Position numbers and translations under genes: made by a program. Shown one piece after another: positions 1-64,000 of a DNA stretch of 64,000 nucleotides. The notes beneath the pieces are model-generated. The model saw only the letters and a program-made list of their open reading frames with translations, had not been told where the DNA came from and did not search any database. How positions within the stretch are numbered: position 1 is the stretch's first letter; each line of letters starts with the position of its first letter. The stretch comes from Fibrobacter sp. UWB13. Its GTDB lineage: Bacteria; Fibrobacterota; Fibrobacteria; Fibrobacterales; Fibrobacteraceae. The DNA is taken from the NCBI RefSeq assembly GCF_900177805.1, contig NZ_FXAX01000001.1, positions 372,001 through 436,000 on the forward strand. Reading direction: 5' to 3'.

Positions 1-15
1 TCTCTATTTTTACTT

Positions 16-23
16 TAAATTTG
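16..23 (+). promoter_or_regulatory. TAnnTTTG-type -7 promoter box
   Basis: TAAATTTG lies about 60 bases before the first gene. It matches the -7 consensus TAnnTTTG known from Bacteroidetes and used repeatedly in this window. The -33 element would lie outside the window, so only half the promoter can be seen. Confidence 0.45.
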
Positions 24-84
24 CTTGATTTTTTTAAATTAAAGTTTAGATTGTTTCTGAAACGACTTTTTCTAAAGGAATACT

Positions 85-645
85 ATGGATAAAAAGAAAA
101 TGAAGATCCTCGTCGTGGCTGACGTTGTCATCCTCGTCGCTCTCATCATTATCCTGATGACGCTCAAGGGCGGCTATGAGGAACAGGCAAAGCGTACCGC
201 AAACGAACAGGAATCGGCTTATTTGGAAAAGAATACTCAGGTTCTCGTGGAACAGTGGCGTTCTGTGGACCAGTACAGCATGGCTTGGAAGCTTGTTTAC
301 ACGGTGCTCTCCGGTGCTAAGAGCGAAGCCGCATTCAAGAGCGCTCTTGCTGCTATCGAATCCGACAAGGATGCTCGCTTCAAGCAGATTTCTCACCTTT
401 ACACTGGCGCTGGCATTAATGACGCTGTGCAGAACGGCATTTTCCAGAAGGCTGGCCTTGCTGAAGGCTCGATTCTCCTCAAGAACGAAAAGGGTTCTAA
501 GGAAGTCGCTTGCGGTAAGAATTGCGTTGTGAAGTTCAGCTATGCCAAGGGCAAGCTCAAGAACGTTGACTACAGCGCATTGGTCCAGTATAACCTTGCA
601 AACAGCCTCAAGATTGAAAAGCCGGCTGAATACCATTTTGAATAA
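85..645 (+). CDS. Membrane-anchored protein of unknown function
   Basis: I do not recognise the family (186 aa). A lysine-rich N-terminus (MDKKKMK) is followed by one hydrophobic segment at about residues 8-27, so the protein is probably anchored in the inner membrane with the rest outside the cytoplasm. The mature part has two cysteines close together near residue 140 (CGKNC). An AAAGGAAT ribosome site precedes the ATG. The next gene starts 11 bases after this stop and has the same layout (short N-terminus, one membrane segment, small soluble domain), so the two are probably co-transcribed and may form a complex. The topology resembles pilin-like or division-type bitopic proteins, but no motif supports either. 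Confidence 0.75.
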   Translation: MDKKKMKILVVADVVILVALIIILMTLKGGYEEQAKRTANEQESAYLEKNTQVLVEQWRSVDQYSMAWKLVYTVLSGAKSEAAFKSALAAIESDKDARFKQISHLYTGAGINDAVQNGIFQKAGLAEGSILLKNEKGSKEVACGKNCVVKFSYAKGKLKNVDYSALVQYNLANSLKIEKPAEYHFE

Positions 646-656
646 GGGAGAACGTC

Positions 657-1154
657 ATGAATTTAAAGAATATTTCCATTGCTCTTACCGTTCTCGTTTT
701 TGGCGTTATAGCCATGCTCTTCATGCAGAAGGGTAACTATGTCAACCAGGCTAGGGAACATTACGAAGCCACGACAAACAAGTCCTTCAAGGGTAACTCC
801 ATGGTGCTTGATTTGGTGAACAACGGCATCGAAATGAACAAGTCCACTTGGGCCATCGCTTGCGGTGCTCTCCAGACTGTGAGAACCTCCCAGGACATGG
901 CAAGGCTCGAAGCCAAGTTCTTCCCGGCAACAAAGGGCAACATGAGCCTCGCCAATAAGACTCGCCGCTTTGAAGCAAGCTCCGCAAACGTCATTGTCGC
1001 TAACTTCGGCAAGGTCGAAGAAGACAAGAAAACGGGCGTGAAGAGCCTTGCTGACCTCCAGTCTGTAGACGTGAGCATCTTGCTCGGCAATTATGCCGCC
1101 GCAGCTGCAGCTGTTAGCGATGAAGGTGCCGACGAAGAAGGCGCTGAAGAATAA
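657..1154 (+). CDS. Membrane-anchored protein of unknown function, partner of upstream gene
   Basis: Unrecognised 165-aa protein with one N-terminal membrane segment at about residues 6-23 and a soluble domain ending in an Ala-rich and acidic tail (last 20 residues mostly A, D, E). It follows the gene at 85-645 by 11 bases, with GGGAGAA as ribosome site before the ATG. The shared layout and spacing suggest a two-gene operon. It is followed by a strong hairpin at 1190-1210. No function is claimed. Confidence 0.75.
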   Translation: MNLKNISIALTVLVFGVIAMLFMQKGNYVNQAREHYEATTNKSFKGNSMVLDLVNNGIEMNKSTWAIACGALQTVRTSQDMARLEAKFFPATKGNMSLANKTRRFEASSANVIVANFGKVEEDKKTGVKSLADLQSVDVSILLGNYAAAAAAVSDEGADEEGAEE

Positions 1155-1189
1155 CGCCTAGCTGCGCCCAACCTTGTCATCCTCGAGTT

Positions 1190-1219
1190 ATGCCCGCCTC
1201 TGGCGGGCATCGCCTTTTT
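1190..1219 (+). terminator. Hairpin terminator of the GTCAT-like repeat family
   Basis: ATGCCCGCC at 1190-1198 pairs perfectly with GGCGGGCAT at 1202-1210, followed by a T-rich run. It is well placed to end the two-gene operon at 85-1154. Confidence 0.7.
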
Positions 1220-1230
1220 ATACAGCCCTA

Positions 1231-1283
1231 GTCATGCCCGCCGGAGCCTGTGCTGAGCGCAGTCGAAGTAAGCGGGCATCTCC
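1231..1283. repeat. GTCAT-type intergenic hairpin repeat (long form)
   Basis: It starts GTCATGCCCGC and ends GCGGGCATC. The stem encloses an inner part containing GAGCGCAGTCGAAG. The same inner motif and end rule (GTCAT...ATC with a variable stem) occur in the copies inside hemA (62556) and hemC (63764). A third hairpin, CCCGGC/GCCGGG, follows at about 1299-1316. Confidence 0.6.
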
Positions 1284-1439
1284 TTTTATGCTGTTTTCCC
1301 GGCCTCTGTGCCGGGATCTATTGTTTTAAGGTATAATATGGAATAATCGTTTCTTACTTTTTTGATACGATAGTGCGCTGGACGAGTATATATTTACTTT
1401 GAGCAATGATAAAAACTATCCAAAAAAGGAGGGTTCTTC

Positions 1440-2039
1440 ATGTTTGAACCAGTCAATGGAAAATTTGAAATGCCAGTGCTTCCGTACGGAATGGCTGATT
1501 TGGCTCCTGCATTAAGTCAGGAGGCGATGCTCTTTCATTTTGGCAAGCACTTGCAGACTTATGTGAATAATCTCAATGCAGCACTTCCGGGGAGCGCTTT
1601 CGAAGGCAAGTCTCTTGAAGAAATCGTAAAAACGTCCGAAGGTGGCGTGTTCAACAACGCTGGGCAGATTTTGAACCATGCTATGTATTTTTTGCAGTTC
1701 AAGGCACCGACGATGAGCAATGTCCCGATGGGTGAAATCGCAAAGTTGATTGAACGTGATTTTGGATCGTTTGAAAAGTTCCAGGAAGAATTTCAGACGA
1801 AGGGTGCGGGGCTTTTTGGCTCTGGTTGGGTCTGGCTTTCGGCTTTGGATACGGGCAAGCTTGTGATTACGCAGGAGGGCAACGCCCAGAACCCGATCAC
1901 CAAGGGACTCAAACCGCTTCTTACGTTCGATGTGTGGGAACACGCCTACTACATAGACTACCGTAATCGTCGTCCGGATTACCTGAAGTCGCTGTGGAGT
2001 ATCGTCAACTGGGATGTTGTAAACGAACGCCTCGGCTAA
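1440..2039 (+). CDS. sodB: Superoxide dismutase, Fe/Mn family (probably iron type)
   Basis: Dismutes superoxide to peroxide and oxygen in the cytoplasm; in an anaerobe this is an oxygen-defence enzyme. At 199 aa it has the normal family length. The four metal ligands are visible: His33 (HFGKH), His80 (NHAMYF), and Asp and His in DVWEHAYY near residues 164-168. The active-site Gln lies in the N-terminal half (FNNAGQ, Gln76), the position used by iron enzymes; manganese enzymes have Gly there. Iron or cambialistic use is therefore the better guess. A strong AAAAGGAGGG ribosome site precedes the ATG. It is a single gene with its own terminator at 2063. Confidence 0.95.
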   Translation: MFEPVNGKFEMPVLPYGMADLAPALSQEAMLFHFGKHLQTYVNNLNAALPGSAFEGKSLEEIVKTSEGGVFNNAGQILNHAMYFLQFKAPTMSNVPMGEIAKLIERDFGSFEKFQEEFQTKGAGLFGSGWVWLSALDTGKLVITQEGNAQNPITKGLKPLLTFDVWEHAYYIDYRNRRPDYLKSLWSIVNWDVVNERLG

Positions 2040-2062
2040 AACCATTTCTCAACAACAAAAAT

Positions 2063-2087
2063 CGCACGGGTCATCCCGTGCGTTTTT
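2063..2087 (+). terminator. Rho-independent terminator after sodB
   Basis: CGCACGGG and CCCGTGCG form an 8-bp stem with loop TCAT, followed by five T. It could also act on the opposite strand for the convergent gene at 2218-2736. Confidence 0.8.
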
Positions 2088-2217
2088 ACTTTTAAATTTT
2101 ACTTCCTACCGCCTACTTGTACTCTCGCTACGCTTAAGTACCAAATGCTGGTCTCGGTCATGTCCAAGCAAGCTTGGTCGCGACACTCAACCTATACATT
2201 TGTCCTACTGTCTACTG

Positions 2218-2736
2218 CTATTGTCGTGGTGGCATTTTCGGCAGCACAAGCTTCATGATAATCGGCACGAACACCATAATCAGCACTTGCGCTACGACAA
2301 GGCAAACGACCTGCGAAAAGATGAACATCGCAAGGAACGGCGGCTTGTGACCTTCTGGCATCATCGTGAAGTACACAAAGCAGACCATTGCCGTCGTGAT
2401 AAGCGGCGTGTAAATCAAGTTCGAAGCGAGCGATTCCACGAAATGTGCCTTTGGGGTACGCGGCTGCAGGTGGAACTTGCGGGCGAGGGCTGCATTCACC
2501 TTGGGAATTGGCACGAAAAAGCCAATCGCAAAGCTAATCACAAAGCTTAATGCGAAACATTTTAAGAATCCAATGACAATTGCGATTGTCGGCATCTCGG
2601 GCGGGTGTTCCGCCATCAGCTGACCGGTAAGCGAAAGCCCGAAGCTCATCAAAAGCGCCATGATAAATGCAATTTTTAGCCCCTCCTTTCTCATTTGCTT
2701 TTGCATTTCTGCCGAATGGATGTTCTGTTCTTCCAT
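2218..2736 (-). CDS. Integral membrane protein, four predicted segments
   Basis: About 172 aa with four hydrophobic segments (roughly residues 21-41, 48-76, 105-126 and 132-161) and a short soluble N-terminus. I chose the ATG at 2736 because GGAG lies six bases before it; an ATG at 2748 is also open but poorly spaced. A conserved-looking HPPEMP loop joins the first two segments. It resembles small DUF2798-like membrane proteins in size, but I cannot confirm this. It converges with sodB. A role in transport or envelope biology is only inferred. Confidence 0.7.
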   Translation of the reverse strand: MEEQNIHSAEMQKQMRKEGLKIAFIMALLMSFGLSLTGQLMAEHPPEMPTIAIVIGFLKCFALSFVISFAIGFFVPIPKVNAALARKFHLQPRTPKAHFVESLASNLIYTPLITTAMVCFVYFTMMPEGHKPPFLAMFIFSQVVCLVVAQVLIMVFVPIIMKLVLPKMPPRQ

Positions 2737-2899
2737 TTTAATCTCCATACCCTAAAAAATTGAGTTTCTCCGTTCTCCTTAAAAAGAGTACTTATAATAT
2801 ATCATCTTTCTTGCAAAACTGTAAACAAAAACAAACGTAATTTATCGAAATTCCAATAAATATTGTAATTTATTATGGTCCGTCATCCCGGAGCGTTTT

Positions 2900-3529
2900 A
2901 TGGATAATGAACTTAAACTTTTAATTGGCAAAGACGAAAAAATCATTTATGCAGGGAAGCCCAACAAAAAGTGCTTTATTTTCGAAAGCATCTTTAATCC
3001 GTTGCTCCCGTTTGCGTTGATTTGGGGTATCATTGACTTTGGCGTTATCGGCGCTTCGCTCTCGTCTAAAGAAGAACATATTGGCTTTTTCTTGGTCCCG
3101 TTCATGTTGCTCCACCTGATGCCTGTATGGATTTACCTTGGCGGGGCGCTTTTATCGTTTAGGCGTTACCAAAATACAAACTATATCATCACGGATAAGG
3201 CTATCTATGCGTCTGGTGGTGTTTTCAGCAAGCGCTACAATACAAAACCGTTTGCGGAACTTTCGCACGTGGATTTGCATCGCGGCATTTTTGACCAGTG
3301 GTTTGGTGTGGGCGATATCATTACGACATCTGCTCAGGCAAATCCTGTAACGCGGAACGGAAGAATGACTTCTACGAATGCGGGTATTTCTATCGATAGT
3401 ATTTCCAATTACATCGAAGTCTACAACATCGTGAAAAAGCTCCAGCAAGATGTGTACGCCGATGTTATGTACCCGAACGACTTGCGCCCTCGCGAAAACC
3501 ACGGATACAATACAAAGTATCGCGGATAG
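2900..3529 (+). CDS. Membrane protein with bacterial PH domain
   Basis: 209 aa. Two hydrophobic segments (about residues 30-55 and 65-90) are followed by a domain reading YIITDKAIYASGG, then KPFAELSHVDLHRG and FGVGDIITTS. That pattern is typical of the bacterial pleckstrin-homology domain of YdbS/YdbT-type proteins. These sit in the membrane with the PH domain in the cytoplasm; their role is not well understood. The gene ends exactly where the convergent GNAT gene ends, with no base between the stop codons. Confidence 0.8.
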   Translation: MDNELKLLIGKDEKIIYAGKPNKKCFIFESIFNPLLPFALIWGIIDFGVIGASLSSKEEHIGFFLVPFMLLHLMPVWIYLGGALLSFRRYQNTNYIITDKAIYASGGVFSKRYNTKPFAELSHVDLHRGIFDQWFGVGDIITTSAQANPVTRNGRMTSTNAGISIDSISNYIEVYNIVKKLQQDVYADVMYPNDLRPRENHGYNTKYRG

Positions 3530-3967
3530 CTAGAGCGTTTTTTCCATGCGGGTGCAATCAAAGACGCCCCAGCGGTGCGGCTGATCTCCGATGAGTTTGT
3601 ACCCAAGCTTTTCGTAAAAACCGGTGGCTTCCAAACGGCTGTCGATGACAATCTTTTTGTAACCGCATTCTGCAATCCATTTTTCAGCTTCGCGGACGGC
3701 CATAGCGCCGAGCTTTTGACCGCGATATTCCGGCATCACGACTACACGCCCGATTGTTGCCGTTTCTGCATCAATCTCGTAGAATCTGCACGTTGCTACG
3801 GGGTATTCATCATCCAGTAAAACGATAAACTTTGTGCCGTCGCAATCGTGCTCGTCGAATTCATCACGGAGCGAAATGTGATACGCCCGATTCATTGCTT
3901 GGATGCGCACGCTGTACGCACCTGCGCGTTGCCACTCTTCTGTCGCTCGGAGAACTTTGATATCCAT
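3530..3967 (-). CDS. GNAT-family N-acetyltransferase
   Basis: 145 aa, the usual GNAT length. It shows the central strand and acetyl-CoA loop IGRVVVMPEYRGQKLGAMAVREAEKW (typical V-x-P-x-x-R-G-x-G/x-G, about residues 72-95) and the C-terminal FYEKLGYKLIGD motif. It would transfer an acetyl group from acetyl-CoA to an amine; the substrate cannot be told. It is close to ElaA-like acyltransferases in layout. GGAAAAC precedes the ATG. Confidence 0.85.
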   Translation of the reverse strand: MDIKVLRATEEWQRAGAYSVRIQAMNRAYHISLRDEFDEHDCDGTKFIVLLDDEYPVATCRFYEIDAETATIGRVVVMPEYRGQKLGAMAVREAEKWIAECGYKKIVIDSRLEATGFYEKLGYKLIGDQPHRWGVFDCTRMEKTL

Positions 3968-4039
3968 GTTTTCCTGTTAATCTCTTGTAACACTATGTAG
4001 CTAGAATATATTATATTAACTGATAGAAGGAGAATGGGT

Positions 4040-4663
4040 ATGTCTTTTTTTACCTGTAATTTTTATCGTTCCGTTATCGCTTCTGCTGCGCTTGCCTTTG
4101 CGCTGTCCGCTTGTACAGATTCTGATTCAGGATCGGGGACAAATTCGGAGGAACCTGCCGGCGATTCCGCGAAATGCAAGGACGTTTCCGATGAAGCATT
4201 CTGTGATTTGCGTGACGGACAAGTTTACAGGACCGTGGAAATCGATAGCATGGTGTGGACCGCCCAGAACATGAATTACTACATGGTCGGTAGCCACTGC
4301 TACGATGATAAAGACTCCAACTGCACCAAGTACGGGAAACTCTACAGCAAGTCAACGATTTTCCATATTTGTAAAAACGGTTGGCATGTGCCCAGCAAGG
4401 ATGAATACGAAAAGTTGTTGAAGTACCTGAATCGCCACCAGGATTACGTTCGCGTGTTCAAGCCGTTATCGGCGGGCTTCCGCAAGACGGATGGAACTTA
4501 TAGCCTTATCGAAGAGAAGGCGTATTTCTGGTCCTCGACGGAAGTCATCGGGCAAGGCGAGTGCTATGTGGAATTTTCTGATGAAAATCCTGCCGGTAAG
4601 TTGATTTGTGGCGGTATGGAACGTGGGGATGCCCTTTCGCTCCGCTGCGTCAAGGACGATTAA
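4040..4663 (+). CDS. Lipoprotein with Fibrobacter major paralogous (FISUMP) domain
   Basis: About 207 aa. The signal peptide ends in a lipobox (LSAC), followed by a Ser/Gly/Asp-rich linker. The rest (from about residue 45) carries the features of the TIGR02145 'Fibrobacter succinogenes major paralogous domain': DGQVYRTVEIDSMVWTAQNMNY, CYDDKDSNCTKYGKLYS, GWHVPSKDEYEKLLKYL, and the ending SLRCVKD. These abundant surface proteins have no known reaction. The ATG at 4040 lies seven bases after AAGGAG and is a better start than the ATG at 4034. The gene ends overlapping the convergent lipoprotein gene by four bases. Confidence 0.9.
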   Translation: MSFFTCNFYRSVIASAALAFALSACTDSDSGSGTNSEEPAGDSAKCKDVSDEAFCDLRDGQVYRTVEIDSMVWTAQNMNYYMVGSHCYDDKDSNCTKYGKLYSKSTIFHICKNGWHVPSKDEYEKLLKYLNRHQDYVRVFKPLSAGFRKTDGTYSLIEEKAYFWSSTEVIGQGECYVEFSDENPAGKLICGGMERGDALSLRCVKDD

Positions 4664-5070
4664 TCTAGCTTGTCAAAGAAAATCTCGCCGTCTTGCTGGA
4701 CGATTGAGATGGTGTGCGTGCCTTTGTTGCCCATGTCGTTGTAATGGACGAGGTATTTGCCGTTACCGAGAGGCTCGATTTGTTCGACTTCATGAATGTC
4801 CTCGCCATCTTGGGCGCTACTGCGGAATTTCCAGACGGCGTAGCCGCCACCATCGCTGAACTCGTCATCGTACGCTTTTGAAAGCTCCTGAGCGAGATTC
4901 TTTGTGCAATACGTCGCAATGACGGAATCGTTTGCTTCTTCTGTTCCGAATAAGTAATTGCTGTAGAACGACTGGATTTTTTCTATGGCTTTGGAGTCTG
5001 CGTCGTTGTCGCTACAGGAAAAAGCTGTTGCTGCTGCCAGTAAAATTAAAGACTTTTTAATGAAATTCAT
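4660..5070 (-). CDS. Small lipoprotein, DUF3828-like
   Basis: 136 aa. A short signal peptide ends in AFSC, a lipobox, so the protein is probably lipid-anchored. The mature domain (residues 30-136) starts with an alpha-helical IEKIQSFYSNYLFG segment and ends with strands VHYNDMGNKGTHTISIVQQDGEIFFDKLD, a layout like periplasmic DUF3828/NTF2-like domains. It follows the L,D-transpeptidase gene by six bases on the same strand, so the two are likely co-transcribed; a role in peptidoglycan or envelope upkeep is inference. Confidence 0.75.
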   Translation of the reverse strand: MNFIKKSLILLAAATAFSCSDNDADSKAIEKIQSFYSNYLFGTEEANDSVIATYCTKNLAQELSKAYDDEFSDGGGYAVWKFRSSAQDGEDIHEVEQIEPLGNGKYLVHYNDMGNKGTHTISIVQQDGEIFFDKLD

Positions 5071-5076
5071 GTTTTG

Positions 5077-5517
5077 CTAAGGTAGAATTGTTATAGGCGT
5101 TCCGTCCTTGACGGCGTCGTAGATTTCTTCGATTTCGTCGTTCGTGACGGCGATGCAGCCGGCAGTCCAGTCTTTCCACTTGTGCCAGAATTTAAAGAGA
5201 AATGCTGGAATCTTGTTCGGGTAGCCGTGGATCATGATGTCGCCACCGGGTTCGTAGTTGCCTTCTTTCGCTGCCTTGATCTGCTCCGCGCTCGGGTACG
5301 AAATTCTCAGCGATAAATGAAACTTGCTTTTTGGATTGTGTCTTTCGATGGTATAGTCGCCCTCGGGCGTCTTGTTGTCGCCGGATTTGACCTTCGCTCC
5401 GACCGGATTCTTGCCCAATGAAATTCTGTACGTTTTGGCAATGTTATCACCGTTGCGCAAATACATTTTGCGCTTCGCCTTTTCTACGAGAATGTTGTCA
5501 ATGGGTGAGGTGAGCAT
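5077..5517 (-). CDS. L,D-transpeptidase (YkuD family)
   Basis: Makes or exchanges 3-3 peptidoglycan cross-links, or attaches partners to them. The 146-aa protein is essentially one YkuD domain: GDNKTPEGDYTIE early, then catalytic HGYP (His98) and TAGCIAVTNDEI with Cys121. The usual SHGC reads TAGC here, so the Ser-His pair before Cys is replaced. No signal peptide is visible from this ATG, odd for an enzyme that acts outside the cytoplasm; no better upstream start is open. A perfect palindrome lies just upstream (5536-5566). The downstream lipoprotein is probably in the same transcript. Confidence 0.85.
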   Translation of the reverse strand: MLTSPIDNILVEKAKRKMYLRNGDNIAKTYRISLGKNPVGAKVKSGDNKTPEGDYTIERHNPKSKFHLSLRISYPSAEQIKAAKEGNYEPGGDIMIHGYPNKIPAFLFKFWHKWKDWTAGCIAVTNDEIEEIYDAVKDGTPITILP

Positions 5518-5535
5518 GGGTTAAAATGTTGTATG

Positions 5536-5566
5536 TTAAACATTTTGTAATATACAAAATGTTTAA
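5536..5566. promoter_or_regulatory. Perfect 31-bp palindrome, probable operator
   Basis: TTAAACATTTTGTA and TACAAAATGTTTAA are perfect inverted copies of 14 bases around ATA. The site is AT-rich with no T-run, so it is more like a dimer-binding operator than a terminator. It lies about 20 bases before the L,D-transpeptidase start and just after the HicB/HTH gene, which could encode the protein that binds it. Confidence 0.5.
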
Positions 5567-5595
5567 TGGATTGTAAGCAGCGAAGATTGTGCGTT

Positions 5596-6033
5596 TTATG
5601 CGAACTTGATTTCCAATTTTTTCCCTAGTGCCGCTGCGATTTTGTAGAGCGTTTCTACTGTAGGTGTGCCTTTCGGTGTCTCAAAACGCTGGTACGCTTG
5701 CGGCGTGAATCCGGCTGCTTTTGCTACTTCTGCTTTTGTTTTGCCACGGCGGGCTTCAAAAATTTTGTACGCAACTTCAATTCTTGGAGATAGCTGGATG
5801 GCGACAAGGTCTTTGTTTGCATCAGGCATTGTCTTTGGGTATACGAACGAATAGCCCATATCAAGGTCACATTCCATAGCTCCATCGAGTGCGTCTTTTG
5901 CCTGCTTAATAGCTTCTTCGCGAGTTTTGCCAAATGCATTTACGTTCGGTAGGTCCGGAAACAAAACCACGTATCCCATGTCTTTGTCTTTTTCGATTTT
6001 TGCTGCGTAATCCATGAGCTTTAACCCATCCAC
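5596..6033 (-). CDS. HicB-type antitoxin/regulator with C-terminal HTH
   Basis: 145 aa from a GTG start; an ATG seven codons in (6015) is possible. Residues about 7-60 match the HicB partial RNase-H fold (YAAKIEKDKDMGYVVLFPDLP then GKTREEAIKQAKDALDGAM). Residues about 90-140 form a Cro/C1-type helix-turn-helix (KTKAEVAKAAGFTPQAYQRFE). HicB proteins neutralise the HicA mRNA interferase and repress their own operon. No HicA-like ORF is seen on either side (the 238 bases upstream are AT-rich and closed), so this is an orphan, possibly recruited as an ordinary repressor. Confidence 0.85.
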   Translation of the reverse strand: MDGLKLMDYAAKIEKDKDMGYVVLFPDLPNVNAFGKTREEAIKQAKDALDGAMECDLDMGYSFVYPKTMPDANKDLVAIQLSPRIEVAYKIFEARRGKTKAEVAKAAGFTPQAYQRFETPKGTPTVETLYKIAAALGKKLEIKFA

Positions 6034-6271
6034 GTTCTTCGGCGTATTTGCAAATTTTTCTAAATTTCATAATAAAAATACAACCTTTTTATTGATTTGT
6101 CAATATATTTGTTTATCTTTCGTGGCTAAAAAAGGTGACAATATTTGCTTTTTTTGAATGTAAATAAAAAGAATGTCGTATTTTGACATTCTTAAAATTA
6201 TGGAAAAATACAGAAAGTGAACACTATGGAGGTGGACTGGTTATTGAATTGGAAAAAAACTTAATGAAGCT

Positions 6272-6853
6272 TTATTCAAACAGATAATTGTCGCTTCGTT
6301 CGTGACAGTAGTCTGTATAGTCGATTTCAATGTAGTAAGTTGAGTCTACGCCACAACCGTTTTCAAGCGGAATGAATCGCTGTGTTATATAGTATGTAGA
6401 ATCTTTTTCTATAGAGGCAAAATCATAGTTTGGCGATTGTGACGGAAGGCTGTCATTGTAACCAGCTTCGATAAGGGTGGATGCCCTTCCTTTCCGTACG
6501 TTGAATGTAACTATGGGGAATATCGTTTTCTTGTTTCCGCAAAAAACAGTTTCTGCCATGAAATACTTGCCGTATTTCCAGTTGCGGATGTTCTTGAAAT
6601 TGGCGGGGTCCTTGTTTAGGCGAATCCATTTGGCTGAGTCGGAGTTGGGACGAATGAACTCATCTCGGAGCTCGAAGTATACTTCTTCGTCGTTGTATAT
6701 GGATACATGGACGGAATCCACATTTTTCGGTGGGGTCATGTAAACCGTTAAGCCGCAGGGCCAGGACATATCGTACTCGGTTGTACAGAAAAATCCGCAG
6801 CATGCCCAACTGCAAAGAAGCAATGCGCTGATAGTTAATGCTTTCCGTTTCAT
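6272..6853 (-). CDS. Secreted lipoprotein-like protein, unknown
   Basis: About 193 aa from the ATG at 6853 (an upstream ATG at 6877 adds nine residues but would spoil the signal peptide). MKRKALTISALLLCSWACCGFFC is a typical signal with several candidate lipobox cysteines. The mature protein is rich in Tyr and Asp and has the ending ENGCGVDSTYYIEIDYTDYC. No family recognised. It is a single gene between the orphan HicB region and the leu terminator. Confidence 0.65.
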   Translation of the reverse strand: MKRKALTISALLLCSWACCGFFCTTEYDMSWPCGLTVYMTPPKNVDSVHVSIYNDEEVYFELRDEFIRPNSDSAKWIRLNKDPANFKNIRNWKYGKYFMAETVFCGNKKTIFPIVTFNVRKGRASTLIEAGYNDSLPSQSPNYDFASIEKDSTYYITQRFIPLENGCGVDSTYYIEIDYTDYCHERSDNYLFE

Positions 6854-6896
6854 TAGTTTATTTTCTCCTAGACACACAAGTTAGAATATATAAAAT

Positions 6897-6931
6897 AAAA
6901 ACGTCCAGGGGGTTTAACCTGGACGTTTTTG
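6897..6931 (-). terminator. Terminator of the leuCD operon
   Basis: ACGTCCAGG at 6901-6909 pairs with CCTGGACGT at 6918-6926, with A-run and T-run on the two sides, so it can act on both strands. A near-identical hairpin closes the esterase gene at 54127. Confidence 0.75.
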
Positions 6932-6942
6932 AAAGGGAGGGG

Positions 6943-6964
6943 CCCGCTCGGAGGCGGGCATGAC
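6943..6964. repeat. GTCAT-type intergenic hairpin (inverted)
   Basis: Read on the minus strand it starts GTCATGCCCGCC and closes with GCGGGC. It sits between the leuD stop and the leu terminator. Confidence 0.5.
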
Positions 6965-6973
6965 ATCCTGTGA

Positions 6974-7576
6974 TTACTTTAAGAAGTTCATGTACGGGAG
7001 CTTTGCAGCGAGTTCCTGCACCTTGTCGGCGTTGGCCATGAGGGCGGAACGTGCGTGCCAGGAACCGTCGAGGAACTGACCGCGCGGGCCGTCGGCAAGC
7101 GTGAGCTCGATGGTTTCGTCACCCATCTTGAGCGTACGGCTTTCGGTGCTCGTCACGAGTTCTTCGCTCGGGTGTGCTTCAATCCAGGAGAGGATCTTGT
7201 CTGCAACTTCGTGGCTTACCTTGTAGCAAGGAACGCCAATGGCCACGCAGTTACCGAAGAAGATTTCGGAGTAGCTTTCGGCGATGATGGCGCGGATGCC
7301 CCAGCGCTTGAGAGCCTGCGGAGCGTGTTCACGGCTGGAACCGCAACCGAAGTTCTGGTTCGAGACGAGGATGGAACCGTTCTTGTAAGCCGGATCGCGG
7401 AACGGGTGGACCTTGCCCTGAGCAGCGAGGCCAGCGATATCGTCGGCAAAGGCGTTTGCGCCAAGGCCTTCGAATGTCACGCACTTGAGGAAGCGTGCCG
7501 GGATGATACGGTCTGTGTCGATGTCGTTGCCGCGTACAGGAACGCCGGAACCTTTAACAATGTCGATAGAATTCAT
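6974..7576 (-). CDS. leuD: 3-isopropylmalate dehydratase small subunit
   Basis: With LeuC it isomerises 2-isopropylmalate to 3-isopropylmalate in leucine synthesis. 200 aa, full length. Diagnostic stretches are DTDRIIPARFLK near residue 20, NFGCGSSREHAPQAL near residue 75 and the substrate-loop region after it. It follows leuC by 18 bases. LeuB lies far away at 32614, so the leucine genes are split in two groups in this genome. Confidence 0.96.
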   Translation of the reverse strand: MNSIDIVKGSGVPVRGNDIDTDRIIPARFLKCVTFEGLGANAFADDIAGLAAQGKVHPFRDPAYKNGSILVSNQNFGCGSSREHAPQALKRWGIRAIIAESYSEIFFGNCVAIGVPCYKVSHEVADKILSWIEAHPSEELVTSTESRTLKMGDETIELTLADGPRGQFLDGSWHARSALMANADKVQELAAKLPYMNFLK

Positions 7577-7594
7577 TTTTTAAATCTCCTTGCG

Positions 7595-9004
7595 TTACTT
7601 GATGTACTTGCGGACGTCGGTAATCTTGCCTTCGATGGCGGCTGCAGCCACCATGGCGGGGCTCATGAGGATGGTGCGGCCCGTCGGGCTGCCCTGGCGA
7701 CCCTTGAAGTTACGGTTGCTGGAGCTTGCGCTGACCTGGCGACCCTTGAGCTTATCCGGGTTCATGGCGAGGCAGAGAGAGCAGCCTGCTTCGCGCCATT
7801 CGGCACCGGCTTCCTTGAAAATCTTGTCGAGACCGAGCTGTTCTGCTTCCACCTTGATCTTCATGGAACCCGGAACGACCCACATCTTGACGGTCGGAGC
7901 GACCTTGTGGCCCTTGATGATTTCGGCGGCGGCCTGCAAGTCGGAGAGGCGACCGTTAGTGCAGCTACCCACGAAAGCGATGTCAATCGGGCGGCCAATC
8001 ATCTGGCAGCCTTCTTCCCAGCCCATGTATTCATAAGCTTCGGAAATGACCTTCTTTTCGCTGCCTTCGAATTCGTTGATCTTCGGCATGTTGCCGTTGA
8101 GCGGGATGGCCTGAGCCGGAGTGATACCCCAGGTGACCATCGGTTCGAGGTTGTCGCAGTTGATTTCGACTTCGTCGTCAAACTGTGCGTCGGCGTCGGT
8201 AGCGACGGACTTCCAGTAAGCAACGGCTTCGTCCCACTTGTCAGCCTTCGGGGCGTACGGACGGCCCTTGAGGTATTCAAAAGTCTTTTCGTCGGGGTTG
8301 CAGTAACCGACGCGGGCGCCGCCTTCGATAGCCATGTTGCAGACCGTCATACGGCCTTCCATGCCCATTTCTTCGATGACCGGACCGGCAAATTCGTAAG
8401 CGTAGCCAACGCCACCGTTCACGCCGAGCTTAGCGATGTAAGCAAGGGCAACGTCCTTGGCGGTCACACCCGGCTTGAGCTTGCCGGTGAACTTGATGCG
8501 GCGAGTCTTCAAGGGGCTCATGGCGAGCGTCTGGGTGGCGAGAACATCTGCCACCTGGCTTGTGCCGATACCGAATGCGATAGCACCGAATGCACCGTGC
8601 GTTGCCGTGTGGGAGTCACCGCAGGCAACGGTCATACCCGGCTGCGTAACGCCTTCTTCCGGGCCTACGATGTGGATCACGCCCTGTTCAGCGGTTGCGG
8701 GGCCAAAGAACTTGATGCCGTTATTCTTGGTGTTGTTTTCGATATGGGAGAACATCTCTTCGGAAATGCCGTCCTGGAGCGGGCGGTTGCGTTCCGGGAA
8801 AGTGGTCGGGATAATGTGGTCGACCGTTGCAAAAGTGCGTTCCGGGAACAGCACCTTCTGACCTTCTTCGCGGAGCTGCGCAAATGCCTGCGGGCTCGTG
8901 ACTTCGTGGCAGAGGTGGAGCCCAATAAAGAGCTGGCACTGGCCGCTCGGGAGCTTAGCTACCGTGTGGCTTTCGAAAATTTTCTGATAGAGTGATTTTC
9001 CCAT
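7595..9004 (-). CDS. leuC: 3-isopropylmalate dehydratase large subunit
   Basis: 469 aa, aconitase superfamily, the [4Fe-4S] subunit of isopropylmalate isomerase. Cluster cysteines are visible in VGSCTNGR and in [12 protein letters not shown]; the substrate motif [19 protein letters not shown] is intact. It is first gene of leuCD. A probable -7 box (TATATTTA on the minus strand at 9040-9047) lies about 36 bases before the start, so the operon likely starts there. Confidence 0.97.
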
Positions 9005-9054
9005 AGATTTGTCTCTTTTAGGTTTGTTTTATTGCGGCGTAAATATAGAATTTT

Positions 9055-9090
9055 AGACGAAAGACGAAAGACGAAAGAATAAAGAATAAA
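9055..9090. repeat. Heptamer tandem repeat
   Basis: AGACGAA is repeated three times and followed by two AGAATAA copies, all on a 7-base period. It lies upstream of the leuC promoter. Similar 7-base arrays occur at 19161 and 49451-49550. Confidence 0.6.
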
Positions 9091-9097
9091 CAAAAAA

Positions 9098-9119
9098 CAC
9101 GACCTTGAGAGCCGTGTTC
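9098..9119 (-). terminator. Terminator after the lipoprotein gene
   Basis: On the minus strand ACACGGCTCT...GGTCGTGT forms a stem followed by TTTTTT. It ends the gene at 9148-9600. Confidence 0.55.
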
Positions 9120-9147
9120 AATGTAGTCTTAACAAAAAAAACTTAAA

Positions 9148-9600
9148 TTAGAACTGTTCAATCTGGGTGTTGAACTTATACTTGTCCTTGTAGTAGGCAA
9201 GCATTTCGTTGCTGTTGGAGAATGCGCGGCGCAGCGGATCGCGGAGGGCCGGTTCTCTCTTGACCTTCTTGTTGATTTCCGGAACGACGTCCTTGAAGAA
9301 GAGTTCGTTGCTAGCTGCTGCGACGTGGTTCTGGTTGAAGTCCATGTGGTAACGGCGTTCGACCATCTGGAACAAGTCGGACTGGCAGGAGTTTTCAGGC
9401 GGCAAGTGGCTTGCAACCGGCATATAGCACTGCTTGATGTAGTCTTGCTTCATGCTGACGATGAGGCTGTCAATGGCGGGAATGTTGTGAACCGAGTCGT
9501 TGTGAGAGGCGAGTTCGGCCTTTGGGGTCACGACTCCAGAGCATGCAGAGAAGAATGCTGCGACGAGTGCGAGGGATGCCCAAATGATGGAATTTTTCAT
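9148..9600 (-). CDS. Small lipoprotein, unknown
   Basis: 150 aa. The signal peptide ends in a lipobox (FFSAC). The mature part is charged and mostly helical, with two cysteines (near residues 56 and 72) that could form a disulfide in the periplasm. I recognise no family. It stands alone between leuC and the M23 gene on the same strand, each with its own gap. Confidence 0.7.
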   Translation of the reverse strand: MKNSIIWASLALVAAFFSACSGVVTPKAELASHNDSVHNIPAIDSLIVSMKQDYIKQCYMPVASHLPPENSCQSDLFQMVERRYHMDFNQNHVAAASNELFFKDVVPEINKKVKREPALRDPLRRAFSNSNEMLAYYKDKYKFNTQIEQF

Positions 9601-9765
9601 GTCCTAATCCTTTTGTTTGACATTGTTTTTTTGCTACATCAATCCCGTGTACCAAAGTTACTTAATTGTGGATTAATTTGCGATAGTATGGGTGTAAATT
9701 TACTGTTACGAAAGGGCTTTTTTGGCGTATTTTTACGTTCCGTGTGACGCAAAACACCAATTTTT

Positions 9766-11289
9766 TTATTTGGAAGTCGGCTTGAACTTGTAAAACCACT
9801 TTATTGGGTCGATTACATCGTAGCGGACGTTCCCGATTCTCTTTTTTCCCTTCTTGCTCACAAGCCCTGTAACGATATGGGCGTGCGGTCCGGTGGTGTG
9901 CCCTGTGGTGCCGACTGTCGCAATGGGGTCGCCTGGCATGACTTCCTGACCGTTCAAATAAAGGAGCTTGTCGCAGTGCATAAACAAGATAACGTCTTGC
10001 TTACGGACGAGTGCAATAATCACGCCTCCACGTTCATCGCGGCTGGTCCAGGCTTTGGCGCCATACGGGGCTAAAATGCGGGCTCCCTGGCGGCTGGCGA
10101 CGTCTATGCCGTTGTGCTTTCTCTGTGTTGCGGTGGCGGTTTCGTGATAAAATTCCGTGATGTAGGCGATGCTATCCGAAATGACGGATGTCCAGTATTT
10201 CCAGGCGGCGCCGATGGTATCTGCCGATGCAGGGCGCTTGATTTCGTCTGGACGCGAGAAGCGCAGCGTTGTTCCCTTGGGCGGGATGTTCAGGCTGCCT
10301 TTTTCCCAGGCGGTCACGCCGAATCCGTTGTCTTCAAGTGTTTTTGCCACGTAATTCTTGATCATCTTGTCGTTTGTGATGATGGCGTCGAATCGTCCGA
10401 TGGCGTAACGGGCTATGCGCTGTATGTTTTCCACTCCGTCGAAGGTGTATTCGAACGACGGGGCTACAGAAAGTTGGTTTCTTTCCTGGATGCGGTCGCG
10501 GAGGTTGGAATCACTCCTGTCGATGTCCGTGACAAAGAGGAACGGGGCGATGATGACCGCGATGAGCAAGAGCGGGAACAGGTTGCGGATGATTCTCGGG
10601 AATCCGTCGAGTGGATTTTTGACGAGAATGGAAACTTTATGGAGTTTCTTGACGACTTTGGCGAGTTCTTCCGGATTTTTCTGGAAGTCGAGGGCGAAAG
10701 CTTCCTTGGTGGCTTTTGCGTTACGGCGGATAGCCTTGCTTGCCTTGGGGTATGCTCTGCGGGCGGGGCGTTCCTTGGAAAGCCACAAAATCTCGATTTT
10801 TTGAGCTTCTTTGACGTCTTCTATGAATGACGCTGCCGATTTCATGGACATTGGCGTCACATGCATCATCAAAAGGCGCGCCATAGAGACGAGGTGTCCG
10901 ACGTTTTCTACCTGTTCTGTCGAAATGATGCCGATGACTTGCGGGGCTATCTTTTCGAGACTCTTGATGTTGTGGTAGAGCGTGCGGAATTCACTATCAG
11001 AAGTGGGGAGGGCGTTGGTGCCCGTGATAGTGATGTTTGTGTCCGAAGACGAAATGTGGTTAATATCTTCGGCGGTAAGGATTTTTTTTGAAAGGTCTCC
11101 GGCTTGGATGGGGGCGTTCCCTTCAAGGGGGCGCTTCCCGGTAAAGTCAATTACAACAAAACGCGCACCGGCGTTAAGTGCCAGTGCGAATTTTTGCAAG
11201 GCTTCTGTGGGCAACGCTTCTTCGTCTGAAATGGCGAAAAGCGTGAACCCGCCTTGGTTGTAAAGGCTTTCTAGGACCTTTCTTTGCAT
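9766..11289 (-). CDS. Membrane-bound M23 endopeptidase with large cytoplasmic domain
   Basis: 507 aa. Residues 1-225 lack a signal and look like an alpha/beta cytoplasmic domain (strand-like ARFVVIDFTG near 42-51, PQVIGIIST near 117-124). One membrane segment lies at about 233-253. The external part ends in an M23 LytM domain with intact zinc ligands: His392 and Asp396 in HNGID, and His471 in HAH; His438 is the likely extra catalytic residue. It should cut peptidoglycan cross-bridges. The mix of a large soluble cytoplasmic domain and an M23 enzyme is unusual. The partner gene upstream ends three bases before this ATG, so they form an operon. Confidence 0.85.
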   Translation of the reverse strand: MQRKVLESLYNQGGFTLFAISDEEALPTEALQKFALALNAGARFVVIDFTGKRPLEGNAPIQAGDLSKKILTAEDINHISSSDTNITITGTNALPTSDSEFRTLYHNIKSLEKIAPQVIGIISTEQVENVGHLVSMARLLMMHVTPMSMKSAASFIEDVKEAQKIEILWLSKERPARRAYPKASKAIRRNAKATKEAFALDFQKNPEELAKVVKKLHKVSILVKNPLDGFPRIIRNLFPLLLIAVIIAPFLFVTDIDRSDSNLRDRIQERNQLSVAPSFEYTFDGVENIQRIARYAIGRFDAIITNDKMIKNYVAKTLEDNGFGVTAWEKGSLNIPPKGTTLRFSRPDEIKRPASADTIGAAWKYWTSVISDSIAYITEFYHETATATQRKHNGIDVASRQGARILAPYGAKAWTSRDERGGVIIALVRKQDVILFMHCDKLLYLNGQEVMPGDPIATVGTTGHTTGPHAHIVTGLVSKKGKKRIGNVRYDVIDPIKWFYKFKPTSK

Positions 11290-11292
11290 GCC

Positions 11293-11700
11293 TTACTTGG
11301 CGGCACCGCGCGGGTAGGAGTAGCCAGAAGGAGGAGCGGCGACGAACTTGTCGACCTGGAGGTAGAGTTCTTCAGCGGATGCTGCCGGGTTGAAGAAGAT
11401 TTCCTGGTTGCGGTTCTGGCTGCGGCCCTTGATGGGTTCGTTGCGGCGGCCACGGCTAACGATGCCGAGCGGGAGCACTTCAAGGAGCGGGAGAAGGCCG
11501 AAGTAGCGGAAAAGGCTGAAGTTCTTCTGCCAAGTGGTGCGTTCTGCCAAGATAGCGAAGGTCCCTTCGATGATGGACTTGCTCTGGAGAAGGTCTTCAG
11601 AGGTCATCGTCACGAGTTCGTGATTGGTGGGGAAGTTGTTCTGGAAGTTTACCATGTCGCCCTTGAGATAGTTGGCGTCGCAGAGGAATACGAATTTCAT
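11293..11700 (-). CDS. Unknown protein encoded with the M23 peptidase
   Basis: 135 aa without signal or membrane segment. It begins KFVFLCDANYLKGDMVNF, a strand followed by an Asp, and has a low-complexity polar C-terminal third (RGRRNEPIKGRSQNRNQE). No family recognised. It is separated from the M23 gene by three bases and shares its transcript, so it probably acts with that protein's cytoplasmic domain; this is inferred from layout only. Confidence 0.7.
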   Translation of the reverse strand: MKFVFLCDANYLKGDMVNFQNNFPTNHELVTMTSEDLLQSKSIIEGTFAILAERTTWQKNFSLFRYFGLLPLLEVLPLGIVSRGRRNEPIKGRSQNRNQEIFFNPAASAEELYLQVDKFVAAPPSGYSYPRGAAK

Positions 11701-12114
11701 TGTTTTTCCTGGTTAGATTTAATGGTTTAATTCAAAATTAGTTATTTCTGGAGCATTTTGTCATATTTTGGAGCCGTTTGGCGGCGGGCGAAAGCCAAAA
11801 AAGTTTCAGTTTTACAAAAAATTTACAATAGAAATTGGCTATAACCCGTTTTTTTCGTAAAAAAGGGGATTTTTTCTGAAAATGGCAAAAGAGAGGCTTT
11901 TGGAGAGCTGTTTTGCTGTAAGTCGTTGATACTCAAATACTTACGAGAATTTCTTTAACGGAATAGACAAATCTTTCAATTTTTGTTACGGAAAAACATT
12001 TTCGAAATATGAAAAGTTTTTGTGGAAAAGCATTATATTTAGAAACGTTTTTAAGGACGTGTGATAAATTTCACTGTGAAATTTTGATTGCGTGTATGGT
12101 ATCGGAGATCGAAA
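11701..12114. other. Intergenic region before the giant repeat protein
   Basis: About 410 bases, AT-rich, no ORF or RNA seen. A likely -7 box TATATTTA lies at 12034-12041, some 73 bases before the start of the giant gene. The divergent gene at 11293 probably has its own promoter here too. Confidence 0.4.
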
Positions 12115-15100
12115 ATGAATAAACTGAAAAGGTCCATGGCGACCTTGATAGCTTCTGCTAGTGTTATAGCAACATCATCGTTTGCGCAAAATCCAGCACC
12201 TGCTCCACAAGCGGCACCTGCTGCAGCCCCTGTAAATGAACCCGCTCCCGAACCCGCACCGGCGGTTGCCAATGAAGCTCCCCAGGTTAGCGGCATTCCT
12301 GGCGAATCCATTATGGAAGGCGGTACATTTTCGAAGATTAAACTCGACAACTTTGTCTCGGACGACACGGACCAGCCCTCGCAGATCCGTTGGAAGGTCA
12401 GCGGCAACAAGAACTTAAAGGTGACGATTACTCCGGACCATACGGTTGAAATTGCAACTCCAAGTCCGCTTTGGAACGGCTCCGAAGACTTGACCTTTAC
12501 GGCAACGGACTCCAGAGGTGCTAGTTCTTCTGAAACGGTGAACTTCTCTGTCGAATCCGTGAACAATCCGCCGGTCGTATCTCAAATCCCAAGCCAGGTG
12601 ATTACGGAAGGCCAGCAGTTCACGAAGATTCGCTTGGATGACTTTGTTAATGACCCGGACCACAAGAAAGACCTGATTACATGGGATACCGAAGTTGTTC
12701 CGGCTGGTGGCGCACAGGCCGACGGCGATTTGTCTGTAACAATTGATGCTGGTCGCGTTGCAACGATTGTGGTTCCTGACAAGCACTGGTATGGTGCTGC
12801 AAGAATCAAGTTTATTGCTAATGACCCGGATTACGGTAGCGATAATAAGACCGCTGCATTTACGGTCCAGCCTGTGAACGACCCTCCGACATTCACGAAG
12901 AAGATTCCTGACCAGGTCATTGAAGAAAAGAACCAGTTCGACATGATTTCCCTTGCGGACTATGTCACTGACCCGGATGACGATCCGATGAAGCTCAATT
13001 GGACTGTGACGGGTAATAAGGACTTGAAGATTGAAGTCGACAAGTACGGTTCTGCCATTGTGACGCTCCCGAACGAAAACTGGAACGGTCAGGAACGCGT
13101 GACGTTTACGGTGACTGACGCTGCCGGTGCTTCTGCAAAGCAGGACGTTTTGTTCAAAGTAAGCTCCATTAACGACCCTCCGGAGTTTGTCCAAAATATT
13201 CCTGACCAGACGATTGATGAAAAGCAGGAATTTGCTCCGATTCAGTTGGGGCAGTATGTCAAGGATCCGGACCACCGCATCGAAATGCTCAAGTGGGCTG
13301 TTGCAGGTGCTAAGGACCTGAAGGTTTCTGTTTCTGGCGGTGTGGCTACAATCCGCATTCCGAACAAAATGTGGAATGGCTCTGAATCCATCAAGTTCAA
13401 GGCCACGGACCCGGATGGCGCTTCTGCTGAATGCGAAGCCATGTTCACGGTCAATTCCGTGAATGACTTGCCGAAGTTCATTCGCCCGATTCCGAACCAG
13501 AACATCAACGAAAAGCAACAGTTCACCAAGATCAAGCTTGATGACTTTGTCAAGGATGAAGACCACAAGAATTCCGAACTCTCCTGGGATGTCGAAGTCA
13601 AGCACCAGGGCCCGATGCCGGAAACGGGTACGCTCAACGTAACGATTGATGACCAGCATGTGGCTACTGTTGAAATCCCGGACCCGAGCTGGTTTGGCAA
13701 TACGGTCGCTACGTTCACTGTGATGGACCCGGAAGGTGGTTCTGCAAAGCAGGATGTCGCCCTTAACGTGCGTTCTGTGAACGATCCTCCGGTATTCAAG
13801 AAGATTCCGGACCAGTCTGTTGAAGAAAAGAACGAATTTTCTTCGTTTATCTTGGATGACTACTTGAGCGATGCTGACCACGATTTCTCCAAGCTCAAAG
13901 TCGAAGTCACTGGCAATCGCGATCTTAAGGTCAATATCGATAACAGATCTCATGAAGTTTCTGTGAAGATTCCGCACGACCAGTGGAACGGTACGGAAAC
14001 ATTGATGTTTACGGCTACTGACCCGGAAGGCGCTCGTGCAACGACCTCTGCCAAGTTTACGGTCAAGGCTATTAACGATCCTCCGGTCATGAAGGATATC
14101 CGTGAACAGACCGTTAAGGAAAAGGGCGAATTCCAGCCGATCGAACTCGACAACTTTGTTGAAGACCTTGACCATGCCAAGAATCGCCTAAAGTGGACGA
14201 TTACGGGTAATAAGGAACTCAAGGTGGCTATGGATGGTGCTCGCGTTGTCCGTATTACGCCGCCGTCTCCGCAGTGGCATGGTGCCGAAGCTTTGACGTT
14301 CAAGGTTTGCGACCCGGATAACGCTTGCGACGAACGCACGGCAAACTTCACAGTGGAATCCGTGAATGACGTTCCGATGTTTGTCAAGCAGGTCATGCCG
14401 CAGACGATCCGTGAAAAGGGTCAGTTCCAGCCGATTAAGCTTGCAGACATGGTGAAGGACTTGGATAACAAGCTTTCTGACCTCTCGTTCTCTGTTTCTA
14501 GCAAGCCGGCTGCCGGTTCCAAGAAGAGAGAATCTGAACTCAAGGTCAATATCGATGCAAACAAGGTTGCAACGATTGTCATTCCGAACAAGTTCTGGAA
14601 CGGTGCTGAAGAAATCACGTTTACCGTAACGGACCCGGAAGGCGCCAAGGCTTCTTCTACGGCTCTCTTTACTGTCGAATCTGTGAACGACCTCCCGGAA
14701 ATCAAGCAGGTGGCAGACCAGACCATTCAGGAAAAGGGTGAATTCACTCCGTTCAACGTGTCTGAACTCGTGTCTGACCCGGATGACCGCTTTGAAAGCT
14801 TGAAGATTGACTTTACGGGCAATAAGGACCTCAAGGTCGATATGTCCAAGGCCGGTATTGTGACGGTCAAGACTCCGAACAAGATGTGGAACGGTTCTGA
14901 AAAGGTGACGTTCACGGTGACGGACCCGTCTGGTGCCAAGGCTCGTACGACTGCAACATTTACGGTTGTGTCTGTGAATGACCCGCCGGTTATGAAGGAA
15001 ATTGCAAGCCAGACCATCAAGGAAAAGGGCTCCTTCAAGCCGATCGAACTTGACAACTACGTTGAAGACCTTGACCACGCCAAGAATCGCCTCAAGTGGA

Positions 15101-18100
15101 AGATTGAAGGCAACAAGGAACTCCGCGTTGCTATGGATGCAACTCACAAGGTAACGGTGACTCCGCCGAATGCTAGCTGGAATGGTTCTGAAAAGCTCCG
15201 CTTCACGGTAACGGACCCGGATGGCGCCTCGGATAGCAAGGAAGTGACTTTCACGGTTGAATCTGTGAACGACGCTCCGGAATTTGTGCGCGATCTCCGC
15301 GACCAGTCGATTGACGAAAAGAAGCAGTTCCAGCCGATCAAGCTTGCTGACTTCGTGAAGGATCCGGACCACAAGATTAGCGAACTCAAGTGGACTTTCA
15401 AGGTTAGCCCGATTAGCCAGGGCTCTTCGAAGAAGAAGGGCAACGATGAACCTGCAGGTGAAACGCTCCGCGTTCAGGTGGGCGCTGACCAGGTGGCAAA
15501 TATCATTATCCCGAACAAGTACTGGCATGGTGCTGCAAATATCACGTTTACGGCTACTGACCCGGAAGGTGCTTCTGCAAGCAAGACGGCTCGCTTTGAA
15601 GTGCGCTCCGTCAACGACGCTCCGGTCATTGCCAAGGACGCTCCGACGGGTGAAACTATTCTCGAAGGTGGCCGCTTTAAGACTATCCTCCTCTCATCTC
15701 TTGCCGAAGACCCGGACCATCCGGCATCTTCCTTGAAGTGGGAAGTTACTGGCAATCGTGACCTTAAGGTGGATGTCCGCAAGGACAACACTGTGATCAT
15801 TTCTGTTCCGGATAAACAGTGGAGTGGCAAGGAAAACCTCACGTTCTCCGTGACGGACCCGGAAGGCGCTTATGCTCGCCATAAGATGCTCTTTGAAGTG
15901 ACTCGCGTGAACGATCCTCCTGCATTCGTGAAGAGAATTCCGGACCAGAAGATCAAGGAAAAGGAAACCTTCAAGCAGATTAAGCTCGATGAATTCGTGA
16001 AGGACCCGGACAACAAGCCGAATGAACTCCGCTGGAGAATCACAGGTGCAAAGCAGCTCAAGGCTGAAATCTCTGCAAGCCGCGTGCTTACGGTGACGGC
16101 TCCGAACAAGGATTTCTGGTGCGCTCCTGAAATGATGATGCTCGAAGTGAGCGACCCGGATGGTGCAAAGACTTCTCAGACCATTACGTTTGAAATTGTG
16201 TCCGTGAACGATCCTCCGGTCTTGAGAGATATCCCGCCGCAGAAGATTCGCGAAAAGGGCCAGTTCAAGGATATTGACCTGAGCAAGTTTGTCCGTGACC
16301 CGGATAACACCATGGAGCAGCTCTCCTGGGGTGTCAAGGTCCAGAAGGTTGGCGAACCTGCCAAGAAGAGCAAGAAGGGTAAGAAGGGCAAGAATGATGA
16401 CGACGAGGAAGAAGAAGTCGTCAAGGATGCATTTAGCGTTGTGATTTATAAGGGCGGTCTCGCTCATATCAACATTGCCGACCCGCATTGGCATGGCGAA
16501 CGCAACGTGGTGTTCACCGTGAAGGACCCGGATGGTGCAACTGATTCCAAGACCGTTAACTTTGTTGTGGAATCTGTGAATGACGCTCCGGTGATCAGAC
16601 CGATTCTTGCTCAGACTATCATGGAAAAGGAACACTTTGAACCGATTGATTTGACCAAGTTTGTTTCTGACCCGGATCATCCGACAAGCTCTTTGAAGTT
16701 CGAAGTGGCTCCGACACGCGCTCTCAAGGCTACGATCAATGCAAAGAAGCAGCTTGTGGTGACGACTCCGGACAAGTACTGGAACGGTTCTGAAAAGATT
16801 CGTCTCGATGTGACTGACCCTGAAGGCGCAAGAGCTTCTCAGCAGATTGAATTTAATGTGACTCCGGTGAACGACCCGCCGACGATTATCAAGCATCTTG
16901 GCGACCAGAAGATCAAGGAAAAGGAAAGATTCGCTCCGGTGGATCTTGCTAAGATCGTGAATGACCCGGATAACAAGCCGAATGAACTCAAGTGGACTGT
17001 TTCTGGAAACAAGGATCTCGTTGTAGATATCAAGAACGGCCGTGCAAGCATCACGACGCCGAACCCGAACTGGAACGGCAAGGAAACGCTCGTGTTCACG
17101 GTAATGGACCCGGCTGGCGACAAGCAGTCTACCAAGGCTACGTTCGAAGTCATTCCGGTGAACGATCCGCCGAAGTTTAAGCCGATTCCGCCGCAGGTCA
17201 TCGAAGAAAAGAAGACCTTCCCGGCTATCAACTTGGCTCAGTATGTTGTTGACCCGGATAACAGCATCGATGAACTCAAGTGGTCTATCGATGGCGAAAA
17301 TCCGTTTGCTTCTGCAGCTCCTGCAAAGGCTAAGCACAACAAGAAGGATAAGAAGAAAAAGAAGGCTAAGAAGCACGAAGAAGAAGCTCCGGCTCCGACT
17401 TTTGGCAAGCATGAACTGAAGTACAACATCAGCGATAAGGGTATTCTCACTGTTGAAATCCCGAACAAGTACTGGAACGGTAGTGAATCGGTGACCATCA
17501 ACGTGTATGACCCGAGCAAGGAAAAGGCTTCTATTGAAGTGCGCTTTACGGTGAAGTCCGTGAACGATGCTCCGGTTGTAAAGGAAATCCCGGGTCAGAC
17601 GACTCTCGAAGGCAAGGCATTCAAGTCTATCAATTTGGATGACTTCGTTACAGATCCGGACCACAAGAAGAACGAAATCCGCTGGAAGGTCTCTGGCGCT
17701 AAGAACCTCGACGTGAGAATCAACGCCAACCGTGTTGCTGAAATCAAGCCGAGAAGAGACAACTGGTTCGGTGATGAAACCATCATCTTTACGGCTACTG
17801 ACCCGGCTGGCGCCTCTGACAAGTCTGTCGTGAAGTTCATCGTGAAGCATGTGAATGCCGCTCCGGTGATGCGCGATATTCCTGACTTTACCATCAGGGA
17901 AAATCAGAATGAAGGCGTGATTGCAACGATTAAGCTTGACCAGTATGCCCGCGATAAGGACCACAACTTCGAAGACCTCAAGTGGAAATTCACGGGTCAG
18001 AAACAGTTGCAGGTGACTTACGACAAGTCTAAGAAGACTGTGATTGTGGCTCAGCCGTACTCTCACTGGAAGGGCAAGCCGGAACGCATTACGTTCACGG

Positions 18101-18504
18101 TCACCGACCCGGAAGGCGCAACGGCTCATAAGACGGCTACATTTACGGTGATTGCTGTGAATAACGCTCCGGAAACGAAGCCGCTCTCTTACCAGACTCG
18201 CGAAGGTGAAGTGCTCAAGGTCCCGGCTGCAACAGGCCTCATGTCTGCTGCTAAGGATCCGGATGGCGACAAGCTTGAATCCGTGAAGACGGTGATGAAG
18301 CCGCGCAATGGTCGAATTGTCTTGAACGAAAAGAACGGTTCCTTCGAATACACCCCGAACAAGGGCTTCTCTGGAATCGACGAATTTACGTACAAGGTGT
18401 TTGACCCGTCTGGACTCGGTTCCAAGGTGACGAACGTGGAAATTAGCGTTCAGTTCAAGCCGAAGGATGTCCGCGGAAATAACGCTAACAAGAAAAAGAA
18501 ATAA
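12115..18504 (+). CDS. Giant secreted protein with about 20 tandem cadherin/Ig-like domains
   Basis: About 2,129 aa; the ATG at 12115 gives a clean signal peptide (ends SSFAQ), followed by an Ala/Pro linker (residues ~25-55). Then come 19 copies of a domain of about 95-140 residues. Each has an I-DQ-I-EK-F-I-L-FV-DPDH segment, an L-W-V-GNKDLKV segment, PNK-WNGSE--TFTVTDP-GA, and closes S-VNDPP. A divergent twentieth domain has the 'tandem-95' form (NGRIVLNEKNGSFEYTPNKGF). DPD motifs at domain borders suggest calcium binding. Domains 2, 5, 8, 11, 14 and 17 carry an insert that grows from about 5 to over 40 residues and becomes Lys/Asp/Glu-rich. The C-terminus is basic (NNANKKKK) with no membrane anchor. 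An adhesin or cell-surface scaffold is the likely role. Codon use is like that of neighbours. Confidence 0.9.
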   Translation: MNKLKRSMATLIASASVIATSSFAQNPAPAPQAAPAAAPVNEPAPEPAPAVANEAPQVSGIPGESIMEGGTFSKIKLDNFVSDDTDQPSQIRWKVSGNKNLKVTITPDHTVEIATPSPLWNGSEDLTFTATDSRGASSSETVNFSVESVNNPPVVSQIPSQVITEGQQFTKIRLDDFVNDPDHKKDLITWDTEVVPAGGAQADGDLSVTIDAGRVATIVVPDKHWYGAARIKFIANDPDYGSDNKTAAFTVQPVNDPPTFTKKIPDQVIEEKNQFDMISLADYVTDPDDDPMKLNWTVTGNKDLKIEVDKYGSAIVTLPNENWNGQERVTFTVTDAAGASAKQDVLFKVSSINDPPEFVQNIPDQTIDEKQEFAPIQLGQYVKDPDHRIEMLKWAVAGAKDLKVSVSGGVATIRIPNKMWNGSESIKFKATDPDGASAECEAMFTVNSVNDLPKFIRPIPNQNINEKQQFTKIKLDDFVKDEDHKNSELSWDVEVKHQGPMPETGTLNVTIDDQHVATVEIPDPSWFGNTVATFTVMDPEGGSAKQDVALNVRSVNDPPVFKKIPDQSVEEKNEFSSFILDDYLSDADHDFSKLKVEVTGNRDLKVNIDNRSHEVSVKIPHDQWNGTETLMFTATDPEGARATTSAKFTVKAINDPPVMKDIREQTVKEKGEFQPIELDNFVEDLDHAKNRLKWTITGNKELKVAMDGARVVRITPPSPQWHGAEALTFKVCDPDNACDERTANFTVESVNDVPMFVKQVMPQTIREKGQFQPIKLADMVKDLDNKLSDLSFSVSSKPAAGSKKRESELKVNIDANKVATIVIPNKFWNGAEEITFTVTDPEGAKASSTALFTVESVNDLPEIKQVADQTIQEKGEFTPFNVSELVSDPDDRFESLKIDFTGNKDLKVDMSKAGIVTVKTPNKMWNGSEKVTFTVTDPSGAKARTTATFTVVSVNDPPVMKEIASQTIKEKGSFKPIELDNYVEDLDHAKNRLKWKIEGNKELRVAMDATHKVTVTPPNASWNGSEKLRFTVTDPDGASDSKEVTFTVESVNDAPEFVRDLRDQSIDEKKQFQPIKLADFVKDPDHKISELKWTFKVSPISQGSSKKKGNDEPAGETLRVQVGADQVANIIIPNKYWHGAANITFTATDPEGASASKTARFEVRSVNDAPVIAKDAPTGETILEGGRFKTILLSSLAEDPDHPASSLKWEVTGNRDLKVDVRKDNTVIISVPDKQWSGKENLTFSVTDPEGAYARHKMLFEVTRVNDPPAFVKRIPDQKIKEKETFKQIKLDEFVKDPDNKPNELRWRITGAKQLKAEISASRVLTVTAPNKDFWCAPEMMMLEVSDPDGAKTSQTITFEIVSVNDPPVLRDIPPQKIREKGQFKDIDLSKFVRDPDNTMEQLSWGVKVQKVGEPAKKSKKGKKGKNDDDEEEEVVKDAFSVVIYKGGLAHINIADPHWHGERNVVFTVKDPDGATDSKTVNFVVESVNDAPVIRPILAQTIMEKEHFEPIDLTKFVSDPDHPTSSLKFEVAPTRALKATINAKKQLVVTTPDKYWNGSEKIRLDVTDPEGARASQQIEFNVTPVNDPPTIIKHLGDQKIKEKERFAPVDLAKIVNDPDNKPNELKWTVSGNKDLVVDIKNGRASITTPNPNWNGKETLVFTVMDPAGDKQSTKATFEVIPVNDPPKFKPIPPQVIEEKKTFPAINLAQYVVDPDNSIDELKWSIDGENPFASAAPAKAKHNKKDKKKKKAKKHEEEAPAPTFGKHELKYNISDKGILTVEIPNKYWNGSESVTINVYDPSKEKASIEVRFTVKSVNDAPVVKEIPGQTTLEGKAFKSINLDDFVTDPDHKKNEIRWKVSGAKNLDVRINANRVAEIKPRRDNWFGDETIIFTATDPAGASDKSVVKFIVKHVNAAPVMRDIPDFTIRENQNEGVIATIKLDQYARDKDHNFEDLKWKFTGQKQLQVTYDKSKKTVIVAQPYSHWKGKPERITFTVTDPEGATAHKTATFTVIAVNNAPETKPLSYQTREGEVLKVPAATGLMSAAKDPDGDKLESVKTVMKPRNGRIVLNEKNGSFEYTPNKGFSGIDEFTYKVFDPSGLGSKVTNVEISVQFKPKDVRGNNANKKKK

Positions 18505-18527
18505 GGATTTCCTTGTAAAATAAAGAG

Positions 18528-18560
18528 CGCCTCGTGGTTAAAACCGCGGGGCGTTTTTTT
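18528..18560 (+). terminator. Strong terminator after the giant gene
   Basis: A 12-bp stem (CGCCTCGTGGTT with AACCGCGGGGCG, two G-T pairs) has a two-base loop and is followed by eight or more T. A GTCAC-type hairpin (CCCCCGA/TCGGGGG) follows at 18574-18591. Confidence 0.8.
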
Positions 18561-18605
18561 TTGCATTTGTCACCCCCGACTTGTTCGGGGGGCGCCATTC
18601 TTGTG

Positions 18606-19133
18606 TTAAACGGATTGTATGGCTTTATACGCTTCTACGAGCTTTTCGAATTTGACGGCACAGTTGGCGGGGGAGGTGGAGGGGAGTTTCACGGCCTTGA
18701 TTCCGGTGGCTGCTTCGCAGTATTTTTCGTAGAGCTTATGGGCGGTGGCGCCTGTGCAAAAGATTCGCTTGATTTTCGTTTGGGCGAGGAGCGAGGCAAT
18801 GTCGTTTGGCACAACGTCTTCGATGCTTGTGTCGCTTGCTCCGATGATGGTGCAGCTGTCGAGAACGTCCCAAAGTGCAATGTAGTGCTTCAAAAGCATC
18901 GCTTTTTTTTCGTCGATGGTCGCGGGGAGTGGCTCGTTCAAGACGCTGGCGAGAACTTTCCAAAAGCGGTTTTGCGGATGCCCGTAATAAAACCCCTGTT
19001 CGCGCGATTTGGGCGAGGGGATGGAACCGAGCAAAAGAACTTCCGAGTTATCGTCGAAAAGTGCGGGAAACTCATGCGTTACCCGAGTCCTCATATTCTT
19101 TGCGGTTCTAGTTTGCGACTTCTTTGTTGCCAT
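18606..19133 (-). CDS. DNA glycosylase, family 6 (hypoxanthine/deoxyinosine-DNA glycosylase)
   Basis: 175 aa. It belongs to the uracil-DNA-glycosylase fold: motif GSIPSPKSREQGFYYGHPQNRFW near residues 36-58 and the C-terminal LPSTSPAN near 149-156, both typical of the TIGR04274 deoxyinosine glycosylase family. Such enzymes remove hypoxanthine formed by adenine deamination. The N-terminus is basic and probably flexible (KKSQTRTAKNMRTR); the conserved part starts at about residue 18. It stands alone, divergent from prfC. Confidence 0.88.
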   Translation of the reverse strand: MATKKSQTRTAKNMRTRVTHEFPALFDDNSEVLLLGSIPSPKSREQGFYYGHPQNRFWKVLASVLNEPLPATIDEKKAMLLKHYIALWDVLDSCTIIGASDTSIEDVVPNDIASLLAQTKIKRIFCTGATAHKLYEKYCEAATGIKAVKLPSTSPANCAVKFEKLVEAYKAIQSV

Positions 19134-19160
19134 GCTATAAGAAAATTAGAAAGATTCTGC

Positions 19161-19206
19161 TAATGACTAATGACCATTGACTAAAGACTAGCTTTGAACA
19201 TTGAAC
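19161..19206. repeat. Heptamer tandem repeat upstream of prfC
   Basis: TAATGAC, TAATGAC, CATTGAC, TAAAGAC follow each other on a 7-base period, decaying into GAACATT. The last bases supply the TTGAAC -33 box of the prfC promoter. Confidence 0.55.
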
Positions 19207-19231
19207 TACCCCCCTAAAGTTACTATATTTG
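19201..19231 (+). promoter_or_regulatory. prfC promoter, predicted leaderless
   Basis: TTGAAC at 19201, 17 bases, then TATATTTG at 19224-19231. The ATG follows five bases later, so the transcript should start at or next to the start codon. There is no ribosome site. Confidence 0.65.
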
Positions 19232-19236
19232 GCGCC

Positions 19237-20802
19237 ATGAATCCAGAAATTGAAAAACGCCGCACTTTCGCTATTGTCAGCCACCCTGACGCCGGTAAAA
19301 CCACCATCACCGAAAAGTTCCTGTGGTACGGGAACGTGATTCGCGAGGCTGGTCACGTGCGCGCGAAAGCCAACAAGAGCTACACTGTTAGTGACTGGAT
19401 GAAGATTGAACAGCAGCGTGGTATTTCTGTTTCGAGTTCCGTGCTGAACTTCCCGTTTGAAGGTTGCATGTTCAACCTCGTCGATACCCCGGGGCATCAG
19501 GACTTCTGCGAAGACACGTACCGTGCGCTCACCGCTGTGGATGCCGCTTTGGTGCTTATCGATAGCGTGAACGGTGTTGAAAAGCAGACGATTCGTTTGA
19601 TGAATGTCTGCCGCATGCGCCACACGCCGATTATCACGTTCATCAACAAGATGGACTTGGATGGCCGCCATGTGCTTGACTTGCTCGACCAGATTGAAAG
19701 CGTTTTGCAGATCAAGACCGCTCCGTTTACGCTCCCGATTGGCGTCGGTAAGCTTTTCAAGGGCGTCTATTCCATCGCCGAAAATACGTTCCACACGTTC
19801 AACCCGGACGATGGCAAGCAAGAAATTATCCAGATGGAAGGCCCGGATGATCCGCGCTTGGTTGAACTTTGCGGTGAAAACTGGGTGAACCAGTTCAAGG
19901 AAGAATACGAAATGGTCACGGGCGGTATGGATCCGTTCGACCACGAAAAGTTCCTCAAGGGCGAAATGTGCCCGGTGTTCTTTGGTTCTGCCGTGAACAA
20001 CTTCGGTGTGCGCCAGCTTTTGAACGCTTTTGCAAAACTCGCTCCGCCGCCGATGATCCGCGACACCGACAAGCGCCCGGTCAAGCCGGACGAAGACGCT
20101 TTCAGCGCATTTGTCTTCAAGATTCAGGCCAACATGGACCCGAAACACCGCGACCGCACGGCATTCCTCCGCATTTGCTCGGGCAGCTTTACCCGTGGCG
20201 AAAAGGTTTTCCACGTGCGTACGGGCCGTGACATCCGCTTGGCTGCTCCGACCGCCTTCCTCGCTAAGGACAAGGAAGTCATTGACCACGCCTGGGCGGG
20301 CGACATTGTGGGTATCAACGACCCGGGACTTTTCCGCATTGGCGATACGCTCACGGACGGCGAAAAGATGAATTTCACGGGTATCCCGGACTTTGCTCCG
20401 GAACATTTTGCCCGCGTGACGCTCTTGAACCCGCTCAAGTCTAAGCAGATGGCGAAGGGCCTTGCTGAACTTTCGGAAGAAGGTGCAACGCAGCTCTATG
20501 AACCGCTCAAGTCCGCAGTGCCTGTCGTGGGCGTCGTGGGTGAACTCCAGTTCGACGTGCTTAAGTTCCGTTTGCAGAGTGAATACGGTGCCGATGTGCA
20601 ACTCGACCGTGTGCCTGCCCATTGCATCCGCTGGGTGAAAGGCCCTGAAGAAGATGTGGGCAAGTTTGCCGATGAATACGCCGGCGATTGCATGATGGAC
20701 AAGGAACGCAATCTCGTTTGCTTGTTCCCGAACGAATACCGCCTGAATCTTGCGCTCAAAAACTACGAACGATTGAGCTTCGCTGAAACCTCGCAGGGGT
20801 AA
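19237..20802 (+). CDS. prfC: Peptide chain release factor 3
   Basis: Translation GTPase that recycles RF1/RF2 from the ribosome after termination. About 521 aa from the ATG at 19237; a TTG at 19201 is open but lies inside the promoter. GTPase motifs: HPDAGKTT near residue 18, the switch region QQRGISVSSSV, DTPGHQDF and NKMDLDGR. Domain II and the RF3-specific C-terminal domain (ARVTLLNPLKSKQMAKGL, VVGVVGELQFDVLKFRL) are present. Single gene, ended by a GTCAT-type terminator. Confidence 0.96.
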   Translation: MNPEIEKRRTFAIVSHPDAGKTTITEKFLWYGNVIREAGHVRAKANKSYTVSDWMKIEQQRGISVSSSVLNFPFEGCMFNLVDTPGHQDFCEDTYRALTAVDAALVLIDSVNGVEKQTIRLMNVCRMRHTPIITFINKMDLDGRHVLDLLDQIESVLQIKTAPFTLPIGVGKLFKGVYSIAENTFHTFNPDDGKQEIIQMEGPDDPRLVELCGENWVNQFKEEYEMVTGGMDPFDHEKFLKGEMCPVFFGSAVNNFGVRQLLNAFAKLAPPPMIRDTDKRPVKPDEDAFSAFVFKIQANMDPKHRDRTAFLRICSGSFTRGEKVFHVRTGRDIRLAAPTAFLAKDKEVIDHAWAGDIVGINDPGLFRIGDTLTDGEKMNFTGIPDFAPEHFARVTLLNPLKSKQMAKGLAELSEEGATQLYEPLKSAVPVVGVVGELQFDVLKFRLQSEYGADVQLDRVPAHCIRWVKGPEEDVGKFADEYAGDCMMDKERNLVCLFPNEYRLNLALKNYERLSFAETSQG

Positions 20803-20814
20803 TTTATTCTTGTC

Positions 20815-20842
20815 ATGCCCGACTCCGATCGGGCATCTCTTT
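20815..20842 (+). terminator. GTCAT-type terminator after prfC
   Basis: ATGCCCGA at 20815-20822 pairs with TCGGGCAT at 20829-20836, followed by CTCTTTTT. The flanking GTC and CTC bases show it belongs to the dispersed hairpin family. Confidence 0.75.
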
Positions 20843-20917
20843 TTGATGGTCGCCTTGTTGCGGGCGGCTTTAAAGATTCAGTTTGAGGCACCCTGAAAGG
20901 GTGAAAATCAAAAAATG

Positions 20918-20953
20918 TGCTACTAAAATGGATAAATCTCTATTTTTGTAGCA
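20918..20953. repeat. 36-nt hairpin repeat, copy 1
   Basis: TGCTACTAAAA ... TTTTTGTAGCA. The ends are inverted copies of each other (TGCTAC/GTAGCA, extended by A/T pairing), the middle varies. It is the first of three copies in the prfC-lysS gap. Confidence 0.7.
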
Positions 20954-21012
20954 TGAATTTTGTACAAACTATGCAGATTTGACTGGTGTTTGGTGCTTTT
21001 TAGCATTGATTG

Positions 21013-21048
21013 TGCTACTAAAAGTGAAAAATGTTGGATTTTGTAGCA
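21013..21048. repeat. 36-nt hairpin repeat, copy 2
   Basis: Exactly 36 bases with the same TGCTACTAAAA and TTTTGTAGCA ends as copy 1; it starts 95 bases after copy 1. Confidence 0.7.
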
Positions 21049-21098
21049 TGGAATGCATTGTTTTTGGGGGTAAAAATTATCAGACAAAGTAAAAAATG

Positions 21099-21134
21099 TG
21101 CTACTAAAAATACAAAATTGCTGTTTTTGTAGCA
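21099..21134. repeat. 36-nt hairpin repeat, copy 3
   Basis: Exactly 36 bases with the same ends; it starts 86 bases after copy 2. The remaining sequence to 21281 holds a weak TATATTCA box at about 21259 and the lysS ribosome site (GAGG), nothing else recognisable. Confidence 0.7.
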
Positions 21135-21281
21135 TAAAATCGGCAAAATGGCCTTATCGAAGTGCTTTTTGACCTCGTCTCTAGCCTTATTCTAAGCTCT
21201 CGGCGCATAGTCCTGCCTTCTATTTTTCTAAATTTACCCCGTTCAAATTTAAGACGTGATATATTCACGAGGTAATATAAT

Positions 21282-22787
21282 ATGGCAATGCAAGATATGA
21301 ATGACCAGGTGATGGCTCGCTTGGCTAAGCTCGACAAGTTCAAGGAAATGGGTGTAGATGCTTATCCGCACAAGTTTAACAGGACCCATGATTCCAAGGT
21401 TTTGAAGGATAACAAGGATGCCTTGATGGCTTCTAAGGAACCGGTTGCATTTGCCGGCCGCGTGGTGCGTTTCAATCGCAAGGGCAAGATGTGCTTTATG
21501 CACCTCAAGGACCGCTATGGTCGCTTGCAGGTTGTGGTTGCCCGTGACGAAGTGGGCGAAGAAAACTACGAAATCGTGAAGATGACCGACCTCGGTGACT
21601 TCATCGGCGTGAACGGTACGATGTTCGAAACGCAGAGTGGTGAATACTCTGTGCGTGCCGAAAAGGTCACGATGCTTTCGAAGGCTGTGCGCCCGCTCCC
21701 GGTCGCTAAGGAAAAGGTCGACGAAAACGGCAACAAGGTCGTGTTCAACGAATTTGCCGACGTGGACACCCGCTACCGCCAGCGCTATATCGACATGGCT
21801 TTGAACGACGATGTGAAGGAAGTCTTCATCAAGCGTTCCAAGATCATGCAGGCTATTCGTGAATACCTCATCGAAAAGGGTTTCATCGAAGTCGAAACCC
21901 CGACGCTCCAGCCGATTTACGGTGGTGCTAACGCTCGTCCATTTACGACGCACCACAATGCTTGCGACATGACGCTTTACTTGCGCGTGGCTCCGGAACT
22001 TTACCTCAAGCGCTGCATCATCGGCGGTATGGAAAAGGTTTTCGAGTTCTGCAAGAACTTCCGCAACGAAGGCATGGACCGTACGCATAGCCCGGAATTC
22101 ACCGGCCTCGAATTCTACGAAGCCTACGCCGACTACAACGACATGATGGTGCACTTCGAAAACATTTACGAACGCGCTTGCATTGCCGCTAACGGTACGA
22201 CCAAGGTCAACTACCAGGGCAAGGAAATCGACTTCAAGGCTCCGTGGCCGCGCTACAGCATGATTGAAGCCATTGAAAAGTTCGGTGGCATCAAGGTCAA
22301 CGACATGAGCGACGACGAAATCAAGGCCAAGATGGAAGAACTCGGCGGTCACCTCGATGGTGAATTCACTCGTGGCCGTGGCATCTTGGAACTCTTCGAT
22401 CTCACGGTTGAAGGCAAGCTCATCCAGCCGACGATCATCAAGGACATGCCGACGGAAAGCACTCCGCTCTGCAAGAAGCACCGCACGACTGCAGGCCTCA
22501 TTGAACAGTTCGAACCGTATGCCAACGGCTGGGAACTCGGTAACGCTTACACCGAACTTAACGACCCGATCCGTCAGCGCGAACTCCTCGAAGACCAGGT
22601 GCGTCGTGGCCGTGGTGGTGAAGGTGAAACCCACCCGATGGACGAAAACTTCATGCATGCTGTGGAAAGCGGTCTTCCGCCGACGGGCGGCGTGGGCTTT
22701 GGCATCGACCGCATGGTCATGCTCCTCACGAACCAGCAGACTATCCGCGACGTGCAGCTCTTCCCGCTCATGAAGCCGGAAGTGTAG
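21282..22787 (+). CDS. lysS: Lysyl-tRNA synthetase, class II
   Basis: Charges tRNA-Lys. 501 aa, the usual length. N-terminal OB-fold anticodon domain (residues ~55-145: VAFAGRVVRFNRKGKMCFMHLKD), then the class II core with motif 2 (FRNEGMDRTHSPEFTGLE, near residue 260) and motif 3 (GVGFGIDRMVMLL, near residue 470). It is followed after 24 bases by lolC on the same strand, so transcripts may run on. Confidence 0.97.
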   Translation: MAMQDMNDQVMARLAKLDKFKEMGVDAYPHKFNRTHDSKVLKDNKDALMASKEPVAFAGRVVRFNRKGKMCFMHLKDRYGRLQVVVARDEVGEENYEIVKMTDLGDFIGVNGTMFETQSGEYSVRAEKVTMLSKAVRPLPVAKEKVDENGNKVVFNEFADVDTRYRQRYIDMALNDDVKEVFIKRSKIMQAIREYLIEKGFIEVETPTLQPIYGGANARPFTTHHNACDMTLYLRVAPELYLKRCIIGGMEKVFEFCKNFRNEGMDRTHSPEFTGLEFYEAYADYNDMMVHFENIYERACIAANGTTKVNYQGKEIDFKAPWPRYSMIEAIEKFGGIKVNDMSDDEIKAKMEELGGHLDGEFTRGRGILELFDLTVEGKLIQPTIIKDMPTESTPLCKKHRTTAGLIEQFEPYANGWELGNAYTELNDPIRQRELLEDQVRRGRGGEGETHPMDENFMHAVESGLPPTGGVGFGIDRMVMLLTNQQTIRDVQLFPLMKPEV

Positions 22788-22811
22788 TCTCTCGTCAATT
22801 TCTCGTCTAAG

Positions 22812-24059
22812 ATGAACAAACTCGAACTCCTCATTGCTTGGCGTTACTTGGGGGCTCAACGCAAGAGCCTCTTTGTTTCGCTTATTGGTATTTTCAGTAT
22901 GCTTGGCGTTTCCATTGGCGTGTTTGCGCTGGTGGTGGCGCTTGCGGCGGTCAACGGTTTCGAAGAAGAGGTCACGGCCCAGATGATTGGGAAGGACGCT
23001 CACTTTGAACTGATGGCGTACAATGGTAATCCGATTGGTCCGTACGACAGTCTCACGCAGGAAGTGCAAAAGCGCGTGCCTGACGTAGTCGCTTCGTCGC
23101 CGTTTATCGTTTACAAGGTGGGCATCAGCTCCAAGAAGGTGAACGATGGTATTGTCATTTACGGCATTGATCCGGCGACAGCCAAGGGCGTGACGGATAT
23201 CCACAAGTACATCAAGTGGGGAGAATACTCTGTCGATAGTTTGCAGGACATGGGGGGCAAACTCCGTCCGGGAATTATTCTTGGGACTGGGCTTGCGGCG
23301 CGCTTGCGTGTTGTCGTTGGGGATAAGCTCGTGTTGCAGACGTTCCAGAGTCCGGACGAGGCGATGAGTGCTGGTGGCCCGAAGATGATGATGTGCGTGG
23401 TGAGCGGCATCTTCGAAACGGGCACTTATGAATATGATGGAAACCTTGCGTATGTCGGCATCTCGGATTTGCAGAAGTTGCTTGGCATGGGAAACACTGT
23501 GACCGGCATCCAGTTCCGCATCAAGGATCACTGGAAAGCAGGCGAGGCGGTCGATAGCATGGCGACTTGGCTCTCTTATCCGTACTACGGGATGGATTGG
23601 AAGTCCAAGAATATCACGCTCCTCAAGTGGATGAATTACGAAAAGTTCATTGTGGCGGCGGTGATTTGTTTGATTATCTTGGTCGCTGCATTCAACATCA
23701 TTAGCTCGCTTATCATGGTGGTGATTGACAAGACGAAGGAAATCGGCATCTTGCGTAGCATGGGCTTTAGCAAGGCGGGCGTCATGCGTGTGTTCATGCT
23801 GATGGGAAGTTTCATTGGCGTGGGCGGTACCGTTGTGGGTGGCTCGATTGGGCTTATCTTGTGCAAACTGCAAGAGGCTTACCACTTCATTAAGTTGCCG
23901 GGCGATGTGTACGTGATTCCGTATTTCCCAATCTCGGTGCATGCGATTGACGTGATTTTGATTTTTGTGATTGGTATTGTTTTGTGCGTGTCCGCGACGC
24001 TTTTGCCGGCGTGGAAAGCAAGCCGCTTGGATCCTGTGGGGGCGATTAGACATGAGTAG
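22812..24059 (+). CDS. lolC: Lipoprotein-releasing ABC transporter permease, LolC/LolE family
   Basis: 415 aa. One N-terminal membrane segment (about residues 17-45), a large periplasmic domain (about 50-275), then three segments near 280-400, the FtsX/LolC fold. The N-terminus WRYLGAQRKSLFVSLIGIFSMLGVSIGVFAL is typical of LolC/E. It overlaps the ATPase gene by eight bases. With LolD it extracts lipoproteins from the inner membrane; a single permease here means a homodimer or a second gene elsewhere. The many lipoproteins in this window make such a system fitting. Confidence 0.9.
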   Translation: MNKLELLIAWRYLGAQRKSLFVSLIGIFSMLGVSIGVFALVVALAAVNGFEEEVTAQMIGKDAHFELMAYNGNPIGPYDSLTQEVQKRVPDVVASSPFIVYKVGISSKKVNDGIVIYGIDPATAKGVTDIHKYIKWGEYSVDSLQDMGGKLRPGIILGTGLAARLRVVVGDKLVLQTFQSPDEAMSAGGPKMMMCVVSGIFETGTYEYDGNLAYVGISDLQKLLGMGNTVTGIQFRIKDHWKAGEAVDSMATWLSYPYYGMDWKSKNITLLKWMNYEKFIVAAVICLIILVAAFNIISSLIMVVIDKTKEIGILRSMGFSKAGVMRVFMLMGSFIGVGGTVVGGSIGLILCKLQEAYHFIKLPGDVYVIPYFPISVHAIDVILIFVIGIVLCVSATLLPAWKASRLDPVGAIRHE

Positions 24060-24732
24060 TTTATTGCAAACAGTCGACCTTCGCAGAGTTTTCTCCGAGA
24101 CGGGTGAAAAACTTGAAATCCTCAAAGGTGTGAATTTTTCGATGGATGCGGGCGAACTTGTGGCACTCACGGGTTCGTCGGGTTCTGGCAAATCGACGTT
24201 CTTGAATTTGGTCGGAATGCTTGACACTCCGACTTCGGGCGAGATTTTATTCAAGGGCAAACCGCTTAGCAAGTTCAATAGCGAAGAACGCGATATGTAC
24301 CACCGCTCTCATGTGGGATTTGTGTTCCAGTTCCATCATTTGCTTACGGAATTTACGGCACTCGAAAACGTCTGTGTGCCGGGTCGCATTCTTGGGACTC
24401 CCGAAAAGGAATGCCGTGAACGTGCCGAAATGCTCTTGGAAACGGTCGGACTCAAGGAACGCCTCAAGCACTTGCCGCGTGAACTTTCGGGCGGTGAACG
24501 CCAGCGAATTGCAATTGCGCGTGCGCTCATGAACAACCCGTCTCTCGTTTTTGCAGATGAACCGAGCGGCAACTTGGACGAAGCGAATTCGGCGAAGTTG
24601 AACGAACTATTTGGCGAACTCAATGAAAAGTTCCATCAGGCGTTCTTGATTGTGACGCACGATGAAAAGCTTGCGCAGTTTGCAAAACGCCGTGTGATTA
24701 TGCATAATGGTGTTATTCAGAATGCAGAGTAG
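24052..24732 (+). CDS. lolD: Lipoprotein-releasing ABC transporter ATPase
   Basis: About 226 aa from the ATG at 24052, within the end of lolC. Walker A GSSGSGKST near residue 41, Q-loop FQFHHLL near 90, signature LSGGERQRIAIARAL near 145, Walker B LVFADEPSGNLD near 165, and the switch His in VTHDEKLA. The FHHLL and LLTEFTALENV stretches are typical of LolD/MacB-type ATPases. Its ATP use drives the LolC permease. Confidence 0.93.
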   Translation: MSSLLQTVDLRRVFSETGEKLEILKGVNFSMDAGELVALTGSSGSGKSTFLNLVGMLDTPTSGEILFKGKPLSKFNSEERDMYHRSHVGFVFQFHHLLTEFTALENVCVPGRILGTPEKECRERAEMLLETVGLKERLKHLPRELSGGERQRIAIARALMNNPSLVFADEPSGNLDEANSAKLNELFGELNEKFHQAFLIVTHDEKLAQFAKRRVIMHNGVIQNAE

Positions 24733-24746
24733 GTGGAAGGAAATTT

Positions 24747-27263
24747 ATGGCAGATATTAACGGTATTTTTTCAGCTAAGGCAAAAGCAGCGCTGCAGGCG
24801 GCACGTATTGCGGCCCGCAATTTAGGGAGCGACTGCGTAACGGTAGAACACCTTTTGTTTGGTCTTGTTCGCGAGGATTCTGGTGTTGCCTCGGAAACGC
24901 TCAAGGCTTTGAAAGTCAACCTGACGGAACTCAGTGAGACAATTCAGCGTGCGCTGAGCACGAACGGTGGCCTCATGACGGTCGGTGGCGATTCTCATGG
25001 CGGTCTTTTGACATTTACGGGGCAGTGCAAGGCGGTGCTTTACAATGCCGCGAAGATTGCTAAGGAAGAGGGCGTCCAGTTCATTGGCCCGGAACACTTG
25101 ATGCTTGCCATTTTGCAGCAGACCGATTCTCCGGCGGCAGCGACTCTCTCGACGTACAATGTGACGTTTGAAAACTATCAGGAAATGTTGATGCAGATCA
25201 AGCGCCAGGCTGATGGTCAACCGATGGATGACGGTCAGTCCGACGATGAACCGCGTGAACGTTATACGCAAACTCGTCAGGCGAATCCGCAGTCCCGTTC
25301 CAAGACGCCGATTCTCGAACACTTCGGTCGTGACCTCACGGCGATGGCTCGCGCTGGCAAGCTCGATCCGATTATCGGTCGTGAAGCTGAAATTGAACGT
25401 TTGATCCAGATTCTTTGCCGTCGTAAAAAGAACAACCCGGCGCTCATTGGCGAACCGGGCGTAGGTAAGACTGCGATTATCGAAGGCTTGGCACTCAAGA
25501 TTGTGCAGCGCAAGATTCCGGATCTCTTGGCGAACAAGCGCGTTGTGACGCTTGACGTTGCCGCCATGGTGGCCGGTACAAAGTATCGTGGCCAGTTTGA
25601 AGAACGCGTGAAGGGCCTTATCATGGAACTCCAGCGCGTTGGCAATTCCGTGATTCTCTTTATCGATGAACTCCACACGATTGTGGGCGCTGGCGGCTCT
25701 GAAGGCAGCCTTGATGCATCGAACATCTTTAAGCCCGCTCTTGCTCGTGGCGAACTCCAGTGCATTGGCGCTACGACTTTTGACGAATACCGCAAGTACA
25801 TCGAGAAGGACCCGGCTCTTGAACGTCGCTTCCAGACGATTATTGTGAATCCGCCGACGGTCGAAGATTCTATCCAGATTCTCGAAGGTCTCCGCCCGAA
25901 GTATGAACAACATCATAATGTTCATTACACTCCGGATGCCGTGCGTGCCGCTGTTGAACTTGGAGAACGCTATATTAGCGAACGCTTCTTGCCGGACAAG
26001 GCGATTGACGTGCTCGATGAAGCGGGCGCTCGTGTGCGCTTGAATTCTATCAAGATCCCGCAGGACTTGCAGAACATGGAAGACGAGCTTGGCGAATGCC
26101 TCCATAAAAAGGAAGAAGCTGTCGCCAACCAGGATTACACTTCGGCGGCCCAGCTCCGCGCTCGCGAAGAAGAATTGCAGAACAGCATTGCCGAACGCAA
26201 AAAGCAGTTGCAGAGCGAAGAATCTGAAACGCCGATTGTCGATGACAACGTTATCCGTGACGTCATCAGCAAGATGACGGGAATTCCGGTCCGCAGGCTT
26301 GGTGGCGAAGAAGCTCAAAAGCTCATCCACCTTGGCGATGAAATCAAGCAGCGCGTGATTGGTCAGGATCAGGCTGTGGATGCGATTGTGAAATCCATTC
26401 GCCGTAGCCGTGCAGGCATCCGCAATAACAAGCGCCCGATGGGAAGCTTCCTCTTCTTGGGCCCGACGGGTGTGGGTAAGACGGAACTCGCGAAGGTGCT
26501 TTGCAAGGAACTTTTCGGTAGCGAAGATTCGCTTGTGCGTATCGACATGAGCGAATACATGGAAAAGCATAGCGTGAGCCGCTTGATTGGCGCTCCTCCG
26601 GGATATGTGGGCTTTGAAGATGGCGGTGGCCAGCTGAGCGAAAAGGTTCGCAAGCATCCGTATTCTGTGGTGTTGCTCGACGAAATTGAAAAGGCGCACC
26701 CGGACATTTACAACTTGCTCCTCCAGATTTTGGACGATGGCATTTTGACGGATAGCTATGGCCGCAAGATCAACTTCAAGAATACGATTATCATCATGAC
26801 GAGTAACGCGGGTGCTCGTGAAGTCCGCCATAGCAGTGGCATGGGCTTTACCAAGATGGGCGAGACCGACGATTACGAACGCATGGAAACCGCTATTCGC
26901 GAAGAAGTCAAGCGCGTGTTTTCTCCGGAATTTTTGAACCGCGTGGACGAACAGATTGTGTTCCGCGCCCTTTCAAAGAAGGACCTCGTTTCTGTCGTGG
27001 ATATCCAGATGGGATTCTTGCAGAAGAATCTTTCCGATCGCGGTATCCTCTTGGAAATGAGCCAGGAAGCAAAGGAATTTGTCGTAAACCACAATTACGA
27101 TGCTTCGCTGGGGGCACGCCCGATTCGTCGCTCCATCCAGAATCTGGTGGAAGACGAAATCGCCGAAGGGCTTTTGCTCGGGACGATGACGGACTTTTCC
27201 ACGATTTACGTGGGCGTCGAAAACGGCAAACTCTCGTTCAAGTGCGAAAAGATTAAGTCGTAG
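24747..27263 (+). CDS. clpC: Clp protease ATPase subunit ClpC
   Basis: 838 aa AAA+ unfoldase that feeds proteins to ClpP. Two N-terminal Clp repeats (residues 1-145), first AAA module with GEPGVGKT near 233 and IDELHTIVGAGG, a middle domain with a UVR motif (KKEEAVANQDYTSAAQLR, near 450), and a second AAA module with GPTGVGKT near 571 and DEIEKAHPDIYNLLLQ. The UVR motif and short middle domain separate ClpC from ClpA and ClpB. It starts 14 bases after lolD with a GGTGGAAGG site. No mcsA, mcsB or ctsR is nearby. Confidence 0.95.
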   Translation: MADINGIFSAKAKAALQAARIAARNLGSDCVTVEHLLFGLVREDSGVASETLKALKVNLTELSETIQRALSTNGGLMTVGGDSHGGLLTFTGQCKAVLYNAAKIAKEEGVQFIGPEHLMLAILQQTDSPAAATLSTYNVTFENYQEMLMQIKRQADGQPMDDGQSDDEPRERYTQTRQANPQSRSKTPILEHFGRDLTAMARAGKLDPIIGREAEIERLIQILCRRKKNNPALIGEPGVGKTAIIEGLALKIVQRKIPDLLANKRVVTLDVAAMVAGTKYRGQFEERVKGLIMELQRVGNSVILFIDELHTIVGAGGSEGSLDASNIFKPALARGELQCIGATTFDEYRKYIEKDPALERRFQTIIVNPPTVEDSIQILEGLRPKYEQHHNVHYTPDAVRAAVELGERYISERFLPDKAIDVLDEAGARVRLNSIKIPQDLQNMEDELGECLHKKEEAVANQDYTSAAQLRAREEELQNSIAERKKQLQSEESETPIVDDNVIRDVISKMTGIPVRRLGGEEAQKLIHLGDEIKQRVIGQDQAVDAIVKSIRRSRAGIRNNKRPMGSFLFLGPTGVGKTELAKVLCKELFGSEDSLVRIDMSEYMEKHSVSRLIGAPPGYVGFEDGGGQLSEKVRKHPYSVVLLDEIEKAHPDIYNLLLQILDDGILTDSYGRKINFKNTIIIMTSNAGAREVRHSSGMGFTKMGETDDYERMETAIREEVKRVFSPEFLNRVDEQIVFRALSKKDLVSVVDIQMGFLQKNLSDRGILLEMSQEAKEFVVNHNYDASLGARPIRRSIQNLVEDEIAEGLLLGTMTDFSTIYVGVENGKLSFKCEKIKS

Positions 27264-27272
27264 TGCTTTGTT

Positions 27273-27306
27273 ACCCCGGTCGGTGTGCCGGGGTCATCTT
27301 TTTTGC
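27273..27306 (+). terminator. Terminator after clpC
   Basis: ACCCCGG and CCGGGGT form a stem, flanked by TT...CATC, followed by seven T. Confidence 0.7.
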
Positions 27307-27314
27307 TATATTTG
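27307..27314 (+). promoter_or_regulatory. adk promoter -7 box
   Basis: TATATTTG directly follows the clpC terminator and lies 35 bases before the adk ATG, leaving a leader with GAGGT as ribosome site. Confidence 0.55.
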
Positions 27315-27349
27315 TCGCGAAAATTAACAATCAACCTATGAGGTTATAA

Positions 27350-27946
27350 ATGTCTCAGATTTCTGCAGTTCTTATCTTCGGTGCACCGGGTTCTGGCAAG
27401 GGCACTGTGGGCGCAAAGCTCGCCGCTACGACCGCTCTCAAGCACCTCTCCACGGGCGACATCTTCCGTGGCATCGCTCCGTCTAGCGAATCCGGCAAGC
27501 TCCTTGCTTCTTACTCCAGCAAGGGCCTCCTCGTTCCGGATGAAGCAACCGTTGAAATCTTCGGCCGCTTTGTCGAAGGCCTCGTGAACACGAACAAGCT
27601 CAACCCGGAAAAGGATACCCTCCTCCTCGACGGTATTCCTCGCACGGTTGCTCAGGTCGATCTCATCAAGCCGATCGTTGACGTGAAGCACATCTTCGTT
27701 CTCGACATCAAGGACGAAGCTACTATCGTTGCTCGCCTCCTCAACCGCGCCAAGATCGAAGGCCGTAAGGACGACGCTGACGAAAACGTCATCAAGAACC
27801 GTCTCAAGGTTTACAAGGAATCTACCGCTAAGGTTCTCGAAAAGTACGATCCGAAGATCATCAGCCACATCGTTGGCGACAACACTCCGGACGAAGTCTT
27901 CCTCGACGTGCTCAAGGCATACGTGGACTTCACGAAGAACGCTTAA
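27350..27946 (+). CDS. adk: Adenylate kinase, short form
   Basis: Interconverts ATP + AMP and 2 ADP. 198 aa. P-loop FGAPGSGKGT near residue 9, the AMP-binding LSTGDIFRG, and LLLDGIPRTVAQVD. The LID is short (no zinc-type insert), seen in the compact RAKIEGRKDDADENVIKNRL region, which keeps the R-x-DD motif. Single gene with its own promoter and heavy use of C-ending codons, as expected for strong expression. Confidence 0.95.
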   Translation: MSQISAVLIFGAPGSGKGTVGAKLAATTALKHLSTGDIFRGIAPSSESGKLLASYSSKGLLVPDEATVEIFGRFVEGLVNTNKLNPEKDTLLLDGIPRTVAQVDLIKPIVDVKHIFVLDIKDEATIVARLLNRAKIEGRKDDADENVIKNRLKVYKESTAKVLEKYDPKIISHIVGDNTPDEVFLDVLKAYVDFTKNA

Positions 27947-27972
27947 TTCGTTCGCTGAAATTTATTCAGAAT

Positions 27973-28004
27973 GCACCTTGCCTCGCAGCAGGGTGTTTTT
28001 TTTG
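27973..28004 (+). terminator. Probable adk terminator
   Basis: GCACCTTGC and GCAGCAGGGTG form an imperfect stem followed by eight T. Confidence 0.45.
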
Positions 28005-28009
28005 AACTG

Positions 28010-28056
28010 TCATGCCCGACTTTAGCATGTCATTCCGGATTTATTCCGGAATCGCC
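28010..28056. repeat. Two GTCAT-type hairpin repeats, one incomplete
   Basis: GTCATGCCCGAC looks like the left half of one copy, directly followed by a complete copy whose stem is ATTCCGGA (28032-28039) with TCCGGAAT (28045-28052). One element seems to have landed beside or inside another. Confidence 0.5.
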
Positions 28057-28167
28057 TTCTTGTGTCGAAAAAACTCAAGACTGTGTCATATACAAAAAAT
28101 CTTTAAATTTGTCTTTGAATTTTAACTGAAAATACGTGTTTTGTGTCATAGAAACCTGTAAATAGGG

Positions 28168-28175
28168 TATATTTG
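28168..28175 (+). promoter_or_regulatory. -7 box, predicted leaderless start
   Basis: TATATTTG is followed by GTAAC and then the ATG of the TIGR02147 gene at 28181. No ribosome site lies between, so the mRNA should begin at the start codon. Confidence 0.6.
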
Positions 28176-28180
28176 GTAAC

Positions 28181-29014
28181 ATGAAACCGATAACAGAATA
28201 CAAAGATTACCATCCCTTGATCAAGGATTTCTACGAAGATCAAAAGCGGACTTCGTATTTCTCCTGGCGGGAATTCGCGAAACTCGCGGGGTTTTCTTCA
28301 CCGACTTACTTGCGACTTGTGAGTGAAGGCAAGAGCAATTTGAGCCGAGTGTCGATGAACCGCATGATTTCGGCAATGGGGCTTGCGGGCTATGAAGCGA
28401 ACTACTTCATAGCGCTCGTCAATTTTTGCAACGCTAAGGATGACGAAGCCAAAAAGCCGTATTGGAAAGAAATGCGCCAGATTGCGCTTGAATTTAAAGT
28501 ACGCGTCGTCGATAAGGAGGCTGTTGAATATTTCGATGGCTGGAAAAATCAGGTCGTTCGCGAACTTGCACCGATGATGAATGGGGCCACCCCAGGGCAG
28601 ATGGCGAAAACGTGCTGCAATGAAATCTCCGCTGCCGAAGTCAGCAAGTCGCTTGAGTTCTTGACAAAAGCGGGGTTCCTTAAAAAAGGTGCGGACGGCT
28701 CGTACCGTCAAACCGAAAAGAACGTGACTGCGTCAAAGGAAGGCTTGGCCTATGCAGTACATGCGATGCAGCACAAAATGTTGCAACTTGCCAGTGAATC
28801 TATTGAACGCTTTGAACTGCAAGAGCGCAGCGTGTCGAGCGTGACCCTTACGGTCAATCGCGAAAGTTACGAACGTATTGCACAAGAAATCGATGCGTTC
28901 CGCAAAAAGATTGCCGCAATGGCATCGGAAACAGAAGATGCCGATCAAATCTATCATTTGAATATGCAGCTGTTCCCGCTAACATGGAAATTAAATAAAG
29001 ATGAGGTGGCTTAG
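28181..29014 (+). CDS. TIGR02147-family (Fibrobacter-type) predicted regulator
   Basis: 277 aa. The N-terminal 100 residues match the TIGR02147 pattern seen in many Fibrobacter paralogues: DYHPLIKDFYEDQKR, SYFSWREFAKLAGFSSPTYLRLVSEGKSNLS (a helix-turn-helix-like segment), then NYFIALVNFCNAK. The middle (about 150-195) looks like a winged-helix (ISAAEVSKSLEFLTKAGFLKKGADGSYRQT). The C-terminal part is a helical domain with VTLTVNRESYERIAQEID. Probably a DNA-binding regulator in the cytoplasm. The lipoprotein gene starts one base after its stop, so regulator and target may share an operon. Confidence 0.85.
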   Translation: MKPITEYKDYHPLIKDFYEDQKRTSYFSWREFAKLAGFSSPTYLRLVSEGKSNLSRVSMNRMISAMGLAGYEANYFIALVNFCNAKDDEAKKPYWKEMRQIALEFKVRVVDKEAVEYFDGWKNQVVRELAPMMNGATPGQMAKTCCNEISAAEVSKSLEFLTKAGFLKKGADGSYRQTEKNVTASKEGLAYAVHAMQHKMLQLASESIERFELQERSVSSVTLTVNRESYERIAQEIDAFRKKIAAMASETEDADQIYHLNMQLFPLTWKLNKDEVA

Positions 29015-29015
29015 T

Positions 29016-30332
29016 ATGAAAAAACTTTATAGTTTGTTTACTATCGGTGCTCTTTTATTTGTCGCATGCTCCGAAAATGCATTGCCGGTTTCGGGATCGA
29101 CGAGTGTTCCGAATATGGGAAATAATCTGAATAACCTGCGATCGCCTGTGTTGTGCAGCGTGATGGGCGTGACGGATTCACTGGAAGCCATTGAAAAAGG
29201 TTGCATTTGGTCGCCTGAAATGTGGAGCCGTACATCGGGATACCGCGTTCGCACTGGTTACGATAACGGGACGAATACTTCGGGTATTTGGACATGGCAT
29301 GTAGAACAGGGATATTATAACAGCGTTAATATTGATTGGCCTGGAACAGCTACAGCAGAATATGATTCAATGGCTTTTGCCGATGTTATAGACAAGTGTG
29401 GCGGTAGCTTATGCGGAAAGGTCGTATATGAACCGATTGAAAATAAAGTTGATTCCGCTGCGGCATATGTTAACCCTGAGGGTCGTGCTTATGTTGAATT
29501 CTATTTTGCAGGGAAGGATGCTTCGGGTAATGTAGAAGACGCGGATGTTAGCGCCATGCAGGGAATTTGTGTTGAATATTCGGGGAATGTTGCTGAACTG
29601 GAACTTTTACCCAATGATTCAATTGTTGATTTACTTAACGTCTTTAGTTATACAGTCTCGTTGCGTCCTCCCGTGGATAAAGATGATGATTCTTTGTCTG
29701 AAAGTAAAGAATTGTGTTTCCCTTGGAATCAATTTGGATTAACTGCATCTTTAGCTGGTTATGAAAAAATGCCCAAATGGGTATTCGTTCCAATTGAAAA
29801 TGTTGTCGCTCATTTAAAAGGAGTGCGTTTCTACTTCCACTTTAGTGAGATAAATACAAACTTTAATATTATAAGTATTGGTCGGTACCATTTGGCTAAT
29901 TCTCCAACGACGAATCTTCATCCTGTCAATGAAACGTGTGCACCGATTGCGGTGCTCGAAACTTTCTGTGAGTGCGACTACTCAGAAGAAAAAGCTTTTT
30001 CACATATTGCGTTTTGGAACTATTTGAATTTTGCGGACAAAAAATACAATGCGGAAAATGATTCTGTACCACTATCTGATTCATCGAAAAAATGTCTAAA
30101 AAGTACCCTTGATAGCTTGAGCGCTTTGCATGCAGAGAAATCAGCAGATGACGTTTCACGTCCTTGTGACAATCCTCAACCTCTAAGGTTTGCATGTGCC
30201 GATGGAACTGAAAGCGAATCGCTTGAGTATGCAGAAATACAAGAGGAATTTAGTAAGATGGTAGAATCTCTTGGTGGAGTGGCTGCAACTACCGATTCCC
30301 TCTTTAACTATTGCATGTCTTTAAATAATTGA
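29016..30332 (+). CDS. Lipoprotein, unknown, in operon with the TIGR02147 regulator
   Basis: About 438 aa from the ATG at 29016. The signal peptide ends in the lipobox FVAC. Residues about 45-290 look like a beta-sandwich (GIWTWHVEQGYYNSVNIDWPG, AYVEFYFAGKDASG, GVRFYFHF, FNIISIGRYHL), resembling ligand- or sugar-binding modules of Fibrobacter surface proteins, but I cannot assign a family. The C-terminal 140 residues are helical with paired cysteines (CECDY, CLKS, CDNPQPLRFAC). One base separates it from the regulator gene. Codon use is more AT-rich than in the upstream housekeeping genes. Confidence 0.8.
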   Translation: MKKLYSLFTIGALLFVACSENALPVSGSTSVPNMGNNLNNLRSPVLCSVMGVTDSLEAIEKGCIWSPEMWSRTSGYRVRTGYDNGTNTSGIWTWHVEQGYYNSVNIDWPGTATAEYDSMAFADVIDKCGGSLCGKVVYEPIENKVDSAAAYVNPEGRAYVEFYFAGKDASGNVEDADVSAMQGICVEYSGNVAELELLPNDSIVDLLNVFSYTVSLRPPVDKDDDSLSESKELCFPWNQFGLTASLAGYEKMPKWVFVPIENVVAHLKGVRFYFHFSEINTNFNIISIGRYHLANSPTTNLHPVNETCAPIAVLETFCECDYSEEKAFSHIAFWNYLNFADKKYNAENDSVPLSDSSKKCLKSTLDSLSALHAEKSADDVSRPCDNPQPLRFACADGTESESLEYAEIQEEFSKMVESLGGVAATTDSLFNYCMSLNN

Positions 30333-30368
30333 TTTGTAATTGAATCATAAAAACGAGTTAGGGTGAAA

Positions 30369-31253
30369 ATGAAAGTTTCTAAAATTGCTTATGCCATGTT
30401 GATGGCTGCTGCGTTGACAGCTTGCTCGGATGTCGGTGATTCGGTGATGGATCCTGCTCTGAGTGAACAAGATAATCGCGTAGCTCTTGACAATATCACG
30501 GTCGAAGGCCATGCCTCGCATCTATCTGCATCGACCGCAACAAATTCAACGATGTTGCGACGTGTGGCGGATGCGGGTACCATGGTAAGGATGGCGGAAC
30601 TAGATTCCGTTACCTTGGATACAACGGGTGTGGTGTTCTATAGCCGCTGCGATGGTTCTACAGGTGAGTTTTCGTTTGACCATGTCTCACTGAACAGTCC
30701 GTATGTGAAAATTGAACTCGCTCCATATGCGGAAAGCGAATCATGGCAATGGAATGGCGACTGGTCCTTTGATATGTTTGATCAGGAAAAAGACCGTTTT
30801 GTGGCATCGTATGGAGTGATTGTCGATTTGAGAAAATCGAGAACCGTCGACATAAACGTGATGACATTTTTGGAAACATTTCGTTTGCATCGTTTAGTTT
30901 ACTTAGACTATAGTTTGGCTGAAGCTAAAGAACGTGCCGATAAAGAAATCATGAGTGCCGCTGGGCTTCCGGGCGAAACATTCGATTTTGATAAACGAGA
31001 ATTTGCTCATAATCCGGGCCACTTGATTGTCAATAATCTGTTAGAGGATTTGATTCTTGAGTGGTCTGTCAATCTATCGCCATTGCAAATTGCAAATTCC
31101 TTTGGCTACACGGGCTCGCTTTCTACGAATAATCTTATTAGAGATTTTTTTATCAATGAGCTAAATGCGTGGAAAGAACAAAAGCCAGAAGGCGATAGCG
31201 CAATTGTTTTTATAAATGGGTTTATAGCAGCCCTTCAAGGACAAAGAAAATAA
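30369..31253 (+). CDS. Lipoprotein, unknown, third gene of the regulator operon
   Basis: About 294 aa. The ATG at 30369 fits the AGGGTG site better than the GTG at 30363. The signal peptide ends in the lipobox LTAC. No known domain; strand-rich middle (YVKIELAPYAESESWQWNGDW) and a helical C-terminal half. It starts 36 bases after the previous stop and is followed by a terminator, which closes the three-gene unit. Confidence 0.75.
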   Translation: MKVSKIAYAMLMAAALTACSDVGDSVMDPALSEQDNRVALDNITVEGHASHLSASTATNSTMLRRVADAGTMVRMAELDSVTLDTTGVVFYSRCDGSTGEFSFDHVSLNSPYVKIELAPYAESESWQWNGDWSFDMFDQEKDRFVASYGVIVDLRKSRTVDINVMTFLETFRLHRLVYLDYSLAEAKERADKEIMSAAGLPGETFDFDKREFAHNPGHLIVNNLLEDLILEWSVNLSPLQIANSFGYTGSLSTNNLIRDFFINELNAWKEQKPEGDSAIVFINGFIAALQGQRK

Positions 31254-31279
31254 AAAATCATAGGAGAGAGAACCAAAAG

Positions 31280-31308
31280 GCGGCTAGAGAAATCTGGTCG
31301 CTTTTTTT
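31280..31308 (+). terminator. Terminator of the regulator-lipoprotein operon
   Basis: GCGGCTAGA-GAAA-TCTGGTCGC (with G-T pairs) followed by eight T. The loop and stem are like those of the terminator at 32542. Confidence 0.75.
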
Positions 31309-31344
31309 TATTTGAAAAAGTTTGTTTTTTATGTATAAACTTTG

Positions 31345-31352
31345 TATATTTG
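31345..31352 (+). promoter_or_regulatory. -7 box before the Ser-rich lipoprotein
   Basis: TATATTTG, with a TTTG 20 bases upstream; the leader of about 30 bases holds AAAAAGGAG. Confidence 0.55.
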
Positions 31353-31386
31353 GCGTTACGATTAAAATAAAAAAGGAGTGTTATAT

Positions 31387-32493
31387 ATGAATTACAAAAA
31401 GATTGGCGTGGGCCTTTCTCTTTCTATGGCTATGGGCTTTATGGCGTGTGGTGACGATTCTTCGTCTCCGATTGCGGCTTCCGATACGCCTGATAAGCAG
31501 GTCTCTTCTAGCTCTGTTGAATCGTCTCCGAATTCTAGTTCCGATGTTGCTAGTTCTTCGAGTGCTGCTGAAGAACCGTCTAGCTCTTCTGTAAAAGAAG
31601 CTGATCCCTGTGGCTTTGCGGCTACGGACGATGTTTGGACGATTTCGTACAAGGGGAGTGATGGCAAGAATAATGCTAAGATTACGACAACGTATGAAAT
31701 CAAGGGTGAAGACCTTGTCATTCGCGATTCCATCCGCTATACGGGCGGCATGACGAGCATGATGTGCCGCATTGACCCGACTTCGTCCAATAAGTCTTCT
31801 GATGGTGCGTTTGTGGGTGAACGCTCTTGCGATGAAGATGGCAACACGGTTATCTATGTTTCTAGCACGACGGAAAAGGGTTACTTTGCAAATAATGCTC
31901 GCGAAACGGTTTTCAATGCTGTGCAGAATGCATGCAAGGCCGCTGTTGGGGATGGCAACTACGATAAGATTACATTTGAGCCTGAAACCAAATGCGACTT
32001 TACCATGGATGATGCTGAATGGAGCTACTTCTATAAGGATGAGGACTTGAAGGGCGATACGGTTCCCAAGAAGAAGCTTGTGTTCCTTGATCCGGAAGAT
32101 GGACGTTATGTCAATATGAACTACTCGATTTACCCGATGTCTCATATTGAATGCGTTGCCAAGAACTTTGCCGATTTCAGCGGCATCCACTACTGCTCTG
32201 CTGATGCCTATTTCAATATTGCATCTTCTAGCACGTCCTTTGATAAGGCTACGCTTTTTGAAATTGAACAGAAGGCTTGCAAGGAATTTTTGCCGGCAGA
32301 ATCTAACACGACCGAAGAACCTGAAAACAATCAATCTGGTGAAACGCCGGCAGGTGACATGGTCTCTTGCGATATCCCGGGTGTCTTGGGCGAATGCCTT
32401 GAATTCCCGGCAGGTAGCGATGAAGCCATTGCGATGACGGCTCAGTGCGAATCTGTTTTGGAAGGTACGCTCGGCACGGGTTGCGCTAAGTAA
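31387..32493 (+). CDS. Ser-rich-linker lipoprotein, unknown
   Basis: About 368 aa from the ATG at 31387, which follows AAAAAGGAG. Lipobox FMAC. Residues about 20-75 are a Ser-dominated linker (SSSSVESS, SSSSAAEEPSSSS), typical of Fibrobacter exported proteins. The folded part has two similar halves: both contain D-x-W-x-[IY]-x-YK near their start, then MCRID or IECVAKN, then a cysteine-containing C-terminal helix (VQNACKAAVGD, EQKACKEFLP). An internal duplication is therefore likely. A second acidic linker precedes the last 50 residues, which hold four cysteines. Confidence 0.75.
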   Translation: MNYKKIGVGLSLSMAMGFMACGDDSSSPIAASDTPDKQVSSSSVESSPNSSSDVASSSSAAEEPSSSSVKEADPCGFAATDDVWTISYKGSDGKNNAKITTTYEIKGEDLVIRDSIRYTGGMTSMMCRIDPTSSNKSSDGAFVGERSCDEDGNTVIYVSSTTEKGYFANNARETVFNAVQNACKAAVGDGNYDKITFEPETKCDFTMDDAEWSYFYKDEDLKGDTVPKKKLVFLDPEDGRYVNMNYSIYPMSHIECVAKNFADFSGIHYCSADAYFNIASSSTSFDKATLFEIEQKACKEFLPAESNTTEEPENNQSGETPAGDMVSCDIPGVLGECLEFPAGSDEAIAMTAQCESVLEGTLGTGCAK

Positions 32494-32540
32494 TAAGCGT
32501 AGTCAGCCTCACAAGGGTTTGATTTCCCATCATACAAAAA

Positions 32541-32569
32541 AGCGACCGGAGAAATCCGGTCGCTTTTTG
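32541..32569. terminator. Bidirectional terminator between lipoprotein gene and leuB
   Basis: GCGACCGGA and TCCGGTCGC form a perfect 9-bp stem with loop GAAA; A-run before and T-run after allow use by both convergent genes. Confidence 0.85.
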
Positions 32570-32579
32570 CAAAGAATGG

Positions 32580-32606
32580 TGATTCCGGCACGGAGGCCGG
32601 AATGAC
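32580..32606. repeat. GTCAT-type hairpin (inverted)
   Basis: ATTCCGGC at 32582 pairs with GCCGGAAT at 32596-32603; on the minus strand it reads GTCATTCCGGCC...GGAATCACC. Confidence 0.55.
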
Positions 32607-32613
32607 AATGCGA

Positions 32614-33831
<1,218 letters not shown>

Positions 33832-33889
33832 TTAATTTGTTTGAACTAAACGGTCTTGTCGACGTTGTTAAAGTTCAGCAGTGGCTTTT

Positions 33890-35098
33890 TTAGACGTCGT
33901 ATTCAGCAATAATTTCTGCTGCTTTTTTCAAATCTTCAGCCTTGTCGGTCTTTTCCCAAGTGAAACGTTCACCGGTACGGCCGAAGTGACCGAGAGCGGC
34001 GGTGGCGACATAACCCGGCTTGCGGAGGTCGAGCATCTTTTCGATGCCTGCCGGAGAAAGGTCGAAGTTCTGTGCGACAATTTCTTCGATCTTGCGGTCG
34101 TCGATCTTGCCTGTGCCAAACGTGTTCACGAGCACGGAAACCGGCTTGGAGTAGCCGATAGCATAGGCAAGCTGCACTTCGCAACGGTAGGCGAGGCCTG
34201 CTGCGACAATGTTCTTGGCGACATAGCGTGCGGCGTATGCTGCGCTGCGGTCGACCTTGGACGGGTCCTTACCGCTGAATGCGCCACCACCATGACGGCC
34301 CATGCCACCGTAGGTGTCGACGATGATCTTACGACCTGTGAGGCCGCAGTCGCCGTGCGGACCACCGACAACAAACTTGCCGGTCGGGTTCACGAGGTAA
34401 CGGGTCTTCTTGTCCAAAAGCTTGGCAGGAATAACCTTCTTGATAAGCTTTTCGATGATTTCCTTTTCGATCACGGAGTGCTTGAGTTCCTTGCCGTTCA
34501 CCTTGTCGTCGTGCTGGGTAGAGATGACGACGGTGTCAACGCGGACCGGCTTGTCGTTTTCGTCATATTCGACGGTGACCTGGGACTTAGCATCCGGACG
34601 GAGCCACTTAATCTTGCCCTTTTCGCGGAGGTTCTGGATTTCTTCCATGAGCTTGTGAGCGAGGCTGATCGGGAGTGGCATGAGTTCCTTGGTTTCCTTG
34701 ACGGCGTAGCCGAACATCATACCCTGGTCGCCAGCACCCTGCTGGTCGTCTTTCTTACCGACGGCAGCCTTGGCGTCAACGCCCTGGGCGATATCGGGAG
34801 ACTGCTTGTCCATAGCGACGAGCACGGCGCAGCCCTTGTAGTCGAACTGGAGGTCCGGGTTCACGTAGCCGATGTTCTTGATCGTGTTGCGTGCAACTTC
34901 CTGGAAATCGATAACTGCCTTGGTGGTAATTTCGCCGCTGATAACGACGAGGCCGGTGTTCACGAGCGTTTCGCAAGCGACACGGCTATACGGGTCCTGG
35001 GCGAGGCAGGCGTCGAGGATGGAGTCGGAGATCTGGTCGGCAACCTTGTCCGGGTGGCCTTTAGAAACGGATTCAGAGGTAAAAAGATAATGTGCCAT
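33890..35098 (-). CDS. metK: S-adenosylmethionine synthetase
   Basis: Makes S-adenosylmethionine from methionine and ATP. 402 aa. The motifs [16 protein letters not shown] near residue 14, [12 protein letters not shown] near 120 and [21 protein letters not shown] near 240 are complete. Single gene; the 230 bases upstream have AT-rich sequence but no SAM-riboswitch fold that I can see. It supplies SAM for the radical-SAM heme enzyme in this window among others. Confidence 0.97.
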
Positions 35099-35332
35099 TT
35101 GGGGCTCCTATAATAATTCTTTCATTTTTCTTTCTATGCGTAAATTTAGTTAAATGCATAGATTTTGACAACGAAAAAATAATCCAAAAGGCTTTTTTGT
35201 GCCCTAAATCGCGTTTTATAGTTGTAAATAAAAATTATGTATCTATATTATCTATAGCTAACGATAAGAGTTGGATGGTGGAGAGTTGATTCTGGCATGG
35301 TGTCAGGATGTTTTGTTCAACAAGGAGAATTT

Positions 35333-36097
35333 ATGGATCTGTCTTTTATGACCGCATGGTTTGATGACCTGCTTGACCCGAAATCCTTTAATGATTACTG
35401 TGTAAATGGCCTTTGTGTCGAGGCTAGTGATAAGGTGACTAAAATCGTGACGGGCGTGAGCCTGCGTGACCAGTTGATTGATGCCGCCATTGCCGAAAAA
35501 GCGGATTGCATCATCGTGCACCATCCCAATGGTTTCTGGAAGGGCGAGTCCCAGCTCCCGGTTGGCAAATTTGCTGAACGCCTTCGTAAGTTGATGAACA
35601 ATGGAATTTCCGTGTTCGGTTTCCATTTGCCGCTTGACGGACACCGCGAAATCGGTAACAATGCCGTGATTGCGAAACTTTTGGGCTTGAATCCAGTCCA
35701 TGAGTTTGTTCATGTCGGCATGCGTGCCATTGGCGTGATTGCTGAATGGAATACGCCTGCGACTCGCGAAGAGTTTTTGGATTGCCTGAATACTACTTTT
35801 GCTCATGGCGTGCAGAACCAGTTCTTCTATGGTCCTGAAGAAATCAGGCGTGTTGCTATTTGCAGTGGTAGTTGCAGTGTGTCTGACATCAGGGAAGCTA
35901 TGGAAATGAACTGCGATGCTTATATTACGGGTAGCATCAAGGAAGAAGTTCCCATATTCTGTCAGGAAAACGGGGTGAACCTTGTCTCTTGCGGGCACCA
36001 TAGAACCGAGATTTTTGGGGTCAGTGCCCTTGCTTCTAAGATTCAAACCGAACTGAGCATTCCGTCTAAATTCATCGATTTGGACAACCCGATTTAA
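35333..36097 (+). CDS. NIF3/YbgI-family metal-binding protein
   Basis: About 254 aa from the ATG at 35333, which follows AAGGAGAA. It matches the NIF3 (GTP cyclohydrolase 1 type 2 homologue) fold: CIIVHHPNGFW near residue 62, FHLPLDGHREIGNNAVIAKLLG near 103, AICSGSCSVSDIREAMEMNCDAYITGSIKEE near 180, and the C-terminal metal motif GHHRTEIFG. The paired histidines and the final H-x-x-E bind two metals. The family's true reaction is unsettled; no GTP cyclohydrolase activity should be assumed. Confidence 0.88.
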   Translation: MDLSFMTAWFDDLLDPKSFNDYCVNGLCVEASDKVTKIVTGVSLRDQLIDAAIAEKADCIIVHHPNGFWKGESQLPVGKFAERLRKLMNNGISVFGFHLPLDGHREIGNNAVIAKLLGLNPVHEFVHVGMRAIGVIAEWNTPATREEFLDCLNTTFAHGVQNQFFYGPEEIRRVAICSGSCSVSDIREAMEMNCDAYITGSIKEEVPIFCQENGVNLVSCGHHRTEIFGVSALASKIQTELSIPSKFIDLDNPI

Positions 36098-36271
36098 GTG
36101 GGGTTCGCATCATAAGCCTCATGTAAACTTTTATTAGAAATGGCTTGTGACGGTGCTAAATGGCTATAGGTTTGTTACAAAAATGGCACAATTTTCTATA
36201 TATGGCTTGTAATAAAAAAATACGGATAAATCCTTTGAATTTTTAGTGCCATTTATTTACATTATCGTCTG

Positions 36272-37192
36272 ATGAATTTTGTGAAGGCATCCATACACTT
36301 TCAGAAGTCGTCACGGGCTTTGACCGTGAAGGTGCCTTCGTTTATTCTCCGCGGTTCTCTATTTATTCGAATTGTCGTTGTTATCGGATTTATCCTTTTC
36401 CTTGTACAAGTGCTTTCGACCTCCGTTTATGACGGTGTGTTGAAGCATGCTTTTTCTAGCCGTCAGAAGCTGAACAAGGAACTTTCACAGATCCAGAACA
36501 CGGTGGATTACATTTCCAGTACGTCCAAGGATTTTTTCAAGGCCGAAAAGATGCTCCATGCTAAGCTTGGACTCCCGCTGCCGGATGAAGCTTCTCGCAA
36601 GCTTTCGACAGGTGGCCATATTGAGCCGAATGTTCAGCTTTTGCGCAAGAGTTCCCCGGTGTTTGAACGTACCGCCAAGATGCACGAAGATGTCTGGCGT
36701 ATCTTTGGACAGATCCAGAACAACGAAGAATCCTTTAATTCTCTGACCAAGTACATTGATCAGAGCCGTTCTGTTTTACGCTATATCCCGTCGATATCGC
36801 CGACGAATGGCCGCTATGCATCTGCCTTTGGCCCGCGTGTACATCCGGTAACGGGTGAAGTTGGCAAAATGCACCAGGGCATTGATATTTCCAACGACCG
36901 TTGGACTCCGATTTATGCGCCGGCAGATGGCGTGGTTGAGATTTCCCAGTTGAGTTCTTCTTTTGGGAATTTTGTAGTCCTGAATCATGGCAATGGTCTC
37001 AAGACCCGTTATGGGCACATGCAGATGTCCGCCGTGACTCCGGGTGAGTTTGTACATCGTTATCAGATTCTTGGTTATATGGGAAATACAGGACGTTCTG
37101 TCGGTCCGCACCTCCATTATGAGGTCTGGAGAAACGGTGTCCCGGTAAACCCTCTTCCTTATATTCTCCCTAACGACTATGAAGTCGACTAA
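36272..37192 (+). CDS. M23-family peptidoglycan endopeptidase, membrane-anchored
   Basis: 306 aa. A short basic N-terminus, one membrane segment at about 29-50, a helical stalk (60-165) and a LytM domain (178-290). Zinc ligands are all present: His201 and Asp205 (HQGID) and His282 (HLH), with His249 (YGHM) as general acid/base. It should trim peptide cross-links in the periplasm. The layout with a coiled stalk is like cell-shape M23 enzymes often found with bactofilins, but no bactofilin gene is adjacent. A TATATATG sequence about 75 bases upstream may be the promoter. Confidence 0.9.
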   Translation: MNFVKASIHFQKSSRALTVKVPSFILRGSLFIRIVVVIGFILFLVQVLSTSVYDGVLKHAFSSRQKLNKELSQIQNTVDYISSTSKDFFKAEKMLHAKLGLPLPDEASRKLSTGGHIEPNVQLLRKSSPVFERTAKMHEDVWRIFGQIQNNEESFNSLTKYIDQSRSVLRYIPSISPTNGRYASAFGPRVHPVTGEVGKMHQGIDISNDRWTPIYAPADGVVEISQLSSSFGNFVVLNHGNGLKTRYGHMQMSAVTPGEFVHRYQILGYMGNTGRSVGPHLHYEVWRNGVPVNPLPYILPNDYEVD

Positions 37193-37241
37193 TTCCCGCT
37201 AGCGTTATTACGCATGGTGGGTGCGCCCAGGGGAGGGTGCA

Positions 37242-38495
37242 ATGAAAAATTATGGTGTCGTGCCGGCGGTGAGCTTGGCGCTTTTTTCGTGGGTATTATC
37301 ATGCCCGGTGTTTACTGAATTCTATCCGGACCCGAAAGATGTTTCGGACCAGGAGGGCGAGTACGTCGAAATTCGCATGGACGATTTTTGGGCTGAATCG
37401 CTTTATGTGCAATTTGAATCCAAGGCGGTAATGGCTTTTGCTTGGCCGGAGGCGGAGCGCTTTGTGCTTGTGCATGACTCGGTGCAATGCCCTGCTCGGG
37501 AGGCTGCTCAAGATGCGTCGCAGGCGGGTACTGCGTGTGGTTCGCTTGGGAAAATCTCGCTGCCGAATTCACGAGAGTCCGTTTGGAAAGTATGGGCGGG
37601 GACGTGTATGGATTCTGTGACAGTTCCTCATCCTAAACCAGGGAAGGTAATTCAGCGTGTGGGGCTGACGGACAAGTGGGAGTTTGTTGATGCTTCTAAG
37701 GCGGTGTCGCTAGATGCTTCGGATTCTCTATTGATGGAAAAAGTGTCGACGGGGATGGCGCAGTTGCGCGTGACGGAAGTTCATCATTGCCCGGAAGAGC
37801 CTATGCCCGAATGGGTGGAACTCTATAATGCAAGCGAGATTTCTTTGCCCTTAGATGCGTTCCGCTTTTGCGATCGCGGAGGTGCGCTAGGGAAGGAGGG
37901 CGATTCGATTCAGCCTTACCAGGCGCTGCTGGTAAGCAAGGATACATCGTCTCTGCGGGCTGCACTCAACATTCCCGATATTCGGATGATTCAGGTGTCG
38001 CTAGGTTTCTTGAATAACACTGAAGGGATGCTCCGGCTTTGCTTTCGTGATGAAACGATTGATAGCGTTTATTGGAACAAGGGAACTGTATCGTGCCCGG
38101 CTGGATTTAATCCGTTCTCGATGCGGCGGGAGTTTACACCGGGGTATTTGCCTCATGGTTCGCAAGTGTATGCTCGGAATGTGTCTCAGACGGGCGGAGC
38201 TAATCAAGTGGCGACGAGTCTAGTGGCGGCAAAAGCGCCTGTTGTATACAAACTATCTTCTCGTGTAGTTTCAAAAAAAGGCTCTCCGCTTCGAGTGCGT
38301 GTAGAATCTGAACACAATGTTGTGCTTTCGCTTTTGGATTCGGCGGGCCGTTGTGTTTGGAAGTCTGTAGTTTCGGCGATGTCGAATGAATGGGTGAAAG
38401 TCCCGGCGCAGGAATACCTTGGAATTGGTGCTGCATTTGTTTCTTTGTCTGTGGGGGAGTACGAGGATGTGGTCGGTATTCTTGTTCGCCCGTAA
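37242..38495 (+). CDS. Secreted protein with lamin-tail-like domains
   Basis: About 417 aa. Signal peptide (MKNYGVVPAVSLALFSWVLSCPVF). Two segments look like lamin-tail domains: residues about 25-60 (FTEFYPDPKDVSDQEGEYVEIRMDD) and about 175-280 (LRVTEVHHCPEEPMPEWVELYNAS ... SLPLDAFRFCDRGG ... LLVSKD). The last 80 residues (VVLSLLDSAGRCVWKSV) are like the C-terminal sorting domains of type IX secretion cargo, with a typical strand-rich end. Such proteins are often surface or outer-membrane associated. The next gene overlaps this one by 29 bases, so they are co-translated. Confidence 0.75.
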   Translation: MKNYGVVPAVSLALFSWVLSCPVFTEFYPDPKDVSDQEGEYVEIRMDDFWAESLYVQFESKAVMAFAWPEAERFVLVHDSVQCPAREAAQDASQAGTACGSLGKISLPNSRESVWKVWAGTCMDSVTVPHPKPGKVIQRVGLTDKWEFVDASKAVSLDASDSLLMEKVSTGMAQLRVTEVHHCPEEPMPEWVELYNASEISLPLDAFRFCDRGGALGKEGDSIQPYQALLVSKDTSSLRAALNIPDIRMIQVSLGFLNNTEGMLRLCFRDETIDSVYWNKGTVSCPAGFNPFSMRREFTPGYLPHGSQVYARNVSQTGGANQVATSLVAAKAPVVYKLSSRVVSKKGSPLRVRVESEHNVVLSLLDSAGRCVWKSVVSAMSNEWVKVPAQEYLGIGAAFVSLSVGEYEDVVGILVRP

Positions 38496-39267
38496 GGGAT
38501 TTTGTACGTGTTTGTGCGCTCAGCTCTGCATAGGTTTGATTTGTTTTTGGGGGGGGGTGATTGTTCCGGGACGAGCTTTGGCTGCGGAGGGGCGTGCTTC
38601 GTTTGCTGCGCTCTTGGCGGGAGGGCTTTCGCCTGTTGGGCTTGGCGGTTACCATTCGACTCCGGCACGGTATGCGATTCCGTCGTATGGCGTTTCGTAT
38701 TATTGGTTGGACGATGTGGACGAAACTTCGTGGAACTTGTCGCTTGAATTTGGGAACGATGCTTACCGCGTAGGCACTTTTGTGGCTTACGAGTCGATGG
38801 ATTCGCTGTATCGCAATTTGTATTCAGAAGTCTCTTATGCGAAAACATGGCTGCATTTTGCACTCGGGATGAGCTATGGACTTGGTATAGAATGGAATCC
38901 TGGCGAGGTTCTTTGGACGCGTCACCGATTCAAGTGGGCTGGCTCCTTTATTTGGCATCAAGTCTATTTGGCTGGGATGCTGAGTGGCTTTACGGATGAG
39001 GGCGTTTCGCCTGCGGTGGGTGTACATTGGATTTCGGACGAGGCCGTTTCGGCGTTTGCGGAATTCGATTTCGATTACCTGTATGTGGGGGCGAGTTTCT
39101 GTTGGAAATTTGTGGAGTTAAGCTCGTCTTACCGATTCCCGGACTTTGCCGTAGCCTTAGGGATTTCGTTCAGCGGATCGCATTACGGCGCCTCGTATGC
39201 TAGAGGTTTTAAGCACAATTCAATAGGCTGGAATTGCGTTCAAGTTTCGCGATGGCTTAAAAAATGA
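38467..39267 (+). CDS. Outer-membrane-like protein with poly-G tract in its signal region
   Basis: About 266 aa from the ATG at 38467, inside the end of the previous gene. The signal peptide is unusually Cys-rich (FCTCLCAQLCIGLICFWGG) and ends ALAAEG. The rest alternates polar and aromatic residues (SYYWLDD, WHQVYLAGMLSGF, FDFDYLYVGASFCW), as in outer-membrane beta-barrels, and runs to a basic end. Nine G in a row at 38549-38557 lie within the signal-peptide codons. Loss or gain of one G would break the frame, so expression may be switchable. Family unknown. Confidence 0.65.
   Translation: MWSVFLFARKGFCTCLCAQLCIGLICFWGGVIVPGRALAAEGRASFAALLAGGLSPVGLGGYHSTPARYAIPSYGVSYYWLDDVDETSWNLSLEFGNDAYRVGTFVAYESMDSLYRNLYSEVSYAKTWLHFALGMSYGLGIEWNPGEVLWTRHRFKWAGSFIWHQVYLAGMLSGFTDEGVSPAVGVHWISDEAVSAFAEFDFDYLYVGASFCWKFVELSSSYRFPDFAVALGISFSGSHYGASYARGFKHNSIGWNCVQVSRWLKK
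38549..38557 (+). repeat. Nine-G homopolymer tract inside a coding gene
   Basis: The run reads TGG GGG GGG GTG in the frame of the gene at 38467. It is the longest homopolymer of G noticed in the window and lies about 80 bases after the start codon, a classic location for slipped-strand phase variation. Confidence 0.75.
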
Positions 39268-39280
39268 TGGAGGAAAAAGC

Positions 39281-39288
39281 TAAATTTG
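39281..39288 (+). promoter_or_regulatory. -7 box, possibly leaderless start
   Basis: TAAATTTG, then AGTC and the ATG at 39293. However, GGAGG lies 24 bases before the ATG, and the gene may instead be read from the upstream operon. Confidence 0.4.
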
Positions 39289-39292
39289 AGTC

Positions 39293-40039
39293 ATGAAGAA
39301 AGTCGTCCTTTTATTGATTGCTTTGTCTGTATTTTGTGTCGCTAAACCGGCTAAATCGCAGCCGAAATCGAATGCGAAGGTTGTGGCAAAACAAGAAGTC
39401 GTAAAGGACGAAGTCACTACAGCCGAAGCTGATTCTAGTGCTTTGCAAGTGGTTGATGCTGAATCTCCCGAGACTCAGGCGGCTGATGATTCGCTCAGAG
39501 ATTCTACGTTCACGTTGTATATCCATCCATTTAACTTTATGGTGCCTTATTCGCACTTTTGGGGCGGCATCAACGTTCCGAATGGCTTTACGGACTATCC
39601 GATATTCAATTTGACGTTTGAATGGAAGCTGCAGGAGAAGATTTCTCTGGTGTCCATGCCGCATTACGTGCGTGTGGACCGTTCTGATGATGGCTACAAG
39701 ATTTACGATATCGGCTTGCAAGAAAGTTTTCGCTTGTATGGCGTTGGTGGCAAGCGCTGGCGCTATTTCCAGGCGGGATTCCTCCTGAACCATTTGAAAA
39801 TCGATACGGACGAACATGGCGATTTTAATGGATGGCTTTGGGGCTTTATGCTTAGTGGCGGCATCAAGAAAGTTTTGAATGATGGGGAAGGCTTCTTAGG
39901 GCGTTTTGCCGTGTTTGCCGATGCTGGGTTCGGTTATGTCTGGACGAGCAAATTTGAAGCGGATCGCAAGAACGCCTTTTTTAAGATGGACAAGGGGCTT
40001 GTCATCGACTTGAATGCTGCGATAGGCTTCCAAATATAG
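39293..40039 (+). CDS. Outer-membrane beta-barrel-like protein
   Basis: 248 aa. Signal peptide (MKKVVLLLIALSVFCVAKP), a charged linker rich in Lys, Glu, Asp (residues ~22-70), then a region of alternating strands (TLYIHPFNFMVPYSHFWGG, FNLTFEWKLQEKISLVSMPHYVRVD) that ends in the aromatic/hydrophobic ending AAIGFQI, as expected for a barrel. It stands 25 bases after the previous barrel-like gene. Function unknown. Confidence 0.7.
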   Translation: MKKVVLLLIALSVFCVAKPAKSQPKSNAKVVAKQEVVKDEVTTAEADSSALQVVDAESPETQAADDSLRDSTFTLYIHPFNFMVPYSHFWGGINVPNGFTDYPIFNLTFEWKLQEKISLVSMPHYVRVDRSDDGYKIYDIGLQESFRLYGVGGKRWRYFQAGFLLNHLKIDTDEHGDFNGWLWGFMLSGGIKKVLNDGEGFLGRFAVFADAGFGYVWTSKFEADRKNAFFKMDKGLVIDLNAAIGFQI

Positions 40040-40130
40040 ACGAAAGAACGCCACTTTGTGGCTACAGACTAGAGACTAAAGCCTTGCTATGCAAGGCTTT
40101 AGTCTTTGTGTAGCTTAATAAAAACGAAAA

Positions 40131-40155
40131 GTCCTCTCTTTCGAGAGGACTTTTT
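40131..40155 (-). terminator. Terminator of the tRNA-Val/tRNA-Asp transcript
   Basis: GTCCTCTC and GAGAGGAC form a perfect 8-bp stem with loop TTTC; T-runs flank both sides. Identical copy at 40706. Confidence 0.8.
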
Positions 40156-40157
40156 CG

Positions 40158-40233
40158 CGGGATAGACGAGGCTTGAACTCGCAACCTCCGGCGTGACAGG
40201 CCGGTGCTCTAACCAAAATTGAGCTACCACCCC
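40158..40233 (-). tRNA. tRNA-Asp (GTC), copy 1
   Basis: On the minus strand the 76-base cloverleaf starts GGGGTGGTAGCTCA, has anticodon loop CTGTCAC (anticodon GTC), T-loop GTTCAAG and acceptor end CTATCCCG. CCA is not encoded. It is identical to the copy at 40733-40808. Confidence 0.93.
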
Positions 40234-40258
40234 AAAATCGTTTCCGATTCTTCGGTAG

Positions 40259-40333
40259 TGGACGATAACGGATTCGAACCGCTGACATTCTGCTTGTAAG
40301 GCAGACGCTCTGAACCAGCTGAGCTAATCGTCC
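40259..40333 (-). tRNA. tRNA-Val (TAC)
   Basis: On the minus strand GGACGAT pairs with ATCGTCC as acceptor stem; the anticodon loop CTTACAA gives anticodon TAC, reading valine codons; the T-loop is GTTCGAATC. It starts six bases after the stop of the small membrane protein gene, so it must be cut from a shared transcript. Confidence 0.93.
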
Positions 40334-40339
40334 AAATAA

Positions 40340-40531
40340 TTACTTGTCTTTTTCCTTGCCGCTGTAGAGAATTCCGAGAGGAATGATCACAACGTAAGCA
40401 ATCGTCAAGATAATTGGTGCAACCGAGAGGCTAACCGGATTATCTGCAGGACCAGTGGCGAGGCAGATGAAACCAATAACCAGTAGTAAAATGCCAATAC
40501 CGATAAGAATAAGATTCTTTTTGTTCAACAT
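40340..40531 (-). CDS. Small two-segment membrane protein, DUF3098-like
   Basis: 63 aa. Two hydrophobic segments (about 7-25 and 35-55) joined by a loop ending in PADNPVSLSVAPI; this layout and the AP motif before the second segment resemble DUF3098 proteins of the Bacteroidetes, which are often near ftsX/ftsL-type genes. Start ATG at 40531 with a 25-base leader after a TTGACA/TATATTTG promoter. It is followed directly by tRNA-Val and tRNA-Asp. Confidence 0.8.
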   Translation of the reverse strand: MLNKKNLILIGIGILLLVIGFICLATGPADNPVSLSVAPIILTIAYVVIIPLGILYSGKEKDK

Positions 40532-40555
40532 TTTCTACAACCTCGAGTTACGAGC

Positions 40556-40585
40556 CAAATATACAAATATTAAAAGTCTTGTCAA
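40556..40585 (-). promoter_or_regulatory. Promoter of the small membrane protein-tRNA unit
   Basis: On the minus strand TTGACA at 40585-40580, 16 bases, then TATATTTG at 40563-40556. It is one of the two best -33/-7 pairs in the window. Confidence 0.7.
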
Positions 40586-40642
40586 CCGGAAACGGTGTTT
40601 TTCGCGAAAAAAAGTGAAATTTTTATGGAGGTGGGGAATGTG

Positions 40643-40675
40643 ACTGAATCCTTCCGCCTTCGGCGTCAGGATGAC
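40643..40675. repeat. GTCAT-type hairpin repeat (inverted)
   Basis: Read on the minus strand: GTCATCCTGACGCC-GAA-GGCGGAAGGATTC. ATCCT/AGGAT form the outer stem, CGCC/GGCG the inner one. It is the closest intergenic relative of the copies found inside the heme genes. Confidence 0.6.
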
Positions 40676-40705
40676 GGCGCGAGAGGGACCGTACAAAAAC
40701 GAAAA

Positions 40706-40730
40706 GTCCTCTCTTTCGAGAGGACTTTTT
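40706..40730 (-). terminator. Terminator of the second tRNA-Asp
   Basis: Exact copy of the hairpin at 40131-40155, just after tRNA-Asp copy 2 on the minus strand. Confidence 0.8.
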
Positions 40731-40732
40731 CG

Positions 40733-40808
40733 CGGGATAGACGAGGCTTGAACTCGCAACCTCCGGCGTGACAGGCCGGTGCTCTAACCAAAATTGAGCT
40801 ACCACCCC
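40733..40808 (-). tRNA. tRNA-Asp (GTC), copy 2
   Basis: Identical in all 76 bases to copy 1, with the same terminator behind it. The duplicated block is about 110 bases (40122-40233 and 40697-40808). Confidence 0.93.
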
Positions 40809-40841
40809 AGTGGTTTGTTTCAGTCTTCCAACCGAACGACC

Positions 40842-40872
40842 CAAATATAAAAAGAATTAATTAGTGTGTCAA
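40842..40872 (-). promoter_or_regulatory. tRNA-Asp promoter
   Basis: On the minus strand TTGACA (40872-40867), exactly 17 bases, TATATTTG (40849-40842), 33 bases before the mature tRNA 5' end. Confidence 0.75.
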
Positions 40873-40905
40873 GGGATATAGGCGTTTTTCTTTATTTTTT
40901 TTCGT

Positions 40906-43182
40906 CTATCTCTGTCCAGGGTATTTGACGCGGGTGTGGTACGTGCCATCGAGACTGTGTAGGAATGCTTCTTCGAGCTTGGAAAGTTCCTTTACAGACA
41001 AATTGCTCTCGTTGAACTGCCCATCCATGAACTTGTCAAGAATCGTCTTGTGGATCATGGATACGAGTGCTTCGGAGGAGGTGTCTGTCATGGAGCGGCT
41101 GGTAGCCTCGATGACGTCGGCGAGCATGAGAATGGCTGTTTCCATGCTCTGCGGACGTGGTCCCTTGTAGCGGAAATCTTCTTCCTTGACTTCTTTACCG
41201 GTTTCCTTGGCGAGTTCTGTTGCCTTGTGGTGGAAGAACTGGATAAGCGTTGTGCCATGGTGTTCCTGAATGCCGGTGGCGACGAGTTCAGGAATCTTGT
41301 ATTCTTTGGCGAGCAGCATGCCCTGCGAAACGTGACCGGTCAAAATCTTGACGGACTGGTACGGATCGAGGTTGTTGTGCGGGTTCACGCCTTGCTTCTG
41401 GTTTTCGGTGAAGTATTCGGGGCGCATCGTCTTGCCGAGGTCGTGGTAAAGAGCCATCACGCGGACGAGGAGCGAATTTGCGCCAATGCTTTCGGCAACG
41501 CTTTCGGCGAGGTTCGAAACCTGGATGCTGTGGTGGAACGTGCCCGGAGCAAGTTCCGAAATGCGCTTGAGAGCCGGACGGTTAAAGTCCGACATTTCCA
41601 TGAGCGTAAGCACGGTCGTAATGCTGAAGACCTTTTCGACAACGTGGATCAAAAGCACGGAGGCGACTGCGGTAAAGATGATGATGTTTGCGCTTGCGGC
41701 GATGAGCGTCTGGTAGAACGTCGCGAAGTTGAAGCGGTTGCGGAGGAGAAGCATGATGCTTACAGATGCGGCTGCTGCAACGACACCTGCAATCATGCTC
41801 CAGGCGAACTGCACACGGTAGCGCATACGGAAGAGCGGGGCAATCACGGCGATGTTCACGACCAAGCTTGTGAGCGTTGCGGCGAGGTCATAGCCGTTCA
41901 AGATGCCGTAGAATCCGGCGGAGAAAGTCGCAAATGCAAGTCCCATGCGGGCATCGTAAAGCACAACGGCAATCACGGGTGTAAACGTAACCGGGTACAG
42001 CCACATGAAGTCGATGGCGTCGGGGAGGATGCTGTCCGGTCTGTTGAGCGAACCCGAGAGGTTGTGGATAATCCAGAACGCAAGGAGTTGCAAAACTGTA
42101 AGGAATATGAGGCTCCACAACTGGCGCGGTGTCTTGAACATCGTACGCGTAGGCGTGTAGAGGCAGAACATGATGAGAAGTGTAATGATGATGACGAATA
42201 CAAGCACGTTACCGTACGGGGCGGTAAGCATCTTCGAGTTTTCTTCGTTCTGCTGTGCTTGCTGGAGAGCGTCAATCTTTTCAAGAATTTCCTTAGTAAT
42301 GGGGGCACCCTGGGCTACGATTTCCATGCCACGGGGAACCATGCCCTTGATGAGCGTGACCTTGTTGCTCGCGTCGAGCTTGCGGGCTTCCGTTTCTTTT
42401 TCGAGATAGAATACGTTCGGGCTTGTGAAAACGTAGAGGGCTTCGTAGAAGGCACTCTGTAATCCTTGTTCGGCGGAGAACGAGTTCTGTAGTTGGCCAA
42501 AGGCTTCTTCGATGCGGCGTTGCATCGGCTGGACTTCGCTGATTTCAAGCGTGCTTTCTTCGTTATCCTTGATGAGCGAAATGTTTGGCTTGTTGTAAAT
42601 GATGTTCTTGATCTGCTTGATGTTGTAGCTGTTGCAGAACAGGCTGACCTCGGTTTCCGTCTTGGCGAGGAGCGTGTTCGAAACGCCCTTCTGCATCATC
42701 TGGTAGAATACGGACATCAAGGAATCGCGGGCGATAGAATTCGTGCTGAGCGGCTTGATGGCGGTAATGGAAAGGCGCTGTTTTAACTGGTCGTAGATGC
42801 TGGACGCTTCCTTGATTTTTTCTTGCATGGAGGCGCTGCCGTCATCTTTGCTACTGCTGATGAGCGCTTGCATTTTGCCGTACTGCTCGAGCTTTTTGAG
42901 GTACTGCTGTAGTTCTCGCAGCTGTCGAGTCGTTTCGTCGGCGTTGAATTCAAAAATGGCGTTGATCTTGTCTGCGGCTCGAGCTTTTTCGTTCTGGATT
43001 TCCTGCTCGGTCTTCGGGACTTCGAACTTGAACGGGGCAACAATCGTCCTTGTACTGAGCTGGCCCAAGTGCGGGCGCTCGGCGCGGAGGGCAATATTCT
43101 TGTCCGGGAATAAGAGAATGGCGATAAGGATTAAAATAACCCAGCCAATAAATAAATGAATCTTTTTCTCTTTCTTGTTCAT
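40906..43182 (-). CDS. pgpH: Cyclic-di-AMP phosphodiesterase, 7TM-HD family (PgpH type)
   Basis: 758 aa. One N-terminal membrane segment, a large outside domain (about 35-300), seven closely spaced membrane segments (about 310-490), and a cytoplasmic HD domain (about 510-720). HD ligands are visible: [19 protein letters not shown] (His-Asp), HVSQGMLLA and [15 protein letters not shown]. In Firmicutes this family hydrolyses cyclic di-AMP. No diadenylate cyclase is seen here. It follows phoH by 11 bases, a pairing known from other bacteria, where ybeY usually comes next; here it does not. Confidence 0.9.
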
Positions 43183-43193
43183 TTAATGCTCTT

Positions 43194-44156
43194 CTATTTT
43201 TTTTGCTCGTTCTGTTCGTAAGCTAGCAAAATGTCCTTGACCAGGTGGTGCCTGAGCACGTCTGTAGCGCTAAATTCGACTTCGGCAATTCCCCGAATCC
43301 CCTGGAGAATTTTCATCGCGTGTTCGAGACCGGATGTTTGGCCTTTGGCGAGGTCAATCTGGCTTGTGTCGCCGGTAATAATCGCCTTGCTGTGGGGACC
43401 GAGTCGGGTAAGGAACATCTTCATCTGGGCGATTGTCGTGTTTTGTGCTTCGTCGAGGATGATGAAGGCGCGTTTAAGCGTGCGGCCGCGCATGTAGGCG
43501 AGCGGAGCGACTTCGATAGCGCCTGTTTCTTCGTAACGCTTGAGCTTCTCGGCGGGCAAAAGCTCGGAGAGGCTGTCGTGGATCGGGCGGAGGTAGGGGG
43601 CAATCTTTTCTTTGAGATCACCGGGCAAATACCCCAGCGATTCGCCGGCTTCGACGGCGGGGCGCACGAGGCAGATGCGTTCGGCTTCGCCGCGTTCAAG
43701 GCTCGCGACGGCAAGCGTTACCGCAAGGAATGTCTTGCCTGTACCTGCAGGGCCTTTTGCAAAAATGATGTCGTTTTTTTCGACTGCCTTGACCAGTTCC
43801 GCCTGTGCGGGCGTCTTGGCGGAGACGCTGATGCCGAACCTGTTCCTAAAGACAGGGCTGTCGGGGATGAGCTCGGTGTAGCTTGCTTCGGAAGTCTCCT
43901 TAGGACCGAGCATGCGTTCGAGCTGGGATGCGTCTAAAATTTCGCCGTTGCGTGCGGCAATTTTGAGCTGGTCGAGAACGGCCAGCAGGCCTGACAAGTC
44001 GGCTCCTTCCTGGGGAACTAGGTCCAGACCCGGAAGACGGGTGCGTATTTCAACGCAAAAACGGCTCTCCAGTAATCGGAAAACCGTTTCACGTTCGCCT
44101 GAAATAACGCGTTTCAGGTTGTCAGACAGTGAGTAATGCCTTATACTACTCTTCAT
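43194..44156 (-). CDS. phoH: PhoH-like ATPase
   Basis: About 320 aa from the ATG at 44156; an alternative start lies ten codons upstream. The P-loop AKGPAGTGKT near residue 140 and Walker B FIILDEAQNTT near 230 are typical of PhoH, as is the SLGYLPGDLKEKI segment. PhoH proteins are RNA-related ATPases thought to work with YbeY in rRNA/RNA processing. The start overlaps the end of the upstream lipoprotein gene by 11 bases, so lipoprotein, phoH and pgpH form one transcript. Confidence 0.93.
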   Translation of the reverse strand: MKSSIRHYSLSDNLKRVISGERETVFRLLESRFCVEIRTRLPGLDLVPQEGADLSGLLAVLDQLKIAARNGEILDASQLERMLGPKETSEASYTELIPDSPVFRNRFGISVSAKTPAQAELVKAVEKNDIIFAKGPAGTGKTFLAVTLAVASLERGEAERICLVRPAVEAGESLGYLPGDLKEKIAPYLRPIHDSLSELLPAEKLKRYEETGAIEVAPLAYMRGRTLKRAFIILDEAQNTTIAQMKMFLTRLGPHSKAIITGDTSQIDLAKGQTSGLEHAMKILQGIRGIAEVEFSATDVLRHHLVKDILLAYEQNEQKK

Positions 44157-44505
44157 CTGTAGAAGGTTGCTGAATCGGGAGACCAAGCTTGGTCCTTGCG
44201 TCGAAGATTTCCTTGCGGAGCTTGTGGTTGTCTTCGTTAGCGGCGACTGCTTCGTCCTGAGTCTTCTTCAGAGTCTTTTCGTTGATGACTTCCTTAGGAG
44301 CCTCTTTCTTCGGCTGAACAGCCGGCTTAGCGGCTTCGGCCTGGTTTTCGCTGTAACCCGTGTAAGAAGAGGATTCAGATGTGGATTCGTTGCTTCCCGT
44401 ATAGCCTGTGTCGCTGCTGCTGCTAGAGTTAGAAGAACCTGCGCAAGCTGTGAAAAGTGCTACAGAAACAGAGGCGAGAACTAATTTCCATTTTTTAAGA
44501 GACAT
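44146..44505 (-). CDS. Small lipoprotein, first gene of the phoH-pgpH unit
   Basis: 119 aa. Lipobox FTAC. A Ser/Gly/Tyr-rich linker (residues 22-55), then a Pro/Lys region and a short helical end (KTQDEAVAANEDNHKLRKEIFDARTKLGLP) able to form a coiled coil. No family recognised. It overlaps phoH by 11 bases and is divergent from the aminopeptidase gene. Confidence 0.75.
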   Translation of the reverse strand: MSLKKWKLVLASVSVALFTACAGSSNSSSSSDTGYTGSNESTSESSSYTGYSENQAEAAKPAVQPKKEAPKEVINEKTLKKTQDEAVAANEDNHKLRKEIFDARTKLGLPIQQPSTDEE

Positions 44506-44587
44506 TATTAAGCTCCATTCTAGTCTTTGATGGCTAAAATATATATAGTTGTGGCAGAAAAAATGTTAAAAAAGGTAAAAATTGACT

Positions 44588-45964
44588 ATGCAAGCACGTA
44601 AAAATGACGTTCAGGCCTATTCTCAGGTCTTTTTATCGTCCAAAAATTACGAATCCAAGAAAATTTATGCGAAAAGACGAAAGTCTTTGATGGAAAAGCT
44701 AGACTCTTTTTGCGTTTTTGCCGGGATGATAGTTGAACCGGGGGGCGAGGAAGCCTTTGTACAAACTTGGACTCGCTTTGTGCAGGACCCGGCGTTTCTG
44801 TATTTGACCGGTGTGAACCAGGCGGGGTGCTATCTGGTACTGGACCCGCGTGCCATGCGTTCGACGCTTTTTGTACCGCGCAAGGACCCGTTCAAGGAAT
44901 TCTGGAACGGCAAGCGCCTTGGCTTTGTGGATGGCGAAAATGTGGTTGCTCGCTTGACGGGTGTCGAGGATGTTCGACCGATTGACGAACTTTGGGATTT
45001 TGTCGAGTCGCTTGCGAAGAAATATGCGAATGGCAAAAATGCGGTGGACCATGCTTATGCTTTCTATTACGAGAAGTTCAAGGGTGATCACAACGAAAAG
45101 CTCAAGAACGATTTGAAGAAGGTGCTCCGCCCTTATAAGTTGAACGTCAAGAGCTGTGCTGACATGCATTTTGAAGACCGCCTGGTGCTGGAACCGGAGC
45201 GCATTGATGATGCCCGCGTGGCGCAAGAGATCACGGATGAAGCGTTCCGTGCACTTTTGCCCGAGATGAAGAACATGAAGACCGAGCGTGATGTGGCGTT
45301 GTTCCTCAATTACGAGATGCAGCGCCGTGGCGATGGCGACCTTGCGTTCCCGACGATTATTGCAGGTGGCAAGAATGCCTGCTGCCTGCATTATGTGAAG
45401 AATGACGAGCAATTGCGCGATGGCGAACTTGTGCTCTTTGACTTTGGTGTGCGGTTCGGGACGCTCCACAGCGATATCTCGCGTACAATCCCTGTAAACG
45501 GCAAGTTTGACCCTCTTCAAAAAATGTTGTACGAAATTGTGCTTGAGTCTGCAAAGGTGTACCAGCGCGTGGTACGTCCGGGAGTTGCTCTCAAGGAAAT
45601 CGGCATGATTTGCTGGGAATTCATTATGATGGAACTCGACCGCCGCCTTATAAAGGGGGCGAAGGGGAGTTTCAAGCTCCTGTACGATAAGAGGCCGCAT
45701 GGGGTGAGCCACTTTATCGGGGAGCATATTCACGAGGGCGATCCGGGTTCCCGTTCCTTGGATGTGGTGTTAAAACCGGGAATGTTAATTTCTTGTGAGC
45801 CAGGACTTTACGGAGATTTTACGGCGACAATTGATGGCAAGCGCTACCGCGAAAGTATCGGCATCCGCATCGAAGATGATTTAATTATTACAAAAAGCGG
45901 TTTTGAAAATATTTCGGAGCATATTCCGCGCACAGTAGGGGAGATTGAGGCGCTCATGAAGTGA
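44588..45964 (+). CDS. pepP: Xaa-Pro aminopeptidase (M24B family)
   Basis: About 458 aa from the ATG at 44588 (a TTG two codons earlier is also open). Removes the N-terminal residue from peptides with proline in second place. N-terminal creatinase-like domain (residues ~20-200) and pita-bread domain with the five metal ligands: two Asp in DFGVRFGTLHSDIS, His in GVSHFIGEHIHEGDPG, and Glu in EPGLYGDF and in IRIEDDLIIT. Cytoplasmic, no signal. A TATCTTTG box and the acyltransferase gene follow. Confidence 0.92.
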   Translation: MQARKNDVQAYSQVFLSSKNYESKKIYAKRRKSLMEKLDSFCVFAGMIVEPGGEEAFVQTWTRFVQDPAFLYLTGVNQAGCYLVLDPRAMRSTLFVPRKDPFKEFWNGKRLGFVDGENVVARLTGVEDVRPIDELWDFVESLAKKYANGKNAVDHAYAFYYEKFKGDHNEKLKNDLKKVLRPYKLNVKSCADMHFEDRLVLEPERIDDARVAQEITDEAFRALLPEMKNMKTERDVALFLNYEMQRRGDGDLAFPTIIAGGKNACCLHYVKNDEQLRDGELVLFDFGVRFGTLHSDISRTIPVNGKFDPLQKMLYEIVLESAKVYQRVVRPGVALKEIGMICWEFIMMELDRRLIKGAKGSFKLLYDKRPHGVSHFIGEHIHEGDPGSRSLDVVLKPGMLISCEPGLYGDFTATIDGKRYRESIGIRIEDDLIITKSGFENISEHIPRTVGEIEALMK

Positions 45965-45970
45965 TTTTTC

Positions 45971-45978
45971 TATCTTTG
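45971..45978 (+). promoter_or_regulatory. -7 box before the LplT-Aas fusion gene
   Basis: TATCTTTG, 36 bases before the start; the leader holds AAAAAGGG. Confidence 0.5.
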
Positions 45979-46014
45979 GACAAAAGGACATTTTGCAAAA
46001 AAAGGGTTTTGTAA

Positions 46015-49000
46015 ATGTGGAAAGTTAAAGGTTCTATAAGATTCTTCTTATCTATCCTTGCAACAGCTTTTGTTCAGGCGGGTGTGTTTATTTACGCCCA
46101 GAAAATTCTGTCGGGATCGTTCTTTGCCAAAGACGGTATCATCTGGCAGAACTTCATGCTCCAAATCTTCTTCCTCGCGCCATACGTGTTGATGGTGTTC
46201 TTTGCGGGGTTCTTTACCAATAAGTTCTCAAAGAACAAGGTGATGGCTTGGTCGTCACTCATGATGACGCTATTTGTGATAGCGCAGTCGGTCTTGGTGA
46301 CGGTCGATTTCCCGCGAGTCGCATTCTGGCTCTCCATTGGGCTGAGCTGCGGTTTTGCCATCCACAGTGCGGCAAAGTACGCGATTCTTAAGGAAATGTT
46401 TGGCGTGCGCAATTTGAGCTACGCTAACGCATTCCTCCAGATATTCAGTATCAGCGGTATTATCGCGGCGTCCTGGCTTGCGATTGTCGGCGTGAACCTG
46501 ATCAACTTGGACCAGCTCGTTTCTTACGAAGCAGTGCGTCGCATTACGGAAAAGTCCGTCGTGATTCCGTGGATTTTGACAGCGGTGAGCGTGCTGGGTA
46601 CGGTTGCGAACTTCATGATTCCGCGCGTGAAGTTCGAAGACTTAAACGTGAGCGTTGACAAGGTCAAGCGCCACTTGAGTCTCGGTTTCCGCGTGCCGAC
46701 GCTCCGTGCGTCTATCATCGCCCTTTCGATGTTCTGGGCTTTGGCTCAGGTGTTCGTGTTGATTTACCAGGACGTGTCCGGTTCTTCGACCGTGAACATG
46801 ATGCAGGACTACATGTCGTTTGCGATTGTGGGCCTCATGGTCGGTACGATTGTGGCTGCACACTTCTCCAAGGACTTTATTGAATCCGGCTTTGTGCCGC
46901 TTGGCATGTTTGGCGCCTCAATCTGCATGTTCCTCGTGCCGTTCCTTGTGCATCCGGTTGCACTCGTTGTGCTTTATTCCATGACCGGTTTCTTTGGCGG
47001 TCTCATCTTGGTGCCGGTGAATGCGCTTTTGCAGTATAACACGCGTCCGAACAACTCCGGTTCTGTGATTGCACTTGCAAACTTGATCCAGGCTGTGGTG
47101 CTTGTGGCGTTCCTGTTCGTGTTTACGATGATGGTCCGCAATACCGATGTCCGTCCGCAGAACTATTTCATTGGTCTTGCCGTGATTTCTGTGGGTGTGT
47201 TCGTCTGGTCGATTTCCAACTTGCCGCAGGCAATGCTCCGTACGCTTTTACGTTTTGTGTTCAGCCGCTATAGAATTCGCGTGTTGAACGTTCAGAACAT
47301 CCCGAACGAAGGTCCGATTCTTTTGGTCGGTAACCACCACAGCTTTATTGACTGGGCTATGGTGCAGATGGCTTCTCCGCGTCCGCTTTGCATTGCAAGT
47401 AACAAGGACCATTTCGACAAGTGGTACTTGCGCGCCGTGCTCAAGCGCTTGGGGATGATCCGCATCGATAACCGCAATCCGAAGATTGCGATGGACAAGA
47501 TTCATGCCGCCCTCCTCGCAGGTAAGGCTGTCGTGATTTTCCCGTCGGGCGAAGTTTCCAAGTCTCCGCACGTGGAACCATTTACGATTGATTATTCCTC
47601 CGCTGTCGATGGTACGAAGGCTCAGGTAATTCCGTTCTACATCCAGGGCTTGTGGGGCTCTAACTATAGCTATAGCTCCTCGAACATGTTCGGTGCTTCG
47701 GCTGAACGTTCGGTGACGGTCGCTTTTGGTGAAGCTCTCCCGGCGAACACGCCGCCTAATGAAATCCGTGCCATTATCCGCCGCATCTCGATTGACGCTT
47801 GGAACTACGCTGTTTCGTTTGTGCACCCGATTGCTGATAGCTGGATCCGCACTTACAAGAAGTATGTGAAGAACGGCCCTGCTATTTATAGCCCGGATGG
47901 CGCTCACTTCTCGGGTTACAAGCTGATGGGCGCTGTGATGGCGTTCCGTGGCTACCTCAAGAAGACGCTTGGCAAGAATGAACAGAACGTGGGCATCATG
48001 CTCCCACCGAGCCCTGCGGGCGTGATTGTGAACCTCGCTCTCTGGGTGATTGGCAAGACGAACGTGAACTTGAACTACACGTCTTCTGTCGATAATGTGA
48101 AGTTCTGCTGCGATCGCGCTGAATGCTCGACCGTGATTACGAGTCGCCAGTTTGTGCAAAAGCTGAAAGGCCGTGGCAATGATTACTCGCAGATTGCATC
48201 GGACAAGGTGCGCTTGCTCTATGCCGAAGATATCATGAAAGAAATCCCGAAGGCAAAGATTGCTGCTTTCCTTGTGCTTTGCATCCTCATGCCGAGCTGG
48301 CTTATTCGCCTTGTGTTTGTGAAACATCGCAACATGGACGACAATGCTGTGATTGTGTTTAGCTCTGGCTCTGAAGGTACGCCGAAGGGTGTGGAACTTA
48401 CGCAGCGCAACTTGATGGGCAATATCCAGCAGCTTGCTTGCATTTTGAACGTGAGCCGTGGCGATGTGATGCTCTCGGAACTCCCGCTGTTCCATAGCTT
48501 TGGTCTTACGGTGACGACGCTTTTGAACCTCACGGAAGGCTGCCCGATTGTAGCTGTGGCTGACCCGACCGACGTGAAGACGATGTCTCGCGTTTGTGCG
48601 GAATTCCAGGTGACGTTCTTGGTGGCAACACCGACGTTCCTCCGAGCCTTTACGGTGAGCCGCTATGTGCACCCGTTGATGTTTAAGTCTGTGCGTATTA
48701 TTATCGCTGGTGCCGAGGCTCTCCGTCCGGAACTTGCAACGGCATTCCGCCTCAAGTTCGGTAAGGAAATTTACGAAGGTTACGGCTGTACGGAAACGGC
48801 TCCGGTGGCATCGGTCAATACCGAAAATACGTTGTTCGATGACTATACCACGTTGCAGGTGAACAACAAGCCGGGTACAGTGGGTCCTGCGCTCCCGGGT
48901 ACGCAGTTCTTGATTGTCGATCCTGAAACAAACGAACCGCTCCCGACTGGTGAAGCGGGGATGATTCTCATTGGCGGTTGCCAGGTGATGAAGGGCTACC

Positions 49001-49440
49001 TCAAGGACGAAGACCGCACGAAGAGCGTGATTGTCCAGAAGGATGGCATTCGCTATTACCGCACGGGTGACAAGGGCTATCTCGATGAAGACGGCTTCCT
49101 TACAATTGTGGACCGCTACAGCCGCTTTGCTAAGCTCGGCGGTGAAATGATTAGCCTTGGCGCTGTCGAAAAGAAGATTCAGGATACGCCTGTGTTGCAG
49201 GGCTGTGATTACGTTGTTACGGCAATCCCGGATGCCACGAAGGGCGAAAAGATCGTTCTTTTGTACCAGGGCGAAAAGGATCCGAAGGACGTGCTCTCGG
49301 AATTGCGTGCAAGCGGCATGCCGCCTCTCATGCTCCCGTCCGCTGCGTTTAACGTAGACGTGATGCCGAAGCTTGGTTCTGGCAAGGCTGACTTTGTGAC
49401 CGCAAAGAAGATGGCAAAGGAACTGGTGGAGAAAAAGTAA
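46015..49440 (+). CDS. aas: Fused lysophospholipid flippase, acyltransferase and acyl-ACP synthetase (LplT-Aas)
   Basis: 1,141 aa with three parts. Residues 1-410 are an MFS transporter with about 12 membrane segments, as in LplT. Residues about 420-610 are a PlsC acyltransferase: NHHSFIDW (H-x4-D) near 440, then IFPSGEVSKS near 503. Residues about 640-1140 are an AMP-binding synthetase with FSSGSEGTPKGVELTQRN near 781, YGCTETAPV and YRTGDKGYLD. Together they can take up lysophospholipids (such as lysophosphatidylethanolamine) and re-acylate them with fatty acids. In E. coli lplT and aas are two neighbouring genes; here they are one polypeptide. It is a single gene. Confidence 0.93.
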   Translation: MWKVKGSIRFFLSILATAFVQAGVFIYAQKILSGSFFAKDGIIWQNFMLQIFFLAPYVLMVFFAGFFTNKFSKNKVMAWSSLMMTLFVIAQSVLVTVDFPRVAFWLSIGLSCGFAIHSAAKYAILKEMFGVRNLSYANAFLQIFSISGIIAASWLAIVGVNLINLDQLVSYEAVRRITEKSVVIPWILTAVSVLGTVANFMIPRVKFEDLNVSVDKVKRHLSLGFRVPTLRASIIALSMFWALAQVFVLIYQDVSGSSTVNMMQDYMSFAIVGLMVGTIVAAHFSKDFIESGFVPLGMFGASICMFLVPFLVHPVALVVLYSMTGFFGGLILVPVNALLQYNTRPNNSGSVIALANLIQAVVLVAFLFVFTMMVRNTDVRPQNYFIGLAVISVGVFVWSISNLPQAMLRTLLRFVFSRYRIRVLNVQNIPNEGPILLVGNHHSFIDWAMVQMASPRPLCIASNKDHFDKWYLRAVLKRLGMIRIDNRNPKIAMDKIHAALLAGKAVVIFPSGEVSKSPHVEPFTIDYSSAVDGTKAQVIPFYIQGLWGSNYSYSSSNMFGASAERSVTVAFGEALPANTPPNEIRAIIRRISIDAWNYAVSFVHPIADSWIRTYKKYVKNGPAIYSPDGAHFSGYKLMGAVMAFRGYLKKTLGKNEQNVGIMLPPSPAGVIVNLALWVIGKTNVNLNYTSSVDNVKFCCDRAECSTVITSRQFVQKLKGRGNDYSQIASDKVRLLYAEDIMKEIPKAKIAAFLVLCILMPSWLIRLVFVKHRNMDDNAVIVFSSGSEGTPKGVELTQRNLMGNIQQLACILNVSRGDVMLSELPLFHSFGLTVTTLLNLTEGCPIVAVADPTDVKTMSRVCAEFQVTFLVATPTFLRAFTVSRYVHPLMFKSVRIIIAGAEALRPELATAFRLKFGKEIYEGYGCTETAPVASVNTENTLFDDYTTLQVNNKPGTVGPALPGTQFLIVDPETNEPLPTGEAGMILIGGCQVMKGYLKDEDRTKSVIVQKDGIRYYRTGDKGYLDEDGFLTIVDRYSRFAKLGGEMISLGAVEKKIQDTPVLQGCDYVVTAIPDATKGEKIVLLYQGEKDPKDVLSELRASGMPPLMLPSAAFNVDVMPKLGSGKADFVTAKKMAKELVEKK

Positions 49441-49450
49441 GCGGCGGAGC

Positions 49451-49555
49451 CGCAGTTACTAGTTATTAGTTGGTAGTTATTAGATTAAAGCTTGGCGGCT
49501 ATGCCGCGATTATTATGACTAATGACCATTGACTAATGACTAAAGACTAGGAGAA
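49451..49555. repeat. Heptamer repeat arrays (two)
   Basis: AGTTACT-AGTTATT-AGTTGGT-AGTTATT-AGATTAA at about 49455-49489, and TGACTAA-TGACCAT-TGACTAA-TGACTAA-AGACTAG at about 49516-49550, both on a 7-base period, separated by a GCGGC/GCCGC hairpin. Confidence 0.6.
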
Positions 49556-49558
49556 AAA

Positions 49559-50476
49559 ATGAAAAGCTTGACCCCTGTACGTACTGCGCGTTTGGTTGCA
49601 TCGCTGATTGCAATCCTTGGAATGTTCTGTTTTGCAGTCGAGCGCGCTCTCACGAAAGTTTGCCTTATGGCAAAAGATGGCGTGCAGATGGGGCTCAACC
49701 GTTATTCGAATTCTTTCACAGGTCGTTTTGCGGCCGAGAATTTTTCGGATGACAAAAAGCTTTTGGATGTTCTTCGTCAGGCGAAGGATTTGTTGCCGGC
49801 GGCAGATAACGCTTTGCTCGTTCTTTTCATCTTGAGCATTGTTCTTTTTATTATTGCTGCGTTTGGCCTTGCTTTCCCCAAGCAGTTCTGCCACATGCTC
49901 GTTGCAACGAAGCTCCTCAAGTGGCAAGACGGAATTGTGTTGCAGGACATGAAGCTTTCGGGAACTCCGTCAGAAGGACCTCGCATTTCTGACAAACTTA
50001 AGGAACTTTGCGGAAAGATTGCTGCTGCTGCGAAAAAGGTTCAGCCGAAGTACTGGATTTTTATCGGCTGTTCGCTTGCGTTTGTGCTTGTGCTCGTATT
50101 TGGCGTGCGCGGTTGTTCGACGCCGAGCGTTTTCGGAGGCTCTCAGGCTGTGTCCGAAGATTTGACCGGGCAGACTTTGTACTATATCCAGGCGCAAAAG
50201 TCTTTCTTTGCAAAGACAAACAAGGTGGGGGGGCCGAAATCGCTCCAGATGCCGGATTCTTTAGTGTCTGATTACTTTACGTATCGCGTGACGGGCGGAA
50301 AGTTTACGGCAACGCTGAACAAGAAAGTCAAGGATTGCCCTGCTGGTAGCCGCTGGTCGGTGAGTGCCTCAACCAAGGGCATTTTTACGGTTGAATTAGT
50401 GCTTTATCGCTCTGCGCCAAAAGACACCAATTGCGTGTTCATTTCGCCTGATTTCAAAAATCTCGGAAGAAAGTAA
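49559..50476 (+). CDS. Membrane protein, unknown
   Basis: 305 aa. Three hydrophobic segments: about 10-30, 82-105 and 160-185. The third is followed by a short Cys-containing stretch (RGCSTPS) and a soluble C-terminal domain of about 110 residues that would lie outside the cytoplasm, with two cysteines near its end (CPAGS, NCVF). No family recognised. Ribosome site AGGAGAAAA directly before the ATG. Confidence 0.75.
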   Translation: MKSLTPVRTARLVASLIAILGMFCFAVERALTKVCLMAKDGVQMGLNRYSNSFTGRFAAENFSDDKKLLDVLRQAKDLLPAADNALLVLFILSIVLFIIAAFGLAFPKQFCHMLVATKLLKWQDGIVLQDMKLSGTPSEGPRISDKLKELCGKIAAAAKKVQPKYWIFIGCSLAFVLVLVFGVRGCSTPSVFGGSQAVSEDLTGQTLYYIQAQKSFFAKTNKVGGPKSLQMPDSLVSDYFTYRVTGGKFTATLNKKVKDCPAGSRWSVSASTKGIFTVELVLYRSAPKDTNCVFISPDFKNLGRK

Positions 50477-50578
50477 CCTCATACGGGGTGTCCCTAGACA
50501 ACAATTTGCTAGTTGATTCTTGCGCTTGAGGGGGCGAGAATATATATTAGTAATACCTAGAATGTTCTAGGGTTGTTT

Positions 50579-52915
50579 ATGGGTGGTGGTATGAAATTTA
50601 CGCAGATAGTCTGTGCTATGGCGGTGGCGTCGTTTGCCGACGTGACTTGGGTCCCGCAGTGTGAAGATAACGGCTTTACGCTAATCCGTTCTTCGGAACA
50701 TTTTGAAGTTTGCAAAAAGCCAAAGACCGACGATGGTGCGGCGAATAATGTTTCAATCTCGACTTCTGATGCCGAGGGTGTGCTCCAGTCGCTAGAAAAG
50801 GTGTATTCGTTCTACATCGATTCGCTCGGCTGGATGTTGCCGTTCCCGAAAAGTTCGGACAGGAAACTCAAAAGCAATATTTATGTGTTTGAAACATTGC
50901 CGTCCTTGTACGGTGGTCAGGATTATGTGAAGGCTTTGAATGGCGAGTATGGGCCTGGCATGTGGATTGGAGTCGGGGCGCTCAAGGATTATTGGGGAAC
51001 ATCGCACGAGTTCGCGCATGGTTTGCAAGGCGTGGCCGGTTGGCTCGGAAACAACAGTCACTCGGGTTGGATGGCAGAATCGCATGCGAACTGGATGGCG
51101 CATCAGTACAATCCGAATGATGCTCATTGCTCTGAATATCTGATTAACTTTCCGTACTTGTATTATGGCTCCACGCGAGACCGCTATTGCAATTGGCAGT
51201 TCCTGGAACATTTGAAAGAAGAATTTGGTGGCGGCAATAAAGGCGCGCACGAGGTCAATCGCATTTGGATGGAATCGATTCGCGACGGCGAAGATGGTCG
51301 CATGGAACAGACTCCGTTTAGTGCGATGATGATGGTTTACGGCTGGTCGCTCGAAGAACTGAATAATCAGTTCGGCAAATTCGCGATGAAGAATGCAACG
51401 GTGGAGTACGCTCCTGCCAAGAAAACTTTGTACAAAAAGTCCTGGGGCGATTACGAATTTGCGACTCGTCGAACGCACGATGGCTGGGGAGACTTGTATC
51501 GCAGACATTCTCGCGTGACCATGCTGAACAAGATGAAATGCGAAAGTTCCGAGAATTCGGATGGGAATGTCGCGGCCGAGAATTGCGTGGACCGTTACAT
51601 TTCGCCGAGTTACTGGGCTCCGCAGCGCTGGGGCTATAACTTGGTGCGCATTTATCCGGATTCGGCGGGGAAGGTGACGGTCAAGTTCCGTGGAATTGTG
51701 CAGGAAAAGCCGACGGTCAATGGCTACACTTGCTTTGGCGACAATACAGATTATTACAAGGGTAAAACTTATAAATGGTGCAATTACGCACCGGACAAAT
51801 TGCCGGATCCTGCATCGGGTTGGACGGTTGGCTTGGTCGCGGAAGGTGCTGATGGCACGCCGCGTTACAGCGAAATGAAACACGGCTCAGGTTTCAATCT
51901 TGAAATCGAAACGAAAGCGAATGACAAGGCTTTGTGGCTTGCGGTAACGGCGACTCCGACCGAAATGCAGACGATTCTTTGGGACCAGTTCTATTACAGC
52001 ATTTATCGTTATCCGTACATGATTGAAGTTGTGAACGGCGCGCCTGAAGGTTATAACAAGGACTTTTGGAAGCCCGCTGGATTTAATGGAACGACTGCTT
52101 CGGGCTATTCGCAGCACGCGAATGGTGGTGGCTGGGTCAGCAATAAGGCGAAAGTGTCTACGACTGCTTACGTGGGGCCCAATGCTGTCGTGAATGGCGG
52201 TACAGTCTCTGGCGACGCCCGGATCGAAGATTTCGCCGTTGTTAACGGCGGCACCATCAGCGGTAACGCCGTGGTGCGCGGGCGCGCTCTTGTGACTGCT
52301 GGCACGATTGGCGATGATGCTGTGCTTGAAGATGATGCTTGGCTTGTGAGCGGGACGATTAGTGGCAAGGCTAAAGTCGGTGCGCTTTCGATTATCGTGA
52401 ATAGTACTGTGACTGATAACGCTCAAGTTTACGGCGTAATGTGGGCGGTAAATGGCAAGAAACTTTCCGGCACGGCTCAGCTTCGCGGCGACCTCGAAAA
52501 CAACTTCGATAAAGAAATCTCGAAGGGAATTTTCTATGGCATGGTCAATACTGACATGCTGAACAATGCGAACTTTGGCGCAAACCTCACGACGCCCCCG
52601 ACGGATGCGACTGCAAGCATTGAAAATGCCAAATGGTATGCTATTGCGGATGATTCCACGCAGACAGATCCGGGGCATACAACGGGTATTGTTTCTAGGG
52701 TGGCGGCGCTCCAGTTAAGTGATGTGAATGAAGCTTATGATGTGTTTGATTTGAATGGAAAACATCTCGGTTTTGCGAAAGTAACACCCTCTGAATGGAG
52801 TGCGCTTGGCAATAAAGCTTTGCAAAAGACACTACGTGCATCAGGATTTAATGCGGGAATGTATCTAGTTCGTGCAAAACGATCGCATCGTTTGATTCGC
52901 GTGAATGTAAGGTGA
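50579..52915 (+). CDS. Secreted protein with HExxH metallopeptidase-like, beta-helix and C-terminal sorting-like domains
   Basis: About 778 aa; the ATG at 50579 lies six bases after AGGG, and a second ATG at 50591 is also possible. The signal peptide ends SFADV. Residues about 20-470 look like a DUF6055-type domain with HEFAH (zinc-binding HExxH) near 145 and a candidate third ligand Glu in MAESHANWMA. Residues about 515-650 are hexapeptide-like beta-helix repeats (AYVGPNAVVNGG-TVSGDARIEDF...). The last 70 residues (YDVFDLNGKHLGFAKV ... GMYLVRAKRSHRL) resemble the C-terminal sorting domain of type IX secretion cargo, with the basic ending known for Fibrobacter enzymes. Substrate unknown. Confidence 0.8.
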   Translation: MGGGMKFTQIVCAMAVASFADVTWVPQCEDNGFTLIRSSEHFEVCKKPKTDDGAANNVSISTSDAEGVLQSLEKVYSFYIDSLGWMLPFPKSSDRKLKSNIYVFETLPSLYGGQDYVKALNGEYGPGMWIGVGALKDYWGTSHEFAHGLQGVAGWLGNNSHSGWMAESHANWMAHQYNPNDAHCSEYLINFPYLYYGSTRDRYCNWQFLEHLKEEFGGGNKGAHEVNRIWMESIRDGEDGRMEQTPFSAMMMVYGWSLEELNNQFGKFAMKNATVEYAPAKKTLYKKSWGDYEFATRRTHDGWGDLYRRHSRVTMLNKMKCESSENSDGNVAAENCVDRYISPSYWAPQRWGYNLVRIYPDSAGKVTVKFRGIVQEKPTVNGYTCFGDNTDYYKGKTYKWCNYAPDKLPDPASGWTVGLVAEGADGTPRYSEMKHGSGFNLEIETKANDKALWLAVTATPTEMQTILWDQFYYSIYRYPYMIEVVNGAPEGYNKDFWKPAGFNGTTASGYSQHANGGGWVSNKAKVSTTAYVGPNAVVNGGTVSGDARIEDFAVVNGGTISGNAVVRGRALVTAGTIGDDAVLEDDAWLVSGTISGKAKVGALSIIVNSTVTDNAQVYGVMWAVNGKKLSGTAQLRGDLENNFDKEISKGIFYGMVNTDMLNNANFGANLTTPPTDATASIENAKWYAIADDSTQTDPGHTTGIVSRVAALQLSDVNEAYDVFDLNGKHLGFAKVTPSEWSALGNKALQKTLRASGFNAGMYLVRAKRSHRLIRVNVR

Positions 52916-52968
52916 AATCGCCATTTCTGATGTAAAATGTGCGGCCTCTTGTCGTTTTGGCAATAAAA

Positions 52969-53003
52969 TAAATTTGAGAAACCTCGAAATGGGGTTTCTT
53001 TTT
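52969..53003 (+). promoter_or_regulatory. -7 box overlapping a leader hairpin
   Basis: TAAATTTG at 52969-52976 is directly followed by GAAACC-TCGAAAT-GGGGTTTC and five T. The hairpin could be terminator of the upstream gene or an attenuator for the esterase gene. Confidence 0.4.
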
Positions 53004-53041
53004 GGTTATAATAATATTGGTTGGATATTTATGGAGTAAAA

Positions 53042-54106
53042 ATGGTTAAAAAGTTTTTGTTTTCGCTTGCTGTTTTGGGAGTGGCGTCTTTTGCTCAGGA
53101 CCCGAACTTGCATATTTACCTCGCTTATGGGCAGTCCAATATGTCGGGGCAGGCGACCATTACGGATACGGACCGTCAAACGAATCCGCGTTTCTTGGTG
53201 TTACGTGCAGGGAATCATTCCAACCAGAAAGTTGGTGAATTTTATCCGGCAGCTCCTCCGATGGGCCATAGCGGTTCCAAGGTCGGCATTGTCGATTTCT
53301 TTGGTCGCAAAATGATTAAGGAACTCCCGGATAGCATCACGGTGGCGGTCGCGAATGTGGCGATTGGCGGGCAGAGCATTGACTTGTTCGACAAGGACCG
53401 CAATGCGGCTTATGTGCAGAATGCCAAAAACAAGAACGATACTTGGTGGATTCAGTATCTGAATGAATATGGTGGCGATGTGCACAAGCGCATTGTCGAA
53501 ATGGGAAAAATTGCAAAGCAGAAAGGCGTCATCAAGGGATTCCTTTTCCACCAGGGCGAAGCGGATTACCAGATGAAGGACTGGCCTGAACGCGTCAAGA
53601 AGGTTTATGACCAGTTCATTGAAGAACTGGAGCTAGACCCGGAAAAGACTCCGATTTTGCTTGGGGAACTTGCGCCTACGGGCGATTTGGGCTGGCGAAA
53701 CGATGTCGTGAAAGAGGCGGCGGACTTGATTCCGAATGGCTATGTGATTTCGGCTCAGGGGTGCCCTGCGATTAAGGAACCGAGCTACACGTTGCATTTC
53801 ACTCGCGATGGATACCAGACTTTGGGCGAACGCTATGCGGAAAAGATGCTTGAATTGCTCAAGGCTCAGGAACCGGCTCCAGATTCCTCTAAAGCTGATT
53901 CCTCGAAGGTCGCGCCTTCTGATTCGATAGGTCGTGATTCTACTGCTTCGGATAGTACAAACGCTATTCGCAATTCGGCTGTTGCGCGTGCTGTGGAATC
54001 GCATTTACCGAGACTTTTCTACGATGTTCGCGAACATAGTTTGTTTGTTCGATTCAAGAAAAACGGTGTAGAACATCGTTATCGTTTGACCGGGCGGAAA
54101 CAATAA
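53042..54106 (+). CDS. Secreted acetylxylan-esterase-like protein (SASA/CE6)
   Basis: About 354 aa from the ATG at 53042. Signal peptide ends SFAQD. The SGNH-type domain (residues 20-275) has the nucleophile motif GQSNMSG, then GQSIDL, FLFHQGEADY, and the catalytic His in LHFTRDGYQTLGERYAE. This is the sialate O-acetylesterase/CE6 pattern; in plant-fibre degraders such enzymes deacetylate xylan. A Ser/Asp/Pro linker (280-325) leads to a short basic C-terminus (RLFYDVREHSLFVRFKK). It follows the metallopeptidase-like gene and probably has its own promoter. Confidence 0.88.
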   Translation: MVKKFLFSLAVLGVASFAQDPNLHIYLAYGQSNMSGQATITDTDRQTNPRFLVLRAGNHSNQKVGEFYPAAPPMGHSGSKVGIVDFFGRKMIKELPDSITVAVANVAIGGQSIDLFDKDRNAAYVQNAKNKNDTWWIQYLNEYGGDVHKRIVEMGKIAKQKGVIKGFLFHQGEADYQMKDWPERVKKVYDQFIEELELDPEKTPILLGELAPTGDLGWRNDVVKEAADLIPNGYVISAQGCPAIKEPSYTLHFTRDGYQTLGERYAEKMLELLKAQEPAPDSSKADSSKVAPSDSIGRDSTASDSTNAIRNSAVARAVESHLPRLFYDVREHSLFVRFKKNGVEHRYRLTGRKQ

Positions 54107-54126
54107 AATTGTTGTGGTTATAATGA

Positions 54127-54155
54127 AAAACGTCCAGCGAGCGCTGGACGTTTTT
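54127..54155. terminator. Bidirectional terminator between esterase and trpB2
   Basis: CGTCCAGC-GAGC-GCTGGACG with A- and T-runs. The outer part matches the leuCD terminator at 6897 (AAAAACGTCCAG). Confidence 0.85.
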
Positions 54156-54205
54156 GCTTAATGTCTTTAGATCATCACGTGATGCCTCGCGGCATCTCGC
54201 TGAAA

Positions 54206-55591
54206 TTAACCTTCGACTTTCGGAAGCTGGGCGAGGCTCTTGGCGATGTCTTCATCCGTCGGAATGTAGTCGCTCATTTCGCCGTCGTTGAACTTCTGGT
54301 AAGCAACCATGTCGAAGTAACCCGTGCCGGTGAGACCGAACACGATGTTCTTTGCCTGACCAGATTCCTTGCACTTGAGAGCTTCGTCGATCGTTGCGCG
54401 GATGGCGTGGCTGGATTCCGGAGCCGGGAGGATACCTTCGGTCTGGGCGAAGAGCTTTGCTGCTTCGAAGACCTTAGTTTGTTCGACAGACGTTGCACGC
54501 ATGAGTCCCTGATCGTAAAGTTCAGAGAGGATACTGCTCATGCCGTGGTAGCGGAGGCCGCCAGCGTGGTTTGCAGACGGGATGAAGCTAGAACCGAGGG
54601 TGTACATCTTGGCGAGCGGGCAAACCTTACCGGTATCGCAGAAGTCGTAAGCGTACTTACCGCGAGTGAAGCTCGGGCAGCTTGCCGGTTCCACAGCGAG
54701 AATATCGTAGTCGGCTTCGCCACGGAGCTTTTCGCCGATGAACGGGCTCACGAGACCGCCGAGGTTAGAACCACCACCAGCGCAACCGATGATGAGGTCG
54801 GCCTTCACGCCAATCTTGTCGAGTGCGGCCTTCGTTTCGAGACCGATGACGGACTGGTGGAGGAGCACCTGGTTCAGCACGGAACCGAGAACGTAGCGGT
54901 AACCCGGCTGCTTCACGGCGGCTTCCACAGCTTCGGAAATAGCGCAGCCAAGGCTACCCGTGGTGCCCGGAAATTCGGCGTTGATCTTGCGGCCGATGTC
55001 GGTCGTCATGGACGGGGACGGGGTGACGGATGCACCGTAGGTGCGCATCACTTCGCGGCGGAACGGCTTCTGTTCGTAAGAAACCTTTACCATGTAAACC
55101 TGGCAGTCCAGTCCGAAGAAGGCGCTGGACATAGAAAGTGCTGTACCCCACTGGCCTGCACCCGTTTCAGTCGTCACGCCCTTGAGGCCCTGCTTCTTAG
55201 CGTAGTACGCCTGAGCGATAGCGGAGTTGAGCTTGTGAGAACCCGAGGTGTTGTTGCCTTCGAACTTGTAGTAGATGTGTGCCGGAGTGCCGAGAGCCTG
55301 TTCGAGGAAGTAAGCGCGAACGAGCGGAGACGGACGGTACATCTTGTAGAATGTGCGGATGTCTTCCGGAATTTCGATGTAAGCGGTATCATTATCGAGT
55401 TCCTGCTTGATGAGTTCATCGCAGAAAACTGGCTGCAGGTCTTCGAAAGTCACCGGCTTGCCGGTACCCGGGTTCAGAAGCGGAGCGGGCTTCTTCTTCA
55501 TGTCGGCGCGGACGTTATACCATGCCTTCGGAAGTTCATCTTCGTGGAGATAAGTCTTGACCTGACCATCGATCTTGAGCGAGTTTCTCAT
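54206..55591 (-). CDS. trpB2: Tryptophan synthase beta chain-like protein (TrpB2 type)
   Basis: About 461 aa from the ATG at 55591. Forms tryptophan from indole and serine with PLP. The Lys that binds PLP lies in NNTSGSHKLNSA near residue 120; the phosphate loop is CAGGGSN, and ETGAGQWG and the GRGxx-like segments are present. The long N-terminal extension (LHEDELPKAWYNVRADM) and length mark the TrpB2 subfamily. No trpA adjacent; TrpB2 enzymes often act alone, salvaging indole. Confidence 0.93.
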   Translation of the reverse strand: MRNSLKIDGQVKTYLHEDELPKAWYNVRADMKKKPAPLLNPGTGKPVTFEDLQPVFCDELIKQELDNDTAYIEIPEDIRTFYKMYRPSPLVRAYFLEQALGTPAHIYYKFEGNNTSGSHKLNSAIAQAYYAKKQGLKGVTTETGAGQWGTALSMSSAFFGLDCQVYMVKVSYEQKPFRREVMRTYGASVTPSPSMTTDIGRKINAEFPGTTGSLGCAISEAVEAAVKQPGYRYVLGSVLNQVLLHQSVIGLETKAALDKIGVKADLIIGCAGGGSNLGGLVSPFIGEKLRGEADYDILAVEPASCPSFTRGKYAYDFCDTGKVCPLAKMYTLGSSFIPSANHAGGLRYHGMSSILSELYDQGLMRATSVEQTKVFEAAKLFAQTEGILPAPESSHAIRATIDEALKCKESGQAKNIVFGLTGTGYFDMVAYQKFNDGEMSDYIPTDEDIAKSLAQLPKVEG

Positions 55592-55774
55592 ATAGTATCC
55601 TTTAAATTTGTGTAACCGCATCCAATTATATTAAATCGAATTTGCGTTGACAACAGCACTTGTGCAAAATGACCAATGTATATGATTAACATTGATTGGC
55701 GGTGGTGCTTTCTTGAAATTTTAAAATTTTTTAATATATTGTTTCTATCACCATCATAAACATTAGGAGTTCCT

Positions 55775-57113
<1,339 letters not shown>

Positions 57114-57134
57114 ATTTTTTTATAAATTGAAAGT

Positions 57135-58097
57135 ATGCTAGAATTTCGAATTCCAGAACTTTCAGATCGAGAAAATGTGGCGAGGGCGGTGGCAGAATCC
57201 GGTTATATCGGGAGCGATGCTGCGTTTGCAAGCCTTTTCTTGTGGCGCAAAAAATATGGCACACTGATGGCGTTACAAAATGGTTTCCTTTTCCGCTATT
57301 ATCAAGGCGAGGGGAGCCGTCGCGGTTACGCTTTTCCGCTTGGTGCCGAAGACCCGCGTGAAGCGCTTGACGCAATTGTTCAAGATGCGAAAGAATCGGG
57401 CCGTCCGTTGGAATTCTGCTTGGTTGATGAAACTCGTGCGCATATCCTTTGGGATTATTTTAAGAAGTCCATCCAGTTTGTAAATGACCGTGGCGATAGC
57501 GATTATATTTATTCTGCGGAAAGTCTTGCGACTCTTGCAGGGAATACGTATCGCAAAAAGCGAAACCATATTTCGAAATTCAACCGTTCGTATGAACATT
57601 ATGAACTGCGCGAAATTACCGCTGATAACTATGTGGACGCTCTCGAAGTTGAAAAAAAGTGGCTGCAAAATTCTATGTCGGGCGAAGAGCCTTGTGAACC
57701 GACATGCGAATGCGAAGAAGCTGCTTGGGCAGAACGGTCTACGGATGAAAAATCGCGTATGGCGGAGCTTTGTGCAATAGAAGAAGCGCTTAAAAATTTT
57801 GATGCGCTTGGCTTGAAAGGCGCAATCCTTTATGTGAATAATGCTCCTGTTGGCATGACGATAGCTTCTGAAATAGCCCCTAGAGTCTGGGATATCCATT
57901 TTGAAAAAGTCATTGGCGAGTATGCGGATAATGGCGGCTATGCCGTTATCAATAAAATGTTTGCAGAAACGCTTACTGGTGTAAAACTTATCAATCGCGA
58001 AGAAGATATCAATATCGAAGGACTCCGCAAGGCAAAACTTTCGTATTACCCGCTTATTATTTTGGATAAATGCCATGCTCTCCAAAGTGCTTTCTAA
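57135..58097 (+). CDS. DUF2156 acyltransferase-like protein
   Basis: 320 aa, cytoplasmic. Two GNAT-like halves: the first with SDAAFASLFLWRKKYG near residue 28 and the second with GAILYVNNAPVGMTIAS and DIHFEKVIGEYADNGGYAVINKMFAETL, ending EEDINIEGLRKAKLSYYP. This is the DUF2156 (phosphatidylglycerol lysyltransferase C-terminal-like) pattern. An aminoacyl or acyl transfer is likely, the substrate unknown. An insert with clustered Cys/Glu (CEPTCECEE) sits in the middle. It overlaps the next gene by 23 bases. Confidence 0.85.
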   Translation: MLEFRIPELSDRENVARAVAESGYIGSDAAFASLFLWRKKYGTLMALQNGFLFRYYQGEGSRRGYAFPLGAEDPREALDAIVQDAKESGRPLEFCLVDETRAHILWDYFKKSIQFVNDRGDSDYIYSAESLATLAGNTYRKKRNHISKFNRSYEHYELREITADNYVDALEVEKKWLQNSMSGEEPCEPTCECEEAAWAERSTDEKSRMAELCAIEEALKNFDALGLKGAILYVNNAPVGMTIASEIAPRVWDIHFEKVIGEYADNGGYAVINKMFAETLTGVKLINREEDINIEGLRKAKLSYYPLIILDKCHALQSAF

Positions 58098-58584
58098 ATC
58101 ATCTTGTGCATCGTGCAAGTTTTGCTGTTCCTTTAGGCGAATGAGCCTTTGGGAAACACCTCTTTTCCCACATGAAATTGCAGAGAAATTAAGTCACGAA
58201 AATGAATATGGCGTGGTGGGCGAGTTCCGCATGTCTCAAACGGTGCAGGGAGTGCGCTTTGGCCGCTTGGTGCTTGAAAATAACTATCGCTCAGATGATC
58301 CCGAAGAAGAAGTGCCTTGCACATTCTTGGATTCGCAAAAAGGTTGCATTTTGAAGGGCGACGATAAACCATTTGATTGCAGTATTTGGCCTCTTAGAAT
58401 CATGGACAGAAATGGTGAGCTTGTTATTGCGCTCACGCCAACGTGCCCATCAATTGGATCAACTCCGGGTGAAAATCTTGTGGAACTCGTGAAATCAGGT
58501 CTCGGTGAAAAAATCTACGAGTATGCCAAAACGCACCCTTACATTATCAAGGAATACCATGAGGGATTTCCGATTATCGGGTAG
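58075..58584 (+). CDS. YkgJ-family cysteine cluster protein
   Basis: 169 aa. The N-terminal SSCASCKFCCSF (C-x2-C-x2-CC) and later CTFLDSQKGCILKGDDKPFDCSIWPL with an isolated CPS match the YkgJ zinc/iron-chelating family, of unknown function. It starts within the end of the DUF2156 gene, so both are co-translated. Confidence 0.88.
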   Translation: MLSKVLSKSSCASCKFCCSFRRMSLWETPLFPHEIAEKLSHENEYGVVGEFRMSQTVQGVRFGRLVLENNYRSDDPEEEVPCTFLDSQKGCILKGDDKPFDCSIWPLRIMDRNGELVIALTPTCPSIGSTPGENLVELVKSGLGEKIYEYAKTHPYIIKEYHEGFPIIG

Positions 58585-58668
58585 AAATTTGGGTCATGTA
58601 ATCTTTTTTTGAATCAAAAAACATAAATATGGATACTCGTGGATGGCGGATTGCTGTCAGAATATTTC

Positions 58669-58676
58669 TATTTTTG
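58669..58676 (+). promoter_or_regulatory. -7 box before the heme cluster
   Basis: TATTTTTG, 45 bases before the ahbC-like ATG; the leader has GGAAG at good spacing. Confidence 0.45.
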
Positions 58677-58721
58677 GGTCATTCTTTGTAGTCGTTGTTT
58701 TTGTGTTTTTGGAAGACCCTG

Positions 58722-59894
58722 ATGATCAGTATTACTAAGCTTTTGATGGATACCCCGAATTTCGGGGATTCTCTTCGTTATGAACCGCGTGCCCACGAAT
58801 CTAAGAACGGTGTGGGCCCGGGCCGTGGTCCGGTGGTGGTGTGGAACTGCACCAAGACTTGCAACCTGAAGTGCGTGCATTGCTATGCCCGTTCAGAGGC
58901 TATCAAGTACCAGAACGAACTTTCACACGAAGAGGGAATCAAGCTTATTGATCAGCTTGCAGATTTCCATGTGCCGGTGATTTTGTTCAGCGGTGGCGAA
59001 CCGCTTTTGCGCCCGGACTTTTTTGAACTCGCGAACTATGCGGCAAGTAAGGGCATCCGTCCGACGATTTCGACGAACGGCACTTGCATCACGCCGGATG
59101 TGGCTCAGAAGCTCAAGGCGATGGGCGTGGGCTACGTGGGCATAAGCTTGGATGGTTGCGAAGAAACTCACGACAAGTTCCGTGGCAAGCAGGGCGCGTA
59201 CCAGATGGCTTTGCGCGGGATCCGCAATTGTGTCGCGACGGGTCAGAAGGTTGGACTCCGCTTCACGATTACAAAGTACAACTATCAAGACCTGAACGCT
59301 ATTTTCGATTTGCTCGAAGCGGAAAACATTGATAGAGTTTGTTTCTATCACCTTGTCTATAGCGGTCGCGGAAGTGCGATGGTCGATAACGACTTGAATC
59401 ACGAAGAGAGCCGCAAGGTGATGGACTTGATTATTGATCGCACTTTGGACTTTAAGAAGCGCGGTGTGAACAAGGAAATTTTGACGGTCGACAACCACGC
59501 CGATGCCGTTTATCTGTACCAGCGCATGAAGCGCGAAGACCCGGAACGCGCGAAGATTGTTCTGGATTTGATTCAGCGCAATGGCGGAAATCGCAGCGGT
59601 ATGGCATTTGGCAATATCGATAGCATTGGCAATGTGCATCCGGACCAGTTTACGCAATATATTACGCTCGGAAACGTTCGCGAACGCAACTTTGGCGACA
59701 TTTGGACAGACTTGTCAAATCCGATTATGGCTGGCCTCAAGAACCGCAAACCGCTTTTGAAGGGGCGTTGTCCGAAGTGTGCTTACTTGAATTTGTGCAA
59801 CGGCAATTTCCGTACGCGTGCCGAAGCTGTTACTGGCGACTTCTGGGCTGAAGATCCGGCTTGCTATTTGACCGATGAAGAAATTGGGCTGTAA
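58722..59894 (+). CDS. ahbC: Radical SAM heme-synthesis protein, AhbC/NirJ family
   Basis: About 390 aa from the ATG at 58722. The N-terminus ISITKLLMDTPNFGDSLRY is characteristic of NirJ1/AhbC. The radical-SAM cysteines are in CNLKCVHC (C-x3-C-x2-C, near residue 50), with GGEPLLRP following. C-terminal cysteines (GRCPKCAYLNLCNG, and one in PACY) can hold a second iron-sulfur cluster. AhbC removes the two acetate chains of didecarboxysiroheme, giving iron-coproporphyrin III. It overlaps the fused decarboxylase gene by 20 bases. NirJ of heme d1 synthesis is the alternative; nearby hemA and hemC with no nir genes favour heme. Confidence 0.85.
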   Translation: MISITKLLMDTPNFGDSLRYEPRAHESKNGVGPGRGPVVVWNCTKTCNLKCVHCYARSEAIKYQNELSHEEGIKLIDQLADFHVPVILFSGGEPLLRPDFFELANYAASKGIRPTISTNGTCITPDVAQKLKAMGVGYVGISLDGCEETHDKFRGKQGAYQMALRGIRNCVATGQKVGLRFTITKYNYQDLNAIFDLLEAENIDRVCFYHLVYSGRGSAMVDNDLNHEESRKVMDLIIDRTLDFKKRGVNKEILTVDNHADAVYLYQRMKREDPERAKIVLDLIQRNGGNRSGMAFGNIDSIGNVHPDQFTQYITLGNVRERNFGDIWTDLSNPIMAGLKNRKPLLKGRCPKCAYLNLCNGNFRTRAEAVTGDFWAEDPACYLTDEEIGL

Positions 59895-60966
59895 CGCCTC
59901 TCGCGATGTGCCGCAAATGCTGAGTCAAAAACTTCTCGCGATTATTCAAGACGGCTTTCCGTTGGTGGAACGCCCGTATTTGCGCTTAGCAGAAATGTTG
60001 AACGTTTCTGAACACGAAGTTTTTGATGATATTGAGAAAATGCGCGTGTCCGGCGTAATTCGACGTATTGGTGGCGTGTACGATTCCAAAAAACTGGGCT
60101 TTATTTCGAGACTTTGTGCAGGAAAAGTACTGACTTCGGAAAATGATTTTGCGGCGGAACCGCATGCGCAGACTCCGATGGAAAAGTTCGCTGCAGTCGT
60201 GATGAGCGAACCTGCGATTACGCACAATTACATCCGTAGTCACGAATACAATGTTTGGTTTACGGTCATTGCCGAAAATGAATCTGCAATCCAGGTGGTT
60301 GTGGACCGCGTGTGTTCGCAAACATATTTGCACGATGTCCATGTCCTTACCGCCACCAAGAAGTATAAAATCAATACGGTGATGTCATTAGACGAGAGAC
60401 GTGGTTCGGCAGGCTCACCAACCTTGACGAAAGACGAAATAGGCGAGAGTGCCCCGGCTTTGCGTCATTCTGACAACCGAAGGTTGGAAGAATCCAGTAA
60501 TTTCTTGGGAAAACTCACTGACTCCGACAAGTTCCGCATCCACATTGCTTGTGATGATATCCCGCATACGCTCACTCCGTTTAAGGACTGGGGTGTTTCT
60601 TGCGATGAACTTCGCGAAGATTTTGCTACTAAACGTATGCGCCGCTTTGGGGCGATCCTTCGCCATCAAGATGCGGGTTTCCCCTGCAATGCGATGGTAT
60701 GCTTCTCTCGTCATTCTGAGGACCGAAGGAACGAAGAATCTAGTAAAGTCTTGGCTCTTGCGAAAAAACACTACATTTCGCATTGTTACGAGCGTCCGTC
60801 TTTTGAAAATTTCCCGTACAACTTGTATGCAATGATGCATGCTCAGACGCCTGAAGAATTAGACGCCTACATCAAGGAATCCGTGGCGTTGCTTGATAAC
60901 CCGGAATACGTCGTTCTCCATTCCCTCAAGGAACTCAAGAAAACGAGCTTCAGATTTTTTGCGTAG
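59875..60966 (+). CDS. Fused siroheme decarboxylase (AhbA-AhbB type) with in-frame repeat inserts
   Basis: 363 aa. Two Lrp/AsnC-like halves. Half 1 (about 15-165): HTH LLAIIQDGFPLVERPYLRLAEMLNVSEHEVFDDI, MRVSGVIRRIGGV, then the domain ending SEPAITHNYIRSHEYNVWFT. Half 2 (about 210-363): DIPHTLTPF, KRMRRFGAILRHQDAGFPCNAMV, HCYERPSFENFPYNLYAMMHAQ. This matches AhbA/AhbB (NirD/L/G/H), which remove two carboxyl groups from siroheme; normally two separate subunits. Two repeat copies add peptides: at 60463-60499 in the linker, and at 60709-60742 within half 2. A further repeat-like segment (GGTTCGGCAGGCTCACCAACC) lies at about 60403. The start may also be the ATG at 59917. Confidence 0.82.
   Translation: MKKLGCNASRDVPQMLSQKLLAIIQDGFPLVERPYLRLAEMLNVSEHEVFDDIEKMRVSGVIRRIGGVYDSKKLGFISRLCAGKVLTSENDFAAEPHAQTPMEKFAAVVMSEPAITHNYIRSHEYNVWFTVIAENESAIQVVVDRVCSQTYLHDVHVLTATKKYKINTVMSLDERRGSAGSPTLTKDEIGESAPALRHSDNRRLEESSNFLGKLTDSDKFRIHIACDDIPHTLTPFKDWGVSCDELREDFATKRMRRFGAILRHQDAGFPCNAMVCFSRHSEDRRNEESSKVLALAKKHYISHCYERPSFENFPYNLYAMMHAQTPEELDAYIKESVALLDNPEYVVLHSLKELKKTSFRFFA
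60403..60499 (+). repeat. In-frame repeat inserts in the decarboxylase linker
   Basis: First a GGTT...AACC palindrome (60403-60424 region), then the hairpin repeat CGTCATTCTGACAACCGAAGG at 60463 with inner stem CAACC/GGTTG and outer stem ATTCT/AGAAT. It is read as RHSDNRRLEESS. Confidence 0.65.
60709..60742 (+). repeat. In-frame hairpin repeat within decarboxylase half 2
   Basis: CGTCATTCTGAGGACCGAAGG ... GAAGAATCT, read as RHSEDRRNEESS. It splits the conserved block between NAMVCF and KKHYISHCYERP. Confidence 0.7.
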
Positions 60967-60971
60967 TATCG

Positions 60972-61616
60972 CTAGAATCGATAGCCTATACCGATGTTGG
61001 TAATGCCCTTTGCGCCCCAAAGTAAAAACGGCACTTGGAATCGAACGGAAACGGGGTAGCCAATCTCAAAACCTAAAAGGGAAATGTGTCCCATGGGAAT
61101 GACTCTATCGGACATAATTGAAATTCCCGCATCAAGTTCAAAAAATGGGTTGACGAATCCCCCTAAATTACCATTGATTTTTAGTTTTGCCATAACCGTG
61201 GTTATAGGAGGATCATATATAAACAAATTTAGGATAATACCTGTTTCGATGTAGTCAAATGCGTATCCGTAATCGATGGATACAGCTCCATAAGAACAAG
61301 AAAAAAGTTTTTCACATTTATCATCAAATAAGTGGCTTAATCCGGCACCAAAATCAAATAGTGTTAAAAAGTCATACTCAAAGCCAATACTATGATGTTT
61401 GATTTGACTCTTTTTGTTTTGATTGGATCCGTTTGCCTTCGCCATGCTTGTATCGACTATGATTTTTTGCTTTTGGTCTTTTTTCCAAATGGTGTTGGTG
61501 TCGATAATTCCTTCGCCAGCTTGTGCGTTTTCTACATACGTTCCCATGTCCCAAGCGTTTGCATGGACCGCAAAAAATAGAGAAATAACAGCGCAGAGTA
61601 AAAATCTTTTTGTCAT
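60972..61616 (-). CDS. Exported beta-barrel-like protein, unknown
   Basis: About 214 aa from the ATG at 61616, which follows AAGGGC. Signal peptide MTKRFLLCAVISLFFAVHANA. The rest is rich in Gly and aromatic residues in alternating strands (HSIGFEYDFLTLFDFGAGLSHLF, GAVSIDYGYAFDYIETGIILNLF) and ends in GIGYRF, a terminal Phe as in outer-membrane barrels. It lies antisense inside the heme cluster, between the decarboxylase and hemA genes, and has no evident link to them. Confidence 0.75.
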   Translation of the reverse strand: MTKRFLLCAVISLFFAVHANAWDMGTYVENAQAGEGIIDTNTIWKKDQKQKIIVDTSMAKANGSNQNKKSQIKHHSIGFEYDFLTLFDFGAGLSHLFDDKCEKLFSCSYGAVSIDYGYAFDYIETGIILNLFIYDPPITTVMAKLKINGNLGGFVNPFFELDAGISIMSDRVIPMGHISLLGFEIGYPVSVRFQVPFLLWGAKGITNIGIGYRF

Positions 61617-61738
61617 GCCCTTGAATAACTTAGCCAATTAATTCGGTTTCTATAATTTATATATAATAATTTTTTGAAAGAAAAAGTATTTTTCGATTAA
61701 GAAAATGCTTGTGTCATGGCGAAATACCCTAGATTGCA

Positions 61739-61767
61739 TTTGGTGGAGTGTAATTTTTCTATCTTTG
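61739..61767 (+). promoter_or_regulatory. hemA promoter, predicted leaderless
   Basis: TTTG at 61739, 17 bases, TATCTTTG at 61760-61767, then GGCT and the ATG at 61772. No ribosome site. Confidence 0.65.
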
Positions 61768-61771
61768 GGCT

Positions 61772-63076
61772 ATGCGCAAAATTTACATGGCAGGCATGAG
61801 CCACAAGGTGGCTGAAATCGCAATTCGCGAAAAGTTTTATATCCCGATGGATGTAAAGACTGAGGCGTTAACACATTCTCCATTTGATGAACTTTTGATT
61901 CTGGCAACGTGCAATCGCACGGAAGTCTATGTGGCGAGCGACCGTGAAATCACTGATGGTGAACTCGTTCGTTATGTGTGTGGACTTGCCCGTCAAGACT
62001 ACGATGATTTTGCGAAGTTCTTTTATTTTAAGTCGGGTGACGATGTTGCGCACCATGTGATGAATGTGTGTGCCGGGCTTGATTCTGTCGCTATGGGCGA
62101 GGATCAAATTTTGCACCAAATTGGCCGTGCGTACGAAACGGCGCACCAGCTGAATGCGACGGGCAATACGCTGAACAAGCTTTTCCAGAGCGCGATCCAT
62201 ACGACAAAGCGTATCAAGACTGAGACGAACTTGAGCAAGCTCAGTTGCAATATTCCGTTCTTGGCGATGAAGCAAGTGCAGAAGACTTTTGACGATCTTG
62301 AAAATCGTACCGTGTACATCGTGGGGCTTGGTGAGATGGGCTCGCTGATGCTCAAGTATGTACAAGAGAATACGACCAAGATTTTTGCAAGTAGCAAGAC
62401 TTTTGCAAATGCCGAAAAATTTGCAGATGTGCTTACGCCTGTGAAATTCGAAGACCGCTACGAAGTCCTTGGCAAGTGCGATGTCGTGATTCTCTGCAGC
62501 GCTTGCCAGGAACCGATTGTCACGAAGAATGAGTTTGAAAAGACAATTGCATTGTGTCATCCTGAGCGAAGCACGGTGTGTGAAGTCGAAGGATCCTGTG
62601 AAGGTTCGTCTGCTGTGACAGACCCTTCAAAGCGCTTGATTATCGATCTTGGTAGCCCGCGCAATGCAGAAGCTTCTATTGGTGAACTTCCGGGCGTTGA
62701 ATACGTTTGCGTTGATGACCTTGAAAAGATTGTTTCTGAAAATCGTCGGTTGCGCATGATTGAACTTGATGCAGCGCAGAAAATTTTGAAAGAAGGCCTT
62801 GATGAATTCTTGCATTGGAACCGTATGGATGAGGTCTCCAAGCAAATTCATTTGCATGCCGAAAAAATGCTTACGACGGCAAATGAAGAATCTGAAAAAT
62901 TATTGCGCTCCATGCCGGAACTTTCGGAAGATGACCGCCATCGCATCCAGATGATGTACGAACGATTTGCGAAGAAAATGGCGAATGACTTTTTGTATAA
63001 AGTCAAGGCTGAAAATTCGCCTGAAGATGTGCAGGTGTTCCTCAAGTGCTTAGATTCAAAATCTCCTAGAAATTAG
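61772..63076 (+). CDS. hemA: Glutamyl-tRNA reductase with in-frame repeat insert
   Basis: First enzyme of the C5 route to tetrapyrroles; reduces glutamyl-tRNA to glutamate semialdehyde. 434 aa. Catalytic Cys47 lies in ATCNRTEVY, followed by the specificity motif MGEDQILHQI and the NADPH site VGLGEMG near residue 190. Between FEKTIA and KRLIIDLGSPRN (residues ~262-287) sits an extra stretch with RSTVCEVEGS that comes from a hairpin repeat; the flanks match the family closely. It is probably still active since the insert is in a surface loop beside the NADPH domain; this is inferred. hemC follows after 11 bases. Confidence 0.93.
   Translation: MRKIYMAGMSHKVAEIAIREKFYIPMDVKTEALTHSPFDELLILATCNRTEVYVASDREITDGELVRYVCGLARQDYDDFAKFFYFKSGDDVAHHVMNVCAGLDSVAMGEDQILHQIGRAYETAHQLNATGNTLNKLFQSAIHTTKRIKTETNLSKLSCNIPFLAMKQVQKTFDDLENRTVYIVGLGEMGSLMLKYVQENTTKIFASSKTFANAEKFADVLTPVKFEDRYEVLGKCDVVILCSACQEPIVTKNEFEKTIALCHPERSTVCEVEGSCEGSSAVTDPSKRLIIDLGSPRNAEASIGELPGVEYVCVDDLEKIVSENRRLRMIELDAAQKILKEGLDEFLHWNRMDEVSKQIHLHAEKMLTTANEESEKLLRSMPELSEDDRHRIQMMYERFAKKMANDFLYKVKAENSPEDVQVFLKCLDSKSPRN
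62556..62632 (+). repeat. In-frame hairpin repeat inside hemA
   Basis: GTCATCCTGAGCGAAGCAC ... GAAGTCGAAGGATCC (62556-62596), followed by a GAAGG...CCTTC inverted pair to about 62632. Read as CHPERSTVCEVEGS plus about 12 residues. It differs from the hemC copy at two of 38 bases. Confidence 0.75.
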
Positions 63077-63087
63077 AGGGGCTTGCT

Positions 63088-64000
63088 GTGAGTGACTTGA
63101 AATTACGTATCGCAACGCGCAAGAGCGCTTTGGCTTTGGCCCAGACGACGATGGCGGCGGATGCTATTGTCGCTGCTAATTCTGTTATTGGGAATGCCGC
63201 CGATTCTAATAATGCCCGCGATTCTCTGACTTATGAACTGGTCTCCATGACAACCGAAGGCGATCGCCGTTTGGATAAGTCTCTGGCGAGCTTTGGTGGC
63301 AAGGGCGTGTTCATCAAGGAACTGGAAATTGCACTCCTTGAAGGTCGTGCTGATATTGCGATTCACAGCTTGAAGGATATGCCAGCCGAAGTGCTGCCGC
63401 AGTTCAAGCTTGCTGCAGTCTTGAAACGTGCAGACCCGCGAGATGCGTTCCTTTCGCGTGGTGGAGCTGCTGGAATCCGCTTTATGGATTTGCCTGCAGG
63501 TGCTCGCGTGGGAACGGGAAGTATTCGCCGTGTGGTACAGCTGAAAGCGCTCCGCCCGGATTTGGAATATGTGCCGATTCGCGGAAACATCCAGACTCGC
63601 ATTGGCAAACTTGCGGAACTTGATGGTGTTGTGCTTGCGGCTGCGGGGCTTAAGCGTATGGGGCTTGCAGACCAGGTAACGGAATATTTTAGCACCGAAC
63701 AGATGCTCCCCGCCAGTGGTCAGGGAATCCTTGCGATTGAAACTCTTGCCGATTCTGACACTCGTCATCCTGAGCGAAGCACTGTGTGCGAAGTCGAAGG
63801 ATCGAGGGCGATTTGTAACGACCTTGCGCAGATTCTCGCTCGCGTGAACGATGTTGCGACATTCTGCATCGCTTCTGCTGAAATGGCGTATTTAAAGGCG
63901 CTCAATGCTGGTTGCCAATTCCCGGTGGCAAGTTTCGCGGAATTTGTTGACGGTGGGTCTAATAGAATTGCGCAGACTTTGAAAATTCGCGGCATTTACT
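63088..64000 (+). CDS. hemC: Porphobilinogen deaminase (partial) with in-frame repeat insert
   Basis: Runs off the window; 304 codons visible from a GTG start with GAGGGG upstream. Joins four porphobilinogens to hydroxymethylbilane. Family motifs: LRIATRKSALALAQ, LDKSLASFGGKGVFIKELE, DIAIHSLKDMPAE, GTGSIRRVVQLKALRPDL, RGNIQTRIGKL, ASGQGILAIE, and the cofactor Cys in NAGCQFPVASF. A hairpin repeat adds RHPERSTVCEVEGS (63764-63803) right after GQGILAIETLADSD, before the helix that leads to the Cys. The frame stays open. It forms a unit with hemA (11-base gap). Confidence 0.94.
   Translation, partial: MSDLKLRIATRKSALALAQTTMAADAIVAANSVIGNAADSNNARDSLTYELVSMTTEGDRRLDKSLASFGGKGVFIKELEIALLEGRADIAIHSLKDMPAEVLPQFKLAAVLKRADPRDAFLSRGGAAGIRFMDLPAGARVGTGSIRRVVQLKALRPDLEYVPIRGNIQTRIGKLAELDGVVLAAAGLKRMGLADQVTEYFSTEQMLPASGQGILAIETLADSDTRHPERSTVCEVEGSRAICNDLAQILARVNDVATFCIASAEMAYLKALNAGCQFPVASFAEFVDGGSNRIAQTLKIRGIY
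63764..63803 (+). repeat. In-frame hairpin repeat inside hemC
   Basis: GTCATCCTGAGCGAAGCAC ... GAAGTCGAAGGATC, nearly the same as the hemA copy, same orientation, same reading frame. Confidence 0.75.

Follow-up and report, generated by a model that had tools for sequence, protein, structure and literature searches.

The window that we analysed is a stretch of 64,000 nucleotides of the Fibrobacter sp. UWB13 genome, in which a single gene, ahbAB, predicted to encode both types of siroheme decarboxylase subunits in one chain, lies among heme biosynthesis genes and carries short palindromic repeats. The features needed to follow the analysis are listed below, each with the evidence on which its assignment is based.

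58695..59894, forward strand: nirJ1, AhbC-like radical SAM gene, overlapping ahbAB by 20 nt (TIGR04054, 688.8 bits, cut-off 650).
59875..60966, forward strand: ahbAB, predicted single-chain siroheme decarboxylase of 363 aa (ORF list, NCBIfam, model).
59926..60384, forward strand: half A, AhbA-like, residues 18-170, with HTH1 and a ferredoxin-like domain (NF040708, model).
60223..60237, forward strand: HNYIR, residues 117-121, the HxYxR motif of half A (45-sequence alignment).
60385..60522, forward strand: linker, residues 171-216, largely repeat-derived here (pLDDT, comparison of lengths in the genus).
60390..60437, forward strand: first repeat piece of the linker, of the GTGGTTCGGCAGGCTCACCAACC type (92% identical to a second place in the same genome).
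60463..60494, forward strand: hairpin copy 1, in the linker, with a CGTC tag, feet ATTCT/AGAAT and core CAACCGAAGGTTG (repeat search).
60523..60960, forward strand: half B, AhbB-like, residues 217-362, with a short HTH2 and a ferredoxin-like domain (NF040707, model).
60571..60651, forward strand: shortened HTH2, residues 233-259 (alignment to 4czd_B).
60709..60740, forward strand: hairpin copy 2, in the beta1-alpha1 loop of half B, residues 279-289 (repeat search).
60781..60795, forward strand: HCYER, residues 303-307, the HxYxR motif of half B (45-sequence alignment).
61772..63076, forward strand: hemA, with an in-frame hairpin insert at 62557-62594 (TIGR01035, 269.3 bits).
63088..64000, forward strand: hemC, running past the window end, with an in-frame hairpin insert at 63765-63802 (TIGR00212, 267.9 bits).

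The original prediction had described AhbA and AhbB halves joined in one protein, and this was borne out, since 59875-60966 is a single uninterrupted frame spanning both halves and its product matched both curated NCBIfam models: AhbA (NF040708) over residues 18-169 (144.3 bits for the whole protein, cut-off 140) and AhbB (NF040707) over residues 227-360 (162.2 bits for the whole protein, cut-off 125). Because each half alone falls below its cut-off (129.4 bits for half A and 99.5 bits for half B), the equivalog call depends on stretches added together. Pfam detected AsnC_trans_reg2 in two stretches and a NirDL-like HTH once, the HTH being confined to half A, and the closest PDB entry by sequence was NirDL (4ch7, 1.8e-38). 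The start of the gene is uncertain, with M1 overlapping the end of nirJ1 and M15 (ATG at 59917) as an alternative. A stop or frameshift between the halves, or a separate ahbA/ahbB pair, had been named as findings that would speak against a fusion; the frame is intact and a profile search detected no second AhbA or AhbB locus in the UWB13 genome, so that the prediction stands on both counts.

Within 20 kb, we found hemA, hemC, cobA-hemD, a sirC-type gene, hemB, hemL, nirJ1 and nirJ2 (523.7 bits, cut-off 500). The NirJ1 and NirJ2 proteins exceed the cut-offs of the NirJ models and fall below those of AhbC and AhbD, which are their second-ranked models; with NirJ1 and NirJ2 in the AhbC and AhbD roles, the gene set of the siroheme-dependent heme b pathway is complete from hemA to the AhbD-type enzyme. 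The straightforward reading of these sequences is that they would encode such a pathway, presumably an active one. A 221-aa ORF with a signal-like start (60972-61637, reverse strand) lies between ahbAB and hemA; in the relatives L286, L288 and L289, the hemA frame starts 4 nt after ahbAB, and this gene is therefore an extra one in the lineage of the window.

An AlphaFold2 model of the ahbAB protein (alignment of 45 sequences) reached a mean pLDDT of 87.4 and a pTM of 0.84, with low confidence mainly at residues 1-10, in the linker (46-57 in 10-residue blocks from 171 to 210) and in the insert loop of half B, where block 281-290, holding the second insert, has a pLDDT of 67, the lowest of this half's domain. 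Half A is modelled as helices and strands over residues 11-166. The top Foldseek matches were two structures of the fused NirDL protein, 4ch7 (E 7e-23) and 4czc (6.5e-22), with a TMt of 0.64, followed by the AhbA and AhbB chains of 4czd; TM-scores against NirDL are moderate (0.55-0.64, rmsd 7). Model and matches together point to an AsnC-like fold with two ferredoxin-like domains. H117, N118, Y119 and R121 in half A and H303, C304, Y305 and R307 in half B are invariant in the 45 sequences, and core dN/dS ratios of 0.10-0.19 against 8 relatives reveal constraint on both halves, indicating that ahbAB is under purifying selection.

NirDL of Hydrogenobacter thermophilus (4ch7, 4czc) likewise holds both halves in one chain with an AsnC-like fold and HxYxR motifs. 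Its own pathway leads to heme d1, unlike the heme b reading given here, and its second HTH is full-length whereas that of ahbAB is short. The available part of the NirDL literature reports no repeat inserts, in contrast to ahbAB. AhbA and AhbB of Desulfovibrio desulfuricans (4czd, 4un1) share the subunit folds and motifs, but they are two chains and the AhbB HTH is 8 residues longer than here; the accessible part of their description (PMC4145669) has the HxYxR motif facing a cavity and activity requiring Arg102 of AhbB, a mutated residue whose counterpart by motif is HCYER of half B.

We propose that halves A and B, each with an AsnC-like HTH and a ferredoxin-like domain, would pair within one chain, probably mirroring the pairing of AhbA and AhbB between chains. 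Siroheme would then bind in the cavity between the two halves, the H117/Y119/R121 and H303/Y305/R307 motifs may remove the carboxyls of the C12 and C18 acetates, and the product would be passed to NirJ1 (AhbC-like) and NirJ2 (AhbD-like), presumably in that order, to yield heme b. We infer the decarboxylation, the pairing and the order of steps from sequences and model. An AsnC/Lrp-type transcription regulator, or a NirDL devoted to heme d1 and not to heme b, could also account for the AsnC-like fold and for neighbours that match models named for heme d1. Either identity is very improbable, considering that the HxYxR motifs are invariant, that AsnC models score 25.5 bits at most, that HTH2 is truncated, that AhbC and AhbD rank second for the radical SAM neighbours, and that a search for cytochrome cd1 nitrite reductase (PF02239) found no match in the UWB13 genome. 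Sequence and model instead indicate that ahbAB is a real, intact and constrained single-chain siroheme decarboxylase, a kind of protein that was already known.

The HTH of half 2 had also been predicted to be shortened, and from LTPF to RRFG it does count 27 residues, against 35 in D. desulfuricans AhbB (4czd_B), i.e., 8 fewer. The short HTH2 of 52 of the 62 genus members, and likewise of L100, a relative at the order level, marks the shortening as a lineage trait. The repeat was rejected as the source of this short form, which occurs without repeats; the HTH2 of the window carries none, and that of L035 and L041 is made longer by a strict hairpin at this place. The shortening would fit an enzyme for which a DNA-binding helix has become dispensable, suggesting that HTH2 may have lost a DNA-binding role.

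The statement that the two subunits are normally separate was only partly right: separate pairs exist, but fusion is widespread and was already published. An ortholog search matched 65 of the 101 genomes of the family, and both halves lie in one frame at 63 of the 64 fetched loci, namely 62 of the genus and L069 (L070, at a contig end, and G091, with weak matches to other proteins only, are excluded from the ortholog counts). All 62 complete genus orthologues, repeat-free linkers included, have a single-frame ahbAB, and the order-level relative G141 is also fused. A 731-aa frame of G141 was considered as a further fusion and rejected, being an open GC-rich frame that overlaps nirJ1. The survey of layouts in Fibrobacterota proposed with the prediction revealed both kinds in the phylum, fused elsewhere too (e.g., G102, G104, G105, G106, G115, G123 and G138) and separate in G118-G122, G131, G136 and G137, where the stop-to-stop frames of a pair overlap by ~7-50 nt. 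A scan of 80 named loci, of which L119-L163 overlap the other genomes searched and are not independent, gave fusion in 45/45 Fibrobacterales loci and at 25 further loci, in Desulfosporosinus, Nitrosocosmicus, Nitrosopumilus, Chloroflexi, Planctomycetota, Poribacteria, Sumerlaeota, Helicobacteraceae and Sedimentisphaerales. The remaining 10 loci, all deltaproteobacterial (L188-L195, L197 and L198), have AhbA alone, AhbB being absent up to 2.5 kb away, and do not figure in the tree; nor does L110 (G139, broken half B).

A tree was built from 48 rows, 40 of them fused and 8 separate. It requires a minimum of 3 changes of layout and places Fibrobacter, together with its order-level relatives, as the sister group of fused Desulfosporosinus (92/84), apart from the separate-gene Fibrobacterota. 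These sequences indicate that the ahbA-ahbB fusion is older than the genus Fibrobacter. As far as the accessible parts of the publications go, ahbAB is fused in most heme-making archaea (PMC3004389, PMC3942049, PMC11237513, PMC4145669), where the same fusion stands in an alternative heme cluster (Storbeck 2010, PMC3004389; PMC11237513; PMC3942049), and H. thermophilus has the same gene fusion (PMC4835899). The archaeal Nitrosocosmicus and Nitrosopumilus examples have linkers without repeats, unlike the ahbAB of the window. In open-access literature searches on Fibrobacter, and more widely on palindromes, we recognised no listed paper as treating the ahbAB fusion or these repeats in Fibrobacter.

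Two side observations concern descent. L069 (G011), from another genus of the same family, encodes a fused AhbAB with 33% identity, on a very long branch of unsure placement, and its fusion is possibly of separate origin. Besides, Fibrobacter AhbAB groups with that of Desulfosporosinus and not with other Fibrobacterota (L100, L007, L164-L173; 92/84), and NirJ1 and NirJ2 lie above their model cut-offs; judging from these sequences, the late heme genes may have passed from one phylum to another.

The two repeat copies noticed at the outset are real: the 46-nt copies at 60463-60508 and 60709-60754 are 83% identical, and 5 strict hairpins were found in the 64 kb against 0.05 expected by chance. 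The first insert sits in the linker, as had been said, from residue 197 on. The second, thought to interrupt a conserved block, actually lies in a variable part of half B, the beta1-alpha1 loop, whose length ranges from 9 to 49 residues in the genus; this copy is common to L046, L014 and L017. The piece at 60390-60437 is unrelated to the hairpin repeat and is included in the 46-residue linker of the window; it is common to L011 and L014 and absent in L046, L008 and L009. This same piece, of the GTTCGGCAGGCTCACC type, recurs at G000:C1:448447-448494, just after nirJ2 and at the start of the next gene.

Linkers range from 21 to 64 residues in the genus. The idea that the repeat had lengthened the linker is right for the lineage of the window (46 residues, where repeat-free relatives such as L066 and L068 have 21-23), while the idea that it had formed the linker, and with it a route from two genes to one, fails on the repeat-free linkers of fused relatives. 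Under a relaxed rule, a hairpin copy was detected in 25 of the 62 genus linkers (four of these matches, in L008, L009, L040 and L043, rest on three mismatches) and in none of the 35 other fused linkers, from G141 and 34 others, for a shuffle expectation of 0.18 per 97; the repeat therefore entered after the fusion. Had ahbA and ahbB been joined by a repeat that inserted between the neighbouring genes and became their linker, the position of the repeat exactly at the linker would be accounted for, and a small change could indeed fuse separate Fibrobacterota pairs, since their frames overlap by ~7-50 nt. Such an origin is nevertheless extremely improbable, as linkers are repeat-free in the fused genus members L066, L058, L068, L048-L055 and L063, in L100 and in each of the 35 fused proteins from outside the genus, and as Fibrobacter falls with fused Desulfosporosinus and not with the separate-gene Fibrobacterota (92/84). 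We favour, with a probability of about 0.88, an old fused siroheme decarboxylase in which REP-like hairpins would be later in-frame passengers in loops.

Under a strict rule, 34 hairpins were found in 27 of the 62 ORFs, all in forward orientation: the linker holds 19 of them (9, 6 and 4 for the three foot classes) and the half-B loop 10, HTH2 and the leader have 2 each, and the HTH1 turn has 1. To account for the 18 strict linker carriers, the genus tree requires a minimum of 15 changes, and for the 10 loop carriers it requires 6, counts that are inflated because degenerate copies are scored as absent (e.g., L046), that do not distinguish gain from loss, and in which gene conversion could mimic repeated gain. 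From these sequences, the same ahbAB loops apparently received hairpins in several independent events, each time in forward orientation and in frame. Such insertions would have hit loops that tolerate changes in length, and the copies of the linker and of the half-B loop would be passengers that lengthen flexible loops; this passenger view does not explain the excess of hairpins in ahbAB over flanking DNA. As a separate observation, the ahbAB of L062 (G084) has a tandem VSHDVPSRVTEKNCVIL-type repeat before its start and inside the HTH1 turn, in a frame of 492 aa.

The inserts might instead be functional, in that a helical EESS stretch, present both in the linker and in the half-B loop, would tune how far apart the two halves sit or how accessible the active site is. 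The recurrence of the same two sites (19 and 10 of the 34 strict hairpins) would agree with this, as would the model, which places a short helix (203-207) in the linker repeat and starts another (285-296) inside the loop repeat. We judge a function of this kind unlikely: insert length, reading frame and repeat class vary freely among close relatives, many members have no insert, the pLDDT of the linker is 46-57, and hairpins occur in unrelated genes too. Passengers remain our preferred reading of these inserts.

Across the UWB13 genome, there are 22 exact TCATTCTGA..GAAGAATC units and 68 TCATCCTGA..GAAGGATC units, against 0 with reversed controls, and a script using the same patterns located 91 copies, on which the following counts of cores and genes are based. 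Hairpin units are 24-42 nt long and have feet of three classes, ATTCT/AGAAT, ATCCT/AGGAT and ATTGC/GCAAT; in the window, such hairpins span, for instance, 60465-60493, 60711-60739, 62557-62594 and 63765-63802. The 91 copies, from the first two classes, hold 78 distinct cores, with self-complementary ends (mean 2.27 bp versus 0.55, SD 0.09, in shuffled cores), and 73 of them have a lower fold energy than core-shuffled versions.

In 478 kb of this genome, 4 of 18 strict hairpins lie in ORFs, all in ahbAB, hemA and hemC. The view that heme genes are the sole targets was rejected once all 91 copies had been located, other genes carrying copies as well. Twenty of the 91 lie inside ORFs that measure 100 aa or more and leave 20 codons on either side of the copy; on visual inspection, 15 were accepted as lying in plausible genes, four of them being ahbAB (twice), hemA and hemC, and five (C1:804487, C1:822816, C2:633861, C3:9564 and C5:154141) were rejected as antisense or spurious. 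We take the other accepted carriers to be ligA, tilS, hsdS, mnmE and genes for a glycosyltransferase (two copies), a helicase (two copies), a lipoprotein and an RNA methyltransferase (two copies). Judged by eye, heme genes are over-represented among hairpin-bearing genes, not unique. At 14 heme loci (L286-L298 and L099), ahbAB holds 9 hairpins in 14.8 kb, hemC 5 in 13.2 kb, cobA-hemD 5 in 15.9 kb, sirBC 2 in 7.0 kb, hemA 1 in 17.1 kb, nirJ1 none in 15.8 kb, and the rest 12 in 174.9 kb. The hemA and hemC hairpins of the window, 1.2 kb apart, have a long, nearly identical core, and the hemC hairpin is identical in the relative G034 (L289), whose hemA has none, suggesting local copying from hemC to hemA.

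Both ahbAB copies read CGTCATTCT, with an unpaired CGTC tag and an AT-starting stem, as do the small palindromes known as CGTC-tagged REPs in the accessible part of PMC3733652, the main text of which makes no mention of Fibrobacter as far as it was available. The REP combination of an 8-9 bp stem, a 4-5 nt loop and a CCA tail was not found in the ahbAB copies, whose stem combines feet of 5 bp with a GA/GA step and a private core, with a CCA tail in copy 1 only. Rickettsia palindromic elements (PMC2229807, available in part) are also present in frame in ORFs, but they measure 105-146 bp against 24-42 nt here, and only the in-frame habit is shared. The nearest published relatives of the hairpin are known kinds of elements.

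A more tentative idea, which we hold to be possible but rather doubtful, is that the Fibrobacter hairpin actively spreads in coding DNA, with fixed feet and self-renewed cores, and that heme genes are its safe harbours, namely the fused siroheme decarboxylase, hemC, cobA-hemD and sirBC. If true, this would add a phylum new to such elements, with repeated forward and in-frame entry into the same loops, so that genes of known loop structure would record mobility.

The question from which this analysis started is answered by an ahbA/ahbB fusion that is old and widespread and by repeats that came later; the recurring in-frame hairpins, and not the fusion, are the interesting remainder. The 62 orthologues of a structurally understood enzyme form a natural series with palindromic repeats of three foot classes in a few loops, permitting a direct test of where coding repeats are tolerated and whether activity suffers, the same tolerance question as was asked for the Rickettsia elements, while their private cores bear on how such hairpins multiply.

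Follow-up and report, generated by a model that had tools for sequence, protein, structure and literature searches.

Palindromes that lie in frame within genes are known from Rickettsia (PMC10969869), and in-frame CGTC and GTAG REPs are known from other bacteria (PMC3733652). The described system closest to the repeats considered here is that of the CGTC-tagged REPs (Di Nocera et al. 2013, PMC3733652). These include RPE-4 and RPE-6 of R. conorii and are said to lack a transposase. Their families 1 to 4 have a stem of 8-9 bp and a loop of 4-5 nt, and head-to-head dimers predominate (PMC3733652). CGTC REPs, some of them intragenic, have already been reported in five phyla (PMC3733652).

Four segments of a similar kind lie within three heme genes of Fibrobacter sp. 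UWB13. They are best explained as copies of a short mobile palindrome of the CGTC-tagged REP type. In this model, recurrent insertion like that of the Rickettsia palindromic elements (RPEs) would be combined with an exchange of interrupted alleles, and copies would be kept where disordered loops tolerate them. The probability of this reading is roughly 0.87.

The heme operon

The genes concerned were identified with NCBIfam and Pfam models and with solved structures. All are encoded on the forward strand of the stretch analysed, which is called the window below.

Window: Fibrobacter sp. UWB13, assembly GCF_900177805.1, contig NZ_FXAX01000001.1, positions 372,001-436,000, forward strand, 64,000 nt
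58722..59894, + strand: radical SAM gene of NirJ1/AhbC type, belonging to the same cluster and without an insert in any species compared
59875..60966, + strand: ahbA-ahbB fusion, siroheme decarboxylase halves AhbA and AhbB, 363 aa
61772..63076, + strand: hemA, glutamyl-tRNA reductase, 434 aa
63088..64000, + strand: hemC, hydroxymethylbilane synthase, 347 aa; the gene ends 132 bases past the window

The NirJ1/AhbC-type gene is located upstream of ahbAB, while cobA-hemD, cbiX-cysG and hemB lie downstream of hemC. The cluster is a siroheme-dependent heme operon. In four Fibrobacter genomes, G025, G055 (99% complete), G024 and G040, neither HemA nor HemB has a match, and a close match to the NirJ1/AhbC-like protein is also absent. 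The pathway is thus accessory within Fibrobacter. HemA identity is at least about 70% within the genus, compared with about 28-31% to HemA from the family's other genera (L162-L169). This drop outside the genus hints at a lateral acquisition of the operon.

The four in-frame copies

The copies of the palindrome, a second repeat found beside them and a copy used for comparison are located as follows.

60463..60496, + strand: repeat copy 1, within the AhbA-AhbB linker and in frame; encodes RHSDNRRLEES
60709..60742, + strand: repeat copy 2, within the AhbB half and in frame; encodes RHSEDRRNEES
62555..62595, + strand: repeat copy 3, in frame in hemA, in a helix-to-strand loop of the NADPH domain
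63763..63803, + strand: repeat copy 4, in frame in hemC
60391..60445, + strand: second repeat, unrelated to the palindrome, in frame in the AhbA-AhbB linker (GACGAGAGACG...GGCAGGCTCACCAACC...); missing in some close relatives
about 40643..40676, - strand: intergenic copy of the palindrome with matched arms

The predicted peptides of the four copies are, in order, RHSDNRRLEESS, RHSEDRRNEESS, CHPERSTVCEVEGS and RHPERSTVCEVEGS. A sequence-only reading of the window had placed all four copies on the + strand within ahbAB, hemA and hemC, oriented in sense and sharing one frame, and this placement was confirmed. It had also described the relatives elsewhere in the window as intergenic, which holds for the arm-matched copy listed above, and had observed correctly that a TGA closes one forward frame of the element. 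Its statement that conserved enzyme motifs directly flank each insert was only partly right. Conserved blocks are near, about 9-16 residues off on at least one side, but they do not always lie directly beside the insert.

The second copy in ahbAB adds only about 8 aa relative to the shortest orthologue. The four operon copies are no more similar to each other than to the genome pool, intergenic copies included, and are therefore not simple local duplicates. Local duplication or gene conversion within the operon was rejected for this reason.

Structure and abundance of the element

The structure of the palindrome was analysed in 88 copies from UWB13 and a related genome, G004. The predicted layout consists of a [CT]GTC tag, an outer stem formed by ATYCT and AGRAT, a GA/GA internal loop, a variable inner stem and a CCAGT tail. 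Stem and loop are predicted to comprise a 5-bp outer stem, a 2x2 internal loop, the variable inner stem and, in most copies, a 3-nt loop. The inner stem carries a C-GNA-G loop in 79 of the 88 copies. GTC is preceded by C or T in 82 of 87 copies, and the first three tail positions are C (85 copies), C (63, with T in 24) and A (81). The first two stem pairs are AT, with GTCAT...AT built into the search pattern. The Y/R pair of the outer stem covaries, with 67 C-G pairs, 21 T-A pairs and no mismatch. Mini-hairpins of the d(GCGAAGC) type, which contain sheared G-A pairs, are exceptionally stable as single-stranded DNA.

The element is dispersed through the genome. With at most one mismatch, CGTCATYCTGA occurs 8 times in the window, where 2.2 occurrences are expected and shuffled sequences reach a maximum of 6. 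The head GTCATYCTGA is found 155 times in the 3.80 Mb genome, compared with 5 times for a backwards control pattern. Together with the covariation, this establishes one palindromic family whose members are more alike than chance, as the sequence-only reading had supposed. The related genome G045 has 352 heads, more than twice the number in UWB13. Clusters of mixed orientation make up 4 of 70 on contig C1 of UWB13, counted with the GTCATYCTGA head only, so inverted dimers are rare.

The element is also widespread in the genus. Of 44 Fibrobacter genomes, 42 contain its 16-base head. Outside the genus, 3 of 16 genomes from the same family contain it, and the 40 genomes from the rest of the phylum have none. 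An exact 26-base form is present in many other phyla, including Omnitrophota, Acidobacteria, Planctomycetes, Alphaproteobacteria, Gemmatimonadetes and Bacteroidota, with many of the matches in MAGs.

A search for the Y1_Tnp class found no mobilising enzyme in the genome. The sole Y1_Tnp present is the following.

G000:C2:146910-147266 (L087): complete IS200-like Y1 transposase with its own terminal hairpins

Mobilisation by a RAYT or IS200 enzyme was rejected, since this single Y1_Tnp has no flanking repeat and is missing from many repeat-bearing relatives.

Comparison with known systems

The Fibrobacter element resembles the CGTC-tagged REP superfamily in its CGTC/TGTC tag outside the stem, AT stem start and CCA tail. 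It also shares the high copy number, the presence of some intragenic copies and the lack of a dedicated transposase (in the Y1_Tnp class that was searched). Unlike those REPs, it has a 5-bp outer stem, a GA/GA internal loop and mostly a C-GNA-G loop. Its inverted dimers are rare, its phylum is outside the five listed, and it has a strong hotspot in one pathway. Because its stem and loop lengths differ, it is called CGTC-REP-like and is placed outside families 1-4.

Like RPE-4, RPE-6 and RPE-1, the palindromes occur as in-frame insertions in housekeeping genes that are unrelated to each other and still encode functional products. The likeness to RPEs is one of description, and the shared sequence feature is the CGTC tag (PMC3733652). 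The earlier comparison with Rickettsia palindromic elements was nevertheless apt, in that RPE-4 and RPE-6 are themselves CGTC-tagged REPs (PMC3733652). Unlike RPEs, the Fibrobacter loops are reused by several families genus-wide, and Fibrobacter is a free-living gut lineage rather than an obligate intracellular one.

GTAG REPs, which are mobilised by RAYT transposases, are likewise small tagged palindromes and are sometimes intragenic, but the Fibrobacter tag is CGTC/TGTC and no RAYT is flanked by the repeat. Single-strand transposition of IS200/IS605 likewise involves hairpin ends and a possible replication-strand bias. Here, however, no transposase gene is linked to the repeat, and the resident IS200-like copy has other hairpins.

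Searches of open-access papers found no description for Fibrobacter, and no pathway in which several repeat families reuse the same loops. The earlier claim of an undescribed case in an unrelated phylum stands as far as Fibrobacter is concerned, but its novelty at the level of phylum is tempered by the CGTC REPs of five phyla. A multi-family, genus-wide hotspot in one pathway appears to be undescribed.

Empty, filled and replaced loops

Orthologues of HemA, HemC and AhbAB were taken from up to 51 Fibrobacter species, with one genome per species. Across these 51 species, the insert sites are hypervariable loops of variable length between nearly invariant blocks. A given site may hold a short loop, the same repeat, another GTCAT-headed palindrome or another kind of repeat, in frame. 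Examples of other GTCAT-headed palindromes are CHCEGDSPKQS from GTCATTGCGAG, VIPAKAGIS from GTCATCCCCG and CHAGLRSGIS from GTCATGCCGG. Sites are reused in AhbAB, HemA, HemC, CobA-HemD and CbiX-CysG.

An example of an empty and a filled site is found in CobA-HemD, which reads VVD-DESR in G045 and VVD-KCEHVILSEERSSESKDLV-ESR in G004. In the CobA-HemD of G050, a second repeat is nested within the repeat. In L052, cobA-hemD has another repeat (CCATTCGACAAGCTCAGGGTAAACTCCGG) nested within the palindrome, with the frame kept. The HemA loop of G045 and G001 (L039, L040) contains a longer repeat (GAAGACAACTCAGAAGGCGAG...), which in UWB13 adjoins a copy of the palindrome head (L127:2447). Further repeat kinds, GACGAGAGAC, GTTGGCAGT and TCGACAAGCTC, are in frame in Ahb linkers (60391-60445 and its relatives). 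AhbC and HemB of the same cluster have no inserts, HemB being represented by 11 rows only, several of them partial.

The inserts lie in disordered loops. AlphaFold models HemA with confidence apart from residues 105-109, the insert (267-283) and the C-terminus. Its model of HemC is weaker overall and is low at 223-239, which is the insert. The distant structures 1gpj, 4n7r and 1ah5 have a gap at the insert sites, which spans about 20 residues in both HemA and HemC.

The segments might instead be native ancient linkers, or the decaying sequence of a pseudogene, and the linkers are indeed variable in all species. This is extremely improbable, however. Distant orthologues are gapped rather than carrying the same residues at the same sites, and the repeat is identical with dispersed intergenic copies. 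Frames are open throughout, and dN/dS in the HemA core is about 0.01 or less, which contradicts pseudogene decay. The insertion model proposed from the sequence is thus supported by the distant gaps, by the covarying family, and by Fibrobacter species that lack single copies or hold other repeats in their place.

Selection and turnover

Purifying selection on the catalytic blocks is very strong. Between close species, core dN/dS of HemA is 0.00-0.009 at a dS of 0.28-0.39. Corresponding values are 0.01-0.04 for HemC, 0.05-0.08 for CobA-HemD, 0.005-0.024 for CbiX-CysG and 0.12-0.19 for Ahb.

The loops turn over by gain, loss and replacement. Presence or absence of any GTCAT-headed palindrome was mapped by parsimony on a tree made from conserved codons only. 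The minimum number of changes is 15 for HemA, 15 for HemC, 10 for the Ahb linker and 4 for the second Ahb site. It is 7, 8, 6 and 7 for four CobA-HemD sites, and 4 and 4 for two CbiX-CysG sites.

Such counts could also arise from few insertions if interrupted heme-operon alleles were spread by recombination, mimicking hotspots. L060 is unlike its sister L065 and resembles L052 and L054 in both repeat and flank; RDVVN..VILS-ERSSESKDL is present in L052, L054, L059 and L060 and not in L065. The insert RHSERSEESSQFSNSASAE is common to L066 and L079, which belong to distant clades, with the same subtype and matching flanks. Judged from repeat and flank together, some shared inserts have clearly moved between clades along with their surroundings. 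The absence of the heme operon from some nearly complete genomes also fits with exchange. Because interrupted alleles moved between clades, not all of the counted changes are fresh insertions. Between species, most sites differ by replacement of the whole linker, so insertion is not always distinguishable from segment exchange. Exact junctions and target duplications are not readable between species with one genome for each.

A predominance of lateral exchange is nonetheless on the unlikely side. The same sites hold at least four repeat families, in two reading frames, with nested insertions and different peptides. In addition, the four UWB13 copies are as similar to intergenic copies elsewhere as they are to one another.

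Under the preferred reading, recurrent insertion with some exchange, the process may be outlined as follows. The hairpin unit would be copied or moved to many places by some activity, inserting, probably as a single strand, through an enzyme acting in trans. Insertions that break the frame or the fold would be removed, while in-frame insertions in solvent-exposed flexible loops would survive selection. Surviving copies in disordered loops could then persist, drift and become nested, and interrupted alleles may be exchanged between species by recombination. Of these steps, the persistence of copies, the keeping of the frame, the location in loops and the turnover are established by the data. 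The linkers would act as tolerant landing sites. Presumably translated and probably neutral, the inserts would give the proteins new peptides of 10-60 aa.

Orientation and frame

In-gene copies were counted by frame and strand in the sampled stretches and in 51 heme loci. Among arm-matched copies in these loci, 59 are in sense and 1 is antisense. Three other families give sense to antisense ratios of 18:0, 10:0 and 5:0, and the head pattern finds about 140 sense and 3 antisense copies in heme genes. The main family uses only its two TGA-free frames, with 48 and 11 copies.

This orientation belongs to the locus and not to coding as such, since copies in two other genes are antisense. In tilS (L308-L337), all ten copies, from three families, are antisense and in frame, one row being weak. 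All three genuine copies in ligA (L338-L367) are likewise antisense and in frame, again with one weak row. A general rule of sense orientation for coding insertions is contradicted by tilS and ligA.

One explanation for the sense bias is that the mRNA hairpin regulates the heme operon through translation speed, stability or attenuation, with the peptide as a by-product. Besides the ratio of 59 to 1 in the operon, this is favoured by intergenic copies between co-directional genes, most of which are sense copies (18 to 6 and 11 to 4). It is improbable given that a hairpin forms in either orientation, as the tilS and ligA copies illustrate. Moreover, copies occur at many different positions in five genes, and no site is conserved, each being empty in many species.

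Alternatively, replication may set the orientation, if insertion is single-stranded and the tag strand lies on the lagging-strand template, as in IS200/IS605. By GC skew, the heme genes of UWB13 are located on the leading strand, and its tilS and ligA on the lagging strand; samples from G004 and G030 agree. As far as sampled, G045 shows the same for heme and tilS. Leading strand and sense thus coincide at the heme loci, as do lagging strand and antisense at tilS and ligA. On C1 of UWB13, 45 of 66 single-orientation clusters follow the leading strand (p 0.004), but C1 of G045 has no such bias (19 of 40). A genome-wide replication-strand rule was rejected on account of this difference. With only three independent in-gene loci, and a discordant copy in hsdS, control by replication is a tentative and somewhat unlikely explanation, and the evidence for a replication-coupled single-strand route is suggestive only. 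An orientation that differs from locus to locus points to local causes, either a bias of insertion or a filtering of peptides specific to the site.

Hotspot and other genes

About 100 of the 155 heads of UWB13 were sampled by stretches covering 436 kb, of which 87% is coding. Matching arms were found in 60 sampled copies. Eight of the 60 are inside genes, and 4 of those 8 are in the three heme genes, which make up about 0.1% of coding sequence. If eight copies were placed at random, the chance of this would be about 1e-10. The remaining in-gene copies are in hsdS, ligA and a tilS-like PP-loop gene, with one close to the 5' end of an exbB/tolQ-like gene. G004 has 6 copies in its heme operon, compared with 5 in-gene copies in twenty other stretches, 3 of them in tilS. 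The hotspot extends into cobA-hemD and cbiX-cysG.

Since a single pathway holds half of the in-gene copies in the UWB13 sample, the repeat peptides could be adaptive, for example in channelling or regulation of heme enzymes. This is very improbable, because the sequence, length (0 to >100 aa) and presence of the inserts all differ among species, and AhbC and HemB of the same cluster lack them. A more far-reaching proposal regards the heme operon as a genuine hotspot of insertion. CGTC-type REPs of several unrelated families would then be delivered with fixed polarity by one shared mechanism, single-stranded and coupled to replication or to the locus, repeatedly rewriting loops of tetrapyrrole enzymes genus-wide. 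This proposal is doubtful and must be considered rather unlikely.

In-frame palindromic repeats were previously seen as largely a peculiarity of Rickettsia. Fibrobacter has culturable members and offers five adjacent enzymes with at least ten loop sites in dozens of species, where turnover is directly readable. Its loops allow tests of how CGTC REPs are mobilised when no transposase is known for them, and of whether peptides born from repeats are tolerated or useful. A dense accumulation of heads is found in G045, where G045:C1:274590-280237 holds about 18 of them, in both orientations, within 6 kb.
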